Shown here one piece after another: positions 1 through 64,000 of a DNA stretch of 64,000 nt. The position numbers and the translations under genes are program-made. Source of the DNA: Methylobacterium sp. J-026 (GTDB taxonomy: Bacteria; Pseudomonadota; Alphaproteobacteria; Rhizobiales; Beijerinckiaceae); NCBI RefSeq assembly GCF_022829585.1, contig NZ_JAKSYC010000284.1, positions 1 through 64,000 on the forward strand. The letters are read 5' to 3'. Every line of letters begins with the position of its first letter. Positions within the stretch are counted from its first letter, which is position 1. Under the pieces are notes generated by a model, which was not told where the DNA came from, searched no databases, and worked only from the letters and a program-made list of their open reading frames with translations.

Positions 1-29
1 CTCACCTCTCCCGCCTCACTCCGTTCGGC

Positions 30-55
30 ACCCTCCCCCGCAAAGGGGGGAGGGT
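30..55. repeat. GC-rich intergenic hairpin
   Basis: A C-rich arm (about 30-39) is followed by a short GCAAA loop and a G-rich complementary arm (45-55). It lies just beyond the stop codon of sufD. Very similar hairpins with a GCAA loop lie between sufB and sufC (about 2317-2340) and, in shorter form, near 6666-6683. This looks like a family of small dispersed palindromes. It could also act in 3'-end formation of the suf transcript, but no T-run follows it. Confidence 0.5.
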
Positions 56-64
56 CGAGTGTAG

Positions 65-1387
65 TCAGCCCCGCGCTTTCAGCCAGGCCTCGATCTCGCC
101 GATCAGCGCCGCGCGGGCGCCCTCGTGCGTGACCGCCTCCACCGCCTCGCCCACGAAGGCCTGAACCAGCAGACTCTCGGCGATGGGGCGCGGCAGGCCG
201 CGGGCCATCAGGTAAAACAGCAGATCCTCGTCCGGCGTGCCGCAGGTGGCGCCATGGCCGCAGGCGACGTCGTCGGCGAAGATCTCCAGCTCCGGCTTAT
301 TCATCATCTGCCCCTCGTCGGTGAGGAGGAGGCAGTCGGACTTCATCTTGCCGTCGGTCTTCTGGGCGACCTGCCGGACGATGATCTTGCCCTGGAACAC
401 GCCGGTGGCGTCGCCGTCGATCACCGTCTTGAACTGCTCGCGCCCGATACCGCCGACGGCGGCGTGATCAGCCAGCAGCGTCGAATCGGCGAGCTGACCC
501 TTGCGCAGCATGGCGGCGCCATTGACCACGACGTTCGTGTCCGCGCCCGAGACCAGAACGTAGATCTGGTGGCGCGACAGCACCGCCCCGGTCACGAGGT
601 TGACCGTCTCGACCCGGCCCTCGGCCTCGACCTTGAGCGACAGGGTCGAGAGCGCCACGGTGGCATCCCCCTCGATGTTCAGGCGGGTGTGCCGGAATGC
701 GGCCTTGGGGCCGACGACCACGTCGAGGGCGTCGTTCGGCTGGCAGGTGAGGCCGTCCGGACCCTCATGGCTCTCGAGCAGGCTGAACTCCGCGCCCTCG
801 CCGAGATTCACGAGCACGCGGGTCGCGGTCGAGAACGGTCTGTCGCCGGTCCCGACGAAGCGGAGATGGATCGGCTGCGCCGGCTTCGCACCGGGGGCGA
901 CCGTGATCAGCGCCCCGTCCGCCAGGAAGGCGGTGTTGAGCTGATAGATCGGGTTGTCCCGGGCCTGGGTCACCGGCCCGAGCAGCTTCAGCGCGGCGTC
1001 ACCCGAAGTCATGGCCTCGGTGAGCGGAACGACCGTGACGCCCTCGGGGACCCGGTCGAGATCGGACAGCTCGCGGACGAGGTGACCGTTCACGAAGGTG
1101 AGGCGCGCCGCCTCGATCCCGGCAAAGCCCTTGCCGCGCCCGACGGCCACCCTGGCGGCGTCGAGGCTCGGCGCCTCTGAGGGCGGCGCGGCCTCGGAGA
1201 TCGCGGCACGCAGGTCGGTGTACTTGAACGCCTCGACCCGGCGGCTCGGCAGGCCGGTCGCCTCGAAGAAGCGGAACGCCTCCTCGCGGCTGATCGCCGC
1301 CTCGCTGGCGAAACTCTGCCGGGCGGTCTCGAACAGCTTCGACAGGCCGGCCTCGGCGGGGGAGCGGAGGTTGGTGACGTCGGCCAT
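65..1387 (-). CDS. sufD: Fe-S cluster assembly scaffold subunit SufD
   Basis: A 440-residue protein of the SufB/SufD family. In known systems SufD pairs with SufB and the SufC ATPase to form the SufBC2D scaffold that builds Fe-S clusters in the cytoplasm. The C-terminal half has the family's beta-helix core, with runs such as SDCLLLTDEGQMMNKPELEI and CGHGATCG near residues 350-390. The N-terminal half is less conserved, as usual for SufD. The ATG lies 3 bases after the sufC stop, so the two are co-transcribed and probably translationally coupled. It is the last suf gene visible; any sufS, sufT or sufA would lie off the left edge. Length is normal for the family. Confidence 0.95.
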   Translation of the reverse strand: MADVTNLRSPAEAGLSKLFETARQSFASEAAISREEAFRFFEATGLPSRRVEAFKYTDLRAAISEAAPPSEAPSLDAARVAVGRGKGFAGIEAARLTFVNGHLVRELSDLDRVPEGVTVVPLTEAMTSGDAALKLLGPVTQARDNPIYQLNTAFLADGALITVAPGAKPAQPIHLRFVGTGDRPFSTATRVLVNLGEGAEFSLLESHEGPDGLTCQPNDALDVVVGPKAAFRHTRLNIEGDATVALSTLSLKVEAEGRVETVNLVTGAVLSRHQIYVLVSGADTNVVVNGAAMLRKGQLADSTLLADHAAVGGIGREQFKTVIDGDATGVFQGKIIVRQVAQKTDGKMKSDCLLLTDEGQMMNKPELEIFADDVACGHGATCGTPDEDLLFYLMARGLPRPIAESLLVQAFVGEAVEAVTHEGARAALIGEIEAWLKARG

Positions 1388-1390
1388 GGC

Positions 1391-2143
1391 TCAGGCGGCC
1401 TCGCTGGTGCTGTACTCGGCGTAGCCGGACGCTTCGAGCTCAAGGGCGAGGTCCTTGCCGCCGGTCTTCACGATCCGGCCCTTCGACATGACGTGAACCA
1501 CGTCCGGCACGATGTGGTTCAGGAGCCGCTGATAGTGGGTGATGACCAAGAACGACCGGCCCTGCCCGCGCAGGGCGTTCACGCCCTCGGAGACGATGCG
1601 CAGCGCGTCGATGTCGAGGCCGGAATCGGTCTCATCGAGGACGCAGAACTTCGGCTGCAGCAGCGCCATCTGAAGAATCTCCATGCGCTTCTTCTCGCCG
1701 CCGGAGAAGCCAACGTTGAGGGCGCGCTTGAGCATGTCCTTGTTGATCTCAAGCCGGTCGGCGGCGGCGTTCACCGCGCGGATGAAGTCCGGGGTCGAGA
1801 TCTCACCCTCGCCGCGGGCGCGGCGCTGGGCGTTCAGGCAGGCCTTGAGGAAGGTCATGGTGCCGACGCCGGGGATTTCCAGCGGGTACTGGAAGGCCAG
1901 GAACACGCCGGCCGCGGCGCGCTCGTCCGGCTCTATCTCCAGCAGGTTGTGGCCGTCGAGCAGGATCTCGCCGTCGAGGACCTCATAGTCTGCCTTGCCG
2001 GCGATGACGTAGGACAGCGTCGACTTGCCCGAGCCGTTCGGGCCCATGATCGCGGCGACCTCGCCGTCCTTCACGGTGAGGTTCAGGCCGTTGAGGATGC
2101 GGTTGTCCTCGATCTGCACGACGAGGTTCTTGATTTCCAGCAT
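1391..2143 (-). CDS. sufC: Fe-S assembly ATPase SufC
   Basis: A 250-residue ABC-type ATPase that powers the SufBCD scaffold and, despite its ABC fold, is cytosolic. Visible motifs are Walker [10 protein letters not shown] (about residues 34-42), the Q-loop region [11 protein letters not shown], the ABC signature [11 protein letters not shown] (near 150) and Walker [12 protein letters not shown] (near 168-176). No membrane segments are present. It sits third in the leftward suf operon, 222 bases after sufB. That gap is unusually long for a suf operon and contains palindromes. sufD follows after 3 bases. Length and motif spacing match other SufC proteins. Confidence 0.97.
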
Positions 2144-2232
2144 AGTTCGTTAGTCCTGTCTGAATTCGCTAATCGTCCCGTCCCCGAGGCCTCGACGCTC
2201 ACGCATCCTGGCGTGGTCATGCGCGACGCGCT

Positions 2233-2340
2233 CTCCTGCCCCGTGCGGGGAGGAGCCGGAGGTGGAGGTGGAGCAGAAGGCGACGCCGCGCTTTACCCGG
2301 CACCACCGCCACCCCTGCCCCTCCCCGCAAGGGGGAGGGA
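2233..2340. repeat. Paired intergenic palindromes between sufB and sufC
   Basis: Two GC-rich inverted repeats lie in the 222-base sufB-sufC gap. The first (2233-2255) pairs CTCCTGCCCC with CGGGGAGGAG around GTG. The second (about 2317-2340) pairs a C-rich and a G-rich arm around GCAA and resembles the hairpin at 30-55. Neither is followed by a T-run. They look like a small dispersed intergenic repeat. Inside an operon they could also stabilise or process the transcript, which is inference. Confidence 0.5.
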
Positions 2341-2365
2341 GGATGCACGCACCCGTTCCGAGCCC

Positions 2366-3835
<1,470 letters not shown>

Positions 3836-3904
3836 CAGCGTCTCCTGGGCATCTCCGGCGTCAAGGGCCGGGAAGCGTGTGTCGGAAAGCGGGGGGAGCG
3901 GCGC

Positions 3905-5074
3905 TTAGGCCGCCTGTCCTCGTCGTCTATATAGGGGCTGCAACACCCGTTCGAAGGCGTCGAGGAAGCATGTCACATCCTCGTCCACCGTGTTCCAGCC
4001 GAGGCTGACGCGCAGCGCCCCCCCGGCGAGGTCGGGACCGACGCCCATCGCGGCCAGCGTCGCCGAGCGTGCGACCTTGCCCGACGAGCAGGCCGAGCCC
4101 GACGACAACGCCACGCCGGCGAGGTCGAAGGCGATCAGGGCCGAGGGCGCATCGAGCCCCCGGACCGAGACGCTGAGGGTGTTGGGCAGGCGTGGGGCCC
4201 CGGCGGCGAACACCACGGCGTCGGGCGCCAGGGCCCGCACACCCGCCTCGATCCGGTCACGCAGGGCTGACAAGCGCCGGGCCTCCGGGTCGAGCGATTC
4301 GCGGGCGATCCGGGCCGCCTCGCCCATGCCGACGATGGCCGGCAGGCACTCGGTGCCACAGCGCTGCCGACGCTCCTGGCCGCCGCCGCGCAGGAAGGCG
4401 CTCTCCAGGGTGACGCCATCGGCCAGCACGAGGGCACCGACGCCCTTCGGCGCCGCGAACTTGTGGCCCGACAGGGTCAGCGCGTCGAGGCCGAGTCCCG
4501 CGATGTCGAGGGCGACCTTGCCAGCCGCCTGCACGGCATCGCTGTGGACCAGCGTCCGGCCATGCGCCTGCGCCAGGGCCGCCACATCGCTCAGCGGTTG
4601 CACGGCGCCGGTCTCGTTGTTGGCCGCGTGGACCGACAACAGTACTGTCTCGCCCGCCAGGGCGGCCAAACGCGCCTCCAGCAAGGCGAGATCGATCACG
4701 CCGTCGCCGGTGACCGGCAACTGCTCCACCGCCGCCTCCGGGAAGCGATGGCCCGCAGCCACGCAGGGATGCTCCGTCGCCGTGTGCAGGAGGCGGGTCG
4801 GGGCCGGCAGGCCGCGACCGCGCAGGGCGCCCGACAGGACCGCGTTGGCCGCTTCGGTCCCGCCGCTGGTGAAGATCACCTGCTCGGGCCGCGCGTTCAC
4901 CAGGGCCGCGACCTGGGCGCGGGCGGCCTCCAGGGCGGCCCGGGCCGCACGGCCCTCCGCGTGGATCGACGAGGGATTACCCGGAAGCATCAAGGCGCGC
5001 GCCACCGCGTCCGCGACGGCCGGGCGGACCGGGGCGGTGGCGTTGTAGTCGAGATAGGCGCGTGCCCGGCTCAT
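3905..5074 (-). CDS. Cysteine desulfurase, NifS/IscS family, suf-linked
   Basis: A 389-residue PLP enzyme that converts cysteine to alanine and hands the persulfide to the Suf scaffold. The PLP lysine is in SGHKFAAPKG, the cofactor-binding TEHPC and DAVQAAGK motifs are present, and the active-site cysteine is in the SSGSACSSGK loop. The ATG at 5074 was chosen because MSRARAYLDYNATAP matches the usual N-terminus; a start at 5110 would add an atypical leader. It heads the leftward suf operon. In many alphaproteobacteria this gene is called iscS or sufS2 and follows an iscR-type regulator, but no regulator gene is present here. The promoter lies in the gap shared with the hydrolase. Confidence 0.92.
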   Translation of the reverse strand: MSRARAYLDYNATAPVRPAVADAVARALMLPGNPSSIHAEGRAARAALEAARAQVAALVNARPEQVIFTSGGTEAANAVLSGALRGRGLPAPTRLLHTATEHPCVAAGHRFPEAAVEQLPVTGDGVIDLALLEARLAALAGETVLLSVHAANNETGAVQPLSDVAALAQAHGRTLVHSDAVQAAGKVALDIAGLGLDALTLSGHKFAAPKGVGALVLADGVTLESAFLRGGGQERRQRCGTECLPAIVGMGEAARIARESLDPEARRLSALRDRIEAGVRALAPDAVVFAAGAPRLPNTLSVSVRGLDAPSALIAFDLAGVALSSGSACSSGKVARSATLAAMGVGPDLAGGALRVSLGWNTVDEDVTCFLDAFERVLQPLYRRRGQAA

Positions 5075-5220
5075 CCGCGTTCCGTTTTGCCCATCGCCGC
5101 CACGCGTCACAATTCCTTGCCCGCGCGCCGGTTCGGCGTGCTAAGGCGCGCCGACAGAAAGAGATCCCACCGACCAGCCCGGGTCAGTGCGGCAGCCGGT
5201 GCGAACCACCGAACCGCCTT

Positions 5221-5256
5221 TTTAGAACTGTTCCAATCGACTAGAACTGTTCTAAG
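5221..5256. promoter_or_regulatory. Two tandem ICE/Irr-like palindromes
   Basis: Two near-identical dyads lie in the divergent promoter. TTTAGAACTGTTCCAA is at 5221-5236. CTAGAACTGTTCTAAG at 5241-5256 contains the perfect palindrome TAGAAC-T-GTTCTA. Their centres (5229 and 5248) are 19 bases apart, close to two helical turns, so both would sit on one DNA face. They resemble the ICE box (TTTAGAA-N3-TTCTAAA) bound by Irr, the haem-sensing Fur-family regulator of rhizobia and relatives. Control of suf genes by Irr is known in that group. Binding here is inferred, and either or both flanking operons could respond. Confidence 0.7.
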
Positions 5257-5339
5257 AGTGCTTTTATGGTGCGCACGCGACGAGTCAAGGCTGCCGCGCC
5301 GACCGCCGGGCGTGCGATCTCGAGAGTGAGAGACGAGCG

Positions 5340-5996
5340 ATGCCCGAAGTCATCTTCACCGGTCCGGCCGGCCGCCTGGAAGGCCGTTACCAAGCCCCCA
5401 AGAAGCGCGGCGCACCGATCGCCATCATCCTGCACCCGCACCCCCAGTTCGGGGGTACGATGAACAATCAGATTGTGTACAACCTTTTTTACACCTTCGC
5501 CAATCGCGGCTTTGCAGCCCTGCGTTTCAATTTCCGCGGGGTTGGGCGGAGCCAGGGCGCGTTCGACCACGGCTCGGGCGAGCTGTCCGACGCCGCGGCG
5601 GCCCTCGATTGGGTGCAGTCGGTCAATCCTGAGGCGAAGTCCTGCTGGATCGCCGGCGTGTCCTTCGGCTCTTGGATCGGCATGCAGTTGCTGATGCGCC
5701 GGCCCGAGATCGAGGGCTTCATCTCGATCGCCGCCATGGCGAACCGCTACGACTTCACCTTCCTGGCCCCGTGCCCGTCATCCGGCCTGTTCGTGCACGG
5801 TTCGGAGGACCGGGTCGCCCCCGCCCGGGAGGTCATGCCGGTGATCGAGAAGGTGAAGACCCAGAAGGGCGTCATCATCGAGCACCAGATGGTCGAGGGT
5901 GCCAACCACTTCTTCGACGGCAAGGTCGAGGAGCTCACCCAGACGGTGGACACCTACCTCGACAAGCGCCTGGGCAAGCGCGAGGAGGCGGCCTGA
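5340..5996 (+). CDS. Alpha/beta hydrolase beside suf operon
   Basis: A 218-residue cytosolic alpha/beta hydrolase. The oxyanion-type HPHPQFGGTMNN motif is near residue 33, the nucleophile elbow GVSFGS near 108-113, the probable acid in HGSEDRVAP and the catalytic histidine in EGANHFF near the C-terminus. The substrate is unknown. Relatives of this size are often annotated simply as hydrolases and are frequently found next to Fe-S assembly genes in alphaproteobacteria. It is divergent from the cysteine desulfurase and shares the 265-base promoter region with the ICE-like palindromes, so iron-linked expression is possible. The ATG at 5340 gives the expected beta-strand-first N-terminus. Confidence 0.85.
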   Translation: MPEVIFTGPAGRLEGRYQAPKKRGAPIAIILHPHPQFGGTMNNQIVYNLFYTFANRGFAALRFNFRGVGRSQGAFDHGSGELSDAAAALDWVQSVNPEAKSCWIAGVSFGSWIGMQLLMRRPEIEGFISIAAMANRYDFTFLAPCPSSGLFVHGSEDRVAPAREVMPVIEKVKTQKGVIIEHQMVEGANHFFDGKVEELTQTVDTYLDKRLGKREEAA

Positions 5997-6084
5997 CGCA
6001 GCGCGGCCCCCGCGCCTTGACGGGGTGAGCCCCGGAGGAATACGGCGCGGGCTTCGGAATTCACGGCACACCTCCGCAGGCCTG

Positions 6085-6471
6085 ATGTCAGAAAGCCCGT
6101 CCGACCAACCCGTGGTGCTCCTCGTGGAGGATGACGGACTGCTGCTGATGGAAGCCGCGGACACCCTGGCGGATGCCGGCTTCACCGTGGTGGAGGCGAG
6201 CCATGCGGACAAGGCGCTCAAGGTCCTGGAGAACCGCGACGATGTCGGCGTCCTGATGACGGATGTCGACATGCCGCAGGGTTCGATGGACGGTTTCGCC
6301 CTCGCCCGCCTGGTGGCGCATCGCTGGCCGTCGATCCCCGTGCTGGTGGTCTCGGGGATGGGCACACCCGGCCCGAACGACATGCCGGAGGGGGCCCGCT
6401 TCATCCCGAAGCCCTACGAGCCGACGACCCTGGTCCGCACCCTGCGCGCCTTCATCCAGCGGGCGGCCTGA
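6085..6471 (+). CDS. Single-domain response regulator (CheY-like receiver)
   Basis: A 128-residue protein made only of a receiver domain. The acidic pair is at D16-D17 in VLLVEDD, the phospho-acceptor is D60 in LMTDVDMP, and the conserved lysine is in FIPKPYEP near residue 110. There is no DNA-binding or enzymatic output domain, so it probably acts by protein contact, as the FixJ/CpdR/CheY-like stand-alone receivers of alphaproteobacteria do. The ATG at 6085 (MSESPSDQPV) was chosen because the reading frame upstream overlaps the hydrolase gene and has no receiver-like sequence. No histidine kinase is nearby, so the partner is unknown. Confidence 0.88.
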   Translation: MSESPSDQPVVLLVEDDGLLLMEAADTLADAGFTVVEASHADKALKVLENRDDVGVLMTDVDMPQGSMDGFALARLVAHRWPSIPVLVVSGMGTPGPNDMPEGARFIPKPYEPTTLVRTLRAFIQRAA

Positions 6472-6665
6472 CGCCCGATCCACGTGGGCGGACGAGGGAT
6501 CCGGGCGGTGACCCCCCGGCCGAGAGCCGTGACCGACACCGGCCGACAGGACTGTTTCGCCTTATCGGACTAGGGGTCACGAAAATCTCCGGGACCGCCC
6601 TCGCCCGCAGGGGGATTCGGCTCGGACCGTCGCCGTGATCCGGCGGAGCTCTGCGAGCATCGTAG

Positions 6666-6683
6666 CCCCTCCCGCGGGGGAGG
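6666..6683. repeat. Short GC-rich palindrome
   Basis: CCCCTCCCGCGGGGGAGG forms a compact inverted repeat just beyond the thiolase stop codon, in the 223-base gap after the response regulator. It resembles the hairpins at 30-55 and 2317-2340 in base content. It may be a dispersed repeat or a weak 3'-end structure for the convergent genes. The rest of that gap shows nothing recognisable. Confidence 0.35.
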
Positions 6684-6694
6684 AAGGACGCTTG

Positions 6695-7864
6695 TCAGCG
6701 CCGGCGTTCCAGAATGGACACGTAATTGGCCACCGCCGCGCCGCCCATGTTGAAGATCCCGGCGAGTTCGGCGCCGGGCACCTGCATTTCGCCGGCCACG
6801 CCCATGAGCTGCAGGCAGGCCATTACATGCATCGACACGCCGGTGGCGCCCACCGGATGGCCCTTCGCCTTCAGGCCGCCGGACGGGTTGATCGGCAGCC
6901 GGCCGCCTTTCTCGGCCAGCCCCTCGCGCACCACGCGGTACCCCTCGCCTGGGGCCGCGAGACCCATTGCCTCGTACTCGATCAGCTCGGCGATGGTGAA
7001 GCAGTCGTGGGTCTCCACGAAGGACAGGTCGTCGTTGCCGATCCCGGCTTCGGCCCGCGCCTTCTCCCAGGCGAGCCGTGCGCCCTTGAATTCCGTCGGA
7101 TCGCGGCGGGACAGGGGCAGGATGTCGTTGACGTGGGCGCGGGCGCGGAAGCCGATCGCCCGCTCCAGCCCCTCGGCGGTCTCGGCATCCGCCACCACGA
7201 GGGCCGCCGCCCCGTCAGAGATCAGCGAGCAGTCGGTACGCCGGAGCGGTGCCGCCACGTAGGGATTCTTCTCCGAGACCCGATTGCAGAACTCGAAGCC
7301 AAGATCTTTTCGCAATTGCGCGTAGGGGTTGCCGACGCCGTTGCGGTGGTTCTTGGCGGCGATCCGGGCCAGCTCCGCGCTGCGGTCGCCGTAGCGCTGG
7401 AAGTAGCCCGCCGCGATCCGCCCGAACACGCCCGCGAAGCCGCCCTCGATCTCGGCCTCCTCCTTCCGGTAGGAGGCGCCGAGCAGGATATCGCCGGTCT
7501 CGGCCACGGTCTTGGCCGTCATCTTCTCGGCGCCGATTACCAGGGCGACGCGGCCCCGGCCGCTGTCGACGAAGTCGAGGGCCGCGTAGAGTGCCGCCGA
7601 CCCGGTGGCGCAGGCGTTCTCCAGATGGGTCGCGGGGGCGTGGGCGAGGCCCGGCCGGTTCACCGCCACCAGCGACCCCTCGAAACCCTGCTTCGAGAAG
7701 CCGGTGTTCATCGAGCCCACATAGATCCCGTCGACCTGCGCATCGTCGATCCCGGCATGGGCCAACGCCTCGCCCGAGACCCGGGCGATCAAGCCCTCGA
7801 CATCCGGCTCCTCGAGCTTGCCGAAGGGGGTGTGGGCCCAGCCCACGATGCAGGCGCGCGTCAT
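6695..7864 (-). CDS. Thiolase-fold acetyl-CoA acetyltransferase (SCP2-type)
   Basis: A 389-residue thiolase-superfamily protein. The nucleophilic cysteine is C85 in ENACATGSAAL, THDCFTIAE supplies a conserved histidine, and the C-terminal GGLKAKGHPVGATG loop carries the second catalytic histidine. The organisation matches the SCP2/SCPx-like acetyl-CoA acetyltransferases rather than PhaA or FadA, because the C-terminal CxG loop is replaced by NMGGAAVAN. Such enzymes are linked to fatty-acyl or steroid-like side-chain metabolism, but the substrate cannot be told here. It follows the IlvD/Edd gene on the same strand after 66 bases and may be co-transcribed. No DUF35 (OB-fold) partner is adjacent. 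Confidence 0.85.
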   Translation of the reverse strand: MTRACIVGWAHTPFGKLEEPDVEGLIARVSGEALAHAGIDDAQVDGIYVGSMNTGFSKQGFEGSLVAVNRPGLAHAPATHLENACATGSAALYAALDFVDSGRGRVALVIGAEKMTAKTVAETGDILLGASYRKEEAEIEGGFAGVFGRIAAGYFQRYGDRSAELARIAAKNHRNGVGNPYAQLRKDLGFEFCNRVSEKNPYVAAPLRRTDCSLISDGAAALVVADAETAEGLERAIGFRARAHVNDILPLSRRDPTEFKGARLAWEKARAEAGIGNDDLSFVETHDCFTIAELIEYEAMGLAAPGEGYRVVREGLAEKGGRLPINPSGGLKAKGHPVGATGVSMHVMACLQLMGVAGEMQVPGAELAGIFNMGGAAVANYVSILERRR

Positions 7865-7930
7865 CCGGTTCCCTCCCGAACTCTCGTCCGGACGATGGCC
7901 CCGGCGCGCCCGGCGATCAAGCCAGGTGGT

Positions 7931-9649
7931 TCAGCCCTCGCGCCCCTCCCCCATCAGGAAGTCGAAGTCGCAGCCCTCGGGGGCCTGGGTGACGGTGCGC
8001 CGGTAGAGCGCCTTGTAGCCCCGGGTCGGGGCCGGCGGCGGCGTGTGGCCGGCGAGCCGCCGCGCGATCTCCTCGGGATCGACCAGCAGGTCGATCCGCT
8101 TCTCGCGGATCGACAGCCGGATCCGGTCGCCGTCGCGCACCGCGGCCAGCGGCCCACCAATGGCGGATTCGGGGGCGATGTGCAGCACGATCGACCCGAA
8201 GGCCGTGCCGGACATCCGGGCGTCGGAGATGCGGACCATGTCCTTCACCCCCGCCCGGGCGAGTTTCTTGGGGATCGGCAGGTAGCCCGCCTCCGGCATC
8301 CCGGCCGCGTGCGGGCCGGCATTCTGAAGCACCAGCACGTCGTTCGGGCCCACGTCGAGGTCGGAATCGTCGATCCGCCGGCTCAGGTCCTCCAGGCCGG
8401 TGAACACCACCGCCCGCCCTTCCGATTCGAACAGCTCCGGCGTTGCGGCGGCGCGTTTGAAGATCGCGCCCTCGGGGGCGAGGTTGCCGGTGAGCGCGAC
8501 CAGCCCACCCAGCGGTGAGACCGGGTTGTCGAAGGGGCGGATCACCGCGCGGTCGACCCAGCCGGCGGGCTCGTCCAGGCGCTCGGCCAGCGTCCGGCCC
8601 TCCACGTCCACGGTGTCGAGGTGGAGGAGCGGGCGCAATTCGCGCAGCAGCGCACCCATCCCGCCGGCCGCGTGGAAATCCTCCATGTAGCCCTCGCCCA
8701 CCGGCTTCAGGTCGACCAGCACCGGCGTCGCGTCGGAGATCTCGTTGAAGCGCGCATAGGGGATGCGGATGCCAAGCCGTCCGGCGATCGCCGTCAGGTG
8801 GACGATGGCATTGGTCGAACCTGAGACCGCCATCAGCACCCGGATGGCGTTCTCCACCGACTTGCGGGTGATGACCTGCGCGGGCGCGATCTTCGACTGG
8901 ATCAGGCGGACCGCCGCGCGGCCGGTCTCCTCGGCGGCCACCAGCCGGTCGGAATGCACCGCAGGGATCGCGGCCGTGCCGGGCAGCGACATGCCGAGCG
9001 CCTCCGCGATGCACGCCATGGTGGAGGCCGTGCCCATCACCGCGCAGGTGCCGGCGGTGACCGAGAGCCGTCCCTCGACCTCGGCGATCTCCTCCGCATC
9101 GACGGTTCCAGCCCGGTACTTTGCCCAGAAGCCCCGGCAATCCGTGCAGGCGCCGAGCCGCTGGCCCCGGTGGCGGCCGGTCGACATCGGCCCGGTCACG
9201 AGCTGGATCGCCGGGAGCCCCGCCGAGGCCGCACCCATGAGCTGGGCCGGCACGGTCTTGTCGCAGCCGCCGATCAGCACGACTGCATCCATCGGCTGGG
9301 CCTGGATCATCTCCTCCGTGTCCATGGCCATCAGGTTGCGGTACATCATGCTGGTCGGGTTGAGGAAAACCTCGCCGAGCGACACGGTCGGGAACGGCCG
9401 CGGCAGGGCGCCGGCGGCCAGGACTCCGCGGGAGACCGCCTCCACCAGCTCGGGCATGCCGCGATGGCAATTGTTGAAGCCCGACGGCGTCATGGCGATG
9501 CCGACCACCGGCTTGTCCAGCAGCCCCGGCGAGATGCCCATGGAGCGGGCGAAGGAGCGGCGCAGATAGCGGGCGAAGTCGCGGTCGCCGTAATTGGTCA
9601 GCCCGCGGTCGAGCCCGTGCGGTTCGGCGTGTCCTGGGTCATCGCTCAT
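7931..9649 (-). CDS. IlvD/Edd-family dehydratase (sugar-acid or dihydroxy-acid)
   Basis: A 572-residue Fe-S dehydratase. Cluster-type cysteines are visible in NNCHRG (C61), GGCDKT (C129) and the GTCAVMGTAS segment, and the phosphate/Mg-binding DKT motif is intact. The sequence around RLGACTDCRGFWAKYRAG resembles the sugar-acid dehydratase branch (L-arabonate and related) more than the IlvD of branched-chain amino-acid synthesis. That assignment is inference, so no symbol is given. The ATG at 9649 (MSDDPGHAEP) is preferred over an upstream start at 9709, which would overlap the 29-codon gene at 9685-9774. It would dehydrate 2,3-dihydroxy acids to 2-keto acids in the cytoplasm. Confidence 0.88.
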   Translation of the reverse strand: MSDDPGHAEPHGLDRGLTNYGDRDFARYLRRSFARSMGISPGLLDKPVVGIAMTPSGFNNCHRGMPELVEAVSRGVLAAGALPRPFPTVSLGEVFLNPTSMMYRNLMAMDTEEMIQAQPMDAVVLIGGCDKTVPAQLMGAASAGLPAIQLVTGPMSTGRHRGQRLGACTDCRGFWAKYRAGTVDAEEIAEVEGRLSVTAGTCAVMGTASTMACIAEALGMSLPGTAAIPAVHSDRLVAAEETGRAAVRLIQSKIAPAQVITRKSVENAIRVLMAVSGSTNAIVHLTAIAGRLGIRIPYARFNEISDATPVLVDLKPVGEGYMEDFHAAGGMGALLRELRPLLHLDTVDVEGRTLAERLDEPAGWVDRAVIRPFDNPVSPLGGLVALTGNLAPEGAIFKRAAATPELFESEGRAVVFTGLEDLSRRIDDSDLDVGPNDVLVLQNAGPHAAGMPEAGYLPIPKKLARAGVKDMVRISDARMSGTAFGSIVLHIAPESAIGGPLAAVRDGDRIRLSIREKRIDLLVDPEEIARRLAGHTPPPAPTRGYKALYRRTVTQAPEGCDFDFLMGEGREG

Positions 9650-9684
9650 GCCATCGATCCCTGACTCGTGAGCTTGCGCCGGCC

Positions 9685-9774
9685 TCAGCGCAGGTGGAAG
9701 GCGATCCACCCGACCCCGGCGAGCACCGCAGCGGTCAGCAACCCCTGGGCGATAACGCGATAGCGGATTCTCAC
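9685..9774 (-). CDS. 29-residue single-span membrane peptide, coupled to nudK-like gene
   Basis: A short frame starts with GTG at 9774, overlapping the TGA of the Nudix gene (GTGA arrangement), and stops at 9685. It encodes a basic N-terminus (MRIRYRVIAQ), a hydrophobic run (GLLTAAVLAGVGWIAFHL) and a final Arg. This is one predicted inner-membrane helix with a positive-inside start. The start/stop overlap is typical of translational coupling. The next gene, the dehydratase, begins 35 bases later. No family is recognised, and many such peptides are lineage-specific. Chance is possible at this length. Confidence 0.5.
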   Translation of the reverse strand: MRIRYRVIAQGLLTAAVLAGVGWIAFHLR

Positions 9775-10340
9775 GCGCGGAACAGCTCCGGATGGCGCGC
9801 GCGCAGAGCCAGTACCAGGGTGAGCGTCTTGAGGTCGGTGATCTCGGCCCGGTCGGCCAGGCCAGCGAGTTCGGCGAGCGGCATCTCGACGACCCTGATG
9901 TTCTCGTGCTCGCCCGCGGCGCCGCCCCCCGCCTCGGCCCGGTCCGACCGGCGGTAAGAGGCGAGGTAGAGGTGGATCTTCTCGGTGGTCAGACTTGCGC
10001 AGGAATAGGTCGCGCCGATGAATTCGAGCGCGGTCAGGCGCAGGCCGACCTCCTCCAGGGCCTCCCGGCGGACGTTCTCCTCCGGGGTGCCGTCGTCGAT
10101 CAGGCCGGCCGGGGCCTCCAGCTGGACCTGCTCGCCGGCGGCGAACAGCGGCGGCACCCGCAGCTCGCGCACCAGGGTCGCGACCCGGCGCTCGGGATCG
10201 TAGGGGAGCACGCCCACCGAGTTGCCGTGATCCTCGAACTCCCGCTCGACCACGGCGCCGTCGGCGAGGCGCACCTGCGCGATGCCGAATCGGCTCCAGC
10301 CCTCGTGCACGAAGCGGATGGTGAGGATCTCGGCTGTCAT
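9771..10340 (-). CDS. Nudix hydrolase, NudK/ADP-sugar diphosphatase type
   Basis: A 189-residue Nudix protein. The box reads GLIDDGTPEENVRREALEEVG (about residues 79-99), with the REALEEVG metal-binding core intact and a substituted first glutamate position, as in E. coli NudK. Downstream TTEKIHLYLASY and the AGGGAAGEHENI segment also resemble NudK, which hydrolyses GDP-mannose and related nucleotide sugars. Hydrolysis of a nucleoside-diphosphate sugar is therefore the best guess. It is the first gene of a leftward group (Nudix, membrane peptide, dehydratase, thiolase) and is divergent from the Mrp operon. The ATG at 10340 precedes a typical beta-strand start. Confidence 0.87.
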   Translation of the reverse strand: MTAEILTIRFVHEGWSRFGIAQVRLADGAVVEREFEDHGNSVGVLPYDPERRVATLVRELRVPPLFAAGEQVQLEAPAGLIDDGTPEENVRREALEEVGLRLTALEFIGATYSCASLTTEKIHLYLASYRRSDRAEAGGGAAGEHENIRVVEMPLAELAGLADRAEITDLKTLTLVLALRARHPELFRA

Positions 10341-10445
10341 CGCATGTTCCTGTGCCTGCCCGTGCCCTCGATCACGGATGTCCCACCCCCGCCTCTGGAG
10401 GTCCTGCGCCGCAGGGCTTCAGCAGGCGCAGCGACTTTTGGGATA

Positions 10446-10477
10446 CCGTGTATCGGGCCCTCACAGGCCCTACACGG
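10446..10477. promoter_or_regulatory. Large inverted repeat upstream of Mrp operon
   Basis: CCGTGTA at 10446-10452 pairs with TACACGG at 10471-10477. Inside this, GGGCC pairs with GGCCC around a six-base loop, leaving a two-base bulge. It sits in the 236-base gap between the divergent Nudix gene and mnhE, about 100 bases before mnhE. It could be an operator dyad or an RNA hairpin in the mnhE leader. No T-run follows it, so it is not an obvious terminator. The regulator is unknown. Confidence 0.45.
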
Positions 10478-10576
10478 AACCGTGTCGTCGGGTTCCGGGA
10501 ACGCTGGCGCCCGCGGCCACGTTTGGTCGGGCAGCGCATGGCCACGCTTCCGCGGGACGTGCCCCGGGCGGGATCG

Positions 10577-11068
10577 ATGCGGGCAGGACCGATCAGCGGC
10601 ATCAAGGAACGGTCGACGCGCGACGCGGTCGCGATCTGGATCGCCCTTGCCCTGGCCTACTTGGTCTTCGCCGGGTCCCTGAGCGTGAACGAGGGCCTCG
10701 CCACGGTGGTCTGCGCCACCCTCGGCACGGCCTGGTGGTGGGTCGCGGGACGACGCGGCGGCGTGCGGTTCCGCTTCGACCGGGCAGCGCTCCGGCCGGT
10801 CGGGCCGGCCCTTGTCGGCATGCCCCGGCAGACCGCGCGGGTCGGACTGCATCTGATAAAGGCCCTCCTCGGCCGCGCCGAGGGCGGCGCGACCCGTGAC
10901 CGGAGCGCTGCCGAGATTGCGTGGGCGACGCCGCACGGCGATACGGCTCCGGCCGCGCGCGCCGTCGGCCTGTTCGCCGCTTCCCTCGCCCCGGACAGCT
11001 ACGTCCTGACCCTCGACCGCGAGCACGGGACCGTGGCGACGCACGCCCTGGGGGACTCGGCGTCATGA
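10577..11068 (+). CDS. mnhE: Mrp-type antiporter subunit E
   Basis: A 163-residue MnhE/MrpE (MbhA-like) subunit. A hydrophobic N-terminal pair of helices (AVAIWIALALAYLVFAGSL; LATVVCATLGTAWWWV) is followed by the conserved amphipathic region and the family hallmark PDSYVLTLDREHGTVATHAL near residues 132-155. The start was placed at the ATG at 10577. An ATG at 10538 is an alternative giving 13 more residues. It is the first gene of a seven-gene operon that would form a membrane Na+(K+)/H+ antiporter. Its stop overlaps the mnhF start (ATGA). Confidence 0.9.
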   Translation: MRAGPISGIKERSTRDAVAIWIALALAYLVFAGSLSVNEGLATVVCATLGTAWWWVAGRRGGVRFRFDRAALRPVGPALVGMPRQTARVGLHLIKALLGRAEGGATRDRSAAEIAWATPHGDTAPAARAVGLFAASLAPDSYVLTLDREHGTVATHALGDSAS

Positions 11069-11316
11069 GCATCTGGACGGCCGCCATCCTGGGGCTGCTG
11101 CCGCCGATGGTGCTCGCGGCGGCGCTGGCGTGGCGCGGCCGGCCCGGCCAGCGCTTCGCGGCCTATCAGCTTGCCGGCAGCGTCACGGTGCTGATCCTGA
11201 CGCTGATGGCCTTCGCCACCGACCAGGCCTCGATCACCGACCTCGCCCTCACCCTTGTCCTGCTCAACCTGCCCGGCACCCTGCTGCTCGCGGTCTTCCT
11301 GGAGCGCTGGATATGA
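11065..11316 (+). CDS. mnhF: Mrp-type antiporter subunit F
   Basis: An 83-residue membrane protein with three predicted helices (about residues 4-22, 33-50 and 59-79), matching MnhF/MrpF in size and in the DLALTLVLLNLPGTLL C-terminal segment. The ATG overlaps the TGA of mnhE and its own TGA overlaps the mnhG ATG, so translation is coupled. Its known role is a small structural subunit of the Mrp complex needed for assembly and antiport. MrpF has also been linked to solute efflux in Bacillus. No charged catalytic site is expected. Confidence 0.88.
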   Translation: MSIWTAAILGLLPPMVLAAALAWRGRPGQRFAAYQLAGSVTVLILTLMAFATDQASITDLALTLVLLNLPGTLLLAVFLERWI

Positions 11317-11597
11317 GCGTCGTCATCGGCGTGCTGCTCAGCCTTGCGGTGGCGGCGACATGGCTGTCCGCCCTGGCCCTATGGCGCCTGCCCCGGGCCC
11401 TCGACCGGTTCCACGCCCTCGCCTTCCTCAACGTCACGGCCTCCGGCCTAGTCACGGTGGCGGCCTTCCTGGCCGACGGCATCTCCGGGCGCTCCCTGAA
11501 GATCCTCCTGATGATGGTGGTGTACCTATCCTGGGCGGCGGTGCTGTCGCACGTGTCCGGCCGCGCCGTGCTGATGCGCGAGGGCCGCTCGGCATGA
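11313..11597 (+). CDS. mnhG: Mrp-type antiporter subunit G
   Basis: A 94-residue subunit with three helices, matching MnhG/MrpG. The diagnostic first-loop motif LWRLPRALDRFHALAFLNV is near residues 23-41 and is followed by a helix with the typical GLVTVAAFL. Its ATG overlaps the mnhF stop and its TGA overlaps the next ATG. Order E-F-G at the start of an operon, rather than A-B-C-D-E-F-G, is the arrangement of archaeal Mbh and related modules. Confidence 0.9.
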   Translation: MSVVIGVLLSLAVAATWLSALALWRLPRALDRFHALAFLNVTASGLVTVAAFLADGISGRSLKILLMMVVYLSWAAVLSHVSGRAVLMREGRSA

Positions 11598-11845
11598 CGG
11601 TGATCCTGCCGCTCCTGTTCCTGCTGACGGCGATTTCCGGGACGGCCGTGGTGCTGGTGCGCGACCCCGTCCGGCAGGTCTTCGCCATCGCGGTCAACGG
11701 CCTCGTCCTGGCGATCCTGTTCGACGCCCTCCAGGCCCCCGACGTCGCCCTGTCGGAACTGACGGTCGGCGCGGCGGCGGTCCCGCTCCTGTTCCTCGTG
11801 GCGCTCATGGCGGTGCGGACCCAGCCCCCCGAGGAGAAACCGTGA
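11594..11845 (+). CDS. MbhD-like subunit (DUF4040; equivalent of an MrpA C-terminal segment)
   Basis: An 83-residue protein with three hydrophobic helices and the conserved block QAPDVALSELTVGAAAVPLLFLVAL in its second half. This is the signature of the MbhD/DUF4040 domain. In Bacillus-type Mrp the domain is fused to the C-terminus of the large MrpA subunit; here it stands alone. The conserved acidic residues in PDVALSELTVG lie in the helix implicated in the ion path of MBH. Start and stop overlap the neighbouring genes (ATGA before, GTGA after). Confidence 0.85.
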   Translation: MTVILPLLFLLTAISGTAVVLVRDPVRQVFAIAVNGLVLAILFDALQAPDVALSELTVGAAAVPLLFLVALMAVRTQPPEEKP

Positions 11846-12618
11846 GCCCGCGGATCCGCGTCGCACTGCTGGCCCTGGCGGGCCTGATCCTGCTGCCGTG
11901 CGCCGCCACGGTGATCGCCGGGCTGCCGCCCTTCGGCGCGACGATCGCGCAGTACGGCGAGCGCATCAACGCGATCACGCCTGAGGCGCGGCACGTCGCC
12001 AACATGGTGAGCGCCATCAACTTCGACCTGCGCGGCCTCGACACCCTCGGCGAGGAGTTCATGCTACTCGCCGCCATCACCGGCACGGTGGTGCTGCTGC
12101 GCGGCCGCCGCGGCGAGGGCAACACCGAGCACGCCATGCGCCGGCCCGGCCGCGCCGTGATCCCGCGCTCCGAGGCCGTCGTGCTCGCATGCCGGATCGC
12201 CGGGCCGCTCACCGCCCTGTTCGGGCTGTACGTGGTGGTGCACGCCACCGTGACGCCGGGCGGCGGCTTCCAGGGCGGCGTGATCCTCGCCTCCGCCACG
12301 CTGCTGATCTACCTCGGCGAGGGCTATGCCGGCTGGCGCGACGCGATCCACAGCCACTGGCTCGACGCCATGGAGGGGGGCGGCGCATTGCTCTTCGCCC
12401 TGTGCGGGCTGGCGCCGATGCTCACCGGCGCCGCCTTCATGCAGAATGTCCTGCCGCTCGGCACCTTCCGCGACCTGTTCTCCGGCGGGCTGATGCTGGT
12501 CGAGAATCTCGGCGTCGCCCTGGCGGTGACGGGCGGGTTCACGCAGCTCTTCCTGGAATTCATGGAGGAGACCCGCGCGGCGGACGAGCCCGACGAGCCA
12601 GGAGAGGAATCGGCGTGA
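11842..12618 (+). CDS. mnhB: Fused MbhE-like plus MnhB antiporter subunit
   Basis: A 258-residue protein combining two modules. Residues 1 to about 105 resemble MbhE: an N-terminal helix, then NMVSAINFDLRGLDTLGEEFMLLAAITGTVVLL, the DxRGxDTLGE signature that is also found in MrpA C-termini. Residues about 115-245 are MnhB/MrpB, with LFGLYVVVHATVTPGGGFQGGVILAS and four further helices. It starts with GTG at 11842, overlapping the preceding TGA. Fusion of MbhE with B is known in some Mrp operons. Its role is part of the transmembrane ion path of the complex. Confidence 0.88.
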   Translation: MSPRIRVALLALAGLILLPCAATVIAGLPPFGATIAQYGERINAITPEARHVANMVSAINFDLRGLDTLGEEFMLLAAITGTVVLLRGRRGEGNTEHAMRRPGRAVIPRSEAVVLACRIAGPLTALFGLYVVVHATVTPGGGFQGGVILASATLLIYLGEGYAGWRDAIHSHWLDAMEGGGALLFALCGLAPMLTGAAFMQNVLPLGTFRDLFSGGLMLVENLGVALAVTGGFTQLFLEFMEETRAADEPDEPGEESA

Positions 12619-13022
12619 CGATGTTGCCCTACGCGGTCGCCGCGTGGCTGTTCGGGATCGGCCTCTACGGCATCGCCACCAGCCGGAACTTCATTCATCT
12701 CGTCGGCTGCCTCGGTATCTGCCAATCGGCGACCTACGTGTTGCTGCTCGGCCTCGGCTACCGCTGGGGCAGCATCGCGCCGATCTTCTACGACCACCCG
12801 CCCGGCACCCCCGCGGTCGATCCGGTGATGCAGGCGCTGGTGCTGACCGACATCGTGGTCGGGGCGACGCTCACCGCCCTCCTCCTGGTCCTGACGATTC
12901 AGGCCTACAAGCGCGGCGGAAGCCTAGACCCGGAGAAGCTCCGGCCGATGCGCGCGGGTGGTGGATCCCGGCGCAACCAGGCTTCGAGCCGCGCGGACGA
13001 CGGCGCGGGGAAAACATCGTGA
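12615..13022 (+). CDS. mnhC: Mrp-type antiporter subunit C
   Basis: A 135-residue NuoK-like subunit. Three helices carry the typical GIGLYGIATSRNFIHLVGCLGICQSATYVLLLGLGY and the PVMQALVLTDIVVGATLTALLLVLTI segment, which are hallmarks of MnhC/MrpC. The C-terminal 35 residues are hydrophilic and basic, probably cytoplasmic. GTG at 12615 overlaps the mnhB stop. The ATG two codons on is an alternative start. Its own stop overlaps the mnhD GTG. Confidence 0.9.
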   Translation: MTMLPYAVAAWLFGIGLYGIATSRNFIHLVGCLGICQSATYVLLLGLGYRWGSIAPIFYDHPPGTPAVDPVMQALVLTDIVVGATLTALLLVLTIQAYKRGGSLDPEKLRPMRAGGGSRRNQASSRADDGAGKTS

Positions 13023-14773
13023 CCGCTTTCCCCGCCGCGCTTCTGCCCCTGCCGGTCGCCCTCCCGCTCGTGGTCTGCGCGGCGCTGCTCGCCACCGCGC
13101 ATCTGCTGCCGGGCCGCCTCCCCGACATCCTGGCGACGCTGGCCGCCCTCGGCGTCGCGATCCTCTGCGGGACGATCGCCCTGCACGCCGCCGACGGGCC
13201 CCTGGTGTACTGGTTCGGCGGATGGGAGCCGCGGGATGGCGTCCATCTCGGGATCGGGTTCTCGGTGGACGAGGCGAGCGGCTGGGTCGCCGCCTTCATC
13301 GGCTTGCTCTACGCCCTGACCTTCGTGTTCGCCTGGGGCTTCTTCGACCGCACGCACGGTCATTTCCAGATCCTGATGCTGCTGTTCCTGGCCGCCATGA
13401 TCGGGTTCTGCTTCACCCGCGACATGTTCAACCTGTTCGTGTGGTTCGAGGTGATGAGCGTCGCCGCCTTCGCGCTCACGGCCTACCACCTTGCGGAATC
13501 GGCGCTCGCCGGCGCCATCAACTTCACGGTGGTCAACAGCCTCGCGGGTTTCCTGATGCTCGGCGGCATCGGGCTGATCTACGCCCAGACCGGCACGCTG
13601 GACTTCGAGGGCATCGCGGCTGCGGTGGCCCGGGGCGGGCGCGATCCAGTGGTGGCCGGAGCCTTCTGCCTCGTGGCGGCGGCCCTGATGATCAAGGGCG
13701 CGATCGTGCCGTTCCAGTTCTGGCTCGCTGACGCCCACGCGGTGGCGCCGAGCCCGGTTTCGGTGATCTTCTCCGGCTCGATGGTCTCGCTCGGGCTGTT
13801 CGGCCTGGCCAAGGTGAGCGCGGTCGTGTTCGGGGCCTCCGGACAGGTCCAGCACGCCCTGCCGGTGCTGCTGATCGGACTCGGCGGCGTCACCGCGCTC
13901 CTCGGCGGCTGGATGGCGCTGCTGCAGCGTCACCTCAAGCGGATGCTCGCCTTCTCGACGATCTCCCATGCCGGGATCATGCTGACCGGCATCGGCGCAC
14001 TCTCGGCGGGCGGGACCGGCGGCATGCTGGTCTACGTGGTCGGACACGGGCTGGTGAAGGGCGCCCTGTTCATGATCGCCGGCATCCTGCTCGCCACGCA
14101 GGCCAGCATCGACGAGATCGCCCTGCGCGGCCTCGGGCGGGGGATCTGGCCGGCGGGGATCGCCATGGGGCTGGCCGGGCTGCTGCTCTGCGGCCTGCCG
14201 CTCGGCGTGCTCGACCAGGGCACGCGCCTCGTCCAGGGGGCGCTGGCGCAGCAGGGTCACGGGATCGCCCTGGCGGCCGGAACCATCGGTGCGGCGCTGA
14301 CCGGGGCGGCGGTTCTGCGGGCGGCCGGCCGCATCTTCCTGGGCCTCGGTCCGGATCCCGGCGACGAGGCCGGGGCGCCGAGCGAGGACGAGCGCGAGAA
14401 GGCCAACCGGCCGCTCTGGCTGATGCTGGGACCGTGCTGCGTGCTGCTGGCCCTCGATATCGGGCTGCCGGCGGATCTGATCGGGCATGCCCTCCCGCGG
14501 GCGGCCTCGGCGTTCCTGCACCGCCCGGCGGTGGAGGCTCTGGCGGAGGGGCCCGCCTGGCTGCCCTGGGCCTCCCTGATCGCCGCCCTGGCGGGCGCCG
14601 GCTACGGGCTGTTCCGCAAGACCCTGCCGGCGCTGGTGGTCCGGCCGGTCAGCGTGACGCAATCGGCGCCGACGCGCGCCCTGGAGGTGCTGCACAGCGG
14701 CCTGATCGGCGATTACGCGGCGTGGCTGGCGGTCGGGGTCGCGCTGATCGCGGCGGTGCTGGCGATGGTTTGA
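13019..14773 (+). CDS. mnhD: Mrp-type antiporter subunit D (NuoL/M/N-like)
   Basis: A 584-residue antiporter-like subunit with about 14 helices. The conserved glutamate is in FVWFEVMSVAAFAL (TM5 type), the key lysine in MIKGAIVPFQFWLADAHAVAPSPVS, the histidine/lysine region in LLQRHLKRMLAFSTISHAGIM, and a second lysine in GHGLVKGALFMIAG. This is the only large proton-pumping subunit in the operon, since no NuoL-like MrpA is present. GTG at 13019 overlaps the mnhC stop. The operon ends here, 10 bases before the inversely oriented tRNA. With subunits E, F, G and C it would move Na+ or K+ against H+, or act in a still unidentified complex. Confidence 0.92.
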   Translation: MTAFPAALLPLPVALPLVVCAALLATAHLLPGRLPDILATLAALGVAILCGTIALHAADGPLVYWFGGWEPRDGVHLGIGFSVDEASGWVAAFIGLLYALTFVFAWGFFDRTHGHFQILMLLFLAAMIGFCFTRDMFNLFVWFEVMSVAAFALTAYHLAESALAGAINFTVVNSLAGFLMLGGIGLIYAQTGTLDFEGIAAAVARGGRDPVVAGAFCLVAAALMIKGAIVPFQFWLADAHAVAPSPVSVIFSGSMVSLGLFGLAKVSAVVFGASGQVQHALPVLLIGLGGVTALLGGWMALLQRHLKRMLAFSTISHAGIMLTGIGALSAGGTGGMLVYVVGHGLVKGALFMIAGILLATQASIDEIALRGLGRGIWPAGIAMGLAGLLLCGLPLGVLDQGTRLVQGALAQQGHGIALAAGTIGAALTGAAVLRAAGRIFLGLGPDPGDEAGAPSEDEREKANRPLWLMLGPCCVLLALDIGLPADLIGHALPRAASAFLHRPAVEALAEGPAWLPWASLIAALAGAGYGLFRKTLPALVVRPVSVTQSAPTRALEVLHSGLIGDYAAWLAVGVALIAAVLAMV

Positions 14774-14783
14774 CCGGGAGTGG

Positions 14784-14856
14784 TGCCGCAAGAGGGATTC
14801 GAACCCCCGACCCCCTCATTACGAATGAGGTGCTCTACCAGCTGAGCTATTGCGGC
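14784..14856 (-). tRNA. tRNA-Thr (anticodon CGU)
   Basis: A complete 73-base cloverleaf on the minus strand. The acceptor arm GCCGCAA pairs with TTGCGGC. The D-arm is GCTCAGCTGGTAGAGC. The anticodon stem CCTCA/TGAGG encloses loop TTCGTAA with anticodon CGT (reads ACG, Thr), and the T-arm contains GGTTCGAATCC. The discriminator base is A, and CCA is not encoded. It lies between the convergent mnhD and aroB. No intron or truncation is visible. Confidence 0.96.
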
Positions 14857-14964
14857 CCGGGCCCCGGTGGGGCCGTGAACGGCGCGAGATCGGCTGCGCC
14901 GGACGTGGCAGGCTCTTAGCTGTCCGACCCGGGATAGGCAAGGCCGGAAGCGCCCCGAGCGGCG

Positions 14965-16110
14965 TCAGGCGCCCCGATCCGCCGCCAACTCGTCGCGCAG
15001 GAATGCCGCCACCTCGGCCCGGTCGACGCCCGGGGCGATGAAGCTCCGCCCGATCCCGCGGGCGAGGATGAAGGTCAGCGCGCCGTCGCGGACCTTCTTG
15101 TCCTGCGCCATGGCGTCGAGGATCGCTTCGGCGCCGCCGCATCCGCCCGGGACCGCCTGCAGGCGGGTCGGCAGGCCGGCCAGGGCGAGGTGGTTGGCGA
15201 CGCGGCCCGCCTCCTGGCCGGCGCACAGCCCGAGCCGGGCCGAGAAGCGGAAGGCCAGGGCGAGCCCGATCGCCACCCCCTCCCCGTGGACCAGCCGGGC
15301 CGGGTTGTAGCCGGTCAGGCGCTCCAGGGCGTGGCCGAAGGTGTGGCCGAGATTGAGCAGCGCCCGCTCGCCGTCCTCCCGCTCGTCGCGGGTCACCACC
15401 GCCGCCTTGGCCCGGCAGCAGGACGCCACCGCCGCCTCGCGCTCCGGGCCGCCGGCGAAGATCCCGCGCCAGTTCGCCTCGCACCAGTCGAAGAAGCCGG
15501 CATCGGCGATCAGCCCGTATTTGGCGACCTCGGCGTAGCCGGCGCGCATCTCGCGCTCGGACAGGGTGTCGAGGGCCGCGGTATCGGCCAGGACCAGGCG
15601 GGGCTGGTGGAAGGCGCCGATCAGATTCTTGCCCAGGGGTGCGTTGATCCCGGTCTTGCCGCCCACCGAGGAATCGACCTGCGCGAGCAGGCTCGTCGGC
15701 ACCTGCACGAAGCGGACGCCGCGCCGCAGGGTCGCGGCCGCGAAGCCGGCGAGGTCGCCCACGACGCCGCCCCCCAAGGCCACCACGAGATCGCCGCGCT
15801 CGACCTTCAGCGCCAGGAGGCCGTCGCAGACGGCCGCGTAGCCCGCGTAGGATTTCGAGCCCTCGCCGGGCGCGACCGTCACGATGCCGGCCTGGAGGCC
15901 GCTCGACTCCAGGCTCGCCCGCAGGCGGCCGGCATAGAGGGCCCCGACAGTCTCGTCCGTGACAATCGCGGCCCGGCGTCCGCCGAGCGCTGCTACAGGC
16001 GGCCCGGCGGCGTCGATCAGGCCGCGCCCGATCCGGATGTCGTAGGCGCGGCCTCCGTCGAGGGGCACGAGGACCGTCAGGGGATCGGGATGGGTCGAAA
16101 GCTCGGTCAC
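14965..16110 (-). CDS. aroB: 3-dehydroquinate synthase
   Basis: A 381-residue AroB, the second step of the shikimate pathway (DAHP to 3-dehydroquinate; NAD and divalent metal). Visible signatures are GGGVVGDLAGFAAATLRRG (NAD binding, about residues 112-130), VPTSLLAQVDSSVGGKTGIN, the metal ligands in MRAGYAEVAKYGLI (Glu), LNLGHTFGHALE (His) and VHGEGVAIG (His). The length is typical of the bacterial enzyme. It follows aroK after an 18-base gap on the same strand, the usual aroK-aroB pairing in alphaproteobacteria. The CorC-like gene that often follows is not here; a homologue lies at 43.6 kb. Confidence 0.97.
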   Translation of the reverse strand: MTELSTHPDPLTVLVPLDGGRAYDIRIGRGLIDAAGPPVAALGGRRAAIVTDETVGALYAGRLRASLESSGLQAGIVTVAPGEGSKSYAGYAAVCDGLLALKVERGDLVVALGGGVVGDLAGFAAATLRRGVRFVQVPTSLLAQVDSSVGGKTGINAPLGKNLIGAFHQPRLVLADTAALDTLSEREMRAGYAEVAKYGLIADAGFFDWCEANWRGIFAGGPEREAAVASCCRAKAAVVTRDEREDGERALLNLGHTFGHALERLTGYNPARLVHGEGVAIGLALAFRFSARLGLCAGQEAGRVANHLALAGLPTRLQAVPGGCGGAEAILDAMAQDKKVRDGALTFILARGIGRSFIAPGVDRAEVAAFLRDELAADRGA

Positions 16111-16128
16111 GGACGGTCTCGCTCAATC

Positions 16129-16740
16129 CTACTGTGCGGCGACGGAGACGGTGCGCGCCCCGTTGAGATGGGTATCCAGGGCTTCGAGCACGTCCTGAAC
16201 GACCCGGTCGTGCGAGACCTCGCGGGAGATCACCACCACGTCGGCGGCGGCGTAGACCGGGTGGCGCACCGCCATCAGGTCGCGCATGGTCGCCTCGGGA
16301 TCGTCGGTCTGGAGCAGCGGCCGGTTGCCCCGCTTGCGGACCCGCCGCATCAGGACGTCGAGATCGGCCTTGAGCCAGACCGAGACCGCGGATTCCGCCA
16401 CGCGCCGCCGCGTGGCCTCGCGCAGATAGGCGCCACCGCCGGTGGCGAGCACCAGGGGGCCGGCCCGGAGCAGGCGGGAGATCACCCGCTCCTCGCCATC
16501 GCGAAAACTCGGCTCGCCGTAGATCGCGAAGATATCGGGGATCGTCAGGCCGGCCGCCGCCTCGATCTCGATGTCGGCATCCTTGAAGATCAGGCCGAGG
16601 CGGCTCGCGAGGCGACGGCCCACGGTGCTCTTGCCCGCGCCCATCAGGCCGACGAGCACGATCGAGCGCGGGCCGAGCGCCCGGCGCAGCCGCGCCTCGA
16701 TCGGTTCGCCACCCTCCGCCTCGTTCAACGGCTCCTGCAT
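16129..16740 (-). CDS. aroK: Shikimate kinase
   Basis: A 203-residue P-loop kinase phosphorylating shikimate. Walker A is GLMGAGKST (near residues 31-39). The shikimate-binding DADIEIE, the Walker B-like GGGAYL block and the lid arginine region RKRGNRPLL are present. The ATG at 16740 has a good AGGGG ribosome site; a GTG at 16752 would add four residues. The roughly 25-residue N-terminal extension before the P-loop core is normal for alphaproteobacterial AroK. It heads the aroK-aroB operon and is divergent from the small membrane protein and xerD. Confidence 0.95.
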   Translation of the reverse strand: MQEPLNEAEGGEPIEARLRRALGPRSIVLVGLMGAGKSTVGRRLASRLGLIFKDADIEIEAAAGLTIPDIFAIYGEPSFRDGEERVISRLLRAGPLVLATGGGAYLREATRRRVAESAVSVWLKADLDVLMRRVRKRGNRPLLQTDDPEATMRDLMAVRHPVYAAADVVVISREVSHDRVVQDVLEALDTHLNGARTVSVAAQ

Positions 16741-17009
16741 CGACCCCTGCACCGCATCCGTCCGGCGCCCCCAACGCCGCGCCGCCGCCCCGGGCGCACG
16801 GCCCCGGGCGATCTCGCATCCTGCGGCAGGCTCTTAGCGCGATTCAAGCGGCCAGCGAAACGCATCGCTGTGTCGTCGTGGGCCTTGTCAGCGCCTTGAT
16901 CGCGTGGTGGAAACCGGGCACCCGCGTCGGCGCGAAGAGAACCGCCGCGCATCCCCATGCCCGCCGCCGATTCCCGCCGCCCGCAGCGCCCGCCCGAGGT
17001 TCGACCGAC

Positions 17010-17162
17010 GTGCCGACCCTGTTCCGTTTCTTTGCCATCCTCGCGATCCTGGCGGGTCTCGTCTTCGCCGCGATGTTCGCACTCGCGAATTTCGTTCAGC
17101 CGACCCCCCGGGAAATGAGCGTGACCATCCCCGCCGCGAAGCTGCAGCCGGGCAGCCGTTGA
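17010..17162 (+). CDS. 50-residue membrane protein upstream of xerD
   Basis: A short protein starting with GTG at 17010 (MPTLFRFF...). One strong transmembrane segment, ILAILAGLVFAAMFALANFV, is followed by a polar tail VQPTPREMSVTIPAAKL. Similar 50-60-residue proteins precede xerD in related rhizobia, and the conserved QPxPREMxxxIP tail suggests a real gene. The stop is two bases before the xerD GTG, or overlaps a possible TTG start, so translation is probably coupled. It is divergent from aroK. Function is unknown. Confidence 0.7.
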   Translation: MPTLFRFFAILAILAGLVFAAMFALANFVQPTPREMSVTIPAAKLQPGSR

Positions 17163-17164
17163 GC

Positions 17165-18100
17165 GTGGCCGCGGGCGGCGACCCCGGTCCGACGCCCTCC
17201 CCGGAAGTCGCCGATTACCTTGACATGATGGCCGCCGAGCGGGGTGCCGGCGCCAACACGCTGGCCGCCTACCGGCGCGACCTCGACGATTACCTCGCTT
17301 ACCTCGCCCGGGTCGGGATCGCGTTGGAGGAGGTGGATGCCGGCGCGCTCCGGACCTTCCTGGCCGATCTGGACACCCGCGGTCTCAAGGCCTCGTCGGC
17401 GGCGCGGCGGCTGTCCTGCGTGCGCGGTTTCCACAGGTTCCTGTATGCCGAGGGCGTCGTCGAGGCCGATCCGAGCGTCGCGGTGTCGGGGCCGCGCCGG
17501 GGCCGGGTCCTGCCGAAGATCCTGTCCGTCGCCGAGGTCGACCGGCTCCTCGCCGTCGCCCAGGCCTCCGTGGGCACCGGGGAGGCGCCGGGCCCGGCCC
17601 GGCGGGCGCGGCGGATGGTCTGCCTGCTCGAACTCCTCTACGCCACCGGCCTGCGGGTTTCCGAACTCGTCGCCCTGCCCCGGGCCGCGGGGGCGAGCCT
17701 CGAGCCATACCTGTTCATCAAGGGAAAAGGCGGCCGCGAGCGCCTCGTGCCGCTGACCGAGGCGGCCCGCGCCGCCATGTCGGCCCATCTCGCGGCCGTG
17801 CCCGAGGACTGCGCGTGGCTGTTTCCGGCGGACAGCGACAGCGGCCATCTGACCCGGCAGGCCTTCGCCCGCGACCTCAAGGCCGTGGCCCTTGAGGCCG
17901 GCTTGCGGCCCGACCGCGTCAGCCCCCACGTCCTCCGCCACGCCTTCGCCAGTCATCTCCTGCAGAACGGGGCCGATCTGCGCATCGTGCAGGAGCTGCT
18001 CGGCCACGCCGATATCTCGACGACGCAGATCTACACGCACGTCCTCGATGAGCGGCTGAAGGCAATGGTACGGGATCTGCACCCGCTGATGGACGGCTGA
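17165..18100 (+). CDS. xerD: Tyrosine recombinase XerD
   Basis: A 311-residue site-specific recombinase, which in known systems acts with XerC at dif to resolve chromosome dimers. An N-terminal SAM-like core-binding domain covers about residues 12-100 and the catalytic domain about 120-305. The catalytic set is complete: R164 in TGLRVSEL, K in KGKGGRER (about 188), H255 and R258 in HVLRHAFASH, H281 in LGHADISTTQIY and nucleophile Y290. It starts with GTG at 17165; TTG at 17159 is an alternative overlapping the previous stop. No phage or integron genes are nearby, supporting a housekeeping role rather than a mobile integrase. Confidence 0.93.
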   Translation: MAAGGDPGPTPSPEVADYLDMMAAERGAGANTLAAYRRDLDDYLAYLARVGIALEEVDAGALRTFLADLDTRGLKASSAARRLSCVRGFHRFLYAEGVVEADPSVAVSGPRRGRVLPKILSVAEVDRLLAVAQASVGTGEAPGPARRARRMVCLLELLYATGLRVSELVALPRAAGASLEPYLFIKGKGGRERLVPLTEAARAAMSAHLAAVPEDCAWLFPADSDSGHLTRQAFARDLKAVALEAGLRPDRVSPHVLRHAFASHLLQNGADLRIVQELLGHADISTTQIYTHVLDERLKAMVRDLHPLMDG

Positions 18101-18232
18101 ACGCCGGGCTACAACCATCGTGGTCGCGTTCCGCGCCGATTACGCCGATTGTACTGGTGTGGCGAACTGCATAAGAGAGGCTTTCCGCCATACCGGTACG
18201 CGAGCCCGTTATACTAGAGAGAGAGCATTCCT

Positions 18233-18751
18233 ATGCCAGGCCCGACTGCTTTGCAGAGCGGCGCTGCGCCGAATCGAGCGGGTCACGCGACCGCCGACCA
18301 GCCTTCGACGCAGGAGCGGCAGCGTCTCGACAACCAACTGTGCTTCGCGGTCTACGCCGCCGCGCACGCCTTCGGGCGCGCCTACCGCAACCTGCTCGGC
18401 CGCCACGAACTGACGTATCCGCAATATCTGGTTCTGCTGGTGCTCTGGGAGCAGGACGGTCTCTCGGTCAAGGAGATCGGCAATCGCCTGTTCCTCGATT
18501 CCGGCACCCTGACGCCGCTGCTGAAGCGCCTCGAAGCATCGGGGCGCGTGCGCCGCGCGCGGGACCGGGCCGACGAACGTCAGGTCAGCATCTTCCTCAC
18601 GCCGGCCGGCGCGAAGCTGCGCGGCCTCCTCGCCTGTATCCCCGATGATGCCGGCGGCCTGACCGGCCTCGACGCGGCGGGCCGGGAGACCCTGCTGCAC
18701 GACCTCGTAACCTTGCGGATGGGCCTGCAGGCGGGCCTCATCACCGAATAG
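18233..18751 (+). CDS. MarR-family peroxide sensor, OhrR-like
   Basis: A 172-residue winged-helix repressor. The segment [12 protein letters not shown] places a cysteine (C37) exactly where OhrR has its peroxide-sensing residue. The tyrosines expected nearby are seen in [19 protein letters not shown]. The wing [16 protein letters not shown] is standard MarR. OhrR normally represses ohr, an organic-hydroperoxide reductase, but no ohr is in the window. The N-terminus is about 20 residues longer than usual. A -10-like TTATACT lies about 18 bases before the ATG. Convergent with the cytochrome c gene. Confidence 0.85.
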
Positions 18752-18765
18752 GTTGTCCTGAATGA

Positions 18766-18797
18766 ATCCGGGGGCGGCCCTTCGGCCACCCCCGGAT
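18766..18797. terminator. Strong hairpin between convergent genes
   Basis: A 14-base-pair inverted repeat with one mismatch (ATCCGGGGGCGGCC against GGCCACCCCCGGAT) closes on a CTTC-type tetraloop. It lies between the 3' ends of the OhrR-like gene and the cytochrome c gene. There is no clear T-run on either side, so it may be a bidirectional attenuating hairpin rather than a classic intrinsic terminator. Confidence 0.65.
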
Positions 18798-18818
18798 CGC
18801 GTCAGCCGTGAACAGGGA

Positions 18819-19184
18819 TCAGGACTGCGTCTTGAGGTAGGCGATCACGTCGTTGATCTTCTTGTCGTCCGGGTAGCCCTGGAAGATCATCTTGGTGCCG
18901 GGCACCTTCGCCTTGGGGTTCTTCAGCCACTCGTGCAGGTTGGCCTCATCCCAGGTGATGCCGGACCCCTTCATCGCGGCGGAGTAGTTGTAGCCCTCGT
19001 AGGTGCCCGCCTTGCGGCCCACGACACCCTTCAGGTCCGGACCGACGCCGTTCTTCTGGAAGTTGTGGCACGCCTTGCAGGGCGCGAACGCCTTCTCGCC
19101 TGCGGCCGCGTCTCCGGCCTCCTGAGCCTGAGCGGAGAGCGGGATCAGCGCGGCGAGGACGGCGCCGAAAACCAGTGAACGCAT
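18819..19184 (-). CDS. Class I c-type cytochrome, periplasmic
   Basis: A 121-residue protein. A signal peptide MRSLVFGAVLAALIPLSAQA is cleaved before residue 21 or so. The haem site is C36-K-A-C39-H40 and the axial methionine is M99 in GTKMIF. Size and spacing match the c2/c550 group of mobile electron carriers. It could serve respiration or, in a methylotroph, carry electrons from periplasmic dehydrogenases; that is inference. The ATG at 19184 has an excellent AGGAGG ribosome site. Monocistronic by layout. Confidence 0.93.
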   Translation of the reverse strand: MRSLVFGAVLAALIPLSAQAQEAGDAAAGEKAFAPCKACHNFQKNGVGPDLKGVVGRKAGTYEGYNYSAAMKGSGITWDEANLHEWLKNPKAKVPGTKMIFQGYPDDKKINDVIAYLKTQS

Positions 19185-19523
19185 GGATTTCCTCCTGTTG
19201 GCCGCCGTCGCGGCAGCACTGTGAGGCAGAGCTCGCCTGCCTGGAATAGCTCTAATTGAATCCACAGGCCCGGCGCAACGGCCAAGCCTCACGAAGCCGA
19301 CCACCGAGGCCCGGGATTGGCGATCTTATCCGGCCGCCATAGGCCTTAACCCGCAGCCCGGCTCTCGGCTCCCTGCGGCACTTGGAAGCCGCATCGGGCC
19401 GCCGCGCGGGGCCTCCGTCACCCGTTCAGAGATCGGCGGGTGGGCGCCGTCTGTCTCGGCGGATGCCGGTGACGACGAAGGCCTTGTCGGCCCGGGCCTG
19501 AGCCCTGTACTCCACATAGTGCC
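19185..19523. other. Gene-poor stretch upstream of cytochrome c
   Basis: About 340 bases. The right-hand flank of the cytochrome c start holds its promoter and ribosome site (AGGAGG just before 19184). The sequence near 19246-19262 (AATAGCTCTAATTGAATCC on the plus strand) is the only AT-rich piece and the likely promoter region. I see no further gene, hairpin or repeat. Confidence 0.4.
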
Positions 19524-19754
19524 GTGCATCCCGATGACCGATCCCTTCCGGAAAGCCTGACGCGCCTGCTCGTCGCGCCCCCGCCCGCGGCCCGGCACAG
19601 GTCGGCGCCAGCGAAGCCGGGTGCTGCGCGAGCGGATCGGCATTCCGCGCATGCGGCGCTCGAATCCGCCTTCCTGCGTGGCTTCGTGTACGGGGTATCC
19701 GGCCTCGTCTGGCTCGCCGTGCTGGTGCTGTTCGCCCGCCATTTCGCCGCTTGA
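19524..19754 (+). CDS. Small hypothetical protein with C-terminal membrane helix
   Basis: A 76-codon frame starting at GTG 19524. The first 48 residues are polar, rich in Ala, Arg and Pro. The end has a predicted helix, RGFVYGVSGLVWLAVLVLFARHF. The hydrophobic, Arg-bounded end looks like a genuine tail-anchor, and such short proteins are common in methylobacteria. The start has no strong ribosome site and the polar part could be chance in GC-rich DNA. No function is recognised. Confidence 0.42.
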   Translation: MHPDDRSLPESLTRLLVAPPPAARHRSAPAKPGAARADRHSAHAALESAFLRGFVYGVSGLVWLAVLVLFARHFAA

Positions 19755-19918
19755 GCCGCGGCCGAGGATCCGGGCGGAACGGCTCGGACCGTGTGGGTGG
19801 TCCCATTATTCGACCCGATCTTTCGGGACTTCATCAGCCAAGTTTGGTATTGAATCGATACAGGGCGCGGCCGGTATCGCCGTCCGTCGCAGGCGCCCTT
19901 TTGCGAGGAGACCGGATC

Positions 19919-20182
19919 ATGTCGCTGACCGGGCGGTTCTGGTTTCGGAAATCCTGGACGGGGCGGCTCGTGCTGCTCGTCGAGGAGGAGCGTCCGCGGT
20001 GGTTCGGCCGCGGCGCCGGCAAGCCGCGCTGGCGCAATGCCAGGCTCCTCGACTTCGCCGAGCCCGAGTTGCGGCCGCTGATGTTGATGGAGAAGCATCA
20101 TCGCGCCGGAACCGGGTCCGCTCAGGTGCGCACGCTCCGGCCCGTCCCCACGGCGCCGGATGCGCGGTCGGCCAACAGCTGA
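19919..20182 (+). CDS. Hypothetical 87-residue basic protein
   Basis: Starts with ATG at 19919 behind a good GAGGAGA ribosome site. The protein begins MSLTGRFWFRKSWTGRLVLL, continues with VEEERPRWFGRGAGKPRWRNARLLDFAEPELRPL, and has a low-complexity tail. The density of Trp and Arg is unlike a random frame, and the pattern of an RFWFRKSWTGRLVLLVEE start is plausible for a small beta-rich protein. No family name can be given. An AT-richer stretch (about 19800-19860) upstream is a possible promoter. Confidence 0.55.
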   Translation: MSLTGRFWFRKSWTGRLVLLVEEERPRWFGRGAGKPRWRNARLLDFAEPELRPLMLMEKHHRAGTGSAQVRTLRPVPTAPDARSANS

Positions 20183-20299
20183 GCCGTCCGAAGGTCCACC
20201 GGTCGACGCCGTTCCCCGCGGCAGGGTGATGCGCCGGACTGACTCGAAGCCCACCTGTACGCGGTGCCCGAGCCGGACACTCCGCCATCGGTGAAGACA

Positions 20300-20557
20300 A
20301 TGCCGCACTATTTTTTCCACACGCAGATCGGCGATGAGCGGATCAGCGACACGACCGGGATCGCGTTGCGCGATCCGGACGAGGCCTGGGAGGCGGCGCG
20401 CCGCACGATCCGCGCCGCCCTGCGGGACGGCCAGGATCAGACCCGCCTGATGGCCGCGTGCCTGGTGGTCACCGATGCGGCCGGCGACGTGGTGCTGGAA
20501 TTTCCGTTCAGCGAGGCCGTCACCCTGCCGATCTCGGACGATCCCGTCCTGCACTGA
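20300..20557 (+). CDS. DUF6894-type small protein
   Basis: An 85-residue protein beginning MPHYFFHTQIGDERISDTTG. The MPxYFFHxxxGxxxxxDxxGxxLxDxxxAxxxA pattern is the hallmark of a small family (DUF6894) abundant in Methylobacterium, Bradyrhizobium and relatives. Further on, LVVTDAAGDVVLEFPFSEAV completes the fold. Function is unknown. These proteins usually occur as scattered single copies in stress-related neighbourhoods. The ATG at 20300 gives the family N-terminus. It lies 160 bases before the RMF-like gene. Confidence 0.75.
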   Translation: MPHYFFHTQIGDERISDTTGIALRDPDEAWEAARRTIRAALRDGQDQTRLMAACLVVTDAAGDVVLEFPFSEAVTLPISDDPVLH

Positions 20558-20717
20558 CGGCGGCGCAACCTGCGCCCTACATCGCGGTGGAGGCGACAGC
20601 GCGGCGGCCCAGGTTCCCGGAACCGGCACGCCGCGCTCGCTTTTGATGCGCGTCGCCTTCCCCGGGAGGCCGTCAGCCCGTTTTCGAGACGACGCGCCAG
20701 CCAAGGACCCGCGCCGA

Positions 20718-20921
20718 ATGGATTCACCCCCCAACGACCTCGACACACACGCGCTCGGCCGCGCCGCCCCCGGGAAGGGTCTGGCCCGCGAGGCTTGCCC
20801 CTACGCGGAGGGCACGCAGGCCCGCACGCTCTGGCTCGCGGGCTACGACGAGGCCCTGGCGGACGGCGCCGCGCCGGTCATCGGCGGCATCGCTCAGCAC
20901 CCCGTCGACGGGGGGCGATGA
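20718..20921 (+). CDS. Ribosome modulation factor-like protein
   Basis: A 67-residue protein. The core ALGRAAPGKGLAREACPYAEG, then ARTLWLAGYDEALAD, reproduces the RMF family pattern (Gx3A..G....CPY......R..W..G...A) seen in E. coli RMF. RMF binds 30S subunits and drives 100S dimer formation in stationary phase. In alphaproteobacteria, short homologues are of uncertain role, and some relatives have been described as CrpP-like. The ATG is at 20718. The stop overlaps the ATG of the downstream transporter, so the two share a transcript. Confidence 0.72.
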   Translation: MDSPPNDLDTHALGRAAPGKGLAREACPYAEGTQARTLWLAGYDEALADGAAPVIGGIAQHPVDGGR

Positions 20922-22249
20922 TGGACGCCCGGACCGCCCCGCATCCCGGCGCGACGGCGCACCCGGCTCTCGACCGCAAGTCAGTCGGCGCCGTGGTGCT
21001 GGGCAACGCCCTCGAATTCTACGATTTTACGGTGTACGCCTTCTTCGCCAAGCCCATCGGGGCGGCGTTCTTCCCGGCCACCGATCCGACCCACAGCCTG
21101 CTCGCGTCCCTCGCCCTGTTCGGCGTCGGCTACGTCATGCGGCCGATCGGGGGCGCCCTGATCGGAGCCTTCGCGGATCGCGCCGGGCGCAAGCCGGCGA
21201 TGCTGATCACCATCGCGCTGATGGCGCTCGGCATGCTGATCCTGGCCGCCTGCCCGTCCTACGCGGCGATCGGCGGCTGGGCGCAGGTGATCGTCATCGT
21301 CGGGCGGCTCATCCAGGGGCTCGCCCTGGGCGGCGAAGTCGGCCCGTCCACCGCCTATCTGCTGGAGGCGGCCCCACCGGATCGGCGCGGCTTCGTGACG
21401 AGTTGGCAGATCGCCAGCCAGGGCTGCGCCGCCCTGTTCGCCGGGATCGTGGCCACCATCCTGGCGCTGTCCGTCGGCGAGCACGCGATGGCGGATTGGG
21501 GCTGGCGGCTGATGTTCCTGCTCGGTCTCGGCGTGGTGCCGGTGGGCTTGATCATCCGCAGCCACCTGCCGGAGACCGCTGGCGCCGAGGAGGATCCGAA
21601 CGCCGCCGCCTCGACCCTCGCGGTGGTCGGCCGGCTCCTGCGCGAGCATGGTCGCCTGCTGGGGCTGACCTTTTTGGTCATCTCCGCCTCGACGGTATCC
21701 AACGCAGTCGGCACCAACATGCCGGTCTATGCCGGCGCAACCCTCGGCCTGAGCGAGACCGCCGCCACCGCGGTTCCGATCGCGCTCGGGCTCGCTTCGG
21801 TGGCGTTCCCGCTGCTCGGCGGCTGGCTGGCCGACCGGGTCGGCCGGCGGCCCGTGATGATCTGGCCGCGGGCGGCGATCCTGATCCTGTCCGTGCCGGC
21901 CTTCGCCTGGGTGGTCCAGGCGCCGAGCGCTGCCAGCGTCTACGCGGTGACGTTCCTGCTCTCCGCGCTGTCGTCGATCAACGCCGCTGCGGTGATCGTC
22001 GGCATCCCGGAGGCCCTGCCCCGGGCGGTGCGCAGTGCCGGCCTGTCGATCGTCTATGCGGTCGCGGTCTCGGTCTTCGGCGGCAGCACCAACTACATGG
22101 TCAACTGGCTGATCGCCACGACGGGAGACCGGCTGGCGCCCGCCTACTACCTCGCGGCCTTCAGCCTGATCGGAACAGTCGCCGCCTTCCTGCTGCCGGA
22201 GACCCGCGGCCGGGACCTAGATTCGAACAGAGAGGCCGGGACAACCTGA
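20918..22249 (+). CDS. MFS transporter, metabolite:H+ symporter (MHS) family
   Basis: A 443-residue 12-helix transporter. The N-terminal GNALEFYDFTVYAFFAKPIG is the MHS signature, seen in citrate, proline/betaine, alpha-ketoglutarate and shikimate symporters. FADRAGRKPAM is the loop 2-3 MFS motif, and LIQGLALGGEVGPSTAYLLE marks TM4-5. It probably takes up an organic acid or zwitterion with protons. The substrate is not deducible. The ATG at 20918 overlaps the RMF-like stop (ATGA). Confidence 0.87.
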   Translation: MMDARTAPHPGATAHPALDRKSVGAVVLGNALEFYDFTVYAFFAKPIGAAFFPATDPTHSLLASLALFGVGYVMRPIGGALIGAFADRAGRKPAMLITIALMALGMLILAACPSYAAIGGWAQVIVIVGRLIQGLALGGEVGPSTAYLLEAAPPDRRGFVTSWQIASQGCAALFAGIVATILALSVGEHAMADWGWRLMFLLGLGVVPVGLIIRSHLPETAGAEEDPNAAASTLAVVGRLLREHGRLLGLTFLVISASTVSNAVGTNMPVYAGATLGLSETAATAVPIALGLASVAFPLLGGWLADRVGRRPVMIWPRAAILILSVPAFAWVVQAPSAASVYAVTFLLSALSSINAAAVIVGIPEALPRAVRSAGLSIVYAVAVSVFGGSTNYMVNWLIATTGDRLAPAYYLAAFSLIGTVAAFLLPETRGRDLDSNREAGTT

Positions 22250-22430
22250 TCGGATCGCCCGGTCGGCGGAGCGGCGATATGGTCCTGAAAGCCGCTCCGG
22301 AACGCGCCCATGCGCCCCGGGCGGCTCTTCTGCCATGCTGATGTGCGCTGCCGCACAAACGTCGCGGCGGAGGCCGCGCCGCGCTGCCGGGAAACTGGGT
22401 GACGTGCCCGCCGGGGCCTAAATCGGCGCC

Positions 22431-23903
22431 ATGTCGATTCCCCCTCAGACGCGCCGCCCGCTGGTTCTTGCCGCGGTCATGGCGGCGATGTTCATGATCG
22501 CCATCGAGGCGACGATCGTCTCCACCGCGATGCCGCAGATCGCCGGGCAGCTCGGCGACCTGCATCTCTACGCCTGGGTGTTCGCGTCCTTCCTGCTCAC
22601 CCAGACGGCCACCACGGTGGTATTCGGCAAGCTGTCCGACCTCTACGGGCGCCGGCCGGTGCTGATGTTCGGCATCGCGGTCTTCCTCCTCGGCTCCCTG
22701 CTGTGCGGACTTGCGTGGTCGATGCCCTCGCTCATCCTGTTCCGCCTCGTGCAGGGCATCGGCGCGGGGGCGATCCAGCCGGTGAGCCTGACAGTGGTCG
22801 GCGACCTCTATTCGGCGCGGGAGCGCGGCCGGATCCAGGGCTACCTCGCGAGCGTCTGGGGCATCTCCTCGGTGGCCGGCCCGCTGGTCGGCGGCCTGAT
22901 CATCGGCCATCTGAGCTGGTCCTGGATCTTCTGGATCAACCTGCCCATCGGTCTGATCGCGGCCGGGCTGTTCCTGCGCTTCCTGCATGAGGGCGTGGAG
23001 CGAAGCCGCCGCCGGACCGACGCCCTCGGCGCGGCCCTGCTGACCGCCGCCATCGCGGCGCTGATGATGGCATTGACCGCCGCGGGGGACTCGCCCGCCG
23101 CCGCCCTGTGGCCGGGCGTGGCCTTCGTGATCGCCGCAATCCTGTTCGTGCTCCAAGAGCGGCGCGCCCCGGACCCGATGCTCGATATCCGCCTGTGGTT
23201 GCAGCGCCCGATCGCCACCGCCAACACCGCGACGCTGCTCTCCGGCATGACGGTGATCGGTCTCACGGCCTTCCTGCCGATGTACGTGCAGGGTGTGCTG
23301 CGGCAATCGCCCCTGATCGCCGGCTTGACCCTGACCCTGATGGTGCTCGGCTGGCCGATCGGCGCCACCACGGCGGCGCGCAGCTTCGTGCGCTTCGGCC
23401 TGCGCCCGATCCTGCTGATCGGAGCGGGCTTGCTGCCGCTTGGCGCAAGCGTCTTCATAGCGCTGACACCGGACACGTCGCCGGTCGTGGCGGCCTGCGG
23501 TTCGGTCGTGATGGGCCTCGGCATGGGCTTCCTGTCGACCGCCGCCATCGTGATCATCCAGGACAGCGTCGCCTGGGCGCAGCGCGGGGCGGCCACCGCC
23601 TCGAACATCTTCGCGCGCAACCTCGGTTCGACCCTCGGGGCCACCGTGCTGGGAGCGGTGCTGAACTATCGGCTCGCGCACCCGTCGAGCGGGCCGGCGG
23701 TGGATTCCGACCAGCTCCGGCGCCTCCTCGATGATCCGGGAAGCCTGGGCGCCGGCGGCGACGCGATCCGGGCCGGACTCCAGCACGCGCTCCACGGCAC
23801 CTTCTGGACGGTCTTCGCGGTGGCGGCGCTGACACTCGTGCTGTCGCTGCTGGTGCCGCGGGTCGCGATCTCGGACGCGCCGCGCGAACTCGCGGTCGAG
23901 TAG
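22431..23903 (+). CDS. MFS drug exporter, DHA2 (EmrB/QacA) family
   Basis: A 490-residue protein with 14 predicted helices. Motif A-like GKLSDLYGRRPVLM lies in loop 2-3, motif C region SSVAGPLVGGLIIGHLSWSWIFWINLPIG is diagnostic of DHA2 exporters, and the acidic residue in TM1 (MFMIAIEATIVSTAMP) replaces the usual LD pair. Proton-driven export of hydrophobic compounds is the expected function. No membrane-fusion partner (EmrA) or regulator adjoins it, so it probably works alone in the inner membrane. It lies 181 bases downstream of the MHS transporter. Confidence 0.88.
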   Translation: MSIPPQTRRPLVLAAVMAAMFMIAIEATIVSTAMPQIAGQLGDLHLYAWVFASFLLTQTATTVVFGKLSDLYGRRPVLMFGIAVFLLGSLLCGLAWSMPSLILFRLVQGIGAGAIQPVSLTVVGDLYSARERGRIQGYLASVWGISSVAGPLVGGLIIGHLSWSWIFWINLPIGLIAAGLFLRFLHEGVERSRRRTDALGAALLTAAIAALMMALTAAGDSPAAALWPGVAFVIAAILFVLQERRAPDPMLDIRLWLQRPIATANTATLLSGMTVIGLTAFLPMYVQGVLRQSPLIAGLTLTLMVLGWPIGATTAARSFVRFGLRPILLIGAGLLPLGASVFIALTPDTSPVVAACGSVVMGLGMGFLSTAAIVIIQDSVAWAQRGAATASNIFARNLGSTLGATVLGAVLNYRLAHPSSGPAVDSDQLRRLLDDPGSLGAGGDAIRAGLQHALHGTFWTVFAVAALTLVLSLLVPRVAISDAPRELAVE

Positions 23904-23952
23904 GCCGGCCCCGGACTTTGACCTTGCGACGCAGGCCGCCTAGCGTCCCGCC

Positions 23953-25635
23953 ATGCCCCTCGTGCCGCCCCCGCGCCCCGCGTCCCAGCCCGCTTCGGAT
24001 ATCCCGCCGACCAGCGTGCTCACCGCCAACCAGCCGGAATGGACGGTCGGCGATCTAGCGGGCGCCCTCAAGCGCACCCTCGAGGACGCGTTCGGGCATG
24101 TGCGCCTGCGCGGGGAGATCTCGGGCTACCGCGGGCAGCACGGCTCCGGCCATGCCTATTTCTCCCTGAAGGACGGGCAGGCCCGGATCGACGCGGTGGT
24201 CTGGAAGGGCGTGTTCGGGCGTCTGCGCCAGAAGCCCCAGGAGGGGCTGGAGGTGATCGCCACTGGCCGCATCACCACCTTCGCGGGCAAGTCCTCGTAC
24301 CAGATCGTGGTCGAGAGCCTGGAGCCGGCGGGCCTCGGCGCCTGGATGGCCCTGCTGGAAGAGCGCAAGAAACAGCTCACCGCGGAAGGGTTGTTCGCCC
24401 CGGAGCACAAGCGGGCGATCCCCTATCTGCCGCGGGTGGTCGGCGTCGTCACCTCACCCACCGGGGCCGTGATCCGCGACATCCTGCACCGGCTGGAGGA
24501 TCGGTTCCCGCGGCCCGTGCTGGTCTGGCCGGTGCGTGTCCAGGGCGACGGCGCGGCCGAGGAGGTCGCGGCCGCGATCCGCGGCTTCAACGCGCTGACG
24601 CAGGGCGGTCCGATCCCGCGCCCGGACGTGCTGATCGTCGCCCGCGGTGGCGGCTCGATCGAGGATCTCTGGGCCTTCAACGAGGAATGCGTGGTCCGCG
24701 CCGCCTTCGAGAGCGCGATCCCGCTGATCTCGGCGGTGGGGCATGAGACCGACACCACGCTGATCGACTACGTCTCCGATCGCCGCGCCCCGACCCCCAC
24801 GGGGGCCGCCGAGATGGCCGTGCCGGTCCGGGCCGACCTGATCGCCACGGTCGCGGATTTGTCCGCCCGGGGCATCGGCGCGGTCGGGCGCCGGATCGAG
24901 CGCGACCGGGCAGACCTGCGGGCGCTCGGGCGGGCGCTGCCCGGCGCCGACGCCCTCCTGGCGGCCAAACGCCAGCGGCTCGACCTCGCGGAAGCCCGCC
25001 TCGCCCCGGCGCTGGCCGCGGGCGCCAGCCGCCACCGCGCCCGGCTCCAGCTCCTCCTCGACCGGATGGCCCGGCGCTCCCCCGACGTGGCGCTGGCCAA
25101 CGCCCGCGCGCGGTTGGGGCGGATCGATCACCGGCCGTTGACCGCCCTGCGCAACGACGTGCAGCGCAAGGGCGAGGCCCTGGTCCAGCTCGGGCGCCGG
25201 CTCGTCGTGGCCCGTGACGCGAGCCTGGAGCGGGCCCGCGCCCTCCAGGCCCGCCGCGCCGACCGGTTGCTCGCCCTGTCCGACCGGCACGCCCAGGCCG
25301 GTGCGCGCGGCGTCGAGCGGCGGCGCGACCGTCTGGAGGGCCTGGCGCAGCTCCTGGGCTCGCTCAGCTACCGCGCCGTGCTCGACCGCGGCTACGTGCT
25401 GGTGCGCGACGCCGCCGGCCTGCCGGTCCGCCGGGCTGCGGAGGCCGCCGCCGCCGCCCGCCTCAGCCTCCAATTCTCCGACGGGACCGTCGCCGCCGTG
25501 CCCGAGGGGACATCCGATCCGTCCCTGCCGCCAAAGCCCGGGCGTCGCGGAAGCACGCCCGCGTCCCCCACGCCCGGACGGCGAGCCAGCGCGCGTGCCG
25601 CAGCGACCCGACAGGGATCCCTGTTCGAGGCCTGA
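23953..25635 (+). CDS. xseA: Exodeoxyribonuclease VII large subunit
   Basis: A 560-residue XseA. An N-terminal OB-fold runs from about residue 25 to 125 (WTVGDLAGALKRTLEDAFGHVRLRGEISG, then YFSLKDGQARIDAVVWKG). The catalytic domain has GVVTSPTGAVIRDI, RGGGSIEDLWAFNEE and SAVGHETDTTLIDYVSDRRAPTP. A long helical region and the C-terminal ALDRGYVLVRDA domain follow. It degrades single-stranded DNA with XseB, which is not in this window. The last 60 residues are Pro/Arg/Ser-rich and longer than in enterobacteria, as in other alphaproteobacteria. Confidence 0.95.
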   Translation: MPLVPPPRPASQPASDIPPTSVLTANQPEWTVGDLAGALKRTLEDAFGHVRLRGEISGYRGQHGSGHAYFSLKDGQARIDAVVWKGVFGRLRQKPQEGLEVIATGRITTFAGKSSYQIVVESLEPAGLGAWMALLEERKKQLTAEGLFAPEHKRAIPYLPRVVGVVTSPTGAVIRDILHRLEDRFPRPVLVWPVRVQGDGAAEEVAAAIRGFNALTQGGPIPRPDVLIVARGGGSIEDLWAFNEECVVRAAFESAIPLISAVGHETDTTLIDYVSDRRAPTPTGAAEMAVPVRADLIATVADLSARGIGAVGRRIERDRADLRALGRALPGADALLAAKRQRLDLAEARLAPALAAGASRHRARLQLLLDRMARRSPDVALANARARLGRIDHRPLTALRNDVQRKGEALVQLGRRLVVARDASLERARALQARRADRLLALSDRHAQAGARGVERRRDRLEGLAQLLGSLSYRAVLDRGYVLVRDAAGLPVRRAAEAAAAARLSLQFSDGTVAAVPEGTSDPSLPPKPGRRGSTPASPTPGRRASARAAATRQGSLFEA

Positions 25636-25794
25636 GCGGGCATTCTCGCCACGGCACGCGCAGGCTGCCGCCGTCGGCACGGGATGTCCGGCAGCCCCTC
25701 CTCGGCCGCGGCGCGTGTGCCACGGCTGACGTTCGGTCCGGTCGGCCGCGGCGCTTGCGGCCGGGCGACGCAGAAGCCGCCGATCGATCGGCTC

Positions 25795-27273
25795 TCAGAA
25801 CCCGCCTGACCTCCCCGGAGCGGACGGGGTCCGCCGCAGCCTGCGCCAGCCCGCAACGATCCCGGTCACCGCGACGGACGCCGCCAGGAGATTCAGGATC
25901 CATTGGCCCGCATCGTGGCGCAGGCGGTTTCCGGTGAGCCCCGGCAGGTCGAGGCGGTGCGGGGCATCGAACAGCCAGCGGCTGATCCGGCCCGAGTGAT
26001 CCAGCCGCTGCAGGATCCTCCCGTCCCGGGGGTCGATGTGGAGCCACGTCGAGGCCGGATCGTCGAAGCGCAGGCGCAGCACCGGGAGCGGCCGCGGATC
26101 GGCGCCGTGGGGATACCAGTAGGCATCGTAGGCGGAGAGCTGCTTGGCCGTCCGCAGGGAGCCGCCCGGCACAGCCCGAGCGGCCGCACGGGCGATGGTG
26201 CCGGCTTCGAGGTGGCCGCCCTCCGCCCCGGCGGCGCGGACGCACTCCGGCGCCTGGGCGACGATCCACCAGTCTCCCCCGATGGCGGCAAATCGCAGGC
26301 TTCGGGTCTCCGGCGCGGCGAAAACCTGCAGCTGCCGCGGGTTGAGCCCGAGCGGCGGCGGCGTTCCGGCATAGGCGGAAAGCAACTCCGCGGGCGGCCG
26401 GACCGACGAGAACCAGCGGTTCGGATTCATCGAGATCCAGCCGCTCACGATGAACGCGCCCAGGCCGATCCCGCCCGCGAGGCCGAGCAGGTGGTGCCAG
26501 CGCGCAAGCCCCCGATAGGGCGTCACGGCGCCGCCCGCGTAGCGTCGCCGGAGGCGCAGCCGCCAGATCCCGATCAGGAGGCCGCTCAGCGCCCCGAGGG
26601 ACGCGAACCCCGACAGCCAGAGCAGGAGCGTCCGCCACAGCTCCGCGCGGGCGCGCAGGGGCGTGAGGTAGATCCAGTGCGCCACCGAGCCAACCCAGTT
26701 CCAGGCTCGCTCGGACCGGGTCGTGTCGAGGGCGATCTCGCCGGTGACCTGAGACACGTAGAGTTCGGTTCCCGCCGGATCGCCGAGGGCGACCTTTAGG
26801 AACGGCCGGAGCGGATCGTACTGGGCCGTGACGGTCCACTGGTCGCGCTCCACCGGCTCGACGCCCGCATCCGAAAAACCCGCGGCCGCGAGACGCAGCG
26901 CCTCGCCGGGCGTCACCGGCCCGAGCAATTCCCCGGTCCGCGCCGAGACCGTCGCCCGGGTCCCGTCGTGCTGGCTGATCCGGTAGACGGGCTCCGCCCC
27001 GCGCATCTCCAGTACGAAGGCCGCGGGTACGCCGACGAGGCCGCCGGCGCGGAGCGCGTCGTCCGGCGCAACCGAGACCCGATCCCAGGCGATCGGATCC
27101 AGCCGTGCCAGGTGCTCGGTCTCGGTGAGCGTCGGGAACGGCACGTAGAGCATGACCAGCCCGGAGCCGATCCACAGGGCGAAGAACAGCCCCGCGGCGA
27201 TTCCGGCCCAACGGTGGAACAGGAGCAGCCAGCGCCGCCCCGCCTTGGCGACCCGCCGCGGCCGCCTCACCAC
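25795..27273 (-). CDS. PepSY-associated four-helix membrane protein
   Basis: A 492-residue protein of the PepSY-TM family. The first helix is HRWAGIAAGLFFALWIGSGLVMLYV; a periplasmic region with PepSY repeats covers about residues 45-195; helices two and three lie near 215-285 with a WHHLLGLAGG histidine pair; a second periplasmic region has RLDHSGRISRWLFDAPHRLDLPGL; and a fourth helix is near 460. Conserved histidines in the helices suggest haem binding and electron transfer, as proposed for iron-siderophore reductases next to TonB receptors. It starts at GTG 27273, overlapping the receptor's stop by seven bases, so it forms an operon with it under the cobalamin riboswitch. Confidence 0.85.
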   Translation of the reverse strand: MVRRPRRVAKAGRRWLLLFHRWAGIAAGLFFALWIGSGLVMLYVPFPTLTETEHLARLDPIAWDRVSVAPDDALRAGGLVGVPAAFVLEMRGAEPVYRISQHDGTRATVSARTGELLGPVTPGEALRLAAAGFSDAGVEPVERDQWTVTAQYDPLRPFLKVALGDPAGTELYVSQVTGEIALDTTRSERAWNWVGSVAHWIYLTPLRARAELWRTLLLWLSGFASLGALSGLLIGIWRLRLRRRYAGGAVTPYRGLARWHHLLGLAGGIGLGAFIVSGWISMNPNRWFSSVRPPAELLSAYAGTPPPLGLNPRQLQVFAAPETRSLRFAAIGGDWWIVAQAPECVRAAGAEGGHLEAGTIARAAARAVPGGSLRTAKQLSAYDAYWYPHGADPRPLPVLRLRFDDPASTWLHIDPRDGRILQRLDHSGRISRWLFDAPHRLDLPGLTGNRLRHDAGQWILNLLAASVAVTGIVAGWRRLRRTPSAPGRSGGF

Positions 27274-29450
27274 GTCACCGTATAGGCGACCTCGGCCGAT
27301 CTTGGCCGCCCGAGCAGCCAGTTGGTTCCCACCCCGTTCGCGGCGTTGCCGCTGATCGCGTAGACTTTGTCAAACAGGTTGTAGACGCGCAGGCTCAGGC
27401 GCGATTCGGCCGTCACTTGATGGTCGAGGACGAGGTTGACGAGGCTGTAGGCCGGGCGCCGCGCCGTGTTGCCGAAGTCGCTGTAGACCTGTCCCACGTT
27501 CTGCAGACCGATCCGCGCGGTCCAGTCGCGGACGGGATCCCAGGTCAGCCAGAGGTTGGCCACGCGCTCGGGCACGTCGATCGGCTGGTTGCCGGCATAC
27601 GAGACGGTGGCGCCGCTCACGGTCTGGTCGAACCGGTCGTACTGCGCGTGCAGGAGCGCGAGGTTGCCGTCGAGCCGCCAGCCCGGCGCGAACCGCCAGC
27701 CCAGCGCCAGTTCGAACCCCTGCGAGGATTGGCTTCCGACCTGCGTGGAGAGCGTCGGTTGCCCCGGCACGGCCGAGATCAGATTGTCCTTGACGATCCG
27801 GTAGCCGGCGACCGTCCATTCGAGGGCGCCGTCGAAGGCGAGACCCTTGGTGCCGATCTCGACCTGGTCACCCGTGGCGAGCTTGAAGCCCGCCAGGGAC
27901 TGCGACAGGGTGATCAGGCTGTTCACCGGGTCGGTGGCGACGCTGTACTGGGCGTAGAGCGCGCTGTCCGGCGTCGGGTTGTAGACGAGACCGAACCGGT
28001 AGCCGAGGGCGCGGTAGGTTTTTTCGAATCGCGATCCCGTCTGCAGATCCTCCCGGTGGAGGGTCGGCACGTCGAGGCGCACCCCGGTGAGGAACGACAG
28101 CCTGTCGGATAAAATCACGCGATCCTCGGCGAAGACCGAGGCCTGGCTCGTCTGGGTGGCGTAGGCCGGCCGCGCTCGCCCGTCCTGCGGGAAATAGCCG
28201 GGATCGTAGCCGGTCAGCGGCACGCTGGTGGTCTGGTCGAAGTAAAAATTGTTCGTGTGGCGGAAGTCGATGTGGTTCACGTCGAAGCCGGCCACGAACG
28301 CGTTCTGCAGGCCGAACAGGCTGCCCTTAAGGCTCGCGTCGAGCCGGTCCCCGACCTGCTCCTGGCTGTGATAGATTTCCAGATCGTCGCTCCGGTCGAC
28401 CAGCCCGGAGCCACGACTGTAGGAATACTGCTCGACGTCGAGCCAATGGCGCCGGCTGGTCAGCCGATAGGCGGTGTTGCGCACCGTGATGTCCGCCGAG
28501 GGCGACCACTCGGCCTTGAGCTGGGTCCAGTTGTCGGCCCAGGTGATCTTCGCGTCGCGGACGTTGTAGTTGTTGAACCGGATCAGGTCCGGGATCCGGC
28601 CCCCGACGAGCGGCGTGCCCCAGTAGCGCGCCGGCTCCTGGTAGCCGAGATCGTGGCTGAGCGTGAACGCGAGGTCGGGGCTCGGCTGGAACAGCAGGGC
28701 GGCCGAGACCGCGAGATTGCGAAAATCGCCCTCCGGCCGGACCCAGCCGTCGGCGCAGTTGCCACTGACGCTGAGGCGGTACGCGAAGGTGTCGCCGAAC
28801 TCGACCTGTCCGAGCGCCCCGCCGGAATCGAGGGCGAGCCGCGCGACCCCGTCCGTCCCGATGACCGCGCGGGCCGTATTGATCGGCACGAAGACCGGTT
28901 TCTTCGGCACCACGTTGATCACGCCGCCGATGGCGCCGTCGCCGTAGAGCACCGAGGACGGCCCGCGCAGCACCTCGATCCGCTCGACGTTCCAGGTGTC
29001 GAACGGGAAGGTGACGGTGTTCGCACCCACGTAGAAGCGCGTGCCGTCATAGAGCTGCTGGATTGAGTTCGGGCCTGCGAAGCCGCGGGACGTGAAGGCG
29101 CCGTTGCCGTTGCCGGGTGCCGCGATCGTGGTGATGCCGGTCGCGTCCTGGGTCACGGCCTCGGCGATCGTATCCTGGCCGCGCAGCCGGGCGGTCTCGC
29201 CCGACACGATGTCGAGGCTCGCCGGCGTCTCCAGGGGTGTCAGGCCGATCCGACTCGCGGTCCGGTCGGGCGTGCGCAGGTTGAGGCCGTTCGGCGTGAC
29301 GCGGTTCGGATCGCCACCGGAGCCTTGGACGGAGAGTTCGTCCAGGGTGACGGCCTCCTGCGCCGCGGCGGGATTTGCCAGGAGTGTGAGGAGCAGGCCG
29401 CAGACCGGGGCGGACCCGCCGGAGCGGGGGTGATGGATCGATGGGGACAT
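27267..29450 (-). CDS. TonB-dependent outer-membrane receptor, siderophore type, under B12 riboswitch
   Basis: A 727-residue receptor. The signal peptide ends around ANPAAAQ (residue 31), and a TonB box-like TLDELSV is at about 35-41. The plug domain covers about 60-165, with ERIEVLRGPSSVLYGDGAIGG. A 22-strand barrel continues to the C-terminus, which ends in YTVTW. Plug and barrel resemble the FhuA/FoxA siderophore class, not the shorter BtuB. Yet a cobalamin riboswitch lies about 290 bases upstream on the same strand, so the true ligand may be a corrinoid. The ATG at 29450 fits the signal peptide but has a weak ribosome site. Confidence 0.88.
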   Translation of the reverse strand: MSPSIHHPRSGGSAPVCGLLLTLLANPAAAQEAVTLDELSVQGSGGDPNRVTPNGLNLRTPDRTASRIGLTPLETPASLDIVSGETARLRGQDTIAEAVTQDATGITTIAAPGNGNGAFTSRGFAGPNSIQQLYDGTRFYVGANTVTFPFDTWNVERIEVLRGPSSVLYGDGAIGGVINVVPKKPVFVPINTARAVIGTDGVARLALDSGGALGQVEFGDTFAYRLSVSGNCADGWVRPEGDFRNLAVSAALLFQPSPDLAFTLSHDLGYQEPARYWGTPLVGGRIPDLIRFNNYNVRDAKITWADNWTQLKAEWSPSADITVRNTAYRLTSRRHWLDVEQYSYSRGSGLVDRSDDLEIYHSQEQVGDRLDASLKGSLFGLQNAFVAGFDVNHIDFRHTNNFYFDQTTSVPLTGYDPGYFPQDGRARPAYATQTSQASVFAEDRVILSDRLSFLTGVRLDVPTLHREDLQTGSRFEKTYRALGYRFGLVYNPTPDSALYAQYSVATDPVNSLITLSQSLAGFKLATGDQVEIGTKGLAFDGALEWTVAGYRIVKDNLISAVPGQPTLSTQVGSQSSQGFELALGWRFAPGWRLDGNLALLHAQYDRFDQTVSGATVSYAGNQPIDVPERVANLWLTWDPVRDWTARIGLQNVGQVYSDFGNTARRPAYSLVNLVLDHQVTAESRLSLRVYNLFDKVYAISGNAANGVGTNWLLGRPRSAEVAYTVTW

Positions 29451-29742
29451 GTCGGGGAAAGGTCCGTGCGCAGCTCCCGCCGGCCTGATCGTCCTATAAG
29501 CAACGTAATAACACTGCAATTCCTCGATCGTCCGGATCGCGGACCGCCGACGAGCGCGGGACTGCGTCGTGGGCTCACGGTCGAACGAAACGAGACGGCG
29601 GGAACGGACATCGGGACTGGCGTCGCGGGCGCGCTTGCTGTGGCACGTCACCGCGAACGAGGCCTCGCCGACCGTGCGGGCGCACGGGCGTCTCGACACC
29701 CGCCAGGACACCCCGCCCGACGCGTTTCGCGTGTGACCACGG

Positions 29743-29915
29743 CTGACGGCAGGTCTCCTGGCTCACGGGTCACCGCCCTCGCACCGTCTTCCCGGGGATT
29801 ACCCAGTGACGTGGTGGTGAAGGGCTCGCCGCTTACAGTTGCGGGGGCAGCCACGGCCTCGGGACGGATCCCTCACCGCGTTCCCTTTTGATCCCCGAAG
29901 GGAACCGTCGGACAC
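29743..29915 (-). promoter_or_regulatory. Cobalamin (adenosylcobalamin) riboswitch
   Basis: On the minus strand the core elements appear in order. A hairpin region with GGGAACGCGGTGAGG precedes GCCCCCGCAACTGTAAGCGG (29829-29848), then the CACTGG / GGGAAGACGG segment, then the B12 box GAGCCAGGAGACCTGCC (29748-29764). This is the standard layout of the cobalamin riboswitch, which represses expression when adenosyl- or methylcobalamin is plentiful. It would control the leftward receptor-PepSY operon. About 290 bases separate its end from the receptor ATG, longer than usual. I could not identify the expression-platform hairpin with certainty. Confidence 0.93.
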
Positions 29916-30273
29916 AAGCTTGGCTGCACGCGCCTGGCGCGTCAAGCGTCGGGAATACCCTGCCTGGGGATCCAGCGGCGCGAAGGTCGGTACGCCATCT
30001 TCAGCGGACAAACGAATCTGTGCCGTAATTTTAGGGCGTCTGCTGAGCACGCATCGTTTTTGTGGGTTTTACAGATGCGAATTTAATAGCTTTTCCTGCC
30101 ATGCAATCCCTTATTTACTTACCAATAGTTACGCATCAAATGCTTAAAGATTTTGCATTTTGTCGAAATGGAATTTCTTGTCTCAAAATTCAACCAATCT
30201 GTTAGGGTGCGCGCGTTGATGTTGCGTATTATAACCTGACCGAATCGGCACTGATTTTGAGACGGTTAGGCGA
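29916..30273. other. AT-rich intergenic region between riboswitch and chemoreceptor
   Basis: About 360 bases. The left part (to about 30030) resembles local DNA and must hold the promoter of the riboswitch transcript. From about 30030 to 30260 the sequence turns strongly AT-rich, unlike the rest of the window. It contains TATTAT/TATAAC-like -10 candidates near 30227-30235 ahead of the chemoreceptor ATG. The start of the chemoreceptor gene itself (to about 30360) shares this AT bias. No open frame or repeat is evident. It may be a promoter region or the edge of acquired DNA. Confidence 0.5.
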
Positions 30274-31983
30274 ATGTCGCAAGATGTGCATAGTACGGAA
30301 AAAAGATCCATTTTTAGCTTGAGAAAACTGATAGCTGGATCATTCGTTGTCCTCTTCATACTGTCTATGTTGATCGGCATATTCGCGATCAGCCGTGTCG
30401 GGCTGATCAACCAGGCCGCACAGTCGGTGGTCGGCGAGATCGATGCCGTGGCCAATCTGGGCCTCATGAACGAGGAGAGCCAGGAACTTCGGGCCCTGGA
30501 TATCCTGGCTCATAACGCGCGCGGGAAGGACCAGGCGCGGTCTTACGAGGCCCAGCTCGAGACGGCGCAGCAAGCTTTCTCGACGGCCTGGAGTCGCTAT
30601 GCGCCGACCGTATCCGGCCCGGAGGAGCAGGCGCTCGCACATCGGCTGCGAGAGGCGTGGCAGCATTTTCTGGCGCTCGAGAGCCAAGTGTCCGCGCTCG
30701 ATCGGGCCGGCGAGCACGCCCTGGCCGATACGGTCGTGTTCGGCGCCTTCGGCGAGGACGCGGAGGCATTCCGGAAGGCGGTCCGCGCGGTCCTCACCTA
30801 TCGCCAGACGCGGGTCGCCGATCAGACCGCGGCGACAGACGCGGTCGGCCGGGCGTCGACTCTCTCGGTGGCCGCCGCTCTGGGCATCGTGGCGATCCTG
30901 ACCCTCGTCGTCAGCGGCTTCATCATCCGCAGGGTGGCCACGCCGCTCATGACGATGACCGGCATCATGCGGCGCCTCGCCGAGAACGACCCCGACGTGG
31001 CGGTTCCCGCGGGCGATCGCACGGACGAGATCGGCGCCATGGCCGGAACCCTACGGGTCTTCCAGGAGAACATGCGACGGTCCAGAACCCTCGAGCAGGA
31101 GGCGGCCGAGGCGCGCCTGCAGGCCGAGGCGCAGAGCCGACAGGAGATGGCCGAAATGGCCGGCCGCTTCGAGACGGCGGTCGGCGGGATCGTGACCACG
31201 CTCGCCACGGCCTCGACGCAACTGCGCGGGACGGCCCGGTCCATGACGGGGATCGCCAGTGAGACGGCGGTGCAGTCCACCGCCGTGGCGTCCGCGGCGG
31301 AGGAGGCCGCCGCCAACGTCAAGATGGTGGCCAAGGCTGCCGGGGATCTCGAATCGTCGGTCCGCGAAGTCGGTCGTCAGGCCGAGGTTTCCTCCGCCAT
31401 GGCCAACGGCATCGCCGGGGAGGCCGCGCAGACGGCTGCTTTGGTGCAGGCGCTGAGCGGGGCGGCCGCCCAGATCGGCGACATCGTCGGCATCATCTCG
31501 ACTCTCGCCAAGCAGACCAACCTTCTGGCGCTGAACGCCACGATCGAGGCCGCCCGCGCCGGGGAGGCCGGACGCGGATTCGCCGTGGTGGCGGCCGAGG
31601 TCAAGGCTTTGGCGACCCAGACCGCAGCGGCCACGAACGACATCGCGCAGCATGTGGCGACCATCCAGGGATCCACCTCCGATGTGGTCACGGCCATCGG
31701 CGGCATCACCACCCGCATCCAGGACCTGAGTGCGGCGGCGGCTTCGATCGCGGCGGCGGTCGAGGAGCAGAACACCGCCACCCAGGAGATCGCACGCAAC
31801 ATCACCCAGGCGGCGACCGGAACCGGGGAGGTCACGGCCACGATCACCGGCGTCGCGAACCGGGCCCAGGAGGCCGGATCCGCCGCCGGTCAGGTGCTGG
31901 AGGCGGCCAATGCGCTGTCCGGGCAGGCGGAACACCTCGGCGGCGAGGTCGCCCAGTTCCTCCGCACCATCCGGGTGGCCTGA
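30274..31983 (+). CDS. Methyl-accepting chemotaxis protein
   Basis: A 569-residue transmembrane chemoreceptor. TM1 is at about residues 19-40. A periplasmic, helical four-helix-bundle-type sensor covers about 41-195. TM2 is at 196-219 and HAMP at about 220-272 ([21 protein letters not shown]). The cytoplasmic signalling domain has the hairpin tip [20 protein letters not shown] at about 412-431. There is no C-terminal CheR-binding pentapeptide. The first 100 bases of the gene are AT-richer than the rest. The next gene on the same strand encodes a periplasmic binding protein 82 bases on, which could present a sugar to this receptor. Confidence 0.94.
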
Positions 31984-32065
31984 AGCCACCACGCAGCGCC
32001 CCGAGGCCGTCGATCGCGTCGCTGGCCGCTCCCGCCCTCGGGCTCACCCGCAGAGACATGAGCTC

Positions 32066-33094
32066 ATGCCAGCAAGACCCCGATTTTTTGCCGTCGCATC
32101 CTCCCGCCTGAGAGCTTCGGGATTGGCGCTGGTCCTCGGTATCGCCGCGGGCTGTGGCGCGCCCCCCGCCTCCGCCCGGACGATCGGCGTGACGATGGTC
32201 CCGCCCGTGGCGTTCTTTCAGTTCCTCCGCGACGGCATCCAAGAGCGCGTGAAGGCTTATCCTGGCCAATCCGTGCTGTTCGCCCATGCCGAAACCGGGG
32301 ATGGCGCGAAGCAGATCGAGCAGATCAAGGCCTTCATCCGCGACAAGGTCGAGGCGCTGATCGTCCTGCCGGTGGAGGCCGCCGCCACCGCGGAGATCAC
32401 CCGGCTCGCGCAGGATGCCGACATCCCCCTGGTCTACGTGAACAATGGCCCGCGCGAGGACTGGTTCGCCGGGCGGGTCGCGCTCGCCCTCCCGAACGAC
32501 CTCGTGGCCGGACGGCTGCAGATGACCATGCTGGCGCAGATGATGAACGGCCAGGGACGGCTCGCGATCATCCGGGGGCCGGCTTCCCACTCAGCCTCGG
32601 CCCTGCGGACGCAAGGGGCGAAGGAGGTGCTGGCGGGCGTTCCCGGCATCACGGTCGTCGAGGAAGCTGCGGCGGACTGGGACCGCAAGCGGGCCGCGTC
32701 CCTGGTGGCGAAATGGCTGGCCGACGGCCGGAAGATCGACGCGATCGCCGCCAACAACGACGAGATGGCGATCGGCGCGGCGGACGCGCTCGAAGCGGCC
32801 GGGATTCCTCTAGGACAGATCCTGATCGGCGGCGTGGATGGGACACTCGACGGCATCGAGGCGATGCATCGCAAGCGGATTCACGTGACCGTCTTCCAGG
32901 ATGCGGCCCTGGAGGGCGGACGCGCCGTCGACGATGCCGTCAAGCTGATCCGGCATGAGCCGGTCCAGCAATACGATTGGATTCCCTTCGACCTCGTCAC
33001 CGACCGGACGCTGCCGCGCTATCTGCGGACATGGGCGTGCGGCACCTGCATGGACGACGCGCCACGCGGCGAGTGCCTGACGGAAGGACGGTAG
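32066..33094 (+). CDS. Orphan periplasmic sugar-binding protein (ribose/simple-sugar type)
   Basis: A 342-residue Peripla_BP_4-type protein. A signal sequence with a lipobox-like IAAGC near residue 30 is followed by the first lobe TIGVTMVPPVAFFQFLRDGIQERV. VNNGP and AIIRGPASHSASALRTQG lie in the hinge/binding region, and IAANNDEMAIGAADALEAAG is the family signature of lobe two. It ends with a cysteine-containing tail CGTCMDDAPRGEC, unusual for the family. No ABC permease or ATPase gene adjoins it. The chemoreceptor immediately upstream suggests a sensing role, which is inference. Alternatively it may feed a transporter encoded elsewhere. Confidence 0.85.
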   Translation: MPARPRFFAVASSRLRASGLALVLGIAAGCGAPPASARTIGVTMVPPVAFFQFLRDGIQERVKAYPGQSVLFAHAETGDGAKQIEQIKAFIRDKVEALIVLPVEAAATAEITRLAQDADIPLVYVNNGPREDWFAGRVALALPNDLVAGRLQMTMLAQMMNGQGRLAIIRGPASHSASALRTQGAKEVLAGVPGITVVEEAAADWDRKRAASLVAKWLADGRKIDAIAANNDEMAIGAADALEAAGIPLGQILIGGVDGTLDGIEAMHRKRIHVTVFQDAALEGGRAVDDAVKLIRHEPVQQYDWIPFDLVTDRTLPRYLRTWACGTCMDDAPRGECLTEGR

Positions 33095-33402
33095 ATGACA
33101 GATCCGGGATCGCGGAGATCGGCCCGGCACCGGTCCAATTCCTCATCCTGTATGTTTTCGAAGAAATATCAGCCATTATATCAGCATGTTATATCTTATC
33201 GATGAATATAATATTGATGTAAAATAGAATTCTATAGTATTTATACAATATAACAAACATGGAACGAAACGTGTTCCGCCGCGTAAACCGTGCGGTTCTT
33301 GGCGGTCACATGTCGGGATATCGAAGACCTCGTGATTGCGTCCGCCAAGCTCTTGTCGGGCGACCGGGATATGGCCGGTCGGTATCGCGTGAGGAGCGCG
33401 CA
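33095..33402. other. AT-rich intergenic region before HigA-like gene
   Basis: About 300 bases. From about 33145 to 33265 the sequence is strongly AT-rich and includes TTGATG at 33214 and several TATA-like -10 candidates (about 33233-33245), so it can act as a promoter for the HigA-like gene. The stretch 33266-33400 is open in two frames (starts near 33259 and 33290), but neither product resembles a toxin or other known protein. No hairpin terminator is obvious after the binding-protein gene. Confidence 0.45.
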
Positions 33403-33771
33403 ATGCACACGACGTATCGACTGGAAAATCCTGGTCATCCGGGAGGTTTCGTGCGTCGGCAGATCCTGGAACCGCGCAATTTGACGGCCATGAGCGCCGC
33501 CAGCAGGCTCGGCGTTCCGCGCCAAGTCCTGTCCGAATTTCTCGCGGAGAAAACCAGTCTCACAGCCGATCTGGCTCTGCGGATCGAAATCGCGTTCGGA
33601 TGCGGGATGGAAACGCTGATGGAGATGCAGACGCGCTTCGACATTGCCCAGGCGCGGAAGAACGCCGGCGCGATCCGCAATGAGCTGGCGGCCACCTGCA
33701 CGGACACGGGCAGCCATGGGCCCGACGAGCGGCCTCAGCCGATCATCAAGCGCGTTTACGCGTCCAGGTGA
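33403..33771 (+). CDS. HigA-like helix-turn-helix protein (XRE family)
   Basis: A 122-residue protein. NPGHPGGFVRRQILEPRNLTAMSAASRLGVPRQVLSEFLAEKTSLTADLALRIEIAFG reproduces the HigA/VapI antitoxin fold: the G-x-x-L/I-x-x-x-x-L start, the helix-turn-helix and the ALR...FG end, followed by METLMEMQTRFDIAQAR. The C-terminal 45 residues are variable. The ATG at 33403 lies behind GAGGAG. HigA normally follows a HigB-type RNase toxin, but none is recognisable upstream, where the DNA is AT-rich. It may be a solitary regulator or the remnant of a toxin-antitoxin pair. Confidence 0.75.
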   Translation: MHTTYRLENPGHPGGFVRRQILEPRNLTAMSAASRLGVPRQVLSEFLAEKTSLTADLALRIEIAFGCGMETLMEMQTRFDIAQARKNAGAIRNELAATCTDTGSHGPDERPQPIIKRVYASR

Positions 33772-34019
33772 TGCCGCCCCCCCAGGGATGGGTAGCGGTG
33801 AAGCCGAAACCGCCCTCCTCGGAGGGCCGATCGGCGCGGGGACGAATGCGCCCATCCCCCTGAGGCGGGTTGAGGCGAGGACCGGCGGCGCCCGGCGCCT
33901 TTGCCGCTGCGCCTCCGCGATGATAGAGCCCAGCGACCCCATGGGTCCGGACGTCCGCGACGCCGCGGCCGATGCGCCCGGACGTTCCGTCCGAAGCGGA
34001 GACGGGTGCTGGCGGAATC

Positions 34020-35393
34020 ATGACGACACGACCACCCCCCCGCGGCGGCTCGAAGGGGCGCAGGCCCCCGGCCGGCAAGTTCCAGGCTGACGGGCGTGCC
34101 CGCACCGGCCCCCGTACCTCCGCCCGCGATGCCGCCGAGCGTGCGGCCCGGAACCGCGGCGACGATGCCGGCGCGCGCGATCCCTGGACCGCGCAGGGTA
34201 CCCCCCAGGCGGCCGCGAAGCCGAAGCCCCGCATCGCCTCGGGAGGCCCGCCCGGGCGGCCCGCCCCTGCGCCGGCCCGTACCAGATCCGCCCCCAGACC
34301 CGCCGCGAAGCGCCCCGAGGCTCCGGTCCCGCCCCCTGCCCCACCCGCCGGCCCGACCCGGCGCGAGCAGCGCGCCGCCGCCTCCGCGACCCTCGCCTCG
34401 GGCGTGCAGACCCTGACGGTCGAGCCGGACGAGGCCGGCATGCGCATCGACCGCTTCCTCACCGCGCGCTTTCCCCTCCTGCCCTTCACCCGGGTGCAGA
34501 GCATCGTCCGGAAGGGCGAATTGCGGGTCGACGGCAAGCGCGCCAAGCCCAACGACCGGCTGGAGCCCGGCATGAGCGTGCGCGTGCCGCCGCTGCGCCT
34601 CGACCAGCCGACCGAGCGCCCGCGCAATGCCGGGCGCGACCAGGACGACGCCGACTTCATCCGCTCGCTGATCCTCTACGAGGACGCCGACATGATGATC
34701 CTGAACAAGCCCTTCGGCCTCGCGGTCCAGGGCGGGTCGGGGACGGTCCGGCACGTGGACGGGCTGCTCACCGCGCTGACCGGGCCCGACGGCCAGAAGC
34801 CGCGCCTCGTGCACCGGCTCGACAAGGACACGGCCGGCTGCCTGATCGTCGCCAAGACCCGGCTTGCCGCCGCGACCCTGGCCAAGAGCTTTCGCTCGCG
34901 CGCCGCGCGCAAGATCTACTGGGCGCTCACCGCGGGCGTGCCGCGGGTCCGGCAGGGGCGGGTCTCGACCTACCTCGCCAAGGAGGAACTCACCGACGCC
35001 GACGCGCGCATGCGCGTGGCCAAGCACGGCGACGAGGGTGCGAGCCACGCCCTGACCTACTACGCGATGGTCGATCAGGCCGCCCAGAAGCTGTCCTGGC
35101 TGTCGTTCAAGCCGGTCACCGGGCGGACCCACCAGCTGCGCGCCCATGCGGCCCATATCGGCCATCCGATCGTGGGTGACCCGAAATATTTCTCGGTGGA
35201 GAACTGGGAATTGCCGGGCGGCATCCAGAACCGCCTCCATCTGCTCGCCCGCCGGATCGTGATCCCGCACCCGCGCACCGGCCGGCCCGTGGACGTCAGC
35301 GCGCCGCTGCCGCCCCACATGGCCCAGAGCTGGAACCTCCTGGGCTTCGACGCCGCCCGCTACGACCCGATCGTCGAGGCACCGGAGGCCTGA
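34020..35393 (+). CDS. RluA-family 23S rRNA pseudouridine synthase with long disordered N-terminus
   Basis: A 457-residue protein. Residues 1 to about 125 are rich in Pro, Ala, Arg and Gly and look disordered. An S4 RNA-binding domain follows (about 135-195, GMRIDRFLTARFP, then RKGELRVDGKRAK). The catalytic domain has the family motif RLVHRLDKDTAGCLI with the nucleophilic Asp, plus KPVTGRTHQLRAH and HPIVGDPKY. The best match is the RluC branch, which isomerises uridines in 23S rRNA, but assignment to RluC rather than RluD is not certain. The tail overlaps the convergent hydrolase gene by 34 bases. Confidence 0.9.
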   Translation: MTTRPPPRGGSKGRRPPAGKFQADGRARTGPRTSARDAAERAARNRGDDAGARDPWTAQGTPQAAAKPKPRIASGGPPGRPAPAPARTRSAPRPAAKRPEAPVPPPAPPAGPTRREQRAAASATLASGVQTLTVEPDEAGMRIDRFLTARFPLLPFTRVQSIVRKGELRVDGKRAKPNDRLEPGMSVRVPPLRLDQPTERPRNAGRDQDDADFIRSLILYEDADMMILNKPFGLAVQGGSGTVRHVDGLLTALTGPDGQKPRLVHRLDKDTAGCLIVAKTRLAAATLAKSFRSRAARKIYWALTAGVPRVRQGRVSTYLAKEELTDADARMRVAKHGDEGASHALTYYAMVDQAAQKLSWLSFKPVTGRTHQLRAHAAHIGHPIVGDPKYFSVENWELPGGIQNRLHLLARRIVIPHPRTGRPVDVSAPLPPHMAQSWNLLGFDAARYDPIVEAPEA

Positions 35394-36073
35394 GCCATCA
35401 GCCACGGCACGATCGCATCGGCGAGGGCGGCGGGGGCTTCCAGGGGCAGCATATGCCCCGACCCGTCGAGCACCGTCAGCACCGCGCCGGGGATGCCGGC
35501 CTGCAGTTCCAGGGCCTCGTCGAGGCCGCGCAGGGCGTCCTGGGCGGCCGCCACGACGCGCGTCGGGCAGGCGATCAGGCCGAGCCGCGCTTGGTCGGAG
35601 TCCCGGGCCTGCCCGGCCTGACGCAGGAAGACCGGGCCGCCGAGCCGATCGCCCATCCGCCGGATGCGCGCGATCAGCGCCGCATCACCGGCCCGTTCCG
35701 GATGGACCGACTGGAGGATCGCCGACCGGCTCAGGCCGGCGAAGCCCCGACGGCGGACATGGTCGACCGCGGCGGCCTTCCGCTGTGCCTGGGCCGGCGT
35801 GTCGGCCCGGGCCGAGGTCGCGATCAGCACCAGCGCCCGCACCCGTTCCGGCGCGCGCCGGGCGATCTCCCGGGCCACGCAGCCGCCCATGGAGAAGCCC
35901 ACGAGGGCGAATCGGTCAGGCGCCGCGGCGATCGCCCGATCCGCCATGGCGCGGATCGTGGCGTCCCGACTGAGGTCGCCATGCGCGATCGGCCCGACCT
36001 GTGCGAGTCGGTCGGCGACATCGGACCACAGATCGGCATCGGTCATGAAGCCGGGGAGCAGGAGGAGGTTCAT
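35360..36073 (-). CDS. Alpha/beta hydrolase
   Basis: A 237-residue hydrolase. It begins MNLLLLPGFMTDADLW, with the nucleophile in LVGFSMGGCVAREIA (near residue 80), a likely acid in VAAAQDALRGLDE and the histidine in GSGHMLPLEAP near the end. This is the classical alpha/beta-hydrolase layout, similar to small esterases and MhpC/RutD-type enzymes. The substrate is unknown. The ATG at 36073 fits the family start; an upstream ATG at 36118 would add 15 residues. Its last 34 bases overlap the rluA-type gene in antisense. Confidence 0.85.
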   Translation of the reverse strand: MNLLLLPGFMTDADLWSDVADRLAQVGPIAHGDLSRDATIRAMADRAIAAAPDRFALVGFSMGGCVAREIARRAPERVRALVLIATSARADTPAQAQRKAAAVDHVRRRGFAGLSRSAILQSVHPERAGDAALIARIRRMGDRLGGPVFLRQAGQARDSDQARLGLIACPTRVVAAAQDALRGLDEALELQAGIPGAVLTVLDGSGHMLPLEAPAALADAIVPWLMAQASGASTIGS

Positions 36074-36232
36074 CGCCGGACCGTCTGTCCGCTTCGTTGC
36101 GGGTGAAACGCGGGCCATGATGGCGGGTCTCATCGGGCGGATACCTTGGCAACCGGTCGCCCCGCCTCATATGCTCCGGCGCGCCGCCGATCCGAAGCGG
36201 CGCTGTTCCCCGGCGGTTCGAGACCCTGACGT

Positions 36233-36592
36233 ATGAAGCACGCGCTGCTGGCCTGCCTCGCTGCCCTGTGCCTTGCGGGGTCGATCGCGCATGCCGCCCC
36301 GGGCGAGGCGTCCAAGCCGGCGCTGCCGGCGAACGGCGCCCCGCCGGTCGAGACGGCGACGCCGCATCCGGCCGCTTCGCCCGGCGAGGCGGCGTCGCGA
36401 CAGACCGTCAGCGCCCGGGTGGAGCGCCGCCGTCGATCCTACGCGGCCTGCAACCGCGCCTCGCACCAGCGGGGCCTGCGCGGCGGCAAGAGGCGGCGCT
36501 TCCTGATCCGCTGCCGCCTCGGCTACGAGCGGACCCGCAGCCAGGCGGGACAGCCCGTCGGGCAGCCGACCCAGCCGGGCCGGAAGCCGTGA
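36233..36592 (+). CDS. Exported basic protein with PsiF-like segment
   Basis: A 119-residue protein. The signal peptide is MKHALLACLAALCLAGSIAHA. A Pro/Ala-rich linker (about 22-60) follows, then a basic region YAACNRASHQRGLRGGKRRRFLIRCRLGYER. The spacing AxCNxxxxxxGLxGxxRxxFxxxC matches PsiF-type repeats (CNAEAKxKGLKGDxRKAFMxxC), so the segment is probably a PsiF-like disulfide-bonded repeat. Function is unknown; PsiF itself is only known as a phosphate-starvation-induced protein in E. coli. It stands between a divergent hydrolase and the HAD gene. Confidence 0.6.
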   Translation: MKHALLACLAALCLAGSIAHAAPGEASKPALPANGAPPVETATPHPAASPGEAASRQTVSARVERRRRSYAACNRASHQRGLRGGKRRRFLIRCRLGYERTRSQAGQPVGQPTQPGRKP

Positions 36593-36644
36593 CGCGGTCC
36601 TACGATTCCCCGCCGCCCGGACGGCCGCCGACCCGAATCCGGCG

Positions 36645-37310
36645 ATGAGGCTCGTCGTGTTCGACGTCGACGGGACCCTCGTCGACAGCCAGCACTTCAT
36701 CGTGGCCGCCCAGGGGCTCGCCTTCGCGGAGAACGGCCTGCCCGCTCCGGGACGGCGGGAGGCGCTGTCGGTGGTGGGCCTGTCGCTGCCGCAGGCGTTC
36801 CGCCGCCTCGTCGGGGAGGACGGGCCGATCGCCGAACTCTCGGAGAGCTACAAGCAGGCCTACAACCGGCTGCGCCTCGATCCCGCCTACGAGGAGCCGC
36901 TGTTTCCCGGGATGGCCGACCTTCTGGCCCGCCTGAAGGCCCGGGACGATATCTTGATCGGCCTGGCCACGGGCAAATCTCGCCGCGGCGTCGACCGGCT
37001 GGTGGCGCATCACGGCTGGACGGACTGGTTCGTCACCACGCAGAGCGCCGACGACGCCCCGTCGAAGCCCGATCCGGCCATGCTCGAGCAGGCCATGGCC
37101 GAGGCCGGCTGCACCCCCGACGCCACGATCATGGTCGGCGATACCACCTTCGACATCGCCATGGGCGTCGCGGCCGGCGCCGCTTCGATCGGGGTCGCCT
37201 GGGGCTATCACCCGCCCGAGGCCCTCTATGAGGCCGGCGCCGCGACCGTGGTGCCGAGCGCCAGCGCGCTGGAGGCTCGGCTCCTCGAATCCGCGGCGGC
37301 GCGATCCTGA
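36645..37310 (+). CDS. HAD-superfamily phosphatase (phosphoglycolate phosphatase-like)
   Basis: A 221-residue HAD subfamily IA hydrolase. Motif I is DVDGTLVDS (residues 7-15, nucleophile D7), motif II ATGKSRRG (about 110), motif III lysine in APSKPDPAML and motif IV VGDTTFDIAMG. A helical cap sits between motifs I and II. The family includes phosphoglycolate phosphatase (Gph) and beta-phosphoglucomutase-like enzymes, so the exact substrate is uncertain. It is followed after 46 bases by the ATP12-type gene on the same strand. The rluA-type/HAD/ATP12 order is common in alphaproteobacteria. Confidence 0.9.
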   Translation: MRLVVFDVDGTLVDSQHFIVAAQGLAFAENGLPAPGRREALSVVGLSLPQAFRRLVGEDGPIAELSESYKQAYNRLRLDPAYEEPLFPGMADLLARLKARDDILIGLATGKSRRGVDRLVAHHGWTDWFVTTQSADDAPSKPDPAMLEQAMAEAGCTPDATIMVGDTTFDIAMGVAAGAASIGVAWGYHPPEALYEAGAATVVPSASALEARLLESAAARS

Positions 37311-37356
37311 TACCGGGAGGCTCGCTTGCGGGCCCGGGAACGCCTATCTCGCACCC

Positions 37357-38148
37357 ATGAGCGATGAGACGACAGATTGGCTCGGCCGACCGGGCGCGGA
37401 TGAGAAGCCTGACCCGATGCGGGCTGCCCGCGGCCATGCCAAGCCGGCCCTGCCCCAGCGGTTCTACAAGCAGGCCGGCGTCTCCGAGGGGCCGGAGGGC
37501 TTCCGCCTGACCCTGGACGGGCGTCCGGCCAACACGCCGGCCCGCAACCCGCTCCGGCTGCCGACCCGGGCTCTGGCCGAGAAGGTCGCGGCCGAATGGG
37601 ATGCCCAGGAGACGCAGATCGATCCGGCGCGGATGCCCCTGACCCGCCTCGCCAACACGGCCATCGACGGCGTCGCCCCCCGGCTGGACGCGGTGGCGGC
37701 CGACCTATGTGCCTATGCGGTCACCGATCTCGTCGCCTACCGGGCCGGGGAGCCCGACCGGCTGGTGGCCGCGCAGGGGGCGGCCTGGGATCCGGTCCTC
37801 GCCTGGGCCCGGGAGGCGTTCGGCGCCCGGGTGATCCTCAGCGAGGGCGTGATGCACGTGGAGCAGCCGCCCGATACCGTGCGGGCGCTCGCGGCCGCGG
37901 TCACGGCGGAGACCGATCCGTTCCGCTTGGCCGGCCTGCACACGCTGACGACGCTCACCGGCTCGCTCCTGATCGCGCTGGCGGTGCTCCGGGGTCACCT
38001 CAGGCCGGCGCAGGCCTGGGCGGCCGCCCATGTCGACGAGGCCTATCAAGCGGAGGTCTGGGGCCGGGACGCCGAGGCGGAGGCCCGTCTCGAAGCCCGC
38101 CGCGCCGAGTTCGAAGCCGCGGCCGACTTCGTGGAGGGCCGCCGCTGA
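37357..38148 (+). CDS. ATP12-family ATP synthase assembly chaperone
   Basis: A 263-residue protein of the ATP12 family. After a polar start come RFYKQAGVSEGPEGFRLTLDGRPANTPARNPLRLPTRALAEKVAAEWDAQ (about residues 35-84) and DLVAYRAGEPDRLVAAQGAAWDPVLAWAREAFG, then a C-terminal helical region with LLIALAVLRGHLRPAQAWAAAHVDEAYQ. Mitochondrial ATP12 binds the free alpha subunit of F1 during assembly. The alphaproteobacterial homologue is assumed to act likewise but is less studied. The ATG at 37357 gives the family start. Confidence 0.88.
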   Translation: MSDETTDWLGRPGADEKPDPMRAARGHAKPALPQRFYKQAGVSEGPEGFRLTLDGRPANTPARNPLRLPTRALAEKVAAEWDAQETQIDPARMPLTRLANTAIDGVAPRLDAVAADLCAYAVTDLVAYRAGEPDRLVAAQGAAWDPVLAWAREAFGARVILSEGVMHVEQPPDTVRALAAAVTAETDPFRLAGLHTLTTLTGSLLIALAVLRGHLRPAQAWAAAHVDEAYQAEVWGRDAEAEARLEARRAEFEAAADFVEGRR

Positions 38149-38285
38149 GCGGCCTACCCTGCGGCGGCCGGGCCCGGCCGATGCACGCGCGCAACAAACC
38201 GAAACTTGCGATGCGTGCCCGGTGTCGTCGGCTGACACGCGGTGGAGACTGATTTAAAGTCTGTCCCATCACGTCCGGGTCGACC

Positions 38286-38600
38286 ATGTACGCCGATCAG
38301 ACCATTCGTTGCAGGTTCGAAGGCGAGATGACCTCGCTCGTCGCGCGTATGCAATCCTACGGCGATGCGCGTGATCGCTATGCCCTCTTCGACGCCCTGA
38401 GGGATCTCGAAGATCGGGCCGTCGCCGGGGGCGCCCCGGTCCTGACCTTGCGCAAGATTGCGGAGGTACGCTTCCTCGTCGGGATCCTACGCGAGGCGGT
38501 CCGCCCCTTTCCGGCGGCCTCCCTGCGGACTGTGCTGCGCGCGTGCGGCCCGAGGGGTGCGTCCGGGGGCGCGGCAGCGGTCGCGGTCGGGGGGATTTAG
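38286..38600 (+). CDS. Hypothetical 104-residue protein
   Basis: Starts with ATG at 38286. Residues 1-75 are helical and well balanced in charge (MTSLVARMQSYGDARDRYAL, ALRDLEDRAVAGGAPVLTLRKIAEVRFLVG). The last 25 are Ala/Gly-rich. There are no signal peptide or membrane segments and I recognise no family. An AT-rich TTTAAAGT lies about 35 bases upstream. Its convergent neighbour is the glutathione peroxidase gene, 19 bases away. Composition supports a real gene; function is unknown. Confidence 0.55.
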   Translation: MYADQTIRCRFEGEMTSLVARMQSYGDARDRYALFDALRDLEDRAVAGGAPVLTLRKIAEVRFLVGILREAVRPFPAASLRTVLRACGPRGASGGAAAVAVGGI

Positions 38601-38619
38601 GATTGCGTTCGGACCGGCC

Positions 38620-39111
38620 TCACACCGGCTCCGACAACGCCGCCTGCAGCTTCGCCTCGAGGGCGGCCGGCTTGGTGCCGGGGGCGTAGCGGGCGATGGC
38701 TCGGCCGTCGCGACCCACCAGGAACTTCGTGAAGTTCCACTTCACGGCCCGCGAGCCGAACAATCCGGGCCGGGTCCGGGTCAGGTGATCGAACAGCGGC
38801 TCGATCCCGGGGCCCTTCACGGCCACCTTGGCGAGCACCGGAAAGCTGACATCGTAGGTCAGGCTGCAGAAGCGCTCGATCGCGGCGGCGTCACCAGGCT
38901 CCTGGGCGCCGAACTGGTTGCAGGGGAAACCCAGGACCGTGAGGCCCGCGTCCCGATACCGCCGCCAGAGCGTTTCGAGCCCTGCATATTGCGGCGTGAA
39001 CCCGCAGCGGGAGGCCGTATTCACGATGAGCAGCGCCCGACCGCGATGCTGGGACAACGGGTAGGGCGTGCCGTCGGCGGCGGTGACGGTGAAATCGTGA
39101 ACCGTGGTCAT
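38620..39111 (-). CDS. Glutathione peroxidase-family thiol peroxidase
   Basis: A 163-residue cytosolic GPx-like peroxidase. The peroxidatic cysteine is C36 in VNTASRCGFTPQY, the second family signature is LGFPCNQFGAQEPG (resolving-type Cys), and WNFTKFLVGRDG holds the active-site Trp and Asn. Bacterial enzymes with a second Cys here usually draw electrons from thioredoxin rather than glutathione. It reduces hydrogen and lipid hydroperoxides. It appears monocistronic. The E. coli homologue is named btuE, but there is no link to B12 transport here. Confidence 0.92.
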   Translation of the reverse strand: MTTVHDFTVTAADGTPYPLSQHRGRALLIVNTASRCGFTPQYAGLETLWRRYRDAGLTVLGFPCNQFGAQEPGDAAAIERFCSLTYDVSFPVLAKVAVKGPGIEPLFDHLTRTRPGLFGSRAVKWNFTKFLVGRDGRAIARYAPGTKPAALEAKLQAALSEPV

Positions 39112-39191
39112 GCGCGATCAGTCGGGCAAACCGACCCGCGCCGCAAGGATCGCCGTACCCCACCTGCCGCGCCGTCAGGCCGGATCCGCAC

Positions 39192-39725
39192 TCAGGCGGG
39201 GGCCTTCTCCACGTCGAAGGTCAGACCCTGAGGCGTCATCCGCTCGCGGGAGACGATACGGTCCGCGGCCGATATCACCCCGAGGCTGACGTCGCGGTCG
39301 GGCAGGACGACGGTCGTGCTCTTGTTCACATGGACCAGCACGTGCCGGCGCTGCGGCACCGAGGCGACGGCCCAGCGCTTGAGCTGCGCGTAATAGGGCT
39401 CGCGCCGCCACGCATTCGCCTGCCCGGGATCGACCTGCACGTTCATGTTGCGGGTGAGCGGATCCAGGGCCAGCACCATCTTGGCGCGGTCGGGCTTCCA
39501 TTCCGGCCCGAGCCAGCTCTCCGTCATCCACAGGCAGTGGAAGGCCCGGCAATGGTCGGGGCGGGTGGCGTGGATCGCGCAGCCCTGTCCGGCCCGCGTA
39601 TGGCGGCACCACGTACCCGCCACGCTCTCCACCGCCGGCACGTCGTAGACCTTGCAGCAGAGCGTGCAGGCACCGCAGCTGCGGCCGGGAGCGGGCTGGG
39701 CCACGAAGGTTTCGGGATTCAGCAT
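39192..39725 (-). CDS. YkgJ-like cysteine-cluster protein
   Basis: A 177-residue protein with a zinc/iron-chelate-type cysteine cluster. CGACTLCCKVYDV near residues 17-29 is followed by TWCRH, GCAIHATRPDHCRAFHCLW. Cys spacing fits the YkgJ family (CxxCxxCC...C...C...C..C). The rest is beta-rich with no membrane segment. The role is unknown; a metal site is inferred from the cysteines. The ATG at 39725 was chosen over one at 39761, which adds a non-conserved 12-residue leader. Divergent from the aminotransferase. Confidence 0.85.
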   Translation of the reverse strand: MLNPETFVAQPAPGRSCGACTLCCKVYDVPAVESVAGTWCRHTRAGQGCAIHATRPDHCRAFHCLWMTESWLGPEWKPDRAKMVLALDPLTRNMNVQVDPGQANAWRREPYYAQLKRWAVASVPQRRHVLVHVNKSTTVVLPDRDVSLGVISAADRIVSRERMTPQGLTFDVEKAPA

Positions 39726-39862
39726 GGGTCGTGCGTCGCCAGGCACCGTCGCTTGCGGCATGCGTCCGGCAACGGCCGGACGCGGTTCCGACGGGCTACC
39801 TGCCGGTGCTTCGGGTCGGTAGTGTGGCGGTCGATCCCCTCGGGATGAGGACCTTGCAGCCG

Positions 39863-41251
39863 ATGCTCTCGAATCTCGCGACCCGCGACGTCGAAACCCT
39901 GCTTCACCCCTACACCAACCTGTCGACGCACCGGCAGGTGGGCCCGCTGGTTCTGGAGCGCGGCGAGGGCGTCCACGTCTTCGACGCGGAGGGGCGCTCC
40001 TACATCGAGGGCATGTCGGGTCTGTGGTGCACGGCGCTCGGCTATTCGAACGCCGAACTCGTCGAGGCGGCCCGGGCGCAGATGGCGCGGCTGCCGTTCA
40101 CGCACCTGTTCTCGGGGCGCAGCCATGATCCGGGGATCGAGCTCGCCGAGACCCTCAAGGAGCTGATGCCGGTTCCGACCGCGAAGATCTTCTTCACGTC
40201 CTCCGGTTCGGAGGCGAACGACACTCAGGTCAAGCTGACCTGGTACTACAACAACGCGCTGGGGCGTCCGCAGAAGAAAAAGATCATCGCCCGGCAGAAG
40301 GGCTATCACGGCGTCACGGTGGCGAGCGCCTCCATGACCGGCCTGACGGCGAACCACGCCGATTGGGACCTGCCGCTGCCGGGCTTCCTGCACGTCGCCT
40401 GCCCGCATTTCTATCGGGGCGCCCATCCGGGCGAGACCGAGGAGGCCTATTCGGGCCGGCTCGCCGCCGAGCTGGAGGAGACGATCCTGCGCGAGGGCCC
40501 CGAGACGGTGGCGGCCTTCATCGCCGAGCCGGTGATGGGCGCGGGCGGGGCGATCGTGCCGCCGCGGGGCTACTTCCCGGCGATCCAGGCGGTGCTGGCG
40601 AAGTTCGATGTCCGGCTCATTGCCGACGAGGTGATCTGCGGGTTCGGCCGCCTCGGCACGTGGTTCGGCAGCGAGGCCCTGGGGATCAAACCGGACTCGA
40701 TCTCCTTCGCCAAGGCGCTCACCTCGGCCTACATGCCGCTGGGGGGCGTGAGCATCGACCCGGCGCTCGACGACGCCCTGGTCGCCCAGAGCCAGAAGCT
40801 CGGCACCTTCGGCCACGGCACGACCTATTCCGGTCACCCGGTCGCGGCTGCGGTGGCGCTGAAGGCGATCGAGATCTACCGGCGCGACCGCGTCATCGAG
40901 GGGGCGGCCGAGAAGGCACCGCACTTCCAGCGCCGGCTCTCGGCGCTCGCCGATCACGCCATCGTCGGCGAGGCGGGCGGCCTCGGTCTGATCGGCGGGC
41001 TGGAGATCGTCGCCGACAAGGGTAGCAAGCGGCAATACGATCCGAAGGCCGGCGTGGCGGCCCGCTGCGTGACCTTCGCGCAGGGCGAGGGGCTGATCGT
41101 GCGGTCGCTCGCCGGCGACCGGGTCGCGGTCTGTCCGCCGCTGATCATCACCCCCGACGAGATCGATGCGCTGTTCGACCGCCTCGGCCGGGCCCTCGAC
41201 CGCACCCGCGACTGGATCCGCGCCGAGGGGCTGGAGGCGATGCCGGGCTGA
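39863..41251 (+). CDS. Class III (omega) aminotransferase
   Basis: A 462-residue PLP aminotransferase. Key points are SSGSEANDTQVKL (phosphate binding, about residues 113-125), KGYHGVTVASASMTG with the ring-stacking Tyr, IADEVICGFGRLG (Asp255 binds the pyridine nitrogen) and the PLP lysine K284 in SFAKALTSAYMPLGG. Sequence features such as WCTALGYSNAEL and HTYSGHP-like GHGTTYSGHPVA point to the omega-amino acid/diamine:pyruvate branch. The exact amine donor is unknown. ATG at 39863 is preferred; 39845 is possible. No catabolic partner adjoins it. Confidence 0.9.
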   Translation: MLSNLATRDVETLLHPYTNLSTHRQVGPLVLERGEGVHVFDAEGRSYIEGMSGLWCTALGYSNAELVEAARAQMARLPFTHLFSGRSHDPGIELAETLKELMPVPTAKIFFTSSGSEANDTQVKLTWYYNNALGRPQKKKIIARQKGYHGVTVASASMTGLTANHADWDLPLPGFLHVACPHFYRGAHPGETEEAYSGRLAAELEETILREGPETVAAFIAEPVMGAGGAIVPPRGYFPAIQAVLAKFDVRLIADEVICGFGRLGTWFGSEALGIKPDSISFAKALTSAYMPLGGVSIDPALDDALVAQSQKLGTFGHGTTYSGHPVAAAVALKAIEIYRRDRVIEGAAEKAPHFQRRLSALADHAIVGEAGGLGLIGGLEIVADKGSKRQYDPKAGVAARCVTFAQGEGLIVRSLAGDRVAVCPPLIITPDEIDALFDRLGRALDRTRDWIRAEGLEAMPG

Positions 41252-41337
41252 GGCGGGGGCAGCGGCAACCTGGCTCGTAAAGCCGGTTTCCCTGCGCGCA
41301 GTCCTCGGGATGGCTTATCGAGAGCGGCGCGGCTCGA

Positions 41338-42237
41338 TCAGCTTCGCAAGCCCTCCAACGCAAGATGGAGGGCGAGGGTCTCGACGAACAGGCGCGTTCG
41401 TACCGGCGTCCCCGCGGCCCCGAGCCAGACGGCCTGGACCGGAATCGGCGGGGGTTCGAATTCCGCGAGCACTATCTTCAGGCGGCCGTGATCGAGATCC
41501 GCCTGGATCTGCCAGAGCGGGGCGAGGCCGAGGCCGGCACCCGCCGCGACGGCCGCATTGGCTGCGGTCGCCTCGTTGCAGCGAAGAGTCCCATGCACCG
41601 GGATGCGCGCGGGCTGGCCGTCGATCACGACGGGCCACGCATCGCCTTCGGGCCCGAAGGTCCGGACGACGCAGACGTGATTGCCCAGGTCCTCCGGCCT
41701 CCGAGGCATGCCGTGGTGCGCGAGATATTCCGGCGCGGCGACGATCACCCGGCGCAGTTGCGCGAGGGGGCGGATCTTCAGGTGGAGCGGACCGGGGTCG
41801 CCGATCCGGATCGCGACGTCCAGCCGCTCATCGACGAGATTGGCTTGCGCATCGGATAGGATCAGGTCGATCTCGAGCTCCGTGTGCCGTTCGAGGAACG
41901 TGACGCAGGCCGGGACGACGTGCCGCGGCGCGAACAGGACCGGGGCGCCGACCCGCAACGTTCCGGCGACGCGCTCGCTGTCGCGGCCGATCTCCGCGCG
42001 CGCGCTGTCGATCTCGATCAACGCCGCCTTGATGCGGGCGTGAAACAACAGACCCGCCGCCGTCGGCTGCAATCGACGCGTCGTGCGACGGACCAGTTCG
42101 ACCCCGAGTTCGCTCTCCAGCCCCGAGAGCGCCCGGCTCACCGATTGTAGCGACACGCCAAGATGCCGGGCTGCGACCGTCAGGCTTCCGCGATCGACGA
42201 TCTCGACGAACGTTCGGTATCTGTCCAGGGACGACAT
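41338..42237 (-). CDS. LysR-family regulator, divergent from MFS gene
   Basis: A 299-residue LTTR. The N-terminal winged helix contains FVEIVDRGSLTVAARHLGVSLQSVSRALSGLESELGVELVRRTTRRLQPTAAG (about residues 9-61), and a periplasmic-binding-protein-like effector domain begins near residue 90. The group resembles the CrgA/AaeR-like regulators that control adjacent transporters. ATG at 42237 is preferred over a GTG at 42246. It is divergent from the MFS gene and separated by 107 bases carrying a palindrome and a strong promoter, so it probably regulates that gene. Confidence 0.9.
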   Translation of the reverse strand: MSSLDRYRTFVEIVDRGSLTVAARHLGVSLQSVSRALSGLESELGVELVRRTTRRLQPTAAGLLFHARIKAALIEIDSARAEIGRDSERVAGTLRVGAPVLFAPRHVVPACVTFLERHTELEIDLILSDAQANLVDERLDVAIRIGDPGPLHLKIRPLAQLRRVIVAAPEYLAHHGMPRRPEDLGNHVCVVRTFGPEGDAWPVVIDGQPARIPVHGTLRCNEATAANAAVAAGAGLGLAPLWQIQADLDHGRLKIVLAEFEPPPIPVQAVWLGAAGTPVRTRLFVETLALHLALEGLRS

Positions 42238-42240
42238 CAA

Positions 42241-42309
42241 TCTCACGACTTTTGTGAGAGTCTATCTCGGAACGGTTTTATTGTCACTATAAAATCAGCG
42301 AGCTATGAT
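42241..42309 (+). promoter_or_regulatory. LysR-MFS control region: palindrome plus sigma70-type promoter
   Basis: A perfect inverted repeat TCTCAC-N7-GTGAGA spans 42241-42259, just upstream of the lysR start codon. Downstream, TTGTCA (42281-42286) and TATGAT (42304-42309) are separated by exactly 17 bases, a near-consensus sigma70 promoter reading into the MFS gene whose ATG is at 42345. The palindrome is a good candidate LysR binding site that would contact RNA polymerase and autoregulate lysR. Both calls rest on sequence only. Confidence 0.65.
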
Positions 42310-42344
42310 TTGGTCATTGGAAAGATCAAATTCGGCGGATTTTC

Positions 42345-43673
42345 ATGAATTACTCTGCTCATACACAGTCTATCGGATCTGGTAACATCAGAACACCCTC
42401 TAGAAGTTTCGTGATAACACTAGCCATAGCGGCTGGCGTCATCGTTCTGAGCCTGTTCGCCTCGCAGCCGCTCGCGGGTCTTATCGGACCGTCGCTCGGG
42501 CTCGATGCAGCAGAAACCAGCCTCGTCACGACGGTCACGCTGCTGGGCTACGCCGGCGGATTGTTCCTTCTGGTGCCATTGACCGACCTGATCGAGAATC
42601 GTCGGCTCATCGGACGGACGCTCACGGCCGGAACGCTCGCGCTCTTCGTGGCCGCCGTGGCGCCCTCGGCGCCGCTCTTTCTGATCGCCTCGTTCCTGAT
42701 CGGGCTGACCGCCAGCGCGATCCAGATGCTCGTGCCGATCGCCGCCAGCCTCGCGCCGGAGGCCGAGCGCGGGCGCGTCGTCGGAAACGTCATGACCGGC
42801 CTGATGCTCGGGATCCTGCTGTCCCGGCCGAGCGCGAGCGTAATCGCCGAATATGCCGGATGGCGCTGGTTCTACGGGCTGCTCGCCGGCCTCGTCGCGT
42901 TGCTCACGATCATCATCGCACGGACCATCCCGGAGCGCCGGCCGTCCCAGAAGACCTCCTATCGCGGCCTGCTCGCTTCGTTGCTTGTGCTCCTCAAGGA
43001 GGAGCCCATCCTCCGGCGCCGGGCGGGCTATCAGGGGCTCTGCATGGCGGCCTTCGGGATCTTCTGGACCACGGTGGCCCTGCGGCTCGCTCTGCCGCCC
43101 TTCAACCTCGGCCAGACCGGAATCGCCGCCTTCTCTCTGACCGGTGCAGCCGGCGCCGTGATCGCGCCGATCGCCGGCCGCGCCGGCGACAGGGGCCTGA
43201 CCCGACCTGCGACGATCCTCGCGCATCTGAGCGTCATCGCGGCCATGGTGCTGGCGGCCATGGGCGGGGCGGGATCCGCTGACGGGATGCCGGGGCCGGT
43301 CGCGCTCGCCGTGATGGCTTTCGCGGCCGTGATCCTCGACCTGGGTGTCATCGCCGATCAGGCGCTGGGCCGACGAGCGATCAACATGCTGCGGCCGGAG
43401 GCGCGGGGGCGCCTGAACGGGCTGTTCACCGGCCTGTTCTTCATCGGCGCAGCGCTGGGTTCGAGCCTTTCGGGCCTCACCTGGGTGCTCGTCGGCTGGT
43501 CGGGTGCCTGTGCGCTCGGCGGCCTGTTTGGCCTCGCTGCGCTCGCTCTCTCTCTCTTAGGGACGGACGCTCGCCGCAGGCTTGATGCGACGCCGGGCTC
43601 ACACCGCGTCGCGTTGCGCCTCGGCCGGCCCGCTCGCCTGCACCCCCGTCGCAGTCAGCGGCGTGATCCGTAG
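42345..43673 (+). CDS. MFS transporter with antisense-encoded C-terminal tail
   Basis: A 442-residue 12-helix MFS protein. TM1 is ITLAIAAGVIVLSLFASQPLAGLIGPSLGLD, loop 2-3 has the short LTDLIENRRLIG, and TM4-5 is LTASAIQMLVPIAASLAPEAERGRVVG. It resembles YdhP/arabinose-efflux-like exporters often paired with LysR regulators. The last 25 or so residues (TPGSHRVALRLGRPARLHPRRSQRRDP) are hydrophilic and encoded opposite the end of the CorC-like gene, so they look like read-through of a lost stop. The substrate is unknown. Expressed from the promoter at 42281-42309. Confidence 0.87.
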   Translation: MNYSAHTQSIGSGNIRTPSRSFVITLAIAAGVIVLSLFASQPLAGLIGPSLGLDAAETSLVTTVTLLGYAGGLFLLVPLTDLIENRRLIGRTLTAGTLALFVAAVAPSAPLFLIASFLIGLTASAIQMLVPIAASLAPEAERGRVVGNVMTGLMLGILLSRPSASVIAEYAGWRWFYGLLAGLVALLTIIIARTIPERRPSQKTSYRGLLASLLVLLKEEPILRRRAGYQGLCMAAFGIFWTTVALRLALPPFNLGQTGIAAFSLTGAAGAVIAPIAGRAGDRGLTRPATILAHLSVIAAMVLAAMGGAGSADGMPGPVALAVMAFAAVILDLGVIADQALGRRAINMLRPEARGRLNGLFTGLFFIGAALGSSLSGLTWVLVGWSGACALGGLFGLAALALSLLGTDARRRLDATPGSHRVALRLGRPARLHPRRSQRRDP

Positions 43674-44921
43674 GGTCGTGATCCGGTTCTTGGTCTTCCG
43701 GATCACCTGGAACCGGAAGCCGTGGAAATTGAAGGCGGTGCCCTGGTCGGGGATGGTCCGTGCCTCGTGGATGACGAGACCCGCGATGGTGGTGGCCTCC
43801 TCGTCCGGCAGGTTCCAGTCCATGGCCCGGTTCAGGTCGCGGATCGGGACGCCGCCGTCGACGTTCACCGAACCGTCGCCCTGCGGCCGGACCCCGGAGA
43901 CCGTGACGTCGTGCTCGTCGGCGATCTCGCCGACGATCTCCTCCAGGATGTCCTCCAGGGTCACGAGGCCCATGACCTCGCCGTACTCGTCGACCACCAG
44001 GGCGAAATGGGTCTTCTTGGTGAGGAAGGCCTTGAGCTGGGCGCGCAGCGATGTTGTGCCCGGCACGAACCACGTCTCGAGCGCCAGCGCCTCGACTTTG
44101 AGCCCCGAGGCGTCCCCCCCCGCGGCGTCGAGCGCCCGGAGCAGATCCTTGGCGTGGAGCACGCCGACGATGTTCTCCGGCGTCCCCCGCCACAGGGGCA
44201 TGCGCGTATAGGGCGAGGACAGCACCGCCCGCACGATGTCCTCGGAGGGCTGGTCGGCGTCGATCGCCCGCATCTTGGTGCGGTGGACCATCACGTCGGA
44301 CACCAACAGGTCCGACAGGTCGAGCAGGCCGCCGAGCATGTCGCGCTCGGCCTTGGCGACGCCGCCCTCCCGGTGCATCAGCGCCACCTGGCCGCGCAGC
44401 TCCTCGGCGGCGGTGAGGATCGACTGGTGCTCACCGATGGTGACGCCGAATGGCTTCAGCATCAGCCGCACGAGGTGCTCGATCGCGATGGCGGCCGGGC
44501 CCATGATCGCCACCGCGAAGGCCACGGGCCGGGCGGTGAGCAGGGCCGCCTTGTCGGGCTTGGAGATGGCGAGCGTCTTGGGCAGCACCTCGGCAAAGAC
44601 GATGACCAGCACCGACATGCCGACCGTGGCGTAGATCACGCCGTTCTTGCCGAATAGGGCCGTGAGCACGCTCGTGGTGAAGGCCGAGGCGCCGATCGCC
44701 ACGATGTTGTAGCCGATCAGCATCGCGCCGATGAAGCGCTCGCGAATCGCCAGGATGCGGTTGACGATGGCGGCGCGCGGATCGCCCGCCTGTTCCAGGG
44801 CGTGCATCCGGGCCCGGGAGGCAGCCGTGAAGGCGGTCTCGGCGCCCGCGAAGAAGGCCGAGAGCAGCAACGAGATCACCACGATGCTCGCGGCGAACCA
44901 CAGGTCGATATGGGTGTCCAT
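43599..44921 (-). CDS. CNNM/CorC-type transporter (DUF21-CBS-CorC_HlyC)
   Basis: A 440-residue membrane protein. The N-terminal DUF21/CNNM domain has four helices (about residues 5-185) with AFFAGAETAFTAASRARM and VLVIVFAEVLPKTLA. Two CBS domains follow (about 200-325, VSDVMVHRTKMRAI, then TSLRAQLKAFLTKKTHFALVVDEYG). A C-terminal CorC_HlyC domain contains GLVTLEDILEEIVGEI. Relatives (CorC, YfjD, PaeA, mammalian CNNM) handle Mg2+ or Co2+ efflux or polyamine export. ATG at 44921 is preferred to a TTG at 44930. In many relatives it follows aroB; here it stands elsewhere and overlaps the MFS gene by 75 bases. Confidence 0.9.
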   Translation of the reverse strand: MDTHIDLWFAASIVVISLLLSAFFAGAETAFTAASRARMHALEQAGDPRAAIVNRILAIRERFIGAMLIGYNIVAIGASAFTTSVLTALFGKNGVIYATVGMSVLVIVFAEVLPKTLAISKPDKAALLTARPVAFAVAIMGPAAIAIEHLVRLMLKPFGVTIGEHQSILTAAEELRGQVALMHREGGVAKAERDMLGGLLDLSDLLVSDVMVHRTKMRAIDADQPSEDIVRAVLSSPYTRMPLWRGTPENIVGVLHAKDLLRALDAAGGDASGLKVEALALETWFVPGTTSLRAQLKAFLTKKTHFALVVDEYGEVMGLVTLEDILEEIVGEIADEHDVTVSGVRPQGDGSVNVDGGVPIRDLNRAMDWNLPDEEATTIAGLVIHEARTIPDQGTAFNFHGFRFQVIRKTKNRITTLRITPLTATGVQASGPAEAQRDAV

Positions 44922-44981
44922 CGGTTCCAAGAGGCACGACTCGTGCGGCGGGAAGGCCGCCCATATAGCGGGTCGCGCAGC

Positions 44982-46571
44982 TTATTGCGCGCCGATCCGG
45001 CGCACCGTCCACGTCGCCCAGTAGACCGGCCGGCCGTAGAGGCTCGATGTGTCGCGTCCGGAGGCGGTGGGCGCCAGCCGGTCGAGCCAGGTCAGGAACC
45101 CGGCCTTACTGGGGTAGATCGACGGCGTGTCGAGGTTGCCCTGCGCATCCGTCATCCAGAAATGGGCGCTCCGGTCATAGCGGCCGCTGCCGTCGCCGCC
45201 CGAGCGCAGGCCGAGATAGGCCGGCGAGCGGCCGGCCTCCACCGGATCCGCGTAGAGCGTGAGGGCACCGATCCCGTCGAGGTTCATGTCGGTGGTGTAT
45301 TGCAGGCAGATATCGGCCACGGGACCGCCCGGCGCGTTGGCGGGCCGCTGGCAGGTATAGGACACCGCCCAGCGCTGCATCCCCTTGGCCCGCGCCACCC
45401 GCACGAGGCTCCCCGGCGGCAGCGGCCCGGCAAGCTTTCGGGCCGTGGACCACACCTTCGGGCCCGACAGGTCCTGCGCGGTGCGCAGGTAGAGCGCCGT
45501 ACGCCGCTTCTCGGGGGCGAGGCCGCAATCCTCGGGCAGCACGTCGGTGTAGACGTAGTGGTAGGTGTGATCGACGACGCTGATCGATCCGGCGAGCCCG
45601 TGCGTCTCGAAGGCAGGCGCCGTGCAGGCGGACGCCACCGGCTTGCCGGCCTCGTCGATCACCGCCGCGGGATTGGGCGGCTCCCTCCGGCCCGAACCGG
45701 GGGCGAACGGGGTCCAGGCGAGGCCGTAGCCATCGGCGGTGCGGGTGCGGATCTCGAAGCTCTGGAAGTCGAGGGTGCGGGCCTCGATCTGTACCCGGCG
45801 CCGGACATCGGCCGGTCCGTCGGCGGGATCGTCCCGGTCGGACGTCCGGCGGCCGCGGCGGCCCTGCGTCTGCGTGTCCGAGTCGTCGGCCGCGGCGACC
45901 CGTTCCTGTCCGAGCAGGAACACGTAGCTGTAGGCCTCGCCGGCCCAGTCGCGCCCCGCGACCGCGATCGGGTCGCGCGGGCCGATCCCCTCGGCGGCCG
46001 GCGTCGGCTCGGACCAGCCGCGGGACCGCCCGCGCACCTCGGGCAGATCGACCCAGAACCGGTCGGCCGTGGGCGGCAGCGTCGTCACCAGGGCCTCGAA
46101 GGTCCGGCCGGTGCGCAGCGAACCGCCGTCCCGGCTGTCCGTGGCGCGCCGCTCCGGACAGGGCTCGTCCCGGCGGGATGCGATCGGAGTCTGACCCTGG
46201 AACAGAGTCTGGATCGGACCGGGCGCCTCAGTGCGGGGGAGCCGCAGGATCTGGACGCCGCGCACGAAGGCGCAGGGTGCTGGCGCGATCAGCACGCCCT
46301 CGGCCTCCGAGCCGTCCCGGCAGATCTCCAGCCCACCACCCCCGGTAACGAAGCAGCTCGGCGCGCCGCTTTCCATGCCGGCGGGACGCGCCGCGACGAT
46401 GCCCGGCGCGATCAGCGCGGACACCACCAGCGCCCCGAGCCCCCCGAAGATCGGGATCAACGCGCGCCACGCGGCGGCGCGCCTGAACCTGCCATCATCG
46501 ACTTGGGAGTAAACGGTATCGGCAAGCGATATTCGGGCCGTCTTCTGAGAAACCACGTCTATCGCCAGCAT
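44982..46571 (-). CDS. Large hypothetical membrane-anchored exported protein
   Basis: A 529-residue protein. A cytoplasmic start of about 35 residues precedes one membrane helix, ALIPIFGGLGALVVSALIAPGIVAA (about 38-62). A long extracytoplasmic part follows with paired cysteines (SCFVTGGGGLEICRDG, PCAFVRG, EDCGLAPEK, YTCQRP) and beta-rich repeats such as SVVDHTYHYVYTD and TALYLRTAQDLSGPKVWS. These short WS/YxYTD-type repeats recall beta-propeller or glycosidase-like domains, but I cannot assign a family. It has no partner gene: the next gene on that strand is the CorC-like gene after 60 bases. Confidence 0.75.
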   Translation of the reverse strand: MLAIDVVSQKTARISLADTVYSQVDDGRFRRAAAWRALIPIFGGLGALVVSALIAPGIVAARPAGMESGAPSCFVTGGGGLEICRDGSEAEGVLIAPAPCAFVRGVQILRLPRTEAPGPIQTLFQGQTPIASRRDEPCPERRATDSRDGGSLRTGRTFEALVTTLPPTADRFWVDLPEVRGRSRGWSEPTPAAEGIGPRDPIAVAGRDWAGEAYSYVFLLGQERVAAADDSDTQTQGRRGRRTSDRDDPADGPADVRRRVQIEARTLDFQSFEIRTRTADGYGLAWTPFAPGSGRREPPNPAAVIDEAGKPVASACTAPAFETHGLAGSISVVDHTYHYVYTDVLPEDCGLAPEKRRTALYLRTAQDLSGPKVWSTARKLAGPLPPGSLVRVARAKGMQRWAVSYTCQRPANAPGGPVADICLQYTTDMNLDGIGALTLYADPVEAGRSPAYLGLRSGGDGSGRYDRSAHFWMTDAQGNLDTPSIYPSKAGFLTWLDRLAPTASGRDTSSLYGRPVYWATWTVRRIGAQ

Positions 46572-46746
46572 CGATCCGATCGTCGAAAAATTTTCCCGGC
46601 TCTAACCCACGGACGTCGGGCCGGGAAGTGGCGCGGACCACGCATGCGGCCTTCGATGGGGATGGGGCGAACCCGTCGCCCGCTCGCCCGTTGTCGCGGC
46701 TCGAGGGCCCGGCGGGCCCGACCCATTCACGTCCGGAGATCAGCGC

Positions 46747-47145
46747 ATGGATATCCCCGTCGAGACCGTCACCGACATCGTCATGCGGTTGCGGGCGATC
46801 GAGGTGAAGGAGGGCGACACCGATCCGGATTCGGGTTCGAACCCGATCGACGACGGCTCCACCGACGTCCTCGTCGCCGGCACCGACGATGCGACGGAAT
46901 CCGAGGTGCGCGGCGTGATCGCCGGGCTCGACGACGATTCCCGCGCGGAGTTGCTGGCCCTGCTCTATGTCGGGCGCGGCGACATGGAGCCGGAGGAGTG
47001 GGGCGAGGCGGTGCGCTTCGCCCGCGAGCGCGAGGCCGCCGGCGAAGGTGCCATGAAGGAACTGCTCGGCTCGCCCGATGCCGGAGACCTGCTGGAAGAG
47101 GGTTTGGACGCGATGGGGCTGAGCCCCGAGCTTCCGCAAGCCTGA
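46747..47145 (+). CDS. DUF3775-family protein
   Basis: A 132-residue acidic protein. The start MDIPVETVTDIVMRLRAIEVKEG, the acidic insert with DDGSTDVLVAGTDDATESEVRGVIAGLDDDSRAELLALLYVGRGDMEPEEW and the final helix fit DUF3775. Function is unknown. It is helical and soluble, with no cofactor motif. It sits 10 bases before the App1-like gene on the same strand, so the two are co-transcribed. Its start lies 175 bases from the divergent exported protein. Confidence 0.8.
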   Translation: MDIPVETVTDIVMRLRAIEVKEGDTDPDSGSNPIDDGSTDVLVAGTDDATESEVRGVIAGLDDDSRAELLALLYVGRGDMEPEEWGEAVRFAREREAAGEGAMKELLGSPDAGDLLEEGLDAMGLSPELPQA

Positions 47146-47155
47146 ACGGCCCGCC

Positions 47156-48445
47156 ATGGCCTCGCGCGCAGGCAGGGGCGTCGCCAAGGCGCTGCGGATT
47201 CTCGTCCGCCCGGTCCGCCGCGCCCAGGGTCATGGCGGCAAGGGCCGCGGCGGGCTCGTGGTCGAGCCCTACCGCGGCTACGGCTCCCGGGATGCGATCT
47301 TCCTGATCGGCCGGGTCTTCCGGCAATCCCCCGGGATCCCGGGGGAGGATCCGGACTCGCTGCGGGCACAGTGGCGCGATCTGCGTCGCCGCATCGCCCG
47401 GCGGACGGTCGCCGGGGCAGTGGTGACCGCCGCGTTCGGCGGCGACCGGGCTCGCGTCGAGACCGACCGCGACGGTTACTTCCGCGTGCACCTGCACCCA
47501 CAGGACTTTCCGAACGATCGCGGCCGCTGGCATCCGGTCGACCTCGTCCTTGAAGGACAACCGGCGATCCCCGCCGAGGGCGCGGTGTTCATCCCTCCGG
47601 ACGGCTGCCGCTGCGTCGTGGTCAGCGACATCGACGACACGGTCATGCGCACCGGCGTCGCCAACAAGCTGAAGATGCTGTGGCGGCTGTTCGTGGAGGA
47701 TGCCGAGAGCCGGGTCGCCTTCCCCGGGGTCGCCGCCCTGTACCGGGCGCTCCACGCGGGCGCCGGCGGCGCCGAGGGCAACCCGATGCTCTACGTCTCC
47801 CGCGCGCCCTGGGGCCTCTACGAGATGCTGTCGGAGTTCTTCCAGCGTCACGGCATTCCGGTGGGACCGGTGCTGTTCCTGCGGGAATGGGGGCTGTCCT
47901 GGACGCACCCGCTGCCGCGTCGCGCCACGGACCACAAGCAGGCGCTGATCCGCCACATGCTCGCCCTCTACCGGGACTTGCCCTTCGTGCTGATCGGCGA
48001 CAGCGGCCAGCACGATCCGGAAGTCTATGCACAGATCGTCGAGGAGAATCCCGGGCGGGTGCTCGCGGTCTACATCCGCAACGTGTCCCGCGATGCCGCC
48101 CGGGTCGAGGAGATCGTGCGGCTGGCAGGCGCAGTCGCACGGGCGGGATCGAGCCTGGTCCTGGCCGCCGACAGTGTCGCCATGGCCGAGCACGCGGCCG
48201 CCATCGGCCTGATCGCCCCCGATACCGTGGCGGGGGTTGCCGACGAGCACGCCGCCGATGCGGAAACCGGGCCCCGGCGGGAGACCGCCCGGATCACGCC
48301 GGTGCCGTCGGGCACCGGCGGATCAGCCGGGGCGGCGATCGAGCCGGAGACCCTCGCGGACGCCCTGGCCGGAGAAGGCGCCGTACCGACAACGGTGGTG
48401 GTCGAGCCGGAGAACCCAGCCGGCCTACCCGGCATCAGGAGCTGA
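47156..48445 (+). CDS. App1-family phosphatidate phosphatase (DUF2183)
   Basis: A 429-residue protein. The HAD-type motif VVVSDIDDTVMRTG places DxDDT at residues 158-162, followed by MLYVSRAPWGLYEMLSEFF, HKQALIRHMLALYRDLPFVLIGDSGQHDPEVYAQIV and VLAVYIRN. These are the signatures of the App1 catalytic domain, known in yeast as a Mg2+-dependent phosphatidate phosphatase. An N-terminal region (about 30-145) folds as a beta-sandwich-like module with VVEPYRGYG. The C-terminal 85 residues are acidic, variable and probably disordered. Lipid phosphate hydrolysis is inferred from homology. Confidence 0.9.
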   Translation: MASRAGRGVAKALRILVRPVRRAQGHGGKGRGGLVVEPYRGYGSRDAIFLIGRVFRQSPGIPGEDPDSLRAQWRDLRRRIARRTVAGAVVTAAFGGDRARVETDRDGYFRVHLHPQDFPNDRGRWHPVDLVLEGQPAIPAEGAVFIPPDGCRCVVVSDIDDTVMRTGVANKLKMLWRLFVEDAESRVAFPGVAALYRALHAGAGGAEGNPMLYVSRAPWGLYEMLSEFFQRHGIPVGPVLFLREWGLSWTHPLPRRATDHKQALIRHMLALYRDLPFVLIGDSGQHDPEVYAQIVEENPGRVLAVYIRNVSRDAARVEEIVRLAGAVARAGSSLVLAADSVAMAEHAAAIGLIAPDTVAGVADEHAADAETGPRRETARITPVPSGTGGSAGAAIEPETLADALAGEGAVPTTVVVEPENPAGLPGIRS

Positions 48446-48654
48446 TTGCGGGCCGGACGGCCCACCCGCAGAGGTGCTTCCCGGACGCGTCTGCAACCCG
48501 CTGAGCGAATAGGAACCCGGTTGTATCGGACCGGCGGCCTCACGAGATGTTGCAATGCAGCACTTCGGCGAACGCGCTTCACATCCCGGCCGCGGTCCCT
48601 AGCTTCCGCCGCTGTCGCGCCGGTCCCCGCTTACGGAGAGTCTGGAGCTCATTC

Positions 48655-48912
48655 GTGCAAACCTACACCCTGGCCATTTCCGACGGCGTCCTGTTCGCCT
48701 GCCTCCCCGACGAGGCCGACATCGCCTCCGCCATCACGGAGGCGACGGCCGTCAGCTACGGCTTCGGCCTGAATCTCGACATCGTCCGCGGCGCGACCCT
48801 CACGAATGCCGCGGGGCCCGACGATGAAGTCGTCTGGCAGGAGAGTCCCGACAGCGAACTGCTCGATGCGCAGGGCCGCCGCTACCGCTACGCCGTCCGC
48901 CGCACCTGCTGA
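48655..48912 (+). CDS. Small hypothetical 85-residue protein
   Basis: Starts with GTG at 48655 behind GGAG. The sequence MQTYTLAISDGVLFACLPDEADIASAITEATAVSYGFGLNLDIVRGATL looks like a compact alpha/beta protein and ends RYAVRRTC. There are no signal peptide or membrane segments and no family is recognised. A clear hairpin with T-run follows 70 bases downstream, supporting a separate transcript. Its 5' neighbour on the same strand is the App1 gene, 209 bases away. Confidence 0.6.
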   Translation: MQTYTLAISDGVLFACLPDEADIASAITEATAVSYGFGLNLDIVRGATLTNAAGPDDEVVWQESPDSELLDAQGRRYRYAVRRTC

Positions 48913-48982
48913 TTCCGCCCAGGCGAGGGCCCATCCGGGGATGATGGGGTTGCTGCTCGCCGCTCCGGGTCCCCGGCCTGCG

Positions 48983-49008
48983 CCGTCGCTGAAGCGGCGG
49001 GTCTTTTT
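48983..49008 (+). terminator. Rho-independent terminator
   Basis: CCGTCGC (48983-48989) pairs with GCGGCGG (48994-49000), with one G-U pair, around loop TGAA, and is followed by GTCTTTTTC. Stem, tetraloop-size loop and T-run are classic. It ends the transcript of the 85-residue hypothetical gene and isolates it from priA, which begins 50 bases later. Confidence 0.75.
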
Positions 49009-49058
49009 CGCGCGGCTTATGGTACGTACCCGGAACGGAGCCGCCCGAAAAGCCCTGC

Positions 49059-51260
49059 ATGCCCTTCGTCGCCGAGATCCTGATCCCGCTCGCCCTCGAT
49101 ACGACCTACAGCTACGTGGTGCCGACGGGGCTCGACCTCGCCGCCGGCGACGTGGTCCAGGTGCCGCTGGGCCCGCGCGAGATCGTCGGTGTCGTGTGGG
49201 GGCTGACCGAGACCGCGGGCGGCTCGAATTTGCGGCCGGTGACGGGCCGTTTCCCGGTAGCGCCCCTCTCGGAGCCGCTGCGCAGCCTGGTCGACTGGAT
49301 CGCCCGCTACACGCTGGCGCCGAAGGGCTCGGCGCTTGCTATGGTGCTGCGCCTGCCGGACGAAGCCGCCGCGACCGAGACCGCGCGAGTCGCGGTACGC
49401 CTCACCGACAAGCCCCCCACCCGGGCCACCCCCGCCCGCACCAAGGTGCTGGCGGTCGCCGCCGATGGCGCGCTGCGCGGCAAGAGTGCGCTCGCCAAGG
49501 AGGCCGGGGTCTCGCTTTCGGTGGTCGACGGGCTGATCGACGACGGCGTTCTGGCGACCGTCGCGGTCGAGCCCGAGCCGGTCGCACCGCGGCCCGATCC
49601 GGACTTTCCCCGGACGCCCCTCTCCCCCGCCCAGGCGGAGGCCGTCACGGCCCTGCTGGAGGGATTTCCGTGGCATCGGCCGTCCGATGAGGCGGCGGCG
49701 TCCGATGCCGTCGACACCAAACCGGTGCTGCTCGAAGGCGTCACCGGCTCGGGCAAGACCGAGGTCTATTTCGAGGCGGTCGCCGCCTGCATCCGGGCCG
49801 GGCTGCAGGCGTTGATCCTGATGCCCGAGATCGCCCTAACGGCGCAGTTCCTCGACCGTTTCGCCGCCCGGTTCGGGGTGCGTCCGGCGGCGTGGCATTC
49901 CGGCATCGGCGGCAAGCGGCGCGAGCGGCTCAGGGCCGCGGTGGCCGAGGGCGCGGCGCTGGTCGTAGTCGGGGCCCGCTCGGCCCTGTTCCTGCCCTTC
50001 GCCCGCCTCGGCCTGATCGTGGTCGATGAGGAGCACGAGACCGCCTACAAGCAGGAGGACGGCGTCCATTACCACGCCCGCGACATGGCGGTGGTGCGCG
50101 GCCGCCTCGAAGGCTGCCCGGTGGTGCTGACCTCGGCGACGCCCGCCATCGAGACCCGCGTGAACGCGGCGCGCGGGCGCTACCGGCACGTCCTGCTCCC
50201 GGAGCGGTTCGGAGGCCGGCGCATGCCCGACATCGCGGCGATCGACATGCGCAAGGACCAGCCCGAACGCGGCCGCTTCCTCAGCCCGCCGCTCGTCAAC
50301 GCGGTGAAGCACACCCTGGAGCGGGGCGAGCAGGCGCTGCTGTTCCTCAACCGCCGCGGCTACGCGCCGCTCACCCTGTGCCGCGCCTGCGGCCACCGCT
50401 ACCAGTGCCGGAACTGCTCGACCTGGCTCGTGGAGCACCGATTCCGCCGGGCCCTGGTCTGCCACCAGTGCGGCTACGCCGAGCGGCGTCCGGAGGCCTG
50501 CGCCGAGTGCGGCACCTTCGACAACCTCACCGCCTGCGGCCCCGGCGTCGAGCGGATCGCCGAGGAGGCTGCCGACGTGTTTCCGGGCCGGCGCATCGTC
50601 GTGCTGTCGAGCGATTTCCCCGGCGGTGCCGAGCGCCTGCGGCAGGAACTCGACGCCGTGGCGGCCGGGGAATGCGACCTCGTGATCGGCACGCAGCTGG
50701 TGGCCAAGGGCCACAACTTTCCCTTCCTGACACTGGTCGGCGTCCTCGACGCCGATATCGGCCTGACCTCGGGCGATCCCCGGGCGGCGGAGCGCACCTT
50801 CCAGCTGCTCCAGCAGGTGACCGGCCGGGCCGGCCGCGGCGACAAGCCCGGCCGGGCGCTCGTCCAGACCTACCAGCCCGATCATCCGGTGATCGCGGCC
50901 CTGCTGTCGGGGGATGCCGAGCGCTTCTACGCGGAGGAGATCCAGGCCCGGGAGGCGGCCGGCCTGCCGCCCTTCGGCCGGCTCGCCGCCCTGATCGTCT
51001 CGGCCAACGATCGCGCGGTCGCGGAGGCGCACGGGCAGGCGCTGGCCCGGGCCGCCGAGCCGCCCGATGGGGTCATGGTCCTCGGGCCCGCCGAGGCGCC
51101 GCTGGCCCTGATCCGGGGGCGCTACCGCTTCCGCCTGCTGGTCAAGACCGAGCGCAACGTCGACCTCCAGGGCTATCTCCGGGCCTGGCTCTCCCGGGGG
51201 CCGAAGGTGCGCGGCAACGTTCGAGTCGCCATCGATGTCGACCCGCAGAGCTTTTTGTAG
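49059..51260 (+). CDS. priA: Primosomal replication restart helicase PriA
   Basis: A 733-residue SF2 helicase. The N-terminal DNA-binding part begins PFVAEILIPLALDTTYSYVVP. Walker A is LEGVTGSGKTEVYFEA (near residue 230) and Walker B is LIVVDEEHETAYKQEDGVHYHARDMAV. The zinc-binding insertion is intact: CRACGHRYQCRNCSTW and CHQCGYAERRPEACAEC. Motifs V and VI appear in LVIGTQLVAKGHNFP and LLQQVTGRAGRGDKPG. It restarts stalled forks by loading the replisome at D-loops. Length and motif order are typical. ATG at 49059. Confidence 0.97.
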   Translation: MPFVAEILIPLALDTTYSYVVPTGLDLAAGDVVQVPLGPREIVGVVWGLTETAGGSNLRPVTGRFPVAPLSEPLRSLVDWIARYTLAPKGSALAMVLRLPDEAAATETARVAVRLTDKPPTRATPARTKVLAVAADGALRGKSALAKEAGVSLSVVDGLIDDGVLATVAVEPEPVAPRPDPDFPRTPLSPAQAEAVTALLEGFPWHRPSDEAAASDAVDTKPVLLEGVTGSGKTEVYFEAVAACIRAGLQALILMPEIALTAQFLDRFAARFGVRPAAWHSGIGGKRRERLRAAVAEGAALVVVGARSALFLPFARLGLIVVDEEHETAYKQEDGVHYHARDMAVVRGRLEGCPVVLTSATPAIETRVNAARGRYRHVLLPERFGGRRMPDIAAIDMRKDQPERGRFLSPPLVNAVKHTLERGEQALLFLNRRGYAPLTLCRACGHRYQCRNCSTWLVEHRFRRALVCHQCGYAERRPEACAECGTFDNLTACGPGVERIAEEAADVFPGRRIVVLSSDFPGGAERLRQELDAVAAGECDLVIGTQLVAKGHNFPFLTLVGVLDADIGLTSGDPRAAERTFQLLQQVTGRAGRGDKPGRALVQTYQPDHPVIAALLSGDAERFYAEEIQAREAAGLPPFGRLAALIVSANDRAVAEAHGQALARAAEPPDGVMVLGPAEAPLALIRGRYRFRLLVKTERNVDLQGYLRAWLSRGPKVRGNVRVAIDVDPQSFL

Positions 51261-51337
51261 GACACTGGAGCCACGGGCGGCGAACCCCGCGCCTCAGAGC
51301 GGCGACGGGGCGCGGGCGGTTCCCGGAGGAGCGATCA

Positions 51338-51700
51338 GTGCTGACTTATACCAAGACGCCGGATTCAAACGTCGCCGAGATCGTGGTCGACGGCAAGATC
51401 TCCGACGAGGAGATGAACGCGGCGATGACGGCCATGAAGGCCGACCTCGACAAGGGCGGCAAGATCAAGCTGCTTGAGGATATCCGCGCCTTCGAGGGCA
51501 TGGAGCCGGCGGCCTTCTTCAAGGACCCGCGATTCGGCTTCTCGATGATGAAGAGCGTCAGCCACGTCGCCCTGGTGACGGACGCCCCCTGGCTGAAGGC
51601 CCTGGCTGAGACGTTCAACTTCGTCTCGCCGACGCAGATCAAGGTGTTCGAGCGCGCCCGCCTGAACGAGGCACGCAGCTGGCTCGCAGCGGCGGCCTAA
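51338..51700 (+). CDS. SpoIIAA/STAS-like protein
   Basis: A 120-residue protein of the SpoIIAA-like (DUF3478) type. GTG at 51338 follows a strong GGAGGAG. The pattern starts with a beta strand (NVAEIVVDGKISDEEMNAAM), then IKLLEDIRAFEGMEPAAFFKDPRFGFSMMKSVSHVALVTDAPWLKALAETF, and ends VFERARLNEARSWL. Members of this family are small stand-alone proteins in many proteobacteria, without the phosphorylatable anti-anti-sigma serine. A lipid-transfer or stress role has been suggested for the fold. It lies 78 bases after priA. Confidence 0.85.
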   Translation: MLTYTKTPDSNVAEIVVDGKISDEEMNAAMTAMKADLDKGGKIKLLEDIRAFEGMEPAAFFKDPRFGFSMMKSVSHVALVTDAPWLKALAETFNFVSPTQIKVFERARLNEARSWLAAAA

Positions 51701-51758
51701 GACCTGATCCCGAAGGGTGACAATCGCGCTTCGGGAGCATCGACGATCTCAGGCCCCG

Positions 51759-52148
51759 TCACTCCACCTCCGCGGTGCGGGTGTCGCTGCGCCGGGCAGT
51801 CCAGCGTCCGGCGCAGAGGGACGAGACCTTCCAGGTTCCGGCGCCGCTGCCGCCCTGGAGCCGTCCGGTCCCGGTGCCGCTCGCGGTGCCGTTGTTGACG
51901 GTGAGCCCGACAAGGCCGTCCGCGCTGACGTGGCCGTTCACCCGGGCGCCGGCGCCCCCTGAGACGAGCTGTACCTGTCCCTCACGGATGGCGAGCGCGT
52001 AGGAATAGCGGGCGCTGCACAGGCCGCTGTCCGTGACCAACTCCACCGCCCAGGTCCCGTTGTGGCTGCTCGGCTCAGCCTCTGCGGGCATGCCGATCAT
52101 GAGGGACAGGCCAGTGGCGATGGCCGCAACGGCGGTTGAATTGATCAT
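51759..52148 (-). CDS. Small exported Gly-rich protein
   Basis: A 129-residue protein. The signal peptide begins MINSTAVAAIATGLSLMIGMPAEA. The mature part contains WAVELVTDSGLCSARYSYALAIREGQVQLVSGGAGARVNGHVSADGLVGLTVNNGTASGTGTGRL and ends with a second Cys and WTARR. Two cysteines suggest one disulfide. The fold is probably a small beta-barrel. I know of similar unnamed periplasmic proteins in Methylobacterium and Bradyrhizobium. The ATG at 52148 is preferred over a TTG three codons upstream. Confidence 0.7.
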   Translation of the reverse strand: MINSTAVAAIATGLSLMIGMPAEAEPSSHNGTWAVELVTDSGLCSARYSYALAIREGQVQLVSGGAGARVNGHVSADGLVGLTVNNGTASGTGTGRLQGGSGAGTWKVSSLCAGRWTARRSDTRTAEVE

Positions 52149-52535
52149 CCGGGGCAATCTCTCAGCAATGCAAATTCTGCACGCCGCGGCGCGCAGAAGT
52201 AGAATCGTTGATCGAGGATGACCCTAGGCTGAACGCGGGACACGGCAAGAGTATGGCCGGCGGCGATGTCCGGCGTGATTAGATCCTGCAGACATGGTTG
52301 GCCGGATCTTTCACCTGCGGCGAAGTGATGCGTGCCGTATCATGTCAGACGGTGCTGGTTTGACTGCGCTCAGTCGCTCTCTGGTCTGGGTTGCGAGAAA
52401 TGGTGTCGCAGGTCCCCGCCCCCGAAGAATCTGCCGGATTGACAGATCGGGTTTGGGCTCATCCCCCCGTCACGGGGTATGGCAGTCCAAACCTGCCACG
52501 CGTCTCAGTTCCCCCGGCAGACCCCCGACCGGCCG
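52149..52535. other. Intergenic stretch without recognised features
   Basis: About 390 bases between the exported Gly-rich protein and the Trm112-like gene, both on the minus strand. It must hold the promoter of the exported protein. The part near 52160-52200 is slightly AT-richer. I found no open frame with convincing composition, no tRNA and no strong hairpin. Confidence 0.35.
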
Positions 52536-52742
52536 TCAATCCGTGAGCGGCCGGGCCTCCTCCGGCAGCATGATCGGGATGCCGTCGCGGATCGGATAGG
52601 CGAGCTTGGCGGAGCGGCTGATCAGCTCCTGACGGGCGGAATCGTATTCCAGCGTCTCCTTGGTCAGCGGACAGACCAGGATCTCGAGGAGCTTCGGATC
52701 CACCCGGGTCGCCTCCACGGGGGTGGTGAGGTCGTTGGACAT
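52536..52742 (-). CDS. Trm112-family small protein
   Basis: A 68-residue protein with [50 protein letters not shown], the Trm112/YcaR pattern. In eukaryotes Trm112 activates methyltransferases. The bacterial short form is often downstream of Lon-N/thioredoxin genes and its role is unclear. The Cys-pairs of zinc-binding forms are reduced to one Cys here, as is usual in alphaproteobacteria. It is 12 bases after the Lon-N protein, clearly in one operon. Confidence 0.9.
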
Positions 52743-52754
52743 CGCGCGCGCACC

Positions 52755-53420
52755 CTATTGCATCGTCGATTCGGGGCCCGAACCCCGAACCATTTCCATC
52801 TGCGTGACCGCGATCAGGATCTCCGCCCGGGTCTTGAGGTCCGGGGCTTCGAGCATCGCCTGCTTCTCGCGGACGCCGAACGGGCTCATCATGCAGAGCG
52901 CGTTGACCAACGCCTCGTCGGGCGCCTCGTCGATCCCCGCCCAATCCACCTTGAGGTCGTTCGACTCCACGAAGTCGCGCAGGGCCTTGAGCACGCCGTC
53001 GCGGTCGACATGCTCCTCGCCCGCCCGCGGCGCGAAGTCCACCGCGAAGGTGTCATAGGAGACGTGGCAGCGCCGATAGAGGCTGGTCGAGGCGAGCTCG
53101 CTCTCGATCCGGAATCGGCTGATCCCGGTGAGCGAGACCAGATAACGGCCATCGCCGGTCTCGGCATATTGCGTGATCCGGCCGGCACAGCCGACGCGGT
53201 AGAGCTTCGGGCTCGCCGCACCCGACCCCTCCGGATCGGGCTGGATCATGCCGATGATCCGATCGGTCCGCATGGCGTCGTCGATCATCGCCACGTAGCG
53301 GGGCTCGAAGATGTTCAGCGGCATCTGCCCACGGGGCAGGAGCAATGCCCCCGAGAGGGGGAAGACCGGGATCACCGCGGGGCAATCCGCCGGGCCCTTG
53401 TAGCTCGCATGGGTGCTCAT
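52755..53420 (-). CDS. Lon N-terminal-domain protein (LON substrate-binding domain, no protease)
   Basis: A 221-residue protein made only of the Lon-type N-terminal domain. VIPVFPLSGALLLPRGQMPLNIFEPRYVAMIDDAM (about residues 16-50) is diagnostic. It continues with IGMIQPD, YRVGCAGRITQYAETGDGRYLVSLTGISRFRI and a helical C-terminus. There is no ATPase or protease domain, so it likely binds substrates or partners. It lies between the CnoX-like gene (49 bases upstream) and the Trm112 gene (12 bases), the common alphaproteobacterial order. Confidence 0.9.
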   Translation of the reverse strand: MSTHASYKGPADCPAVIPVFPLSGALLLPRGQMPLNIFEPRYVAMIDDAMRTDRIIGMIQPDPEGSGAASPKLYRVGCAGRITQYAETGDGRYLVSLTGISRFRIESELASTSLYRRCHVSYDTFAVDFAPRAGEEHVDRDGVLKALRDFVESNDLKVDWAGIDEAPDEALVNALCMMSPFGVREKQAMLEAPDLKTRAEILIAVTQMEMVRGSGPESTMQ

Positions 53421-53469
53421 GGCGCCTCGCAGAGGGGCGGACGGATAGGCGTGAGCGCGAGCCGGCGCC

Positions 53470-54384
53470 TCACGAGAAGAGAAGGGCCGAGAGCTTGCGC
53501 CGCCCGCGGATGGTGTCGGGATCCATCACGCCCCAGGCCTCGAAGAACTGCAGAAGCTGCTTGCGCGCGCCGTCGTCATTCCAGGCGCTGTCGCGCTTGC
53601 GCAGCTCGATCAGGTGATCGACCGCTTGGCCGCGCTCCCCTGCGGCGGCAAGGGCCAGGGCGAGGTCGAACCGCGCCTGATGGGCATCCGGATCGCCGTC
53701 GACCTGCCGCTGCAAGCCCGCCAGATCGCCCAGCGAGGCGGCCTGCTCCGCGAGGTCCAGGGCGGCGCGGATGCCGGCAAGAGCCGGATCGGCGGCCTTC
53801 GCCTCGGGGACCATCGCCATCACCCGCTTGGCGTTCTCGATCTCGCCGGCGTCCAGCTGCATCTTGGCGAGGCCGGCCAGCGCCGGGACGTTGTCGGGCT
53901 GCTGCTCCAGGATCGCGGCGTAGATCTCGGAGGCGCCGGCGAGGTCACCCTCCTCGATCAGGGCGGCGGCATCGGCCAGGGCGGCCTCGATCGGATCCTG
54001 CATCGGACCGGCCACGCGCCCGATCAGTTCCTTGATCTGGCTCTCGGGCACCGCACCCATGAAGCCGTCGACCGGTTGGCCCTTCTGGAAGACGATGACC
54101 GCCGGGATCGACTGGATGCCGAGCTGGCCCGCAATCGAGGGGTGCTCGTCAATGTTCATCTTCACCAGCGCGACGGCGCCCGCGGCCTCCTGGACGACCC
54201 TTTCCAGCACCGGCGTCAATTGCTTGCAGGGCCCGCACCAGGGCGCCCAGAAGTCGACGAGCACCGGACGGTGCATCGACTCGGCGATCACATCCTGGCG
54301 GAAGCTCGCGGTGGTCGTGTCCTTGATCAGGGAGCCTGTGTCGACGGCCGGGGCGCCGGCCCCGGCGAGGATATCGTTGAGCAT
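53470..54384 (-). CDS. CnoX/YbbN-type thioredoxin with TPR domain
   Basis: A 304-residue protein. A thioredoxin domain covers residues about 20-125 with an intact redox site W49-C50-G-P-C53. A C-terminal tetratricopeptide region follows from about 130. The TRX+TPR architecture is that of CnoX (YbbN), a chaperone that holds unfolded proteins and hands them to GroEL or DnaK under oxidative stress. E. coli CnoX lacks the CxxC pair; here it is complete, as in Caulobacter-type CnoX. It probably also acts as a disulfide reductase. First gene of the CnoX-LonN-Trm112 operon. Confidence 0.92.
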   Translation of the reverse strand: MLNDILAGAGAPAVDTGSLIKDTTTASFRQDVIAESMHRPVLVDFWAPWCGPCKQLTPVLERVVQEAAGAVALVKMNIDEHPSIAGQLGIQSIPAVIVFQKGQPVDGFMGAVPESQIKELIGRVAGPMQDPIEAALADAAALIEEGDLAGASEIYAAILEQQPDNVPALAGLAKMQLDAGEIENAKRVMAMVPEAKAADPALAGIRAALDLAEQAASLGDLAGLQRQVDGDPDAHQARFDLALALAAAGERGQAVDHLIELRKRDSAWNDDGARKQLLQFFEAWGVMDPDTIRGRRKLSALLFS

Positions 54385-54455
54385 CGGTCTGGCTTCGGAA
54401 CCTTTTTGCTGGAGCCGCTTAAATGGGGCTTGCGAGGCCGTCTGACCAGTCCGGT

Positions 54456-54923
54456 TCAGCGCGGTGCCGGGGCGGCCGGCGCCCCCGCCGCGGCCCGAGC
54501 CACGGTCACGAAAGTCCCCGCGAAGGGTCGCCCATCTGCCGCGCTGGCCTCGCAGGTGATCGCCGTGCGGCCCGGTTCCGGCGTCGAGAATCGGCAGGCG
54601 CCGATCGCCAGGGTCGGCGCGGCGTCCGTGCCGGTGGTGACGACATTGATCGGCTGCAGCGGATCGGTCTCCTCCGTGGCCTCCTGCTGGGCGCCGTTGC
54701 CGCTGAAGCTGAGGGTCCGACCGTCCGAGGTGGAGAAATCGAAGCTGGTGCGGTTGCGGCTCACTGCGTTCGTCAGGACATTCCGGCAGGAGGCGCTGAG
54801 ATCCTGCGTCCCGATCACGAGCTTCTCGCAGGTGCCGTCCAGGCGCAGAGCCGCCTGGGCGCGCGCCGCGGAGGGCAGGGTGACGAGGGCGCAGAGCAGG
54901 GCGAGGCGCAGGCGGTTCGTCAT
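54456..54923 (-). CDS. Hypothetical exported protein
   Basis: A 155-residue protein. The signal peptide is MTNRLRLALLCALVTLPSAARA. The mature part contains GTCEKLVIGTQDLSASCRNVLTNAVSRNRTSFDFSTSDGRTLSFSGNGAQQE and ACRFSTPEPGRTAITCEASAADG, with four cysteines likely in disulfides. The C-terminus is Ala/Pro-rich. It looks like a small periplasmic beta-domain. No family is recognised. It is 71 bases upstream of CnoX on the same strand and could be read with it. Confidence 0.72.
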   Translation of the reverse strand: MTNRLRLALLCALVTLPSAARAQAALRLDGTCEKLVIGTQDLSASCRNVLTNAVSRNRTSFDFSTSDGRTLSFSGNGAQQEATEETDPLQPINVVTTGTDAAPTLAIGACRFSTPEPGRTAITCEASAADGRPFAGTFVTVARAAAGAPAAPAPR

Positions 54924-55047
54924 GGCGTGTCGGACATCCTCCGGTTGAAGGCCGACTTAGAGCACGCGGCGCCGAAGGGGATACCGTTTCAGCGCCGCGC
55001 GCGCGTCAAATCCGGGATCCGGTCGTCGTGCCGCGGCGGTCGTGGGC

Positions 55048-56031
55048 TCACGCCCGCGCGCCGAACCGCAGGACCCGATCGTTCGGGGCGGAAAAGTCGA
55101 GGTCCGGCCCGAGCGGCACGATCCCGGTCGGGTTGATGGTCGGATGACTCTCGTAATAGTGGCGCTTGATATGTGTGAGGTCGACGGTCGCCGCGACGCC
55201 CGGGAGCGCGTAGAGATCGCGCAGATAGTTCGAGAGGTTCGGGTAATCGGCGATCCGGCGCCGGTTGCACTTGAAATGGCCGACATAGACGGGATCGAAC
55301 CGCACCAGGGTGGTGAACAGGCGGATATCCGCCTCGGTGAGCCGGTCGCCGCAGAGGTAACGGGTCCGGCCGAGGCGATCGTCGAGGGCATCGAGTTCCG
55401 CGAACAGGGCCTCGAAGGCGCCGGCATAGGCGTCCTGCGTGGTGGCGAAACCCGCCTTGTAGACGCCGTTGTTCACCCCGTCGTAAACGCGGGCGTTCAC
55501 CGCATCGATCTCGGCGCGCAGGTCCTCGGGGTACAGGTCAGGCCCCGTGCCGCCGAAGGCGCCGTTCAGCATTCTCAAAATCTCGGCCGATTCGTTCGAC
55601 ACGATGGTGGCCCGCTGGCGGTCCCACAGCACCGGAACGGTGACGCGGCCGGTATAGGACGGGTCCGCCGCCAGATAGACCTCGTAGAGGCGCCGGGCGC
55701 CGTGGATCGGGTCCGGCGTCGCCCCCGGCGTATCACCGAACACCCACCCCTCCGATCCCATATGCGGATCGACCACCGATACGGTGATTGCCGCCTCCAG
55801 GCCCTTCAGGGCACGCCCGATCAGGGTGCGGTGGGCCCAGGGGCAGGCCAGGGAGACGTAGAGGTGGTAGCGGCCCGGCTCGGCGCGGAAGCCGCCCGCC
55901 CCCGAAGGCCCTGGCGCGCCGTCGGCGGTGACCCAATTGCGGAAGGCCGAGGCCTTCCGCTCGAAACGGCCACCCGTGGCGGCGGTGTCGTACCACTGAT
56001 CGCGCCAGACGCCGTCTACCAGAAGTCCCAT
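55048..56031 (-). CDS. Xi-class glutathione S-transferase (glutathionyl-hydroquinone reductase, YqjG-type)
   Basis: A 327-residue GST of the Xi class. The catalytic cysteine C63 is in YVSLACPWAHRTLIGRAL, which is the Xi-class CPWAxR motif. Later come SNESAEILRMLN, GDRLTEADIRLFTTLVRFDPVYVGHFKCN and the C-terminal helical domain. These enzymes reduce S-glutathionyl-hydroquinones to hydroquinones. The ATG at 56031 (MGLLVDGVW) is chosen; longer upstream frames are not conserved. Monocistronic by layout. Confidence 0.92.
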   Translation of the reverse strand: MGLLVDGVWRDQWYDTAATGGRFERKASAFRNWVTADGAPGPSGAGGFRAEPGRYHLYVSLACPWAHRTLIGRALKGLEAAITVSVVDPHMGSEGWVFGDTPGATPDPIHGARRLYEVYLAADPSYTGRVTVPVLWDRQRATIVSNESAEILRMLNGAFGGTGPDLYPEDLRAEIDAVNARVYDGVNNGVYKAGFATTQDAYAGAFEALFAELDALDDRLGRTRYLCGDRLTEADIRLFTTLVRFDPVYVGHFKCNRRRIADYPNLSNYLRDLYALPGVAATVDLTHIKRHYYESHPTINPTGIVPLGPDLDFSAPNDRVLRFGARA

Positions 56032-56305
56032 CGTCGTATCCCGTCCCACCAGTCCAGCGCCAAGGCCGGTCCCGTTCCAGATGGGACGCCCGTCGCCCGG
56101 GGGAAGTCGCCCGGCGCTGGGGCTCCGAGCACGTACCCGACGCCCGCCCGGTGCGTGCCCCCCGGCCCGCGAGTTCAGCGCAAGGCAGGCTTGCATCGGC
56201 CCTTCTGTTGCAGTGCAGCAAAATGCGGCATCTCTCCCGCGTCCGTCCGCCGGCGCCGGTCAGATCGGCCACAGGGCTTGGCGGGACGTCGATGGAGGTG
56301 GAGTG

Positions 56306-56530
56306 ATGTCGTTCGCGCTGGTGCCCGTTGCCGAGGCGGCCCTGTTCACGTTCGGATGCCTGTTGATTCACGCTCTGAGGCGGCACGCGGACGTGGTCAC
56401 GGCCACGCTCGCCTGCCTCGCGACCCTCCTCGTCCTCATGATCGGGATCGCCTGCGCGCCGGAATCCTTCGCCAAGTACCAGGCCGCCGGCATCAACGAC
56501 TTCGCCCGGATGGATACGGCGATCTACTGA
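56306..56530 (+). CDS. Small two-helix membrane protein
   Basis: A 74-residue protein from an ATG at 56306 behind GGAGG. Two membrane helices are predicted: VPVAEAALFTFGCLLIHAL and VVTATLACLATLLVLMIGIAC. A short polar C-terminus, PESFAKYQAAGINDFARMDTAIY, follows. No family is recognised. The 3' end faces the AlgX/AlgJ-like gene 11 bases away. The strong ribosome site and hydrophobic pattern support a real gene. Confidence 0.65.
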   Translation: MSFALVPVAEAALFTFGCLLIHALRRHADVVTATLACLATLLVLMIGIACAPESFAKYQAAGINDFARMDTAIY

Positions 56531-56541
56531 TCGGCACCGAT

Positions 56542-57510
56542 CTACCGATCGGCACCTTCGCTCGGCCGCCGTTTCAGGCCGCCTGCCCTGATCTGTGCGA
56601 GCCGGCCGCCCGTCCCGCGCTGGCCCGCGACCGTGACGTCGAAATCGTCCTTCGGCAGGCGTGCGAGGAACCGCTCGGCCACCTCGAACAGCAGGATATC
56701 GGGGCGCACGCGCTCGATATACGGCCAGTCGAGGCCCGCGGACCAGACGAAGTGGACCTCGCAGAAGCTCTCGGCGAGCAGCCCGGTCAACATGAACGGG
56801 TCGAAATGCGCGCAGGAATCGCCGAACAGGACGAGGCGACGGGGATCCGCGGTCGGCGCATCGTTCCGGTAGACGACATGCGCGCCGACATGCACCTCCC
56901 GGTCGCGTTCCTCCGCCTCGTAGGCGGCGAGCAGCGGGCCGGTCTCGACCCGGCGCGCATCGCGCTGCAGCATGAATCGTTCGAGGCGTTCGCGTGGCCG
57001 GTCGCGGAGCTTTTCGCCGAGATCCATGAGCTCGTCCGAGACGACCTTCGGGCGCGTCCCGATATCGGCCGGCGGGATCGCCCCGAGCACGCGCATGATC
57101 TCGCGGTAGGCCAGCAGGCAGCCCTGCACCGTCCAGTGGGTGTCCGTGCGCAGGTAGAGCGGCACCGGCCCGTGCCGGGCGGCCCGGAGCGGGGCCAGGA
57201 GATCGAGATAGGCGGGGTGGCGGGCGAGGCGGCGGGCCAGGCGCCGGGTCGAGGCCCTGGCGGGGGCGTAGCGCAGGCCGTCGGTCTTGTCGTCGTAGAC
57301 CGAGAGCTTCTCAGGTACGATCACGTGGAGGCAGCGGATGCCGAGGCGGTCCGCGTGCCGCGCTCGCGTCGTGATCAGCCGCGCCCAGCGCCGCAGCAGC
57401 AGCCAGTGCCGCAGGCCGCCCCGGTAGCGGTCCAGGACGCGGTTGGTGCCCCCGGTGAGAAACAACCAGCCCTCGCGGCCGACATGTACGCTCTCCCTGC
57501 CTGCTGACAT
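56542..57510 (-). CDS. AlgX/AlgJ-like SGNH-family protein
   Basis: A 322-residue protein. GREGWLFLTGGTNRVLDRYRGG opens the domain. YLRTDTHWTVQGCLLAYREIM has the Asp/His catalytic pair (D123, H125), and RLVLFGDSCAHFDPFMLTGLLAESF has the nucleophile Ser. This matches the AlgX/AlgJ fold, which in Pseudomonas O-acetylates polysaccharides in the periplasm. No signal peptide or membrane helix is seen and no exopolysaccharide gene adjoins it. It may instead be a cytosolic esterase of the same fold. Divergent from the SplB-like gene. Confidence 0.82.
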   Translation of the reverse strand: MSAGRESVHVGREGWLFLTGGTNRVLDRYRGGLRHWLLLRRWARLITTRARHADRLGIRCLHVIVPEKLSVYDDKTDGLRYAPARASTRRLARRLARHPAYLDLLAPLRAARHGPVPLYLRTDTHWTVQGCLLAYREIMRVLGAIPPADIGTRPKVVSDELMDLGEKLRDRPRERLERFMLQRDARRVETGPLLAAYEAEERDREVHVGAHVVYRNDAPTADPRRLVLFGDSCAHFDPFMLTGLLAESFCEVHFVWSAGLDWPYIERVRPDILLFEVAERFLARLPKDDFDVTVAGQRGTGGRLAQIRAGGLKRRPSEGADR

Positions 57511-57562
57511 GGCGGTGCTTTAGCCGCACCGGGACCGGTCGACTAGGCCGGACCCGCCTCGC

Positions 57563-58699
57563 ATGGCCGCGCGTTCGCCCGGGATGTTGCCCTCGCCCGC
57601 CCCGGTCCTCGAAACCCCCGATCGCCGGGAGCGCCCAAGGCCGATCCGCCTCTGGCAGCCCCGGCGGGTGCTGGCGACGCCGGCGGCGCTGGAGCACGCC
57701 CATGGCCGGGCCATGCTCGACCGCGCCGAGGCGCTGGGCCTGCCGGTGGAGCGCCTCGCATCGAACCGCCTGCCGAGCCCGCGCGAGCCCGACCCGCGCC
57801 GGGCCTACGCGGCCGCCAAGGCGACCCTCGCCCTCACGGTGGCGCCGCCCACCAAGCTGCGGCTCCAGCCGATCCCGCCCTCGGCCGACTGGCGCTTCGA
57901 TCTCGCCGAGGGCTGCCCGGCCCATTGCCAGTACTGCTACCTCGCGGGCTCCCTCCAGGGGCCGCCGGTGACCCGTGCCTACGCCAATCTCGACGCGATC
58001 CTGGGCAATCTCGAAGCCTATGCCGGGCGCGGCACGGTGACCTCGGCCTCCGCCGAGCGCGCGCAGGAGGGAACCACCTTCGAGGCCTCCTGCTACACCG
58101 ATCCGCTGGGCATCGAGCATCTCACCGGCTCGCTGTCCGCGGCGATCCGCCATTTCGGCGCCTGGGACGCGCCGGTGCAGCTGCGCTTCACCACGAAGTT
58201 CGCCGCGGTCGCGCCGCTCCTCGACCTGCCGCACAACGGCCGGACCCGGATCCGCGTCTCGGTCAATGCCCGGGCCGCCACCCGCTACGAGGGGGGAACC
58301 GACCCGCTCGACGCCCGGCTCGCGGCCCTGGGGCAGATGGCGCGGGCCGGCTATCCCGTGGGCCTGACCATCGCGCCGATCCTGCCGGTCGAAGGTTGGG
58401 AGGCGGGCTATGCCGAGCTGATCCGCGCGGCCGCCGACGCCCTTGCCGGCGTGCCGGACCTCGACCTCACCGCAGAGTTGATCACCCACCGCTTCACCCC
58501 CGGATCCAAGACGGTCCTGCGCGGCTGGTATCCGGGCTCGGACCTGCCCCTGGACGAGGCCGACCGCGTGGAGAAACGCACCAAGTTCGGCTCGGTGAAA
58601 TACGTGTTCCCGAAGCCGCTGATGCAGGCGATGCGCGCCCATCTGACGACATGTCTCGCCCGTGACCTGCCCGCGGCGCGGGTGCTCTACTGGACCTGA
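57563..58699 (+). CDS. SplB-like radical SAM protein (spore photoproduct lyase family)
   Basis: A 378-residue radical SAM protein. The cluster motif CPAHCQYCY has C118, C122 and C125, in the CxxxCxxC pattern. The segment EASCYTDPLGIEHLTGSL contains a cysteine where spore photoproduct lyase carries its conserved hydrogen-donor Cys. An N-terminal region of about 110 residues is normal for the family. In spore formers, SplB reverts the 5-thyminyl-dihydrothymine lesion. This organism type does not make spores, so its role is uncertain; DNA repair in desiccated or UV-exposed cells is a guess. It is followed after 26 bases by a 2'-5' RNA ligase-type gene. Confidence 0.9.
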   Translation: MAARSPGMLPSPAPVLETPDRRERPRPIRLWQPRRVLATPAALEHAHGRAMLDRAEALGLPVERLASNRLPSPREPDPRRAYAAAKATLALTVAPPTKLRLQPIPPSADWRFDLAEGCPAHCQYCYLAGSLQGPPVTRAYANLDAILGNLEAYAGRGTVTSASAERAQEGTTFEASCYTDPLGIEHLTGSLSAAIRHFGAWDAPVQLRFTTKFAAVAPLLDLPHNGRTRIRVSVNARAATRYEGGTDPLDARLAALGQMARAGYPVGLTIAPILPVEGWEAGYAELIRAAADALAGVPDLDLTAELITHRFTPGSKTVLRGWYPGSDLPLDEADRVEKRTKFGSVKYVFPKPLMQAMRAHLTTCLARDLPAARVLYWT

Positions 58700-58725
58700 G
58701 CGGCCACGGGCGCCATCTCGGCCGC

Positions 58726-59244
58726 ATGACCGAGACCGCCCCCCTGATCCTGACCCTCGCCTTCGACGAGCCGACCTTCGTCCGCTTCGACGGCGAGCGA
58801 CGCCGGCATTTCCCCGAATCCCTGAATGTCATCCCCGCCCACGCCACGCTGTTCCATCACCTGCCCGGGGACCGGGAGCGCGGCGTGATCGCGGCGGTCG
58901 CCGCCCTCGCGCGCACGGTCCCGCCCCCGGAGGTCGCGGTGACGGGCCTGCGCTTCACCGGACGCGGCGTCGCCTACGTGCTGGACGCGCCGGCCCTGGC
59001 GGCCTTCCGGAGCCGCCTCGCCGCCGAGTTCGAACCCTATCTGACGGCACAGGACCGGCAGGGCTGGCGCCCGCACGTGACGGTGCAGAACAAGGTCGCA
59101 CCGGACGTGGCGCGCCGGCTCCACGCCGATCTGGCGGCGGGCTTCATGCCGTTCCGCTTCACCGCCCCGGCGACCCGGCTGTGGCGCTATCTCGGCGGGC
59201 CCTGGGAGGCGGTCGCCCGCCTCGCCTTCGGGGAGAACGCCTGA
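58726..59244 (+). CDS. 2'-5' RNA ligase/cyclic phosphodiesterase (2H superfamily)
   Basis: A 172-residue 2H-phosphoesterase. Two HxT motifs are visible: PAHATLFHHL (H39, T41) and RPHVTVQNKV (near 125). Such proteins open or make 2'-5' or cyclic phosphodiester bonds in RNA or small cyclic nucleotides. The exact substrate is unknown. It lies 26 bases after the SplB-like gene. Its TGA overlaps the ATG of the PAP2 gene (ATGA-type), so the three genes form an operon. Confidence 0.87.
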   Translation: MTETAPLILTLAFDEPTFVRFDGERRRHFPESLNVIPAHATLFHHLPGDRERGVIAAVAALARTVPPPEVAVTGLRFTGRGVAYVLDAPALAAFRSRLAAEFEPYLTAQDRQGWRPHVTVQNKVAPDVARRLHADLAAGFMPFRFTAPATRLWRYLGGPWEAVARLAFGENA

Positions 59245-60020
59245 TGGCTCGGGACAACCGTGCCGTGCCGGTCCCGGGCGGCATGCGACGTAACCGGCTG
59301 ATCGAGCCCGCCACGGCTGTCTGGCTCCGGCTGCGCCTCAACGAGGTCGGGCCCCTGGTCGCCCTGCTCGGCCTGAGCATCCTCGGCTACGGCTTCTTCT
59401 ACCTCGCCCATGAGGTCGGCGAGGGCTCCACGGCGGCCCTCGACCGGCGCATCCTGCTCGCCCTGCGCAACCCGGCCGACCTCGCCGATCCGATCGGGCC
59501 GCCCTGGCTCGAGGAGACAATGCGCGACATCACCGGTCTCGGCAGCGTCTTCACGGTCCTGTTCCTGACCTGTGCGATCGCCGCCTATCTGGCGGTGTCC
59601 GGCCGGCGGCGGATCGGCCTCTACGTGCTCGCGGCCGTCGGCAGCGGCGAGTTGGTCTCGACGGTGCTCAAGCTCTTCTACCAGCGGCCGCGGCCGGACC
59701 TCGTCCCCCACGGCATGGAGGTGTTCACCGCGAGCTTCCCGAGCGGGCACGCCACCATGTCGGCCATCGCCTACCTGACGCTGGCGACCCTGGTGGCGCG
59801 GGTGGAGCGCCACCGGCGGGCGAAGGCCCTGGTGCTCGGGCTCGGCGTCGCCGTGACCCTGCTGGTCGGCATCAGCCGGATCTATCTCGGCGTCCACTGG
59901 CCCAGCGACGTCCTGGCCGGCTGGTGCATCGGCGCGGCCTGGGCATGCCTGTGCTGGTTCGTCGCCCTCCAATTGCAGCGCCGCGGCGAGGTCGAGGCCC
60001 CGGACCCACCGCCCGCGTGA
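59244..60020 (+). CDS. PAP2-family membrane phosphatase
   Basis: A 258-residue protein with about six helices. The three-part phosphatase motif is complete: KLFYQRPRPDL (K-x6-RP), FPSGHATMS, and SRIYLGVHWPSD (SR-x5-H-x3-D). Proteins of this type dephosphorylate undecaprenyl-PP, phosphatidate or phosphatidylglycerophosphate at the membrane. An extended first loop (residues about 60-90) is seen. ATG at 59244 overlaps the preceding stop. Last gene of the SplB-LigT-PAP2 group. Confidence 0.92.
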   Translation: MARDNRAVPVPGGMRRNRLIEPATAVWLRLRLNEVGPLVALLGLSILGYGFFYLAHEVGEGSTAALDRRILLALRNPADLADPIGPPWLEETMRDITGLGSVFTVLFLTCAIAAYLAVSGRRRIGLYVLAAVGSGELVSTVLKLFYQRPRPDLVPHGMEVFTASFPSGHATMSAIAYLTLATLVARVERHRRAKALVLGLGVAVTLLVGISRIYLGVHWPSDVLAGWCIGAAWACLCWFVALQLQRRGEVEAPDPPPA

Positions 60021-60167
60021 CGACGCGTCCGCGCGCCGCGCAGCTTTGTGGAAACAGCCCGGAACCTGGCGGCGTTCATAAGCGAAACGGGTGCGCCATC
60101 GGCGCCCCGGGCCCATAACCCCGGCGCCCCGGCGCCACCCTTCCGATGCTGCGACACGGCGAGGCCC

Positions 60168-61466
60168 ATGGCGGACGATACGCGGCTCTCTCGACGCACC
60201 CTCCTCGCCGCCGGGAGCGCCCTGGCGGGTGCCACGATCGGCGGCGGCGCGCAGGCGGCCCCGCCGGCACCCTCGGTCCCGGCCGATACCGGCGCGGTCC
60301 AGGGTGGACGGGTGATGTTCCCGAACTGGCGCGGGCCGGGCGATCGTCCGCCCGCGCCGACCCCGGCCCCGCAGCCGCCCGGCCAGCGCGTCGGCTACTG
60401 CGTCGTCGGCCTCGGACGCCTGAGCCTCGACGAGATCCTGCCGGCCTTCGGGGAGGCCAAGCGCTCGCGGCTCGCCGCGGTGATGTCGGGCTCCCCCGAC
60501 AAGGCCAAGCTCGTGGCGCGCCAGTACGGCCTGCCGGAGGACGCGGTCTACGGCTACGACGAATGGGACCGGCTCCGGGCCAATCCCGATGTCCACGCGG
60601 TCTACGTGGTGACGCCCAACGGCGTCCACCGGGACAACGTCCTGGCGGCGGCGGCCGCGGGCAAGCAAATCCTCTGTGAGAAGCCAATGGCGGTCTCCTC
60701 GCAGGAATGCCGCGACATGATCGCGGCCTGCGCCGGGGCCAACGTCAAGCTGATGATCGCCTATCGCTGCCAGTACGAGCCGCATAACCGCGCCGTGATC
60801 CGGCTCGCGCGCACCGGCGAATTCGGCAAGCCGCGGCTGATCCAGGCGTTCAACGGGCAGACCACCGGTCTCCCGGAGCAGTGGCGCCTCCGGAAGGCGC
60901 TGTCGGGCGGTGGCGCGCTGCCGGATATCGGCCTCTACTGCCTGAACACAGCCCGCGCCGTGCTCGGCGAGGAGCCGGATCTGATTCAGGCGCAGATCCA
61001 TTCGCCGCCCGACGACCCCAAATACCGCGAGGTCGAGGAGACGGTGAGCTTCACGATGCGGTTCCCGTCGGGCGTGATCGCGCAGTGCCTGTCGAGCTAC
61101 GGCGTCTACGAGGCGCGCAGCCTGACTCTGCACACCGGTAACGCCTCGGTCGATCTCCAGAACGCCTTCGCCTATGAGGGCCAGCGCCTGTTCGTGAGCC
61201 ACAAGGACGGAAAGGCCGGCGCCCGGAACGAGAGGATCCTGACCGCGAAGAACCAGTTCGCCCTGGAGATGGACCATTTCTCCCGATGCATCCAGGAGAA
61301 CCTGCGTCCGCGCACCCCCGGCGAGGAGGGGTTGCAGGATCAGGTGCTGATGGAGGCGATCTACGAGGCCGCCCGCACCGGCGCCCCGGTGAAGGTCGGG
61401 CCGCCGCCCGGCGCGGGATCAGGCCTCGACGTGACCCGGGGGCCGGAGCCGGAGGAGGCGGGCTGA
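60168..61466 (+). CDS. Tat-exported GFO/IDH/MocA oxidoreductase
   Basis: A 432-residue oxidoreductase. A twin-arginine signal, SRRTLLAAGSALAGATIGGGAQA, comes first (RR at 9-10). After a Pro-rich linker the NAD(P) fold begins, GYCVVGLGRLSLDEIL (about residue 77), with the EKP motif in ILCEKPMAVS (near 170). This resembles glucose-fructose oxidoreductase, which keeps NADP bound in the periplasm. The substrate is unknown. Export by Tat fits a folded cofactor-bearing enzyme. Separate transcript 148 bases after the PAP2 gene. Confidence 0.88.
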   Translation: MADDTRLSRRTLLAAGSALAGATIGGGAQAAPPAPSVPADTGAVQGGRVMFPNWRGPGDRPPAPTPAPQPPGQRVGYCVVGLGRLSLDEILPAFGEAKRSRLAAVMSGSPDKAKLVARQYGLPEDAVYGYDEWDRLRANPDVHAVYVVTPNGVHRDNVLAAAAAGKQILCEKPMAVSSQECRDMIAACAGANVKLMIAYRCQYEPHNRAVIRLARTGEFGKPRLIQAFNGQTTGLPEQWRLRKALSGGGALPDIGLYCLNTARAVLGEEPDLIQAQIHSPPDDPKYREVEETVSFTMRFPSGVIAQCLSSYGVYEARSLTLHTGNASVDLQNAFAYEGQRLFVSHKDGKAGARNERILTAKNQFALEMDHFSRCIQENLRPRTPGEEGLQDQVLMEAIYEAARTGAPVKVGPPPGAGSGLDVTRGPEPEEAG

Positions 61467-61489
61467 GTGCCGGCGGTTAACTGAGAAAG

Positions 61490-61945
61490 TCAGGCCACGC
61501 GCTTGCGCAGGACGCCCTTCTTCCCGCCTGGAGGGATCGGCGCCACTTCCGTCGCGCGTCGATCGAGTGCGAGGTGAAAGAAAAACGCCTTGTCGATGTC
61601 AACATGATTCACGCGGAAGCTCCAGACCTCTCGGACCCCTTCCGTTAGCGTCTTGGGCAGGGACGCAAGATCGTCGAGCACCTGCCGAGACGTGTTGAAG
61701 AAGAACAGGTCGTCCCGGTTTATGCAGTCGGAGAAACCGGTCTGACGGACCGCATCCGTGAGCCTGATGACCGAGAGCGGACCGTGGGCTTGAACGTTGG
61801 GGCTGGCGATCCCGAGCATCCACGTGTCGTACGACAGCTGCCGGAACCACATCGCTGCTGCGACCGGCAAGCCGGCCTTCTCCAGCGCAGCGACAAACCG
61901 TCGGCCGACACCGATATCATCGTCTACCAGTGACGTCTTATCCAT
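61490..61945 (-). CDS. Unknown protein paired with HEPN gene
   Basis: A 151-residue protein, MDKTSLVDDDIGVGRRFVAALEKAGLPVAAAMWFRQLSYDTWMLGIASPNVQAHGPLSVIRLTDAV, then NRDDLFFFNTSRQVLDDLASLPKTLTEG and a basic end GGKKGVLRKRVA. The fold appears alpha/beta. No nucleotidyltransferase GSxxxG motif or PIN acid set is seen, so it is not a classical MNT antitoxin. Its ATG lies 22 bases inside the HEPN gene, showing tight translational coupling. Function unknown; a toxin-antitoxin or accessory partner role is only inferred from the pairing. Confidence 0.72.
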   Translation of the reverse strand: MDKTSLVDDDIGVGRRFVAALEKAGLPVAAAMWFRQLSYDTWMLGIASPNVQAHGPLSVIRLTDAVRQTGFSDCINRDDLFFFNTSRQVLDDLASLPKTLTEGVREVWSFRVNHVDIDKAFFFHLALDRRATEVAPIPPGGKKGVLRKRVA

Positions 61946-62337
61946 GGCATCACACCGGATCGCCGCCGCGCGACGGCATCGAGCATATCGTGTGCTTCCT
62001 CCTCTGACCACTCGGCGTAACGGGCCTCGACCGTCCACTTCGCCACGATATCCCAGGCATCGAGAAAGGGTGGATCGCGCAAGGCGGCGACCAGCCGCTG
62101 GTCGCGCAGCTCCGCTAGGATGACGAGCCGTGACAGGTCGTGGGTGTGTATGTCGTTGGCGAATTGCCGGAGTGGCCACGTCGCGCTGCGGAACGACCGC
62201 GCGATCCGCGCCTTGAGGGCGCATTCGACCGCCAGCCCGGCCAGATAATAGGCGACGCTGAACTGTCCGGCCGCCAGGAGGGTCTGTGCGGCGCGTAGAT
62301 GATCCTCCGCGCGCCTCTTCCACGCCCGTCGGTTCAT
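61924..62337 (-). CDS. HEPN-domain protein
   Basis: A 137-residue helical protein. RAWKRRAEDHLRAAQTLLAAGQFSVAYYLAGLAVECALKARIAR has the HEPN helix 1-2 pattern (AxxxLKA), and later HTHDLSRLVILAEL supplies the H-x-L region. The RxxxxH RNase motif of active HEPN toxins is not clearly visible. HEPN proteins act as RNases in toxin-antitoxin and defence modules, or as assembly scaffolds. The gene begins 20 bases after flgH and overlaps the next unknown gene by 22 bases. Confidence 0.75.
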   Translation of the reverse strand: MNRRAWKRRAEDHLRAAQTLLAAGQFSVAYYLAGLAVECALKARIARSFRSATWPLRQFANDIHTHDLSRLVILAELRDQRLVAALRDPPFLDAWDIVAKWTVEARYAEWSEEEAHDMLDAVARRRSGVMPWIRRHW

Positions 62338-62357
62338 GGGCCGCCCGAATCATCACC

Positions 62358-63107
62358 TCAGAACGGCAGCAGGATGTCCACGATCTGCTGGCCGTAGCGC
62401 GGCTGCTGCACGTCGGTGATCTGGCCGCGGCCGCCATAGGCGATCCGGGCCTGGGCGATCTTGGCCGAGTCGATGGTGTTGTCGGATTCGATGTCCTCCG
62501 GCCGGACCACGCCGGCGACGACCATCTCGCGGATCTCGAAATTGACCCGGATCTCCTGCTTGCCCTCGACCACGAGGTTGCCGTTGGGCAGGACCTGCGT
62601 GACCACGGCGGCGACGTTGGTGGTCACGGTCTCGGCGCGCTGGACCGATCCGACGCCGTCGTTGGAGGTCGCCGAGGTGGCGGAGAGCAGGGCGGTTGCG
62701 CCGACCCCGAGGGACTTTCCGACCGCGTTGTTCTCGAGTCCCAGGGCGTTCGGCAAGCCGAAGCTCTCGGTGTTGGCCCGGGTCCGCTTGGTCTCGTTGC
62801 TGATGTTGGCCTGATCGGTGACGTTGACCTTCACGGTCAGGATGTCGCCGAGCCGGGCCGCGCGCTGGTCCTTGAAGAAGGCGCGCGAGCCGGTGCGCCA
62901 GAGCGAGTTCGGCGCGTAGGAGACCGGCTGCACGTCGGGCATCGGCATCCGGACCGGCTTGTAGCCGGGCTGGCTGGTCGGATCCTCGATCGCCGACAGG
63001 GCTGGCGTCGCGCCGACCTGCGACAGCCGGTCGGCGGTGTTGCAGGCGCCGAGCGCCCCGGCGATCAGCGCGGCGGCGAGCGGGTTCAGGACGGTGCGCG
63101 GGGCCAT
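62358..63107 (-). CDS. flgH: Flagellar L-ring protein
   Basis: A 249-residue outer-membrane lipoprotein. The signal ends at the lipobox GALGAC (Cys22). NSLWRTGSRAFFKDQRAARLGDILTVKVNVTDQANISNET (about 65-105) is the family signature, and the C-terminal GGRGQITDVQQPRYGQQIVDILLPF completes the L-ring domain. With FlgI it forms the bushing around the flagellar rod. It lies 57 bases after flgA on the same strand. The HEPN pair follows after 20 bases, where other flagellar genes would be expected. Confidence 0.96.
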   Translation of the reverse strand: MAPRTVLNPLAAALIAGALGACNTADRLSQVGATPALSAIEDPTSQPGYKPVRMPMPDVQPVSYAPNSLWRTGSRAFFKDQRAARLGDILTVKVNVTDQANISNETKRTRANTESFGLPNALGLENNAVGKSLGVGATALLSATSATSNDGVGSVQRAETVTTNVAAVVTQVLPNGNLVVEGKQEIRVNFEIREMVVAGVVRPEDIESDNTIDSAKIAQARIAYGGRGQITDVQQPRYGQQIVDILLPF

Positions 63108-63164
63108 CGGGGTACTCTCGGGCTACTCTTGCGGTCTACGCGTGGACCACGCCGAAACGGGCGA

Positions 63165-64000
63165 TCAGCGCAGGGAGGCGGTCGCCTGGATGGGGGCGGC
63201 GGCCTGCTGGGTCGCCGGGCCGGGGCCCACCGAGACCCGGCCCGGGCCGATCACGGTCGCCTGCAGGACCTTCTGGGAGGCCGTGTTGACGACATTGACG
63301 ACGGCGCCGAGGCGGCCGCCCTGGTTGGCGAGGCCGCGCATCGCCAGGCTGATGCTGGGCGTCTCGTAGACGATGGTCACGCTCTCGCCCCGGGTGACGA
63401 GTTCGGGCGGGGCCGTGTCTCCGGTCCGCAGCACGGTTCCGGCCGCCAGGGCGTGCTGGGCGACCTCACCGGCGACCGCGCCGGCGCTCGCCAGGGCGTC
63501 CGCGGCCACCGCCTCGCGCGGGCGCCGGTCGGTGACGAGGTCGCCGGCCTTCACCGTCTCGCCGCGGTCGAGGGCGCGGGTGAGGACCGCCACCTCGCGC
63601 ATCTCGAGGACCACGCCGGAGACGCGCAGCGACGCCTGCCGCTCGCCCAGGCTGACGAGCCCCGCGACCCGGCGGGAGCGCGGATCGTAGGTCAGGTCCA
63701 CGGCCGCGGCCTGGCCCTGGAGGTCGACCGGCGCCAGGAGCGTCGGACCATCGCCGTCGAACCGGACCGACAGGTTGCGCGGGTCGAGGCCGTAGCCGGT
63801 CTCCAACCCGTGCTTGAGCGCGGCCTCGATCTCCGGCGGCCCGATCCGGCGGGCCGCGCGCTGCACGGCGATCTGCAGCCGGCCGCCGGTCTCGATGCCG
63901 GTGAGGCCCAGCGCTTCGACGGCCTCGAGGATGCGGCGGCTCTGGATCGTCCCGGTGGCACCGAGGGCGGGCGAGCGGAACAGCGGACGTGCCGCCAGGG
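63165..64000 (-). CDS. flgA: Flagellar P-ring assembly chaperone FlgA (partial, N-terminus outside)
   Basis: The frame is open from 63165 to the window edge at 64000 and continues upstream, so the gene is cut. The visible 277 or so residues include LAARPLFRSPALGATGTIQS, IQSRRILEAVEALGLTGI and the SAF domain with TVKAGDLVTDRRPREA and AQHALAAGTVLRTGD, then GESVTIVYETPSISLAMRGLANQGGRLGAVVNVVNTASQKVLQATVIG, the FlgA C-terminal hallmark. It guides FlgI assembly in the periplasm. A GTG at 63866 could be mistaken for the start but lies inside the conserved domain. Confidence 0.93.
   Translation of the reverse strand, partial: LAARPLFRSPALGATGTIQSRRILEAVEALGLTGIETGGRLQIAVQRAARRIGPPEIEAALKHGLETGYGLDPRNLSVRFDGDGPTLLAPVDLQGQAAAVDLTYDPRSRRVAGLVSLGERQASLRVSGVVLEMREVAVLTRALDRGETVKAGDLVTDRRPREAVAADALASAGAVAGEVAQHALAAGTVLRTGDTAPPELVTRGESVTIVYETPSISLAMRGLANQGGRLGAVVNVVNTASQKVLQATVIGPGRVSVGPGPATQQAAAPIQATASLR

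Follow-up and report, generated by a model that had tools for sequence, protein, structure and literature searches.

In the window, a 64,000-nucleotide stretch of DNA from Methylobacterium sp. J-026, a TonB-dependent receptor gene and a PepSY_TM gene stand downstream of a complete cobalamin riboswitch and a Zur-type operator (Table 1). The reading that we favour, and hold to be somewhat probable, is that the receptor takes up a small cobalt chelate, that its synthesis is induced by shortage of either B12 or zinc, and that the PepSY protein reduces the chelated metal. The riboswitch, the receptor and reductase families, the invariant residues, the neighbouring genes and the Zur-type sites are sequence-based components of this reading, while we infer that the metal is cobalt, that it comes as a chelate and is reduced, that Zur binds, that a second promoter exists and that the two controls follow OR logic.

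In the proposed mechanism, scarce adenosylcobalamin would lead the riboswitch to permit the receptor–PepSY transcript, and the Zur-type operator, with a probable promoter of its own, would allow zinc shortage to induce the gene too; because operator and probable promoter lie below the riboswitch, this second induction would bypass it. The receptor would take the chelate in by TonB, and the periplasm-facing PepSY heme protein would pass an electron via two hemes to the chelated metal, reducing Co(III) to Co(II) and loosening it. The freed Co(II) could then enter through CbtBA, whose part NiCoT or a BtuFCD-like ABC importer would play in relatives; it might serve B12 synthesis or replace zinc. 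Cobalt is reported to limit methylotrophic growth, and the TonB receptor IcuA to raise cobalt uptake in Methylobacterium (PMC2732905); according to a 2021 review, there is no confirmed cobalt-specific outer-membrane receptor (PMC7689651). The family described here would be a widespread candidate for such a receptor; it comes with a reductase partner and occurs in methylotrophs that are open to genetics and whose growth on methanol is cobalt-limited. Should the riboswitch and the Zur site stacked above the gene act as proposed, B12 and zinc status would be joined at a single gene, which would support the view that cobalt import is a bacterial means of sparing zinc.

Table 1. Features of the receptor–PepSY locus, in coordinates of the window
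Feature	Position	Strand	Basis
Cobalamin riboswitch aptamer	29731..29924	-	RF00174 full length, 129.9 bits
Conserved post-aptamer element, arms GTGGTCACACGCGA ... TTCGCGGTGACGTGCCAC complementary, overlapping 3' end of aptamer model	29640..29741	-	Arm pattern in relatives
Zur-type operator GCAACGTAATAACAC (+ strand), between riboswitch and start codon	29500..29514	.	pden1338 site; relatives' consensus
TTATAG, -10-like box adjoining operator, possible second promoter	29494..29499	-	By eye; T-N-T-A-G here in many leaders
CrtA-like TonB-dependent receptor P0001, 727 aa	27267..29450	-	Plug and barrel domains; TIGR01783; 9RVQ
PepSY_TM protein P0002, 492 aa, FoxB/CrpH-like heme-His set	25795..27273	-	PF03929, invariant His, FoxB fold

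The receptor and its PepSY partner

The receptor frame ends at 27267 and likely starts at the ATG at 29450; its N-terminus is signal-peptide-like and is followed by AVTLDELSV, taken as the TonB box, which is a reading in the same way as the choice of start. An earlier sequence-only reading had placed the protein in the siderophore class, and this assignment was borne out by the siderophore-receptor model TIGR01783 (242.9 bits, cut-off 223.5), while the B12-receptor equivalog TIGR01779 gave 72.1 bits against a cut-off of 599.7. Fold comparison put FoxA (Z 39.3) and FhuA (Z 38.5) on top with BtuB at Z 36.7, a spread of about 3 Z units, so that it does not tell the ligand.

By sequence, the top match among all solved chains is 9RVQ (304 bits, or 489 bits as a profile), which is absent from the best 50 fold matches listed for the receptor. 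This is CrtA (BfrG; also 9RVX) of Bordetella pertussis, described as a receptor for chelated copper with a PepSY gene usually behind it and a site made up of Y130, W265, E337, Q356, H358 and R395 (PMC12914433). The system of CrtA and CrpH thus resembles the present one in sequence, in the PepSY_TM partner and in three clearly kept site residues, W265, E337 and H358 (PMC12914433, PMC13038864). In the 34-row alignment that places them, the window receptor has V, I and H at positions 130, 356 and 395, the last being unsure as R395 can be aligned to R397 with a different gap placement. With only three of the six residues clearly kept, the window receptor is a relative of CrtA rather than a CrtA; it differs further in carrying a cobalamin riboswitch instead of a DUF2946 leader and in its distant tree position. 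The key His and Glu of the CrtA site are conserved in all 65 of 65 receptor rows.

PF03929 (31.8 bits, cut-off 28.8) confirmed the PepSY-TM partner named in the sequence-only reading, and its gene, running from 27273 to 25795 and overlapping the receptor end by 7 bases, falls outside the interval 27267-29915 which that reading had marked. H199, H260, H261 and H439 are present in 58/58 rows and H20 in 57/58; from their position, H199 and H439 would be equivalent to H200 and H444 of CrpH. The protein has no sequence match among solved proteins, singly or as a profile, and its fold match to FoxB (7abw; Z 8.1, 264 residues, rmsd 9.9) is modest, level with those to small PepSY domains. The pair has FoxA and FoxB, which take up and reduce ferrioxamine, as fold neighbours, but differs from them in this want of a detectable PepSY sequence match. 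The customary tie of PepSY-TM proteins to iron–siderophore reduction, on which the sequence-only reading drew, is not exclusive, since CrpH, the PepSY protein beside the nearest characterised receptor, CrtA, is reported to support heme-copper oxidases (PMC13038864).

Riboswitch and Zur-type site in one leader

The cobalamin riboswitch that had been proposed for the leader was recovered in full: the match spans model positions 1-189 of 189 and reaches 129.9 bits, where the gathering score is 31.5 (E 2.4e-32). The element behind the aptamer is probably its expression platform, as judged from conservation: the arm pattern recurs in 60/66 leaders, where the arms are nearly invariant, and in three of four other riboswitches of the same genome, each ahead of a TonB receptor, and it is absent from that genome's cbt/cob riboswitch. 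Folding alone gave the element no support (z 0.42), and its description as a stable fold was rejected.

Between riboswitch and start codon the leader likely holds a candidate Zur operator, matching the EMSA-tested pden1338 site in 13/15 letters and the consensus of relatives' leaders in 18/21. This site had been missed in the sequence-only reading. A Zur-type palindrome resembling EMSA-tested Zur sites occurs in the same interval in 49 of 65 relatives' leaders, and the pattern was met at 8 places in 2,036,698 other windows; across nine genomes there were 56 matches against 9 with the reversed pattern. Fifteen of the 19 non-receptor loci found in these nine genomes adjoin a ZnuA-type, COG0523 or another TonB receptor gene, and the other four (L133, L141, L143, L145) have no assignable zinc genes. 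In the J-026 genome itself, Zur-type sites lie near ZnuA, COG0523, Zur and a TonB receptor; the site in the window is weaker than those of relatives, not being among the matches with two or fewer mismatches to the strict pattern, and a second place in the window, at 33200 (-), likewise reaches 13/15. The site is absent from 16/65 leaders, and four order-level relatives (L174-L177) have none at 14/15 of the pattern. Among the Azospirillum loci, L180 and L194 have Zur-type sites above the riboswitch and L193 has none there; these sites may belong to the opposite-strand gene.

A consensus scan of the leader for promoters and terminators returned no terminator, and at the operator it detected no promoter, so that the -10-like box was not picked up. 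In a literature search covering few subscription papers, we found no published report of one leader that combines a Zur site with a cobalamin riboswitch.

Relatives, neighbouring genes and the choice of metal

The arrangement of riboswitch, receptor and PepSY gene, which the sequence-only reading had suggested looking for in relatives, is common among them. Of the 74 loci of relatives having DNA upstream of the receptor, 65 show a riboswitch end no more than 900 nt away from it, and RF00174 agreed with the riboswitch calls in all 22 loci scanned (13 with, 9 without). Beyond the family, four of five order-level homologues are under RF00174, as are 12 of the 15 plasmid-borne homologues examined (of 27). 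The relatives under cobalamin riboswitches are alpha- and betaproteobacterial, and the receptor is partnered there by PepSY or by an importer resembling BtuFCD; a PepSY neighbour is missing in 15 of 64 testable riboswitch loci, which suggests that reduction is not always needed at the receptor locus.

It is the neighbouring genes that point to cobalt. L184 adjoins a NicO family permease (NiCoT), cobW and cobN with a second riboswitch; L066 adjoins DUF1636-cobW-cobN; L174 adjoins two tetrapyrrole (corrin) methylases and a CobB/CobQ-type gene; and L193 adjoins cobN. The J-026 genome also holds CbtB-CbtA-CobW-CobN under another riboswitch. On pSymB, a riboswitch is followed by an SBP (26.5% identity), a BtuC-type permease and an ATPase (42.7%), fitting the description of cbtJKL, a name that is only inferred because the record carries no annotation. 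PF10100, for opine metallophore synthesis, matched in 0/37 genomes, and the control genomes were also without a match. The sequence-only reading had left a choice between corrinoid uptake, with PepSY acting on the cobalt centre, and B12 control of iron or cobalt-chelate uptake; the neighbours of L184, L066, L174 and L193 make a cobalt chelate the best fit among these.

Several described systems bear on this assignment. TonB receptors for cobalt, governed by adenosylcobalamin riboswitches, were predicted by Rodionov 2006 (cited in PMC7689651, PMC2773004), and some relatives have NiCoT and CobW as described for Novosphingobium; compared by description only, those receptors differ in that the passages covered name no Zur-type site. 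A precedent for placing a cobalt route under Zur is PA2911-PA2914 of Pseudomonas aeruginosa, a Zur-regulated receptor and ABC importer reported to import pyochelin-cobalt, with cobalt easing zinc shortage (PMC11481552); by the same kind of comparison, no riboswitch is described there. IcuAB is likewise a TonB receptor system raising cobalt uptake, in the same group, but as described IcuA has 704 aa and is paired with IcuB (COG5266), whereas the present receptor has 727 aa and a PepSY partner (PMC2732905). As counterpoints to the cobalt reading, copper is the metal carried by CrtA, the nearest characterised relative, whose key His and Glu the present receptor retains, and IcuA is another cobalt receptor known in the genus.

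A corrinoid receptor, in effect a further BtuB that might accept incomplete or other corrinoids while PepSY reduces the corrin cobalt, is an unlikely explanation. Riboswitch-led receptors are often B12 receptors, and a BtuFCD-like ABC importer adjoins several relatives; such a partner is no proof of a corrinoid, since the BtuF-like CbtJKL of S. meliloti is reported to carry Co(II) (PMC7689651). A corrinoid role is weakened, as is that option of the sequence-only reading, by the presence in the same genome of another receptor, of BtuB type, that has its own riboswitch and a BtuC-type permease; TIGR01779 is the best match of that receptor at 248 bits, itself below the cut-off. The window receptor retains Glu and His from the site that CrtA has for small chelates, and Zur control would hardly be sensible for a corrinoid. 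BtuB-BtuFCD shares with the present system the cobalamin riboswitch and the barrel fold.

That the receptor is foremost one for zinc chelates or divalent metal chelates in general, with B12 control a side branch, we also judge improbable. The Zur-type site in three quarters of the leaders (49/65) agrees with it, and CrtA is reported to scavenge carboxylate-bound metal with low selectivity (PMC12914433), but the riboswitch is the wider of the two elements, occurring without the site in 16/65 leaders and in L174-L177, and the redox chemistry of PepSY would be useless for zinc. MetE, considered as a link by which B12 shortage creates a need for zinc, was rejected, as TIGR01371 matched none of 23 genomes of the genus.

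Possible exchange of leaders among related receptors

In the J-026 genome PF11162 (DUF2946) has no match, and so there is no cruR-type leader; that leader is reported in more than 40% of crtA loci and is not a strict requirement. Elsewhere, the leaders of L185 and L188 pass the DUF2946 cut-off, that of L178 has no Pfam match whatsoever, and three close paralogues (L067-L069) have DUF2946-like leaders that stay under the cut-off of 23.7 bits, at 17.2 to 19.4, and show C-C-x3-C where CxxC is expected but do end in RAPP. In M. hispanicum and M. gregans a riboswitch copy and a DUF2946-type copy occur together (L026/L068 and L027/L067), which argues for separate tasks.

These sisters bear on the proposal that the receptor carries chelated copper like CrtA and acquired its riboswitch for some other cause. 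Its supports are CrtA as the closest solved protein, a PepSY partner as in crtA operons and the DUF2946-like leaders of the three paralogues; the coexistence of both copies, the retention of the riboswitch across alpha- and betaproteobacteria, the missing DUF2946 match in the J-026 genome and the absence of CrtA residues Y130 and Q356 make it quite improbable. The family names, the TIGR01783 match, the lead of FoxA and FhuA in the fold list and the FoxB-like partner would suggest that the receptor takes up iron siderophores and is paired with a ferrisiderophore reductase; this is very improbable, given that the fold list does not split the classes and that the control elements found are of B12 and Zur type.

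Returning to the cobalt-chelate reading, we tentatively set it in a wider frame, possible though short of probable, in which one TonB receptor–PepSY scaffold for small metal chelates has been reassigned between metals by swaps of its leader (a DUF2946 copper-sensing peptide, a cobalamin riboswitch, a Zur operator). The last two of these would be stacked in Methylobacteriaceae as an RNA-or-protein OR gate, with cobalt fetched for B12 or as a stand-in for zinc. If this is true, the apparent swaps of copper-type, cobalamin and zinc control on one scaffold mean that a metal receptor should not be named from its sequence alone. The scaffold seems to have changed metal control repeatedly, as sisters with DUF2946-type leaders fall inside the riboswitch group: L067-L069 stand beside all 66 riboswitch rows in a quick tree (SH-aLRT 87) and inside them in a second tree (90/90), the two disagreeing on the exact place. 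At least four leader changes were counted and a single riboswitch clade was rejected, both results including the weak leader calls for L067-L069 and L178.

Riboswitch, receptor and PepSY gene in the window and its relatives

The sequence-only reading had described a textbook cobalamin riboswitch ahead of a receptor of siderophore type, rather than BtuB, with a PepSY-TM partner, and each of these parts is borne out. The receptor passes the siderophore cut-off of TIGR01783 and stays well short of the one for B12 receptors, its 3' end and the PepSY_TM gene overlap by 7 bases, and the combination as a whole is real.

Features of the receptor locus in the window
Feature	Position	Strand	Basis
Cobalamin riboswitch, complete	29924-29731	(-)	RF00174 129.9 bits, gathering score 31.5
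Post-aptamer element with complementary arms	29640-29741		
Candidate Zur-type site, GCAACGTAATAACAC	29500-29514		
TonB receptor, 727 residues, plug and barrel	27267-29450	(-)	domain matches
PepSY_TM gene, directly after receptor	27273-25795	(-)	domain match

The arrangement recurs in many relatives. A genome scan gave 76 loci, 65 of which carry the riboswitch 3' motif no more than 900 nt from the mature receptor start; it is missing in 11, two of them (L038 and L046) cut by a contig end. RF00174, run on 22 of the 76, agrees with the motif in all (13 with, 9 without). Among the riboswitch loci, 64 could be tested for PepSY (L079 is cut), and in 49 of them it comes after the receptor. Close homologues occur in 7/150 genomes of the order, and among five order-level homologues outside the family RF00174 is found in four, L178 being without it. 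Matching homologues are present in 27 plasmid records; of 15 plasmid loci fetched from these, 12 carry RF00174, either at the receptor itself or where its gene run begins, and the scan found none at L183, L185 and L188. Partners vary between PepSY, a BtuFCD-like ABC importer (L066, L175, L176, L179, L180, L187 and the two other Azospirillum records), or neither. At L050 two riboswitch 3'-end motifs lie 100 nt apart (5352 and 5452) before the receptor, and RF00174 matches the first only. An mmgR/suhB-type sRNA (RF00519, 71-74 bits) lies about 100 nt above the riboswitch in four Methylorubrum-type loci (L029, L041, L056, L079).

Kinship with CrtA, CrpH and FoxB

By sequence comparison the best solved relative of the window receptor is 9RVQ, deposited as CrtA of Bordetella pertussis, which is reported to import chelated Cu(II); a PepSY_TM gene comes next after more than 75% of crtA genes, and more than 40% have a DUF2946 (cruR) leader (PMC12914433). 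Of the six CrtA site residues, W265, E337 and H358 are kept as W277, E340 and H361, positions 130 and 356 hold V and I, and retention of R395 varies with the alignment gap chosen. Judged by its residues, the window receptor is not a CrtA proper. Every one of the 65 rows of the riboswitch group (the window plus 64 loci, one fragment excluded) keeps E340 and H361, and among 34 rows Y130 and Q356 are found only in CrtA and in L188, a Variovorax locus. L188 (4318-9200) holds a DUF2946 leader, receptor, PepSY and SCO-family gene in a single run and, with these two residues, reads as a copper-type set.

CrpH, the PepSY partner of CrtA, is reported to require H200 and H444 (PMC13038864). In the window PepSY family alignment H199, H260, H261 and H439 are invariant (58/58 rows) and H20 nearly so (57/58); from their position, H199 and H439 would correspond to the CrpH pair. 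An AlphaFold model of the window PepSY (pLDDT 83.2) aligns with FoxB over 264 residues (Z 8.1, rmsd 9.9).

Receptor-PepSY pairs in M. hispanicum, M. gregans and Methylorubrum thiocyanatum (L067, L068 and L069) are paralogues of about 54% identity, at which no riboswitch was found; each has a small upstream frame ending RAPP that resembles DUF2946 below its cut-off. The first two species carry both this copy and a riboswitch copy. A 34-row tree nests the three in a group of 19 rows (100/99), and all the rest of that group is riboswitch-led. With weak leader calls included, the distribution of riboswitch and DUF2946-type leaders requires at least four changes, and a single riboswitch clade is rejected (p-AU 1.3e-5).

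A Zur-type site between riboswitch and receptor

In the stretch from riboswitch to start codon, a palindrome scoring at least 17 of 21 is present in 49 of 65 leaders, and the remaining 16 score 12 or less; the background at the same loci is 8 places among 2,036,698 other windows, and one of those 8 is the leader of L038, a locus that is cut. When the 15-base core was searched in nine of these genomes with at most one mismatch allowed, it gave 56 matches against 9 for the reversed pattern. That search returned 28 loci, nine of them leaders of the window-type receptor; of the other 19, with genes called from translated starts (L133, L141, L143 and L145 not assignable), 15 are found beside a ZnuA-type gene, a COG0523 GTPase or a different TonB receptor. 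The window's own genome has the pattern at ZnuA (PF01297, 304 bits), a COG0523 GTPase, a TonB receptor and a protein of the Fur family that is closest to Zur (113.3 bits, cut-off 167), with 20 matches listed against 8 for the reversed pattern; no zinc gene was recognised near the others of the 20. EMSA-tested Zur sites of Paracoccus denitrificans include GTAACGTAATAACAT and similar sequences (PMC5387054). The window's candidate has 13 of 15 letters in common with one of them, and a second place in the window likewise reaches 13/15, so that the candidate rests on its conserved position, not its letters. On two Azospirillum plasmids, Zur-type sites lie above the riboswitch of an ABC-receptor run (L180 1570-1587, L194 2480-2497), where they may serve a gene on the other strand.

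Cobalt as the likely substrate

RF00174 matches six places in the genome; two of these, where contig C263 ends and where C77 begins, are identical in sequence and probably represent a single riboswitch, leaving five. One heads a BtuB-type receptor, a BtuC-type permease and a gene BtuF-like by position, another heads CbtB-CbtA (67.9 and 143.6 bits), CobW and CobN, and two further ones precede other TonB receptors. The genome thus has its means of taking up B12 and of bringing cobalt across the inner membrane; what would complete the set is a cobalt receptor in the outer membrane. In four cases picked from the loci read, rather than tallied over all, cobalt or B12 genes are neighbours: Sphingomonas paeninsulae has receptor, PepSY and NicO permease in a row, together with a second riboswitch, cobW and cobN; Enterovirga has DUF1636, CobW-type and CobN-type genes on the opposite strand under their own riboswitch; L174 adjoins two tetrapyrrole methylases and a CobB/CobQ-type gene; and Azospirillum brasilense has cobN upstream. 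Of the corrinoid, iron and cobalt-chelate options left by the sequence-only reading, these neighbours make the last the best supported, B12 uptake being provided for elsewhere in the genome.

The likely mechanism is that the receptor would take up a small cobalt chelate, PepSY would reduce it, and cobalt would enter by CbtBA. In this reading the gene is tied to B12 status by the riboswitch, to cobalt by its neighbours and to zinc status by the Zur-type site. We infer a second promoter and OR logic; AND logic would apply instead if Zur blocks only transcripts coming through the riboswitch. In Pseudomonas aeruginosa a Zur-regulated receptor-ABC set is reported as a pyochelin-cobalt importer, with cobalt relieving zinc shortage (PMC11481552). 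Growth of Methylobacterium on methanol is reported to be limited by cobalt, uptake of which is improved by another receptor, IcuA; in a zinc titration icuAB overexpression was without effect (PMC2732905). A riboswitch-led TonB receptor predicted for cobalt is of a kind proposed earlier (as cited in PMC7689651 and PMC2773004); in the literature searched we found no report of the CrtA/CrpH kinship, the stacked Zur-type site or the swapped leaders.

The post-aptamer element is common to all four riboswitches before TonB receptors in this genome and absent from the cbt/cob riboswitch; its arm pattern recurs in 60/66 leaders, folding gave no support beyond chance, and it is perhaps a receptor-specific expression platform. 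One of these four (G000:C95:57110 on; L083 13109-16708) leads to a siderophore-type TonB receptor and an HGSNAT_cat (acyltransferase-type) membrane protein, and another (G000:C65:23635-23438; L084 9635-7165) to a TonB receptor of another kind, with TIGR01783 at only 77.5 bits. On pSymB of S. meliloti (L192 21247-24549) a cobalamin riboswitch precedes an SBP, a BtuC-type permease and an ATPase, probably cbtJKL.
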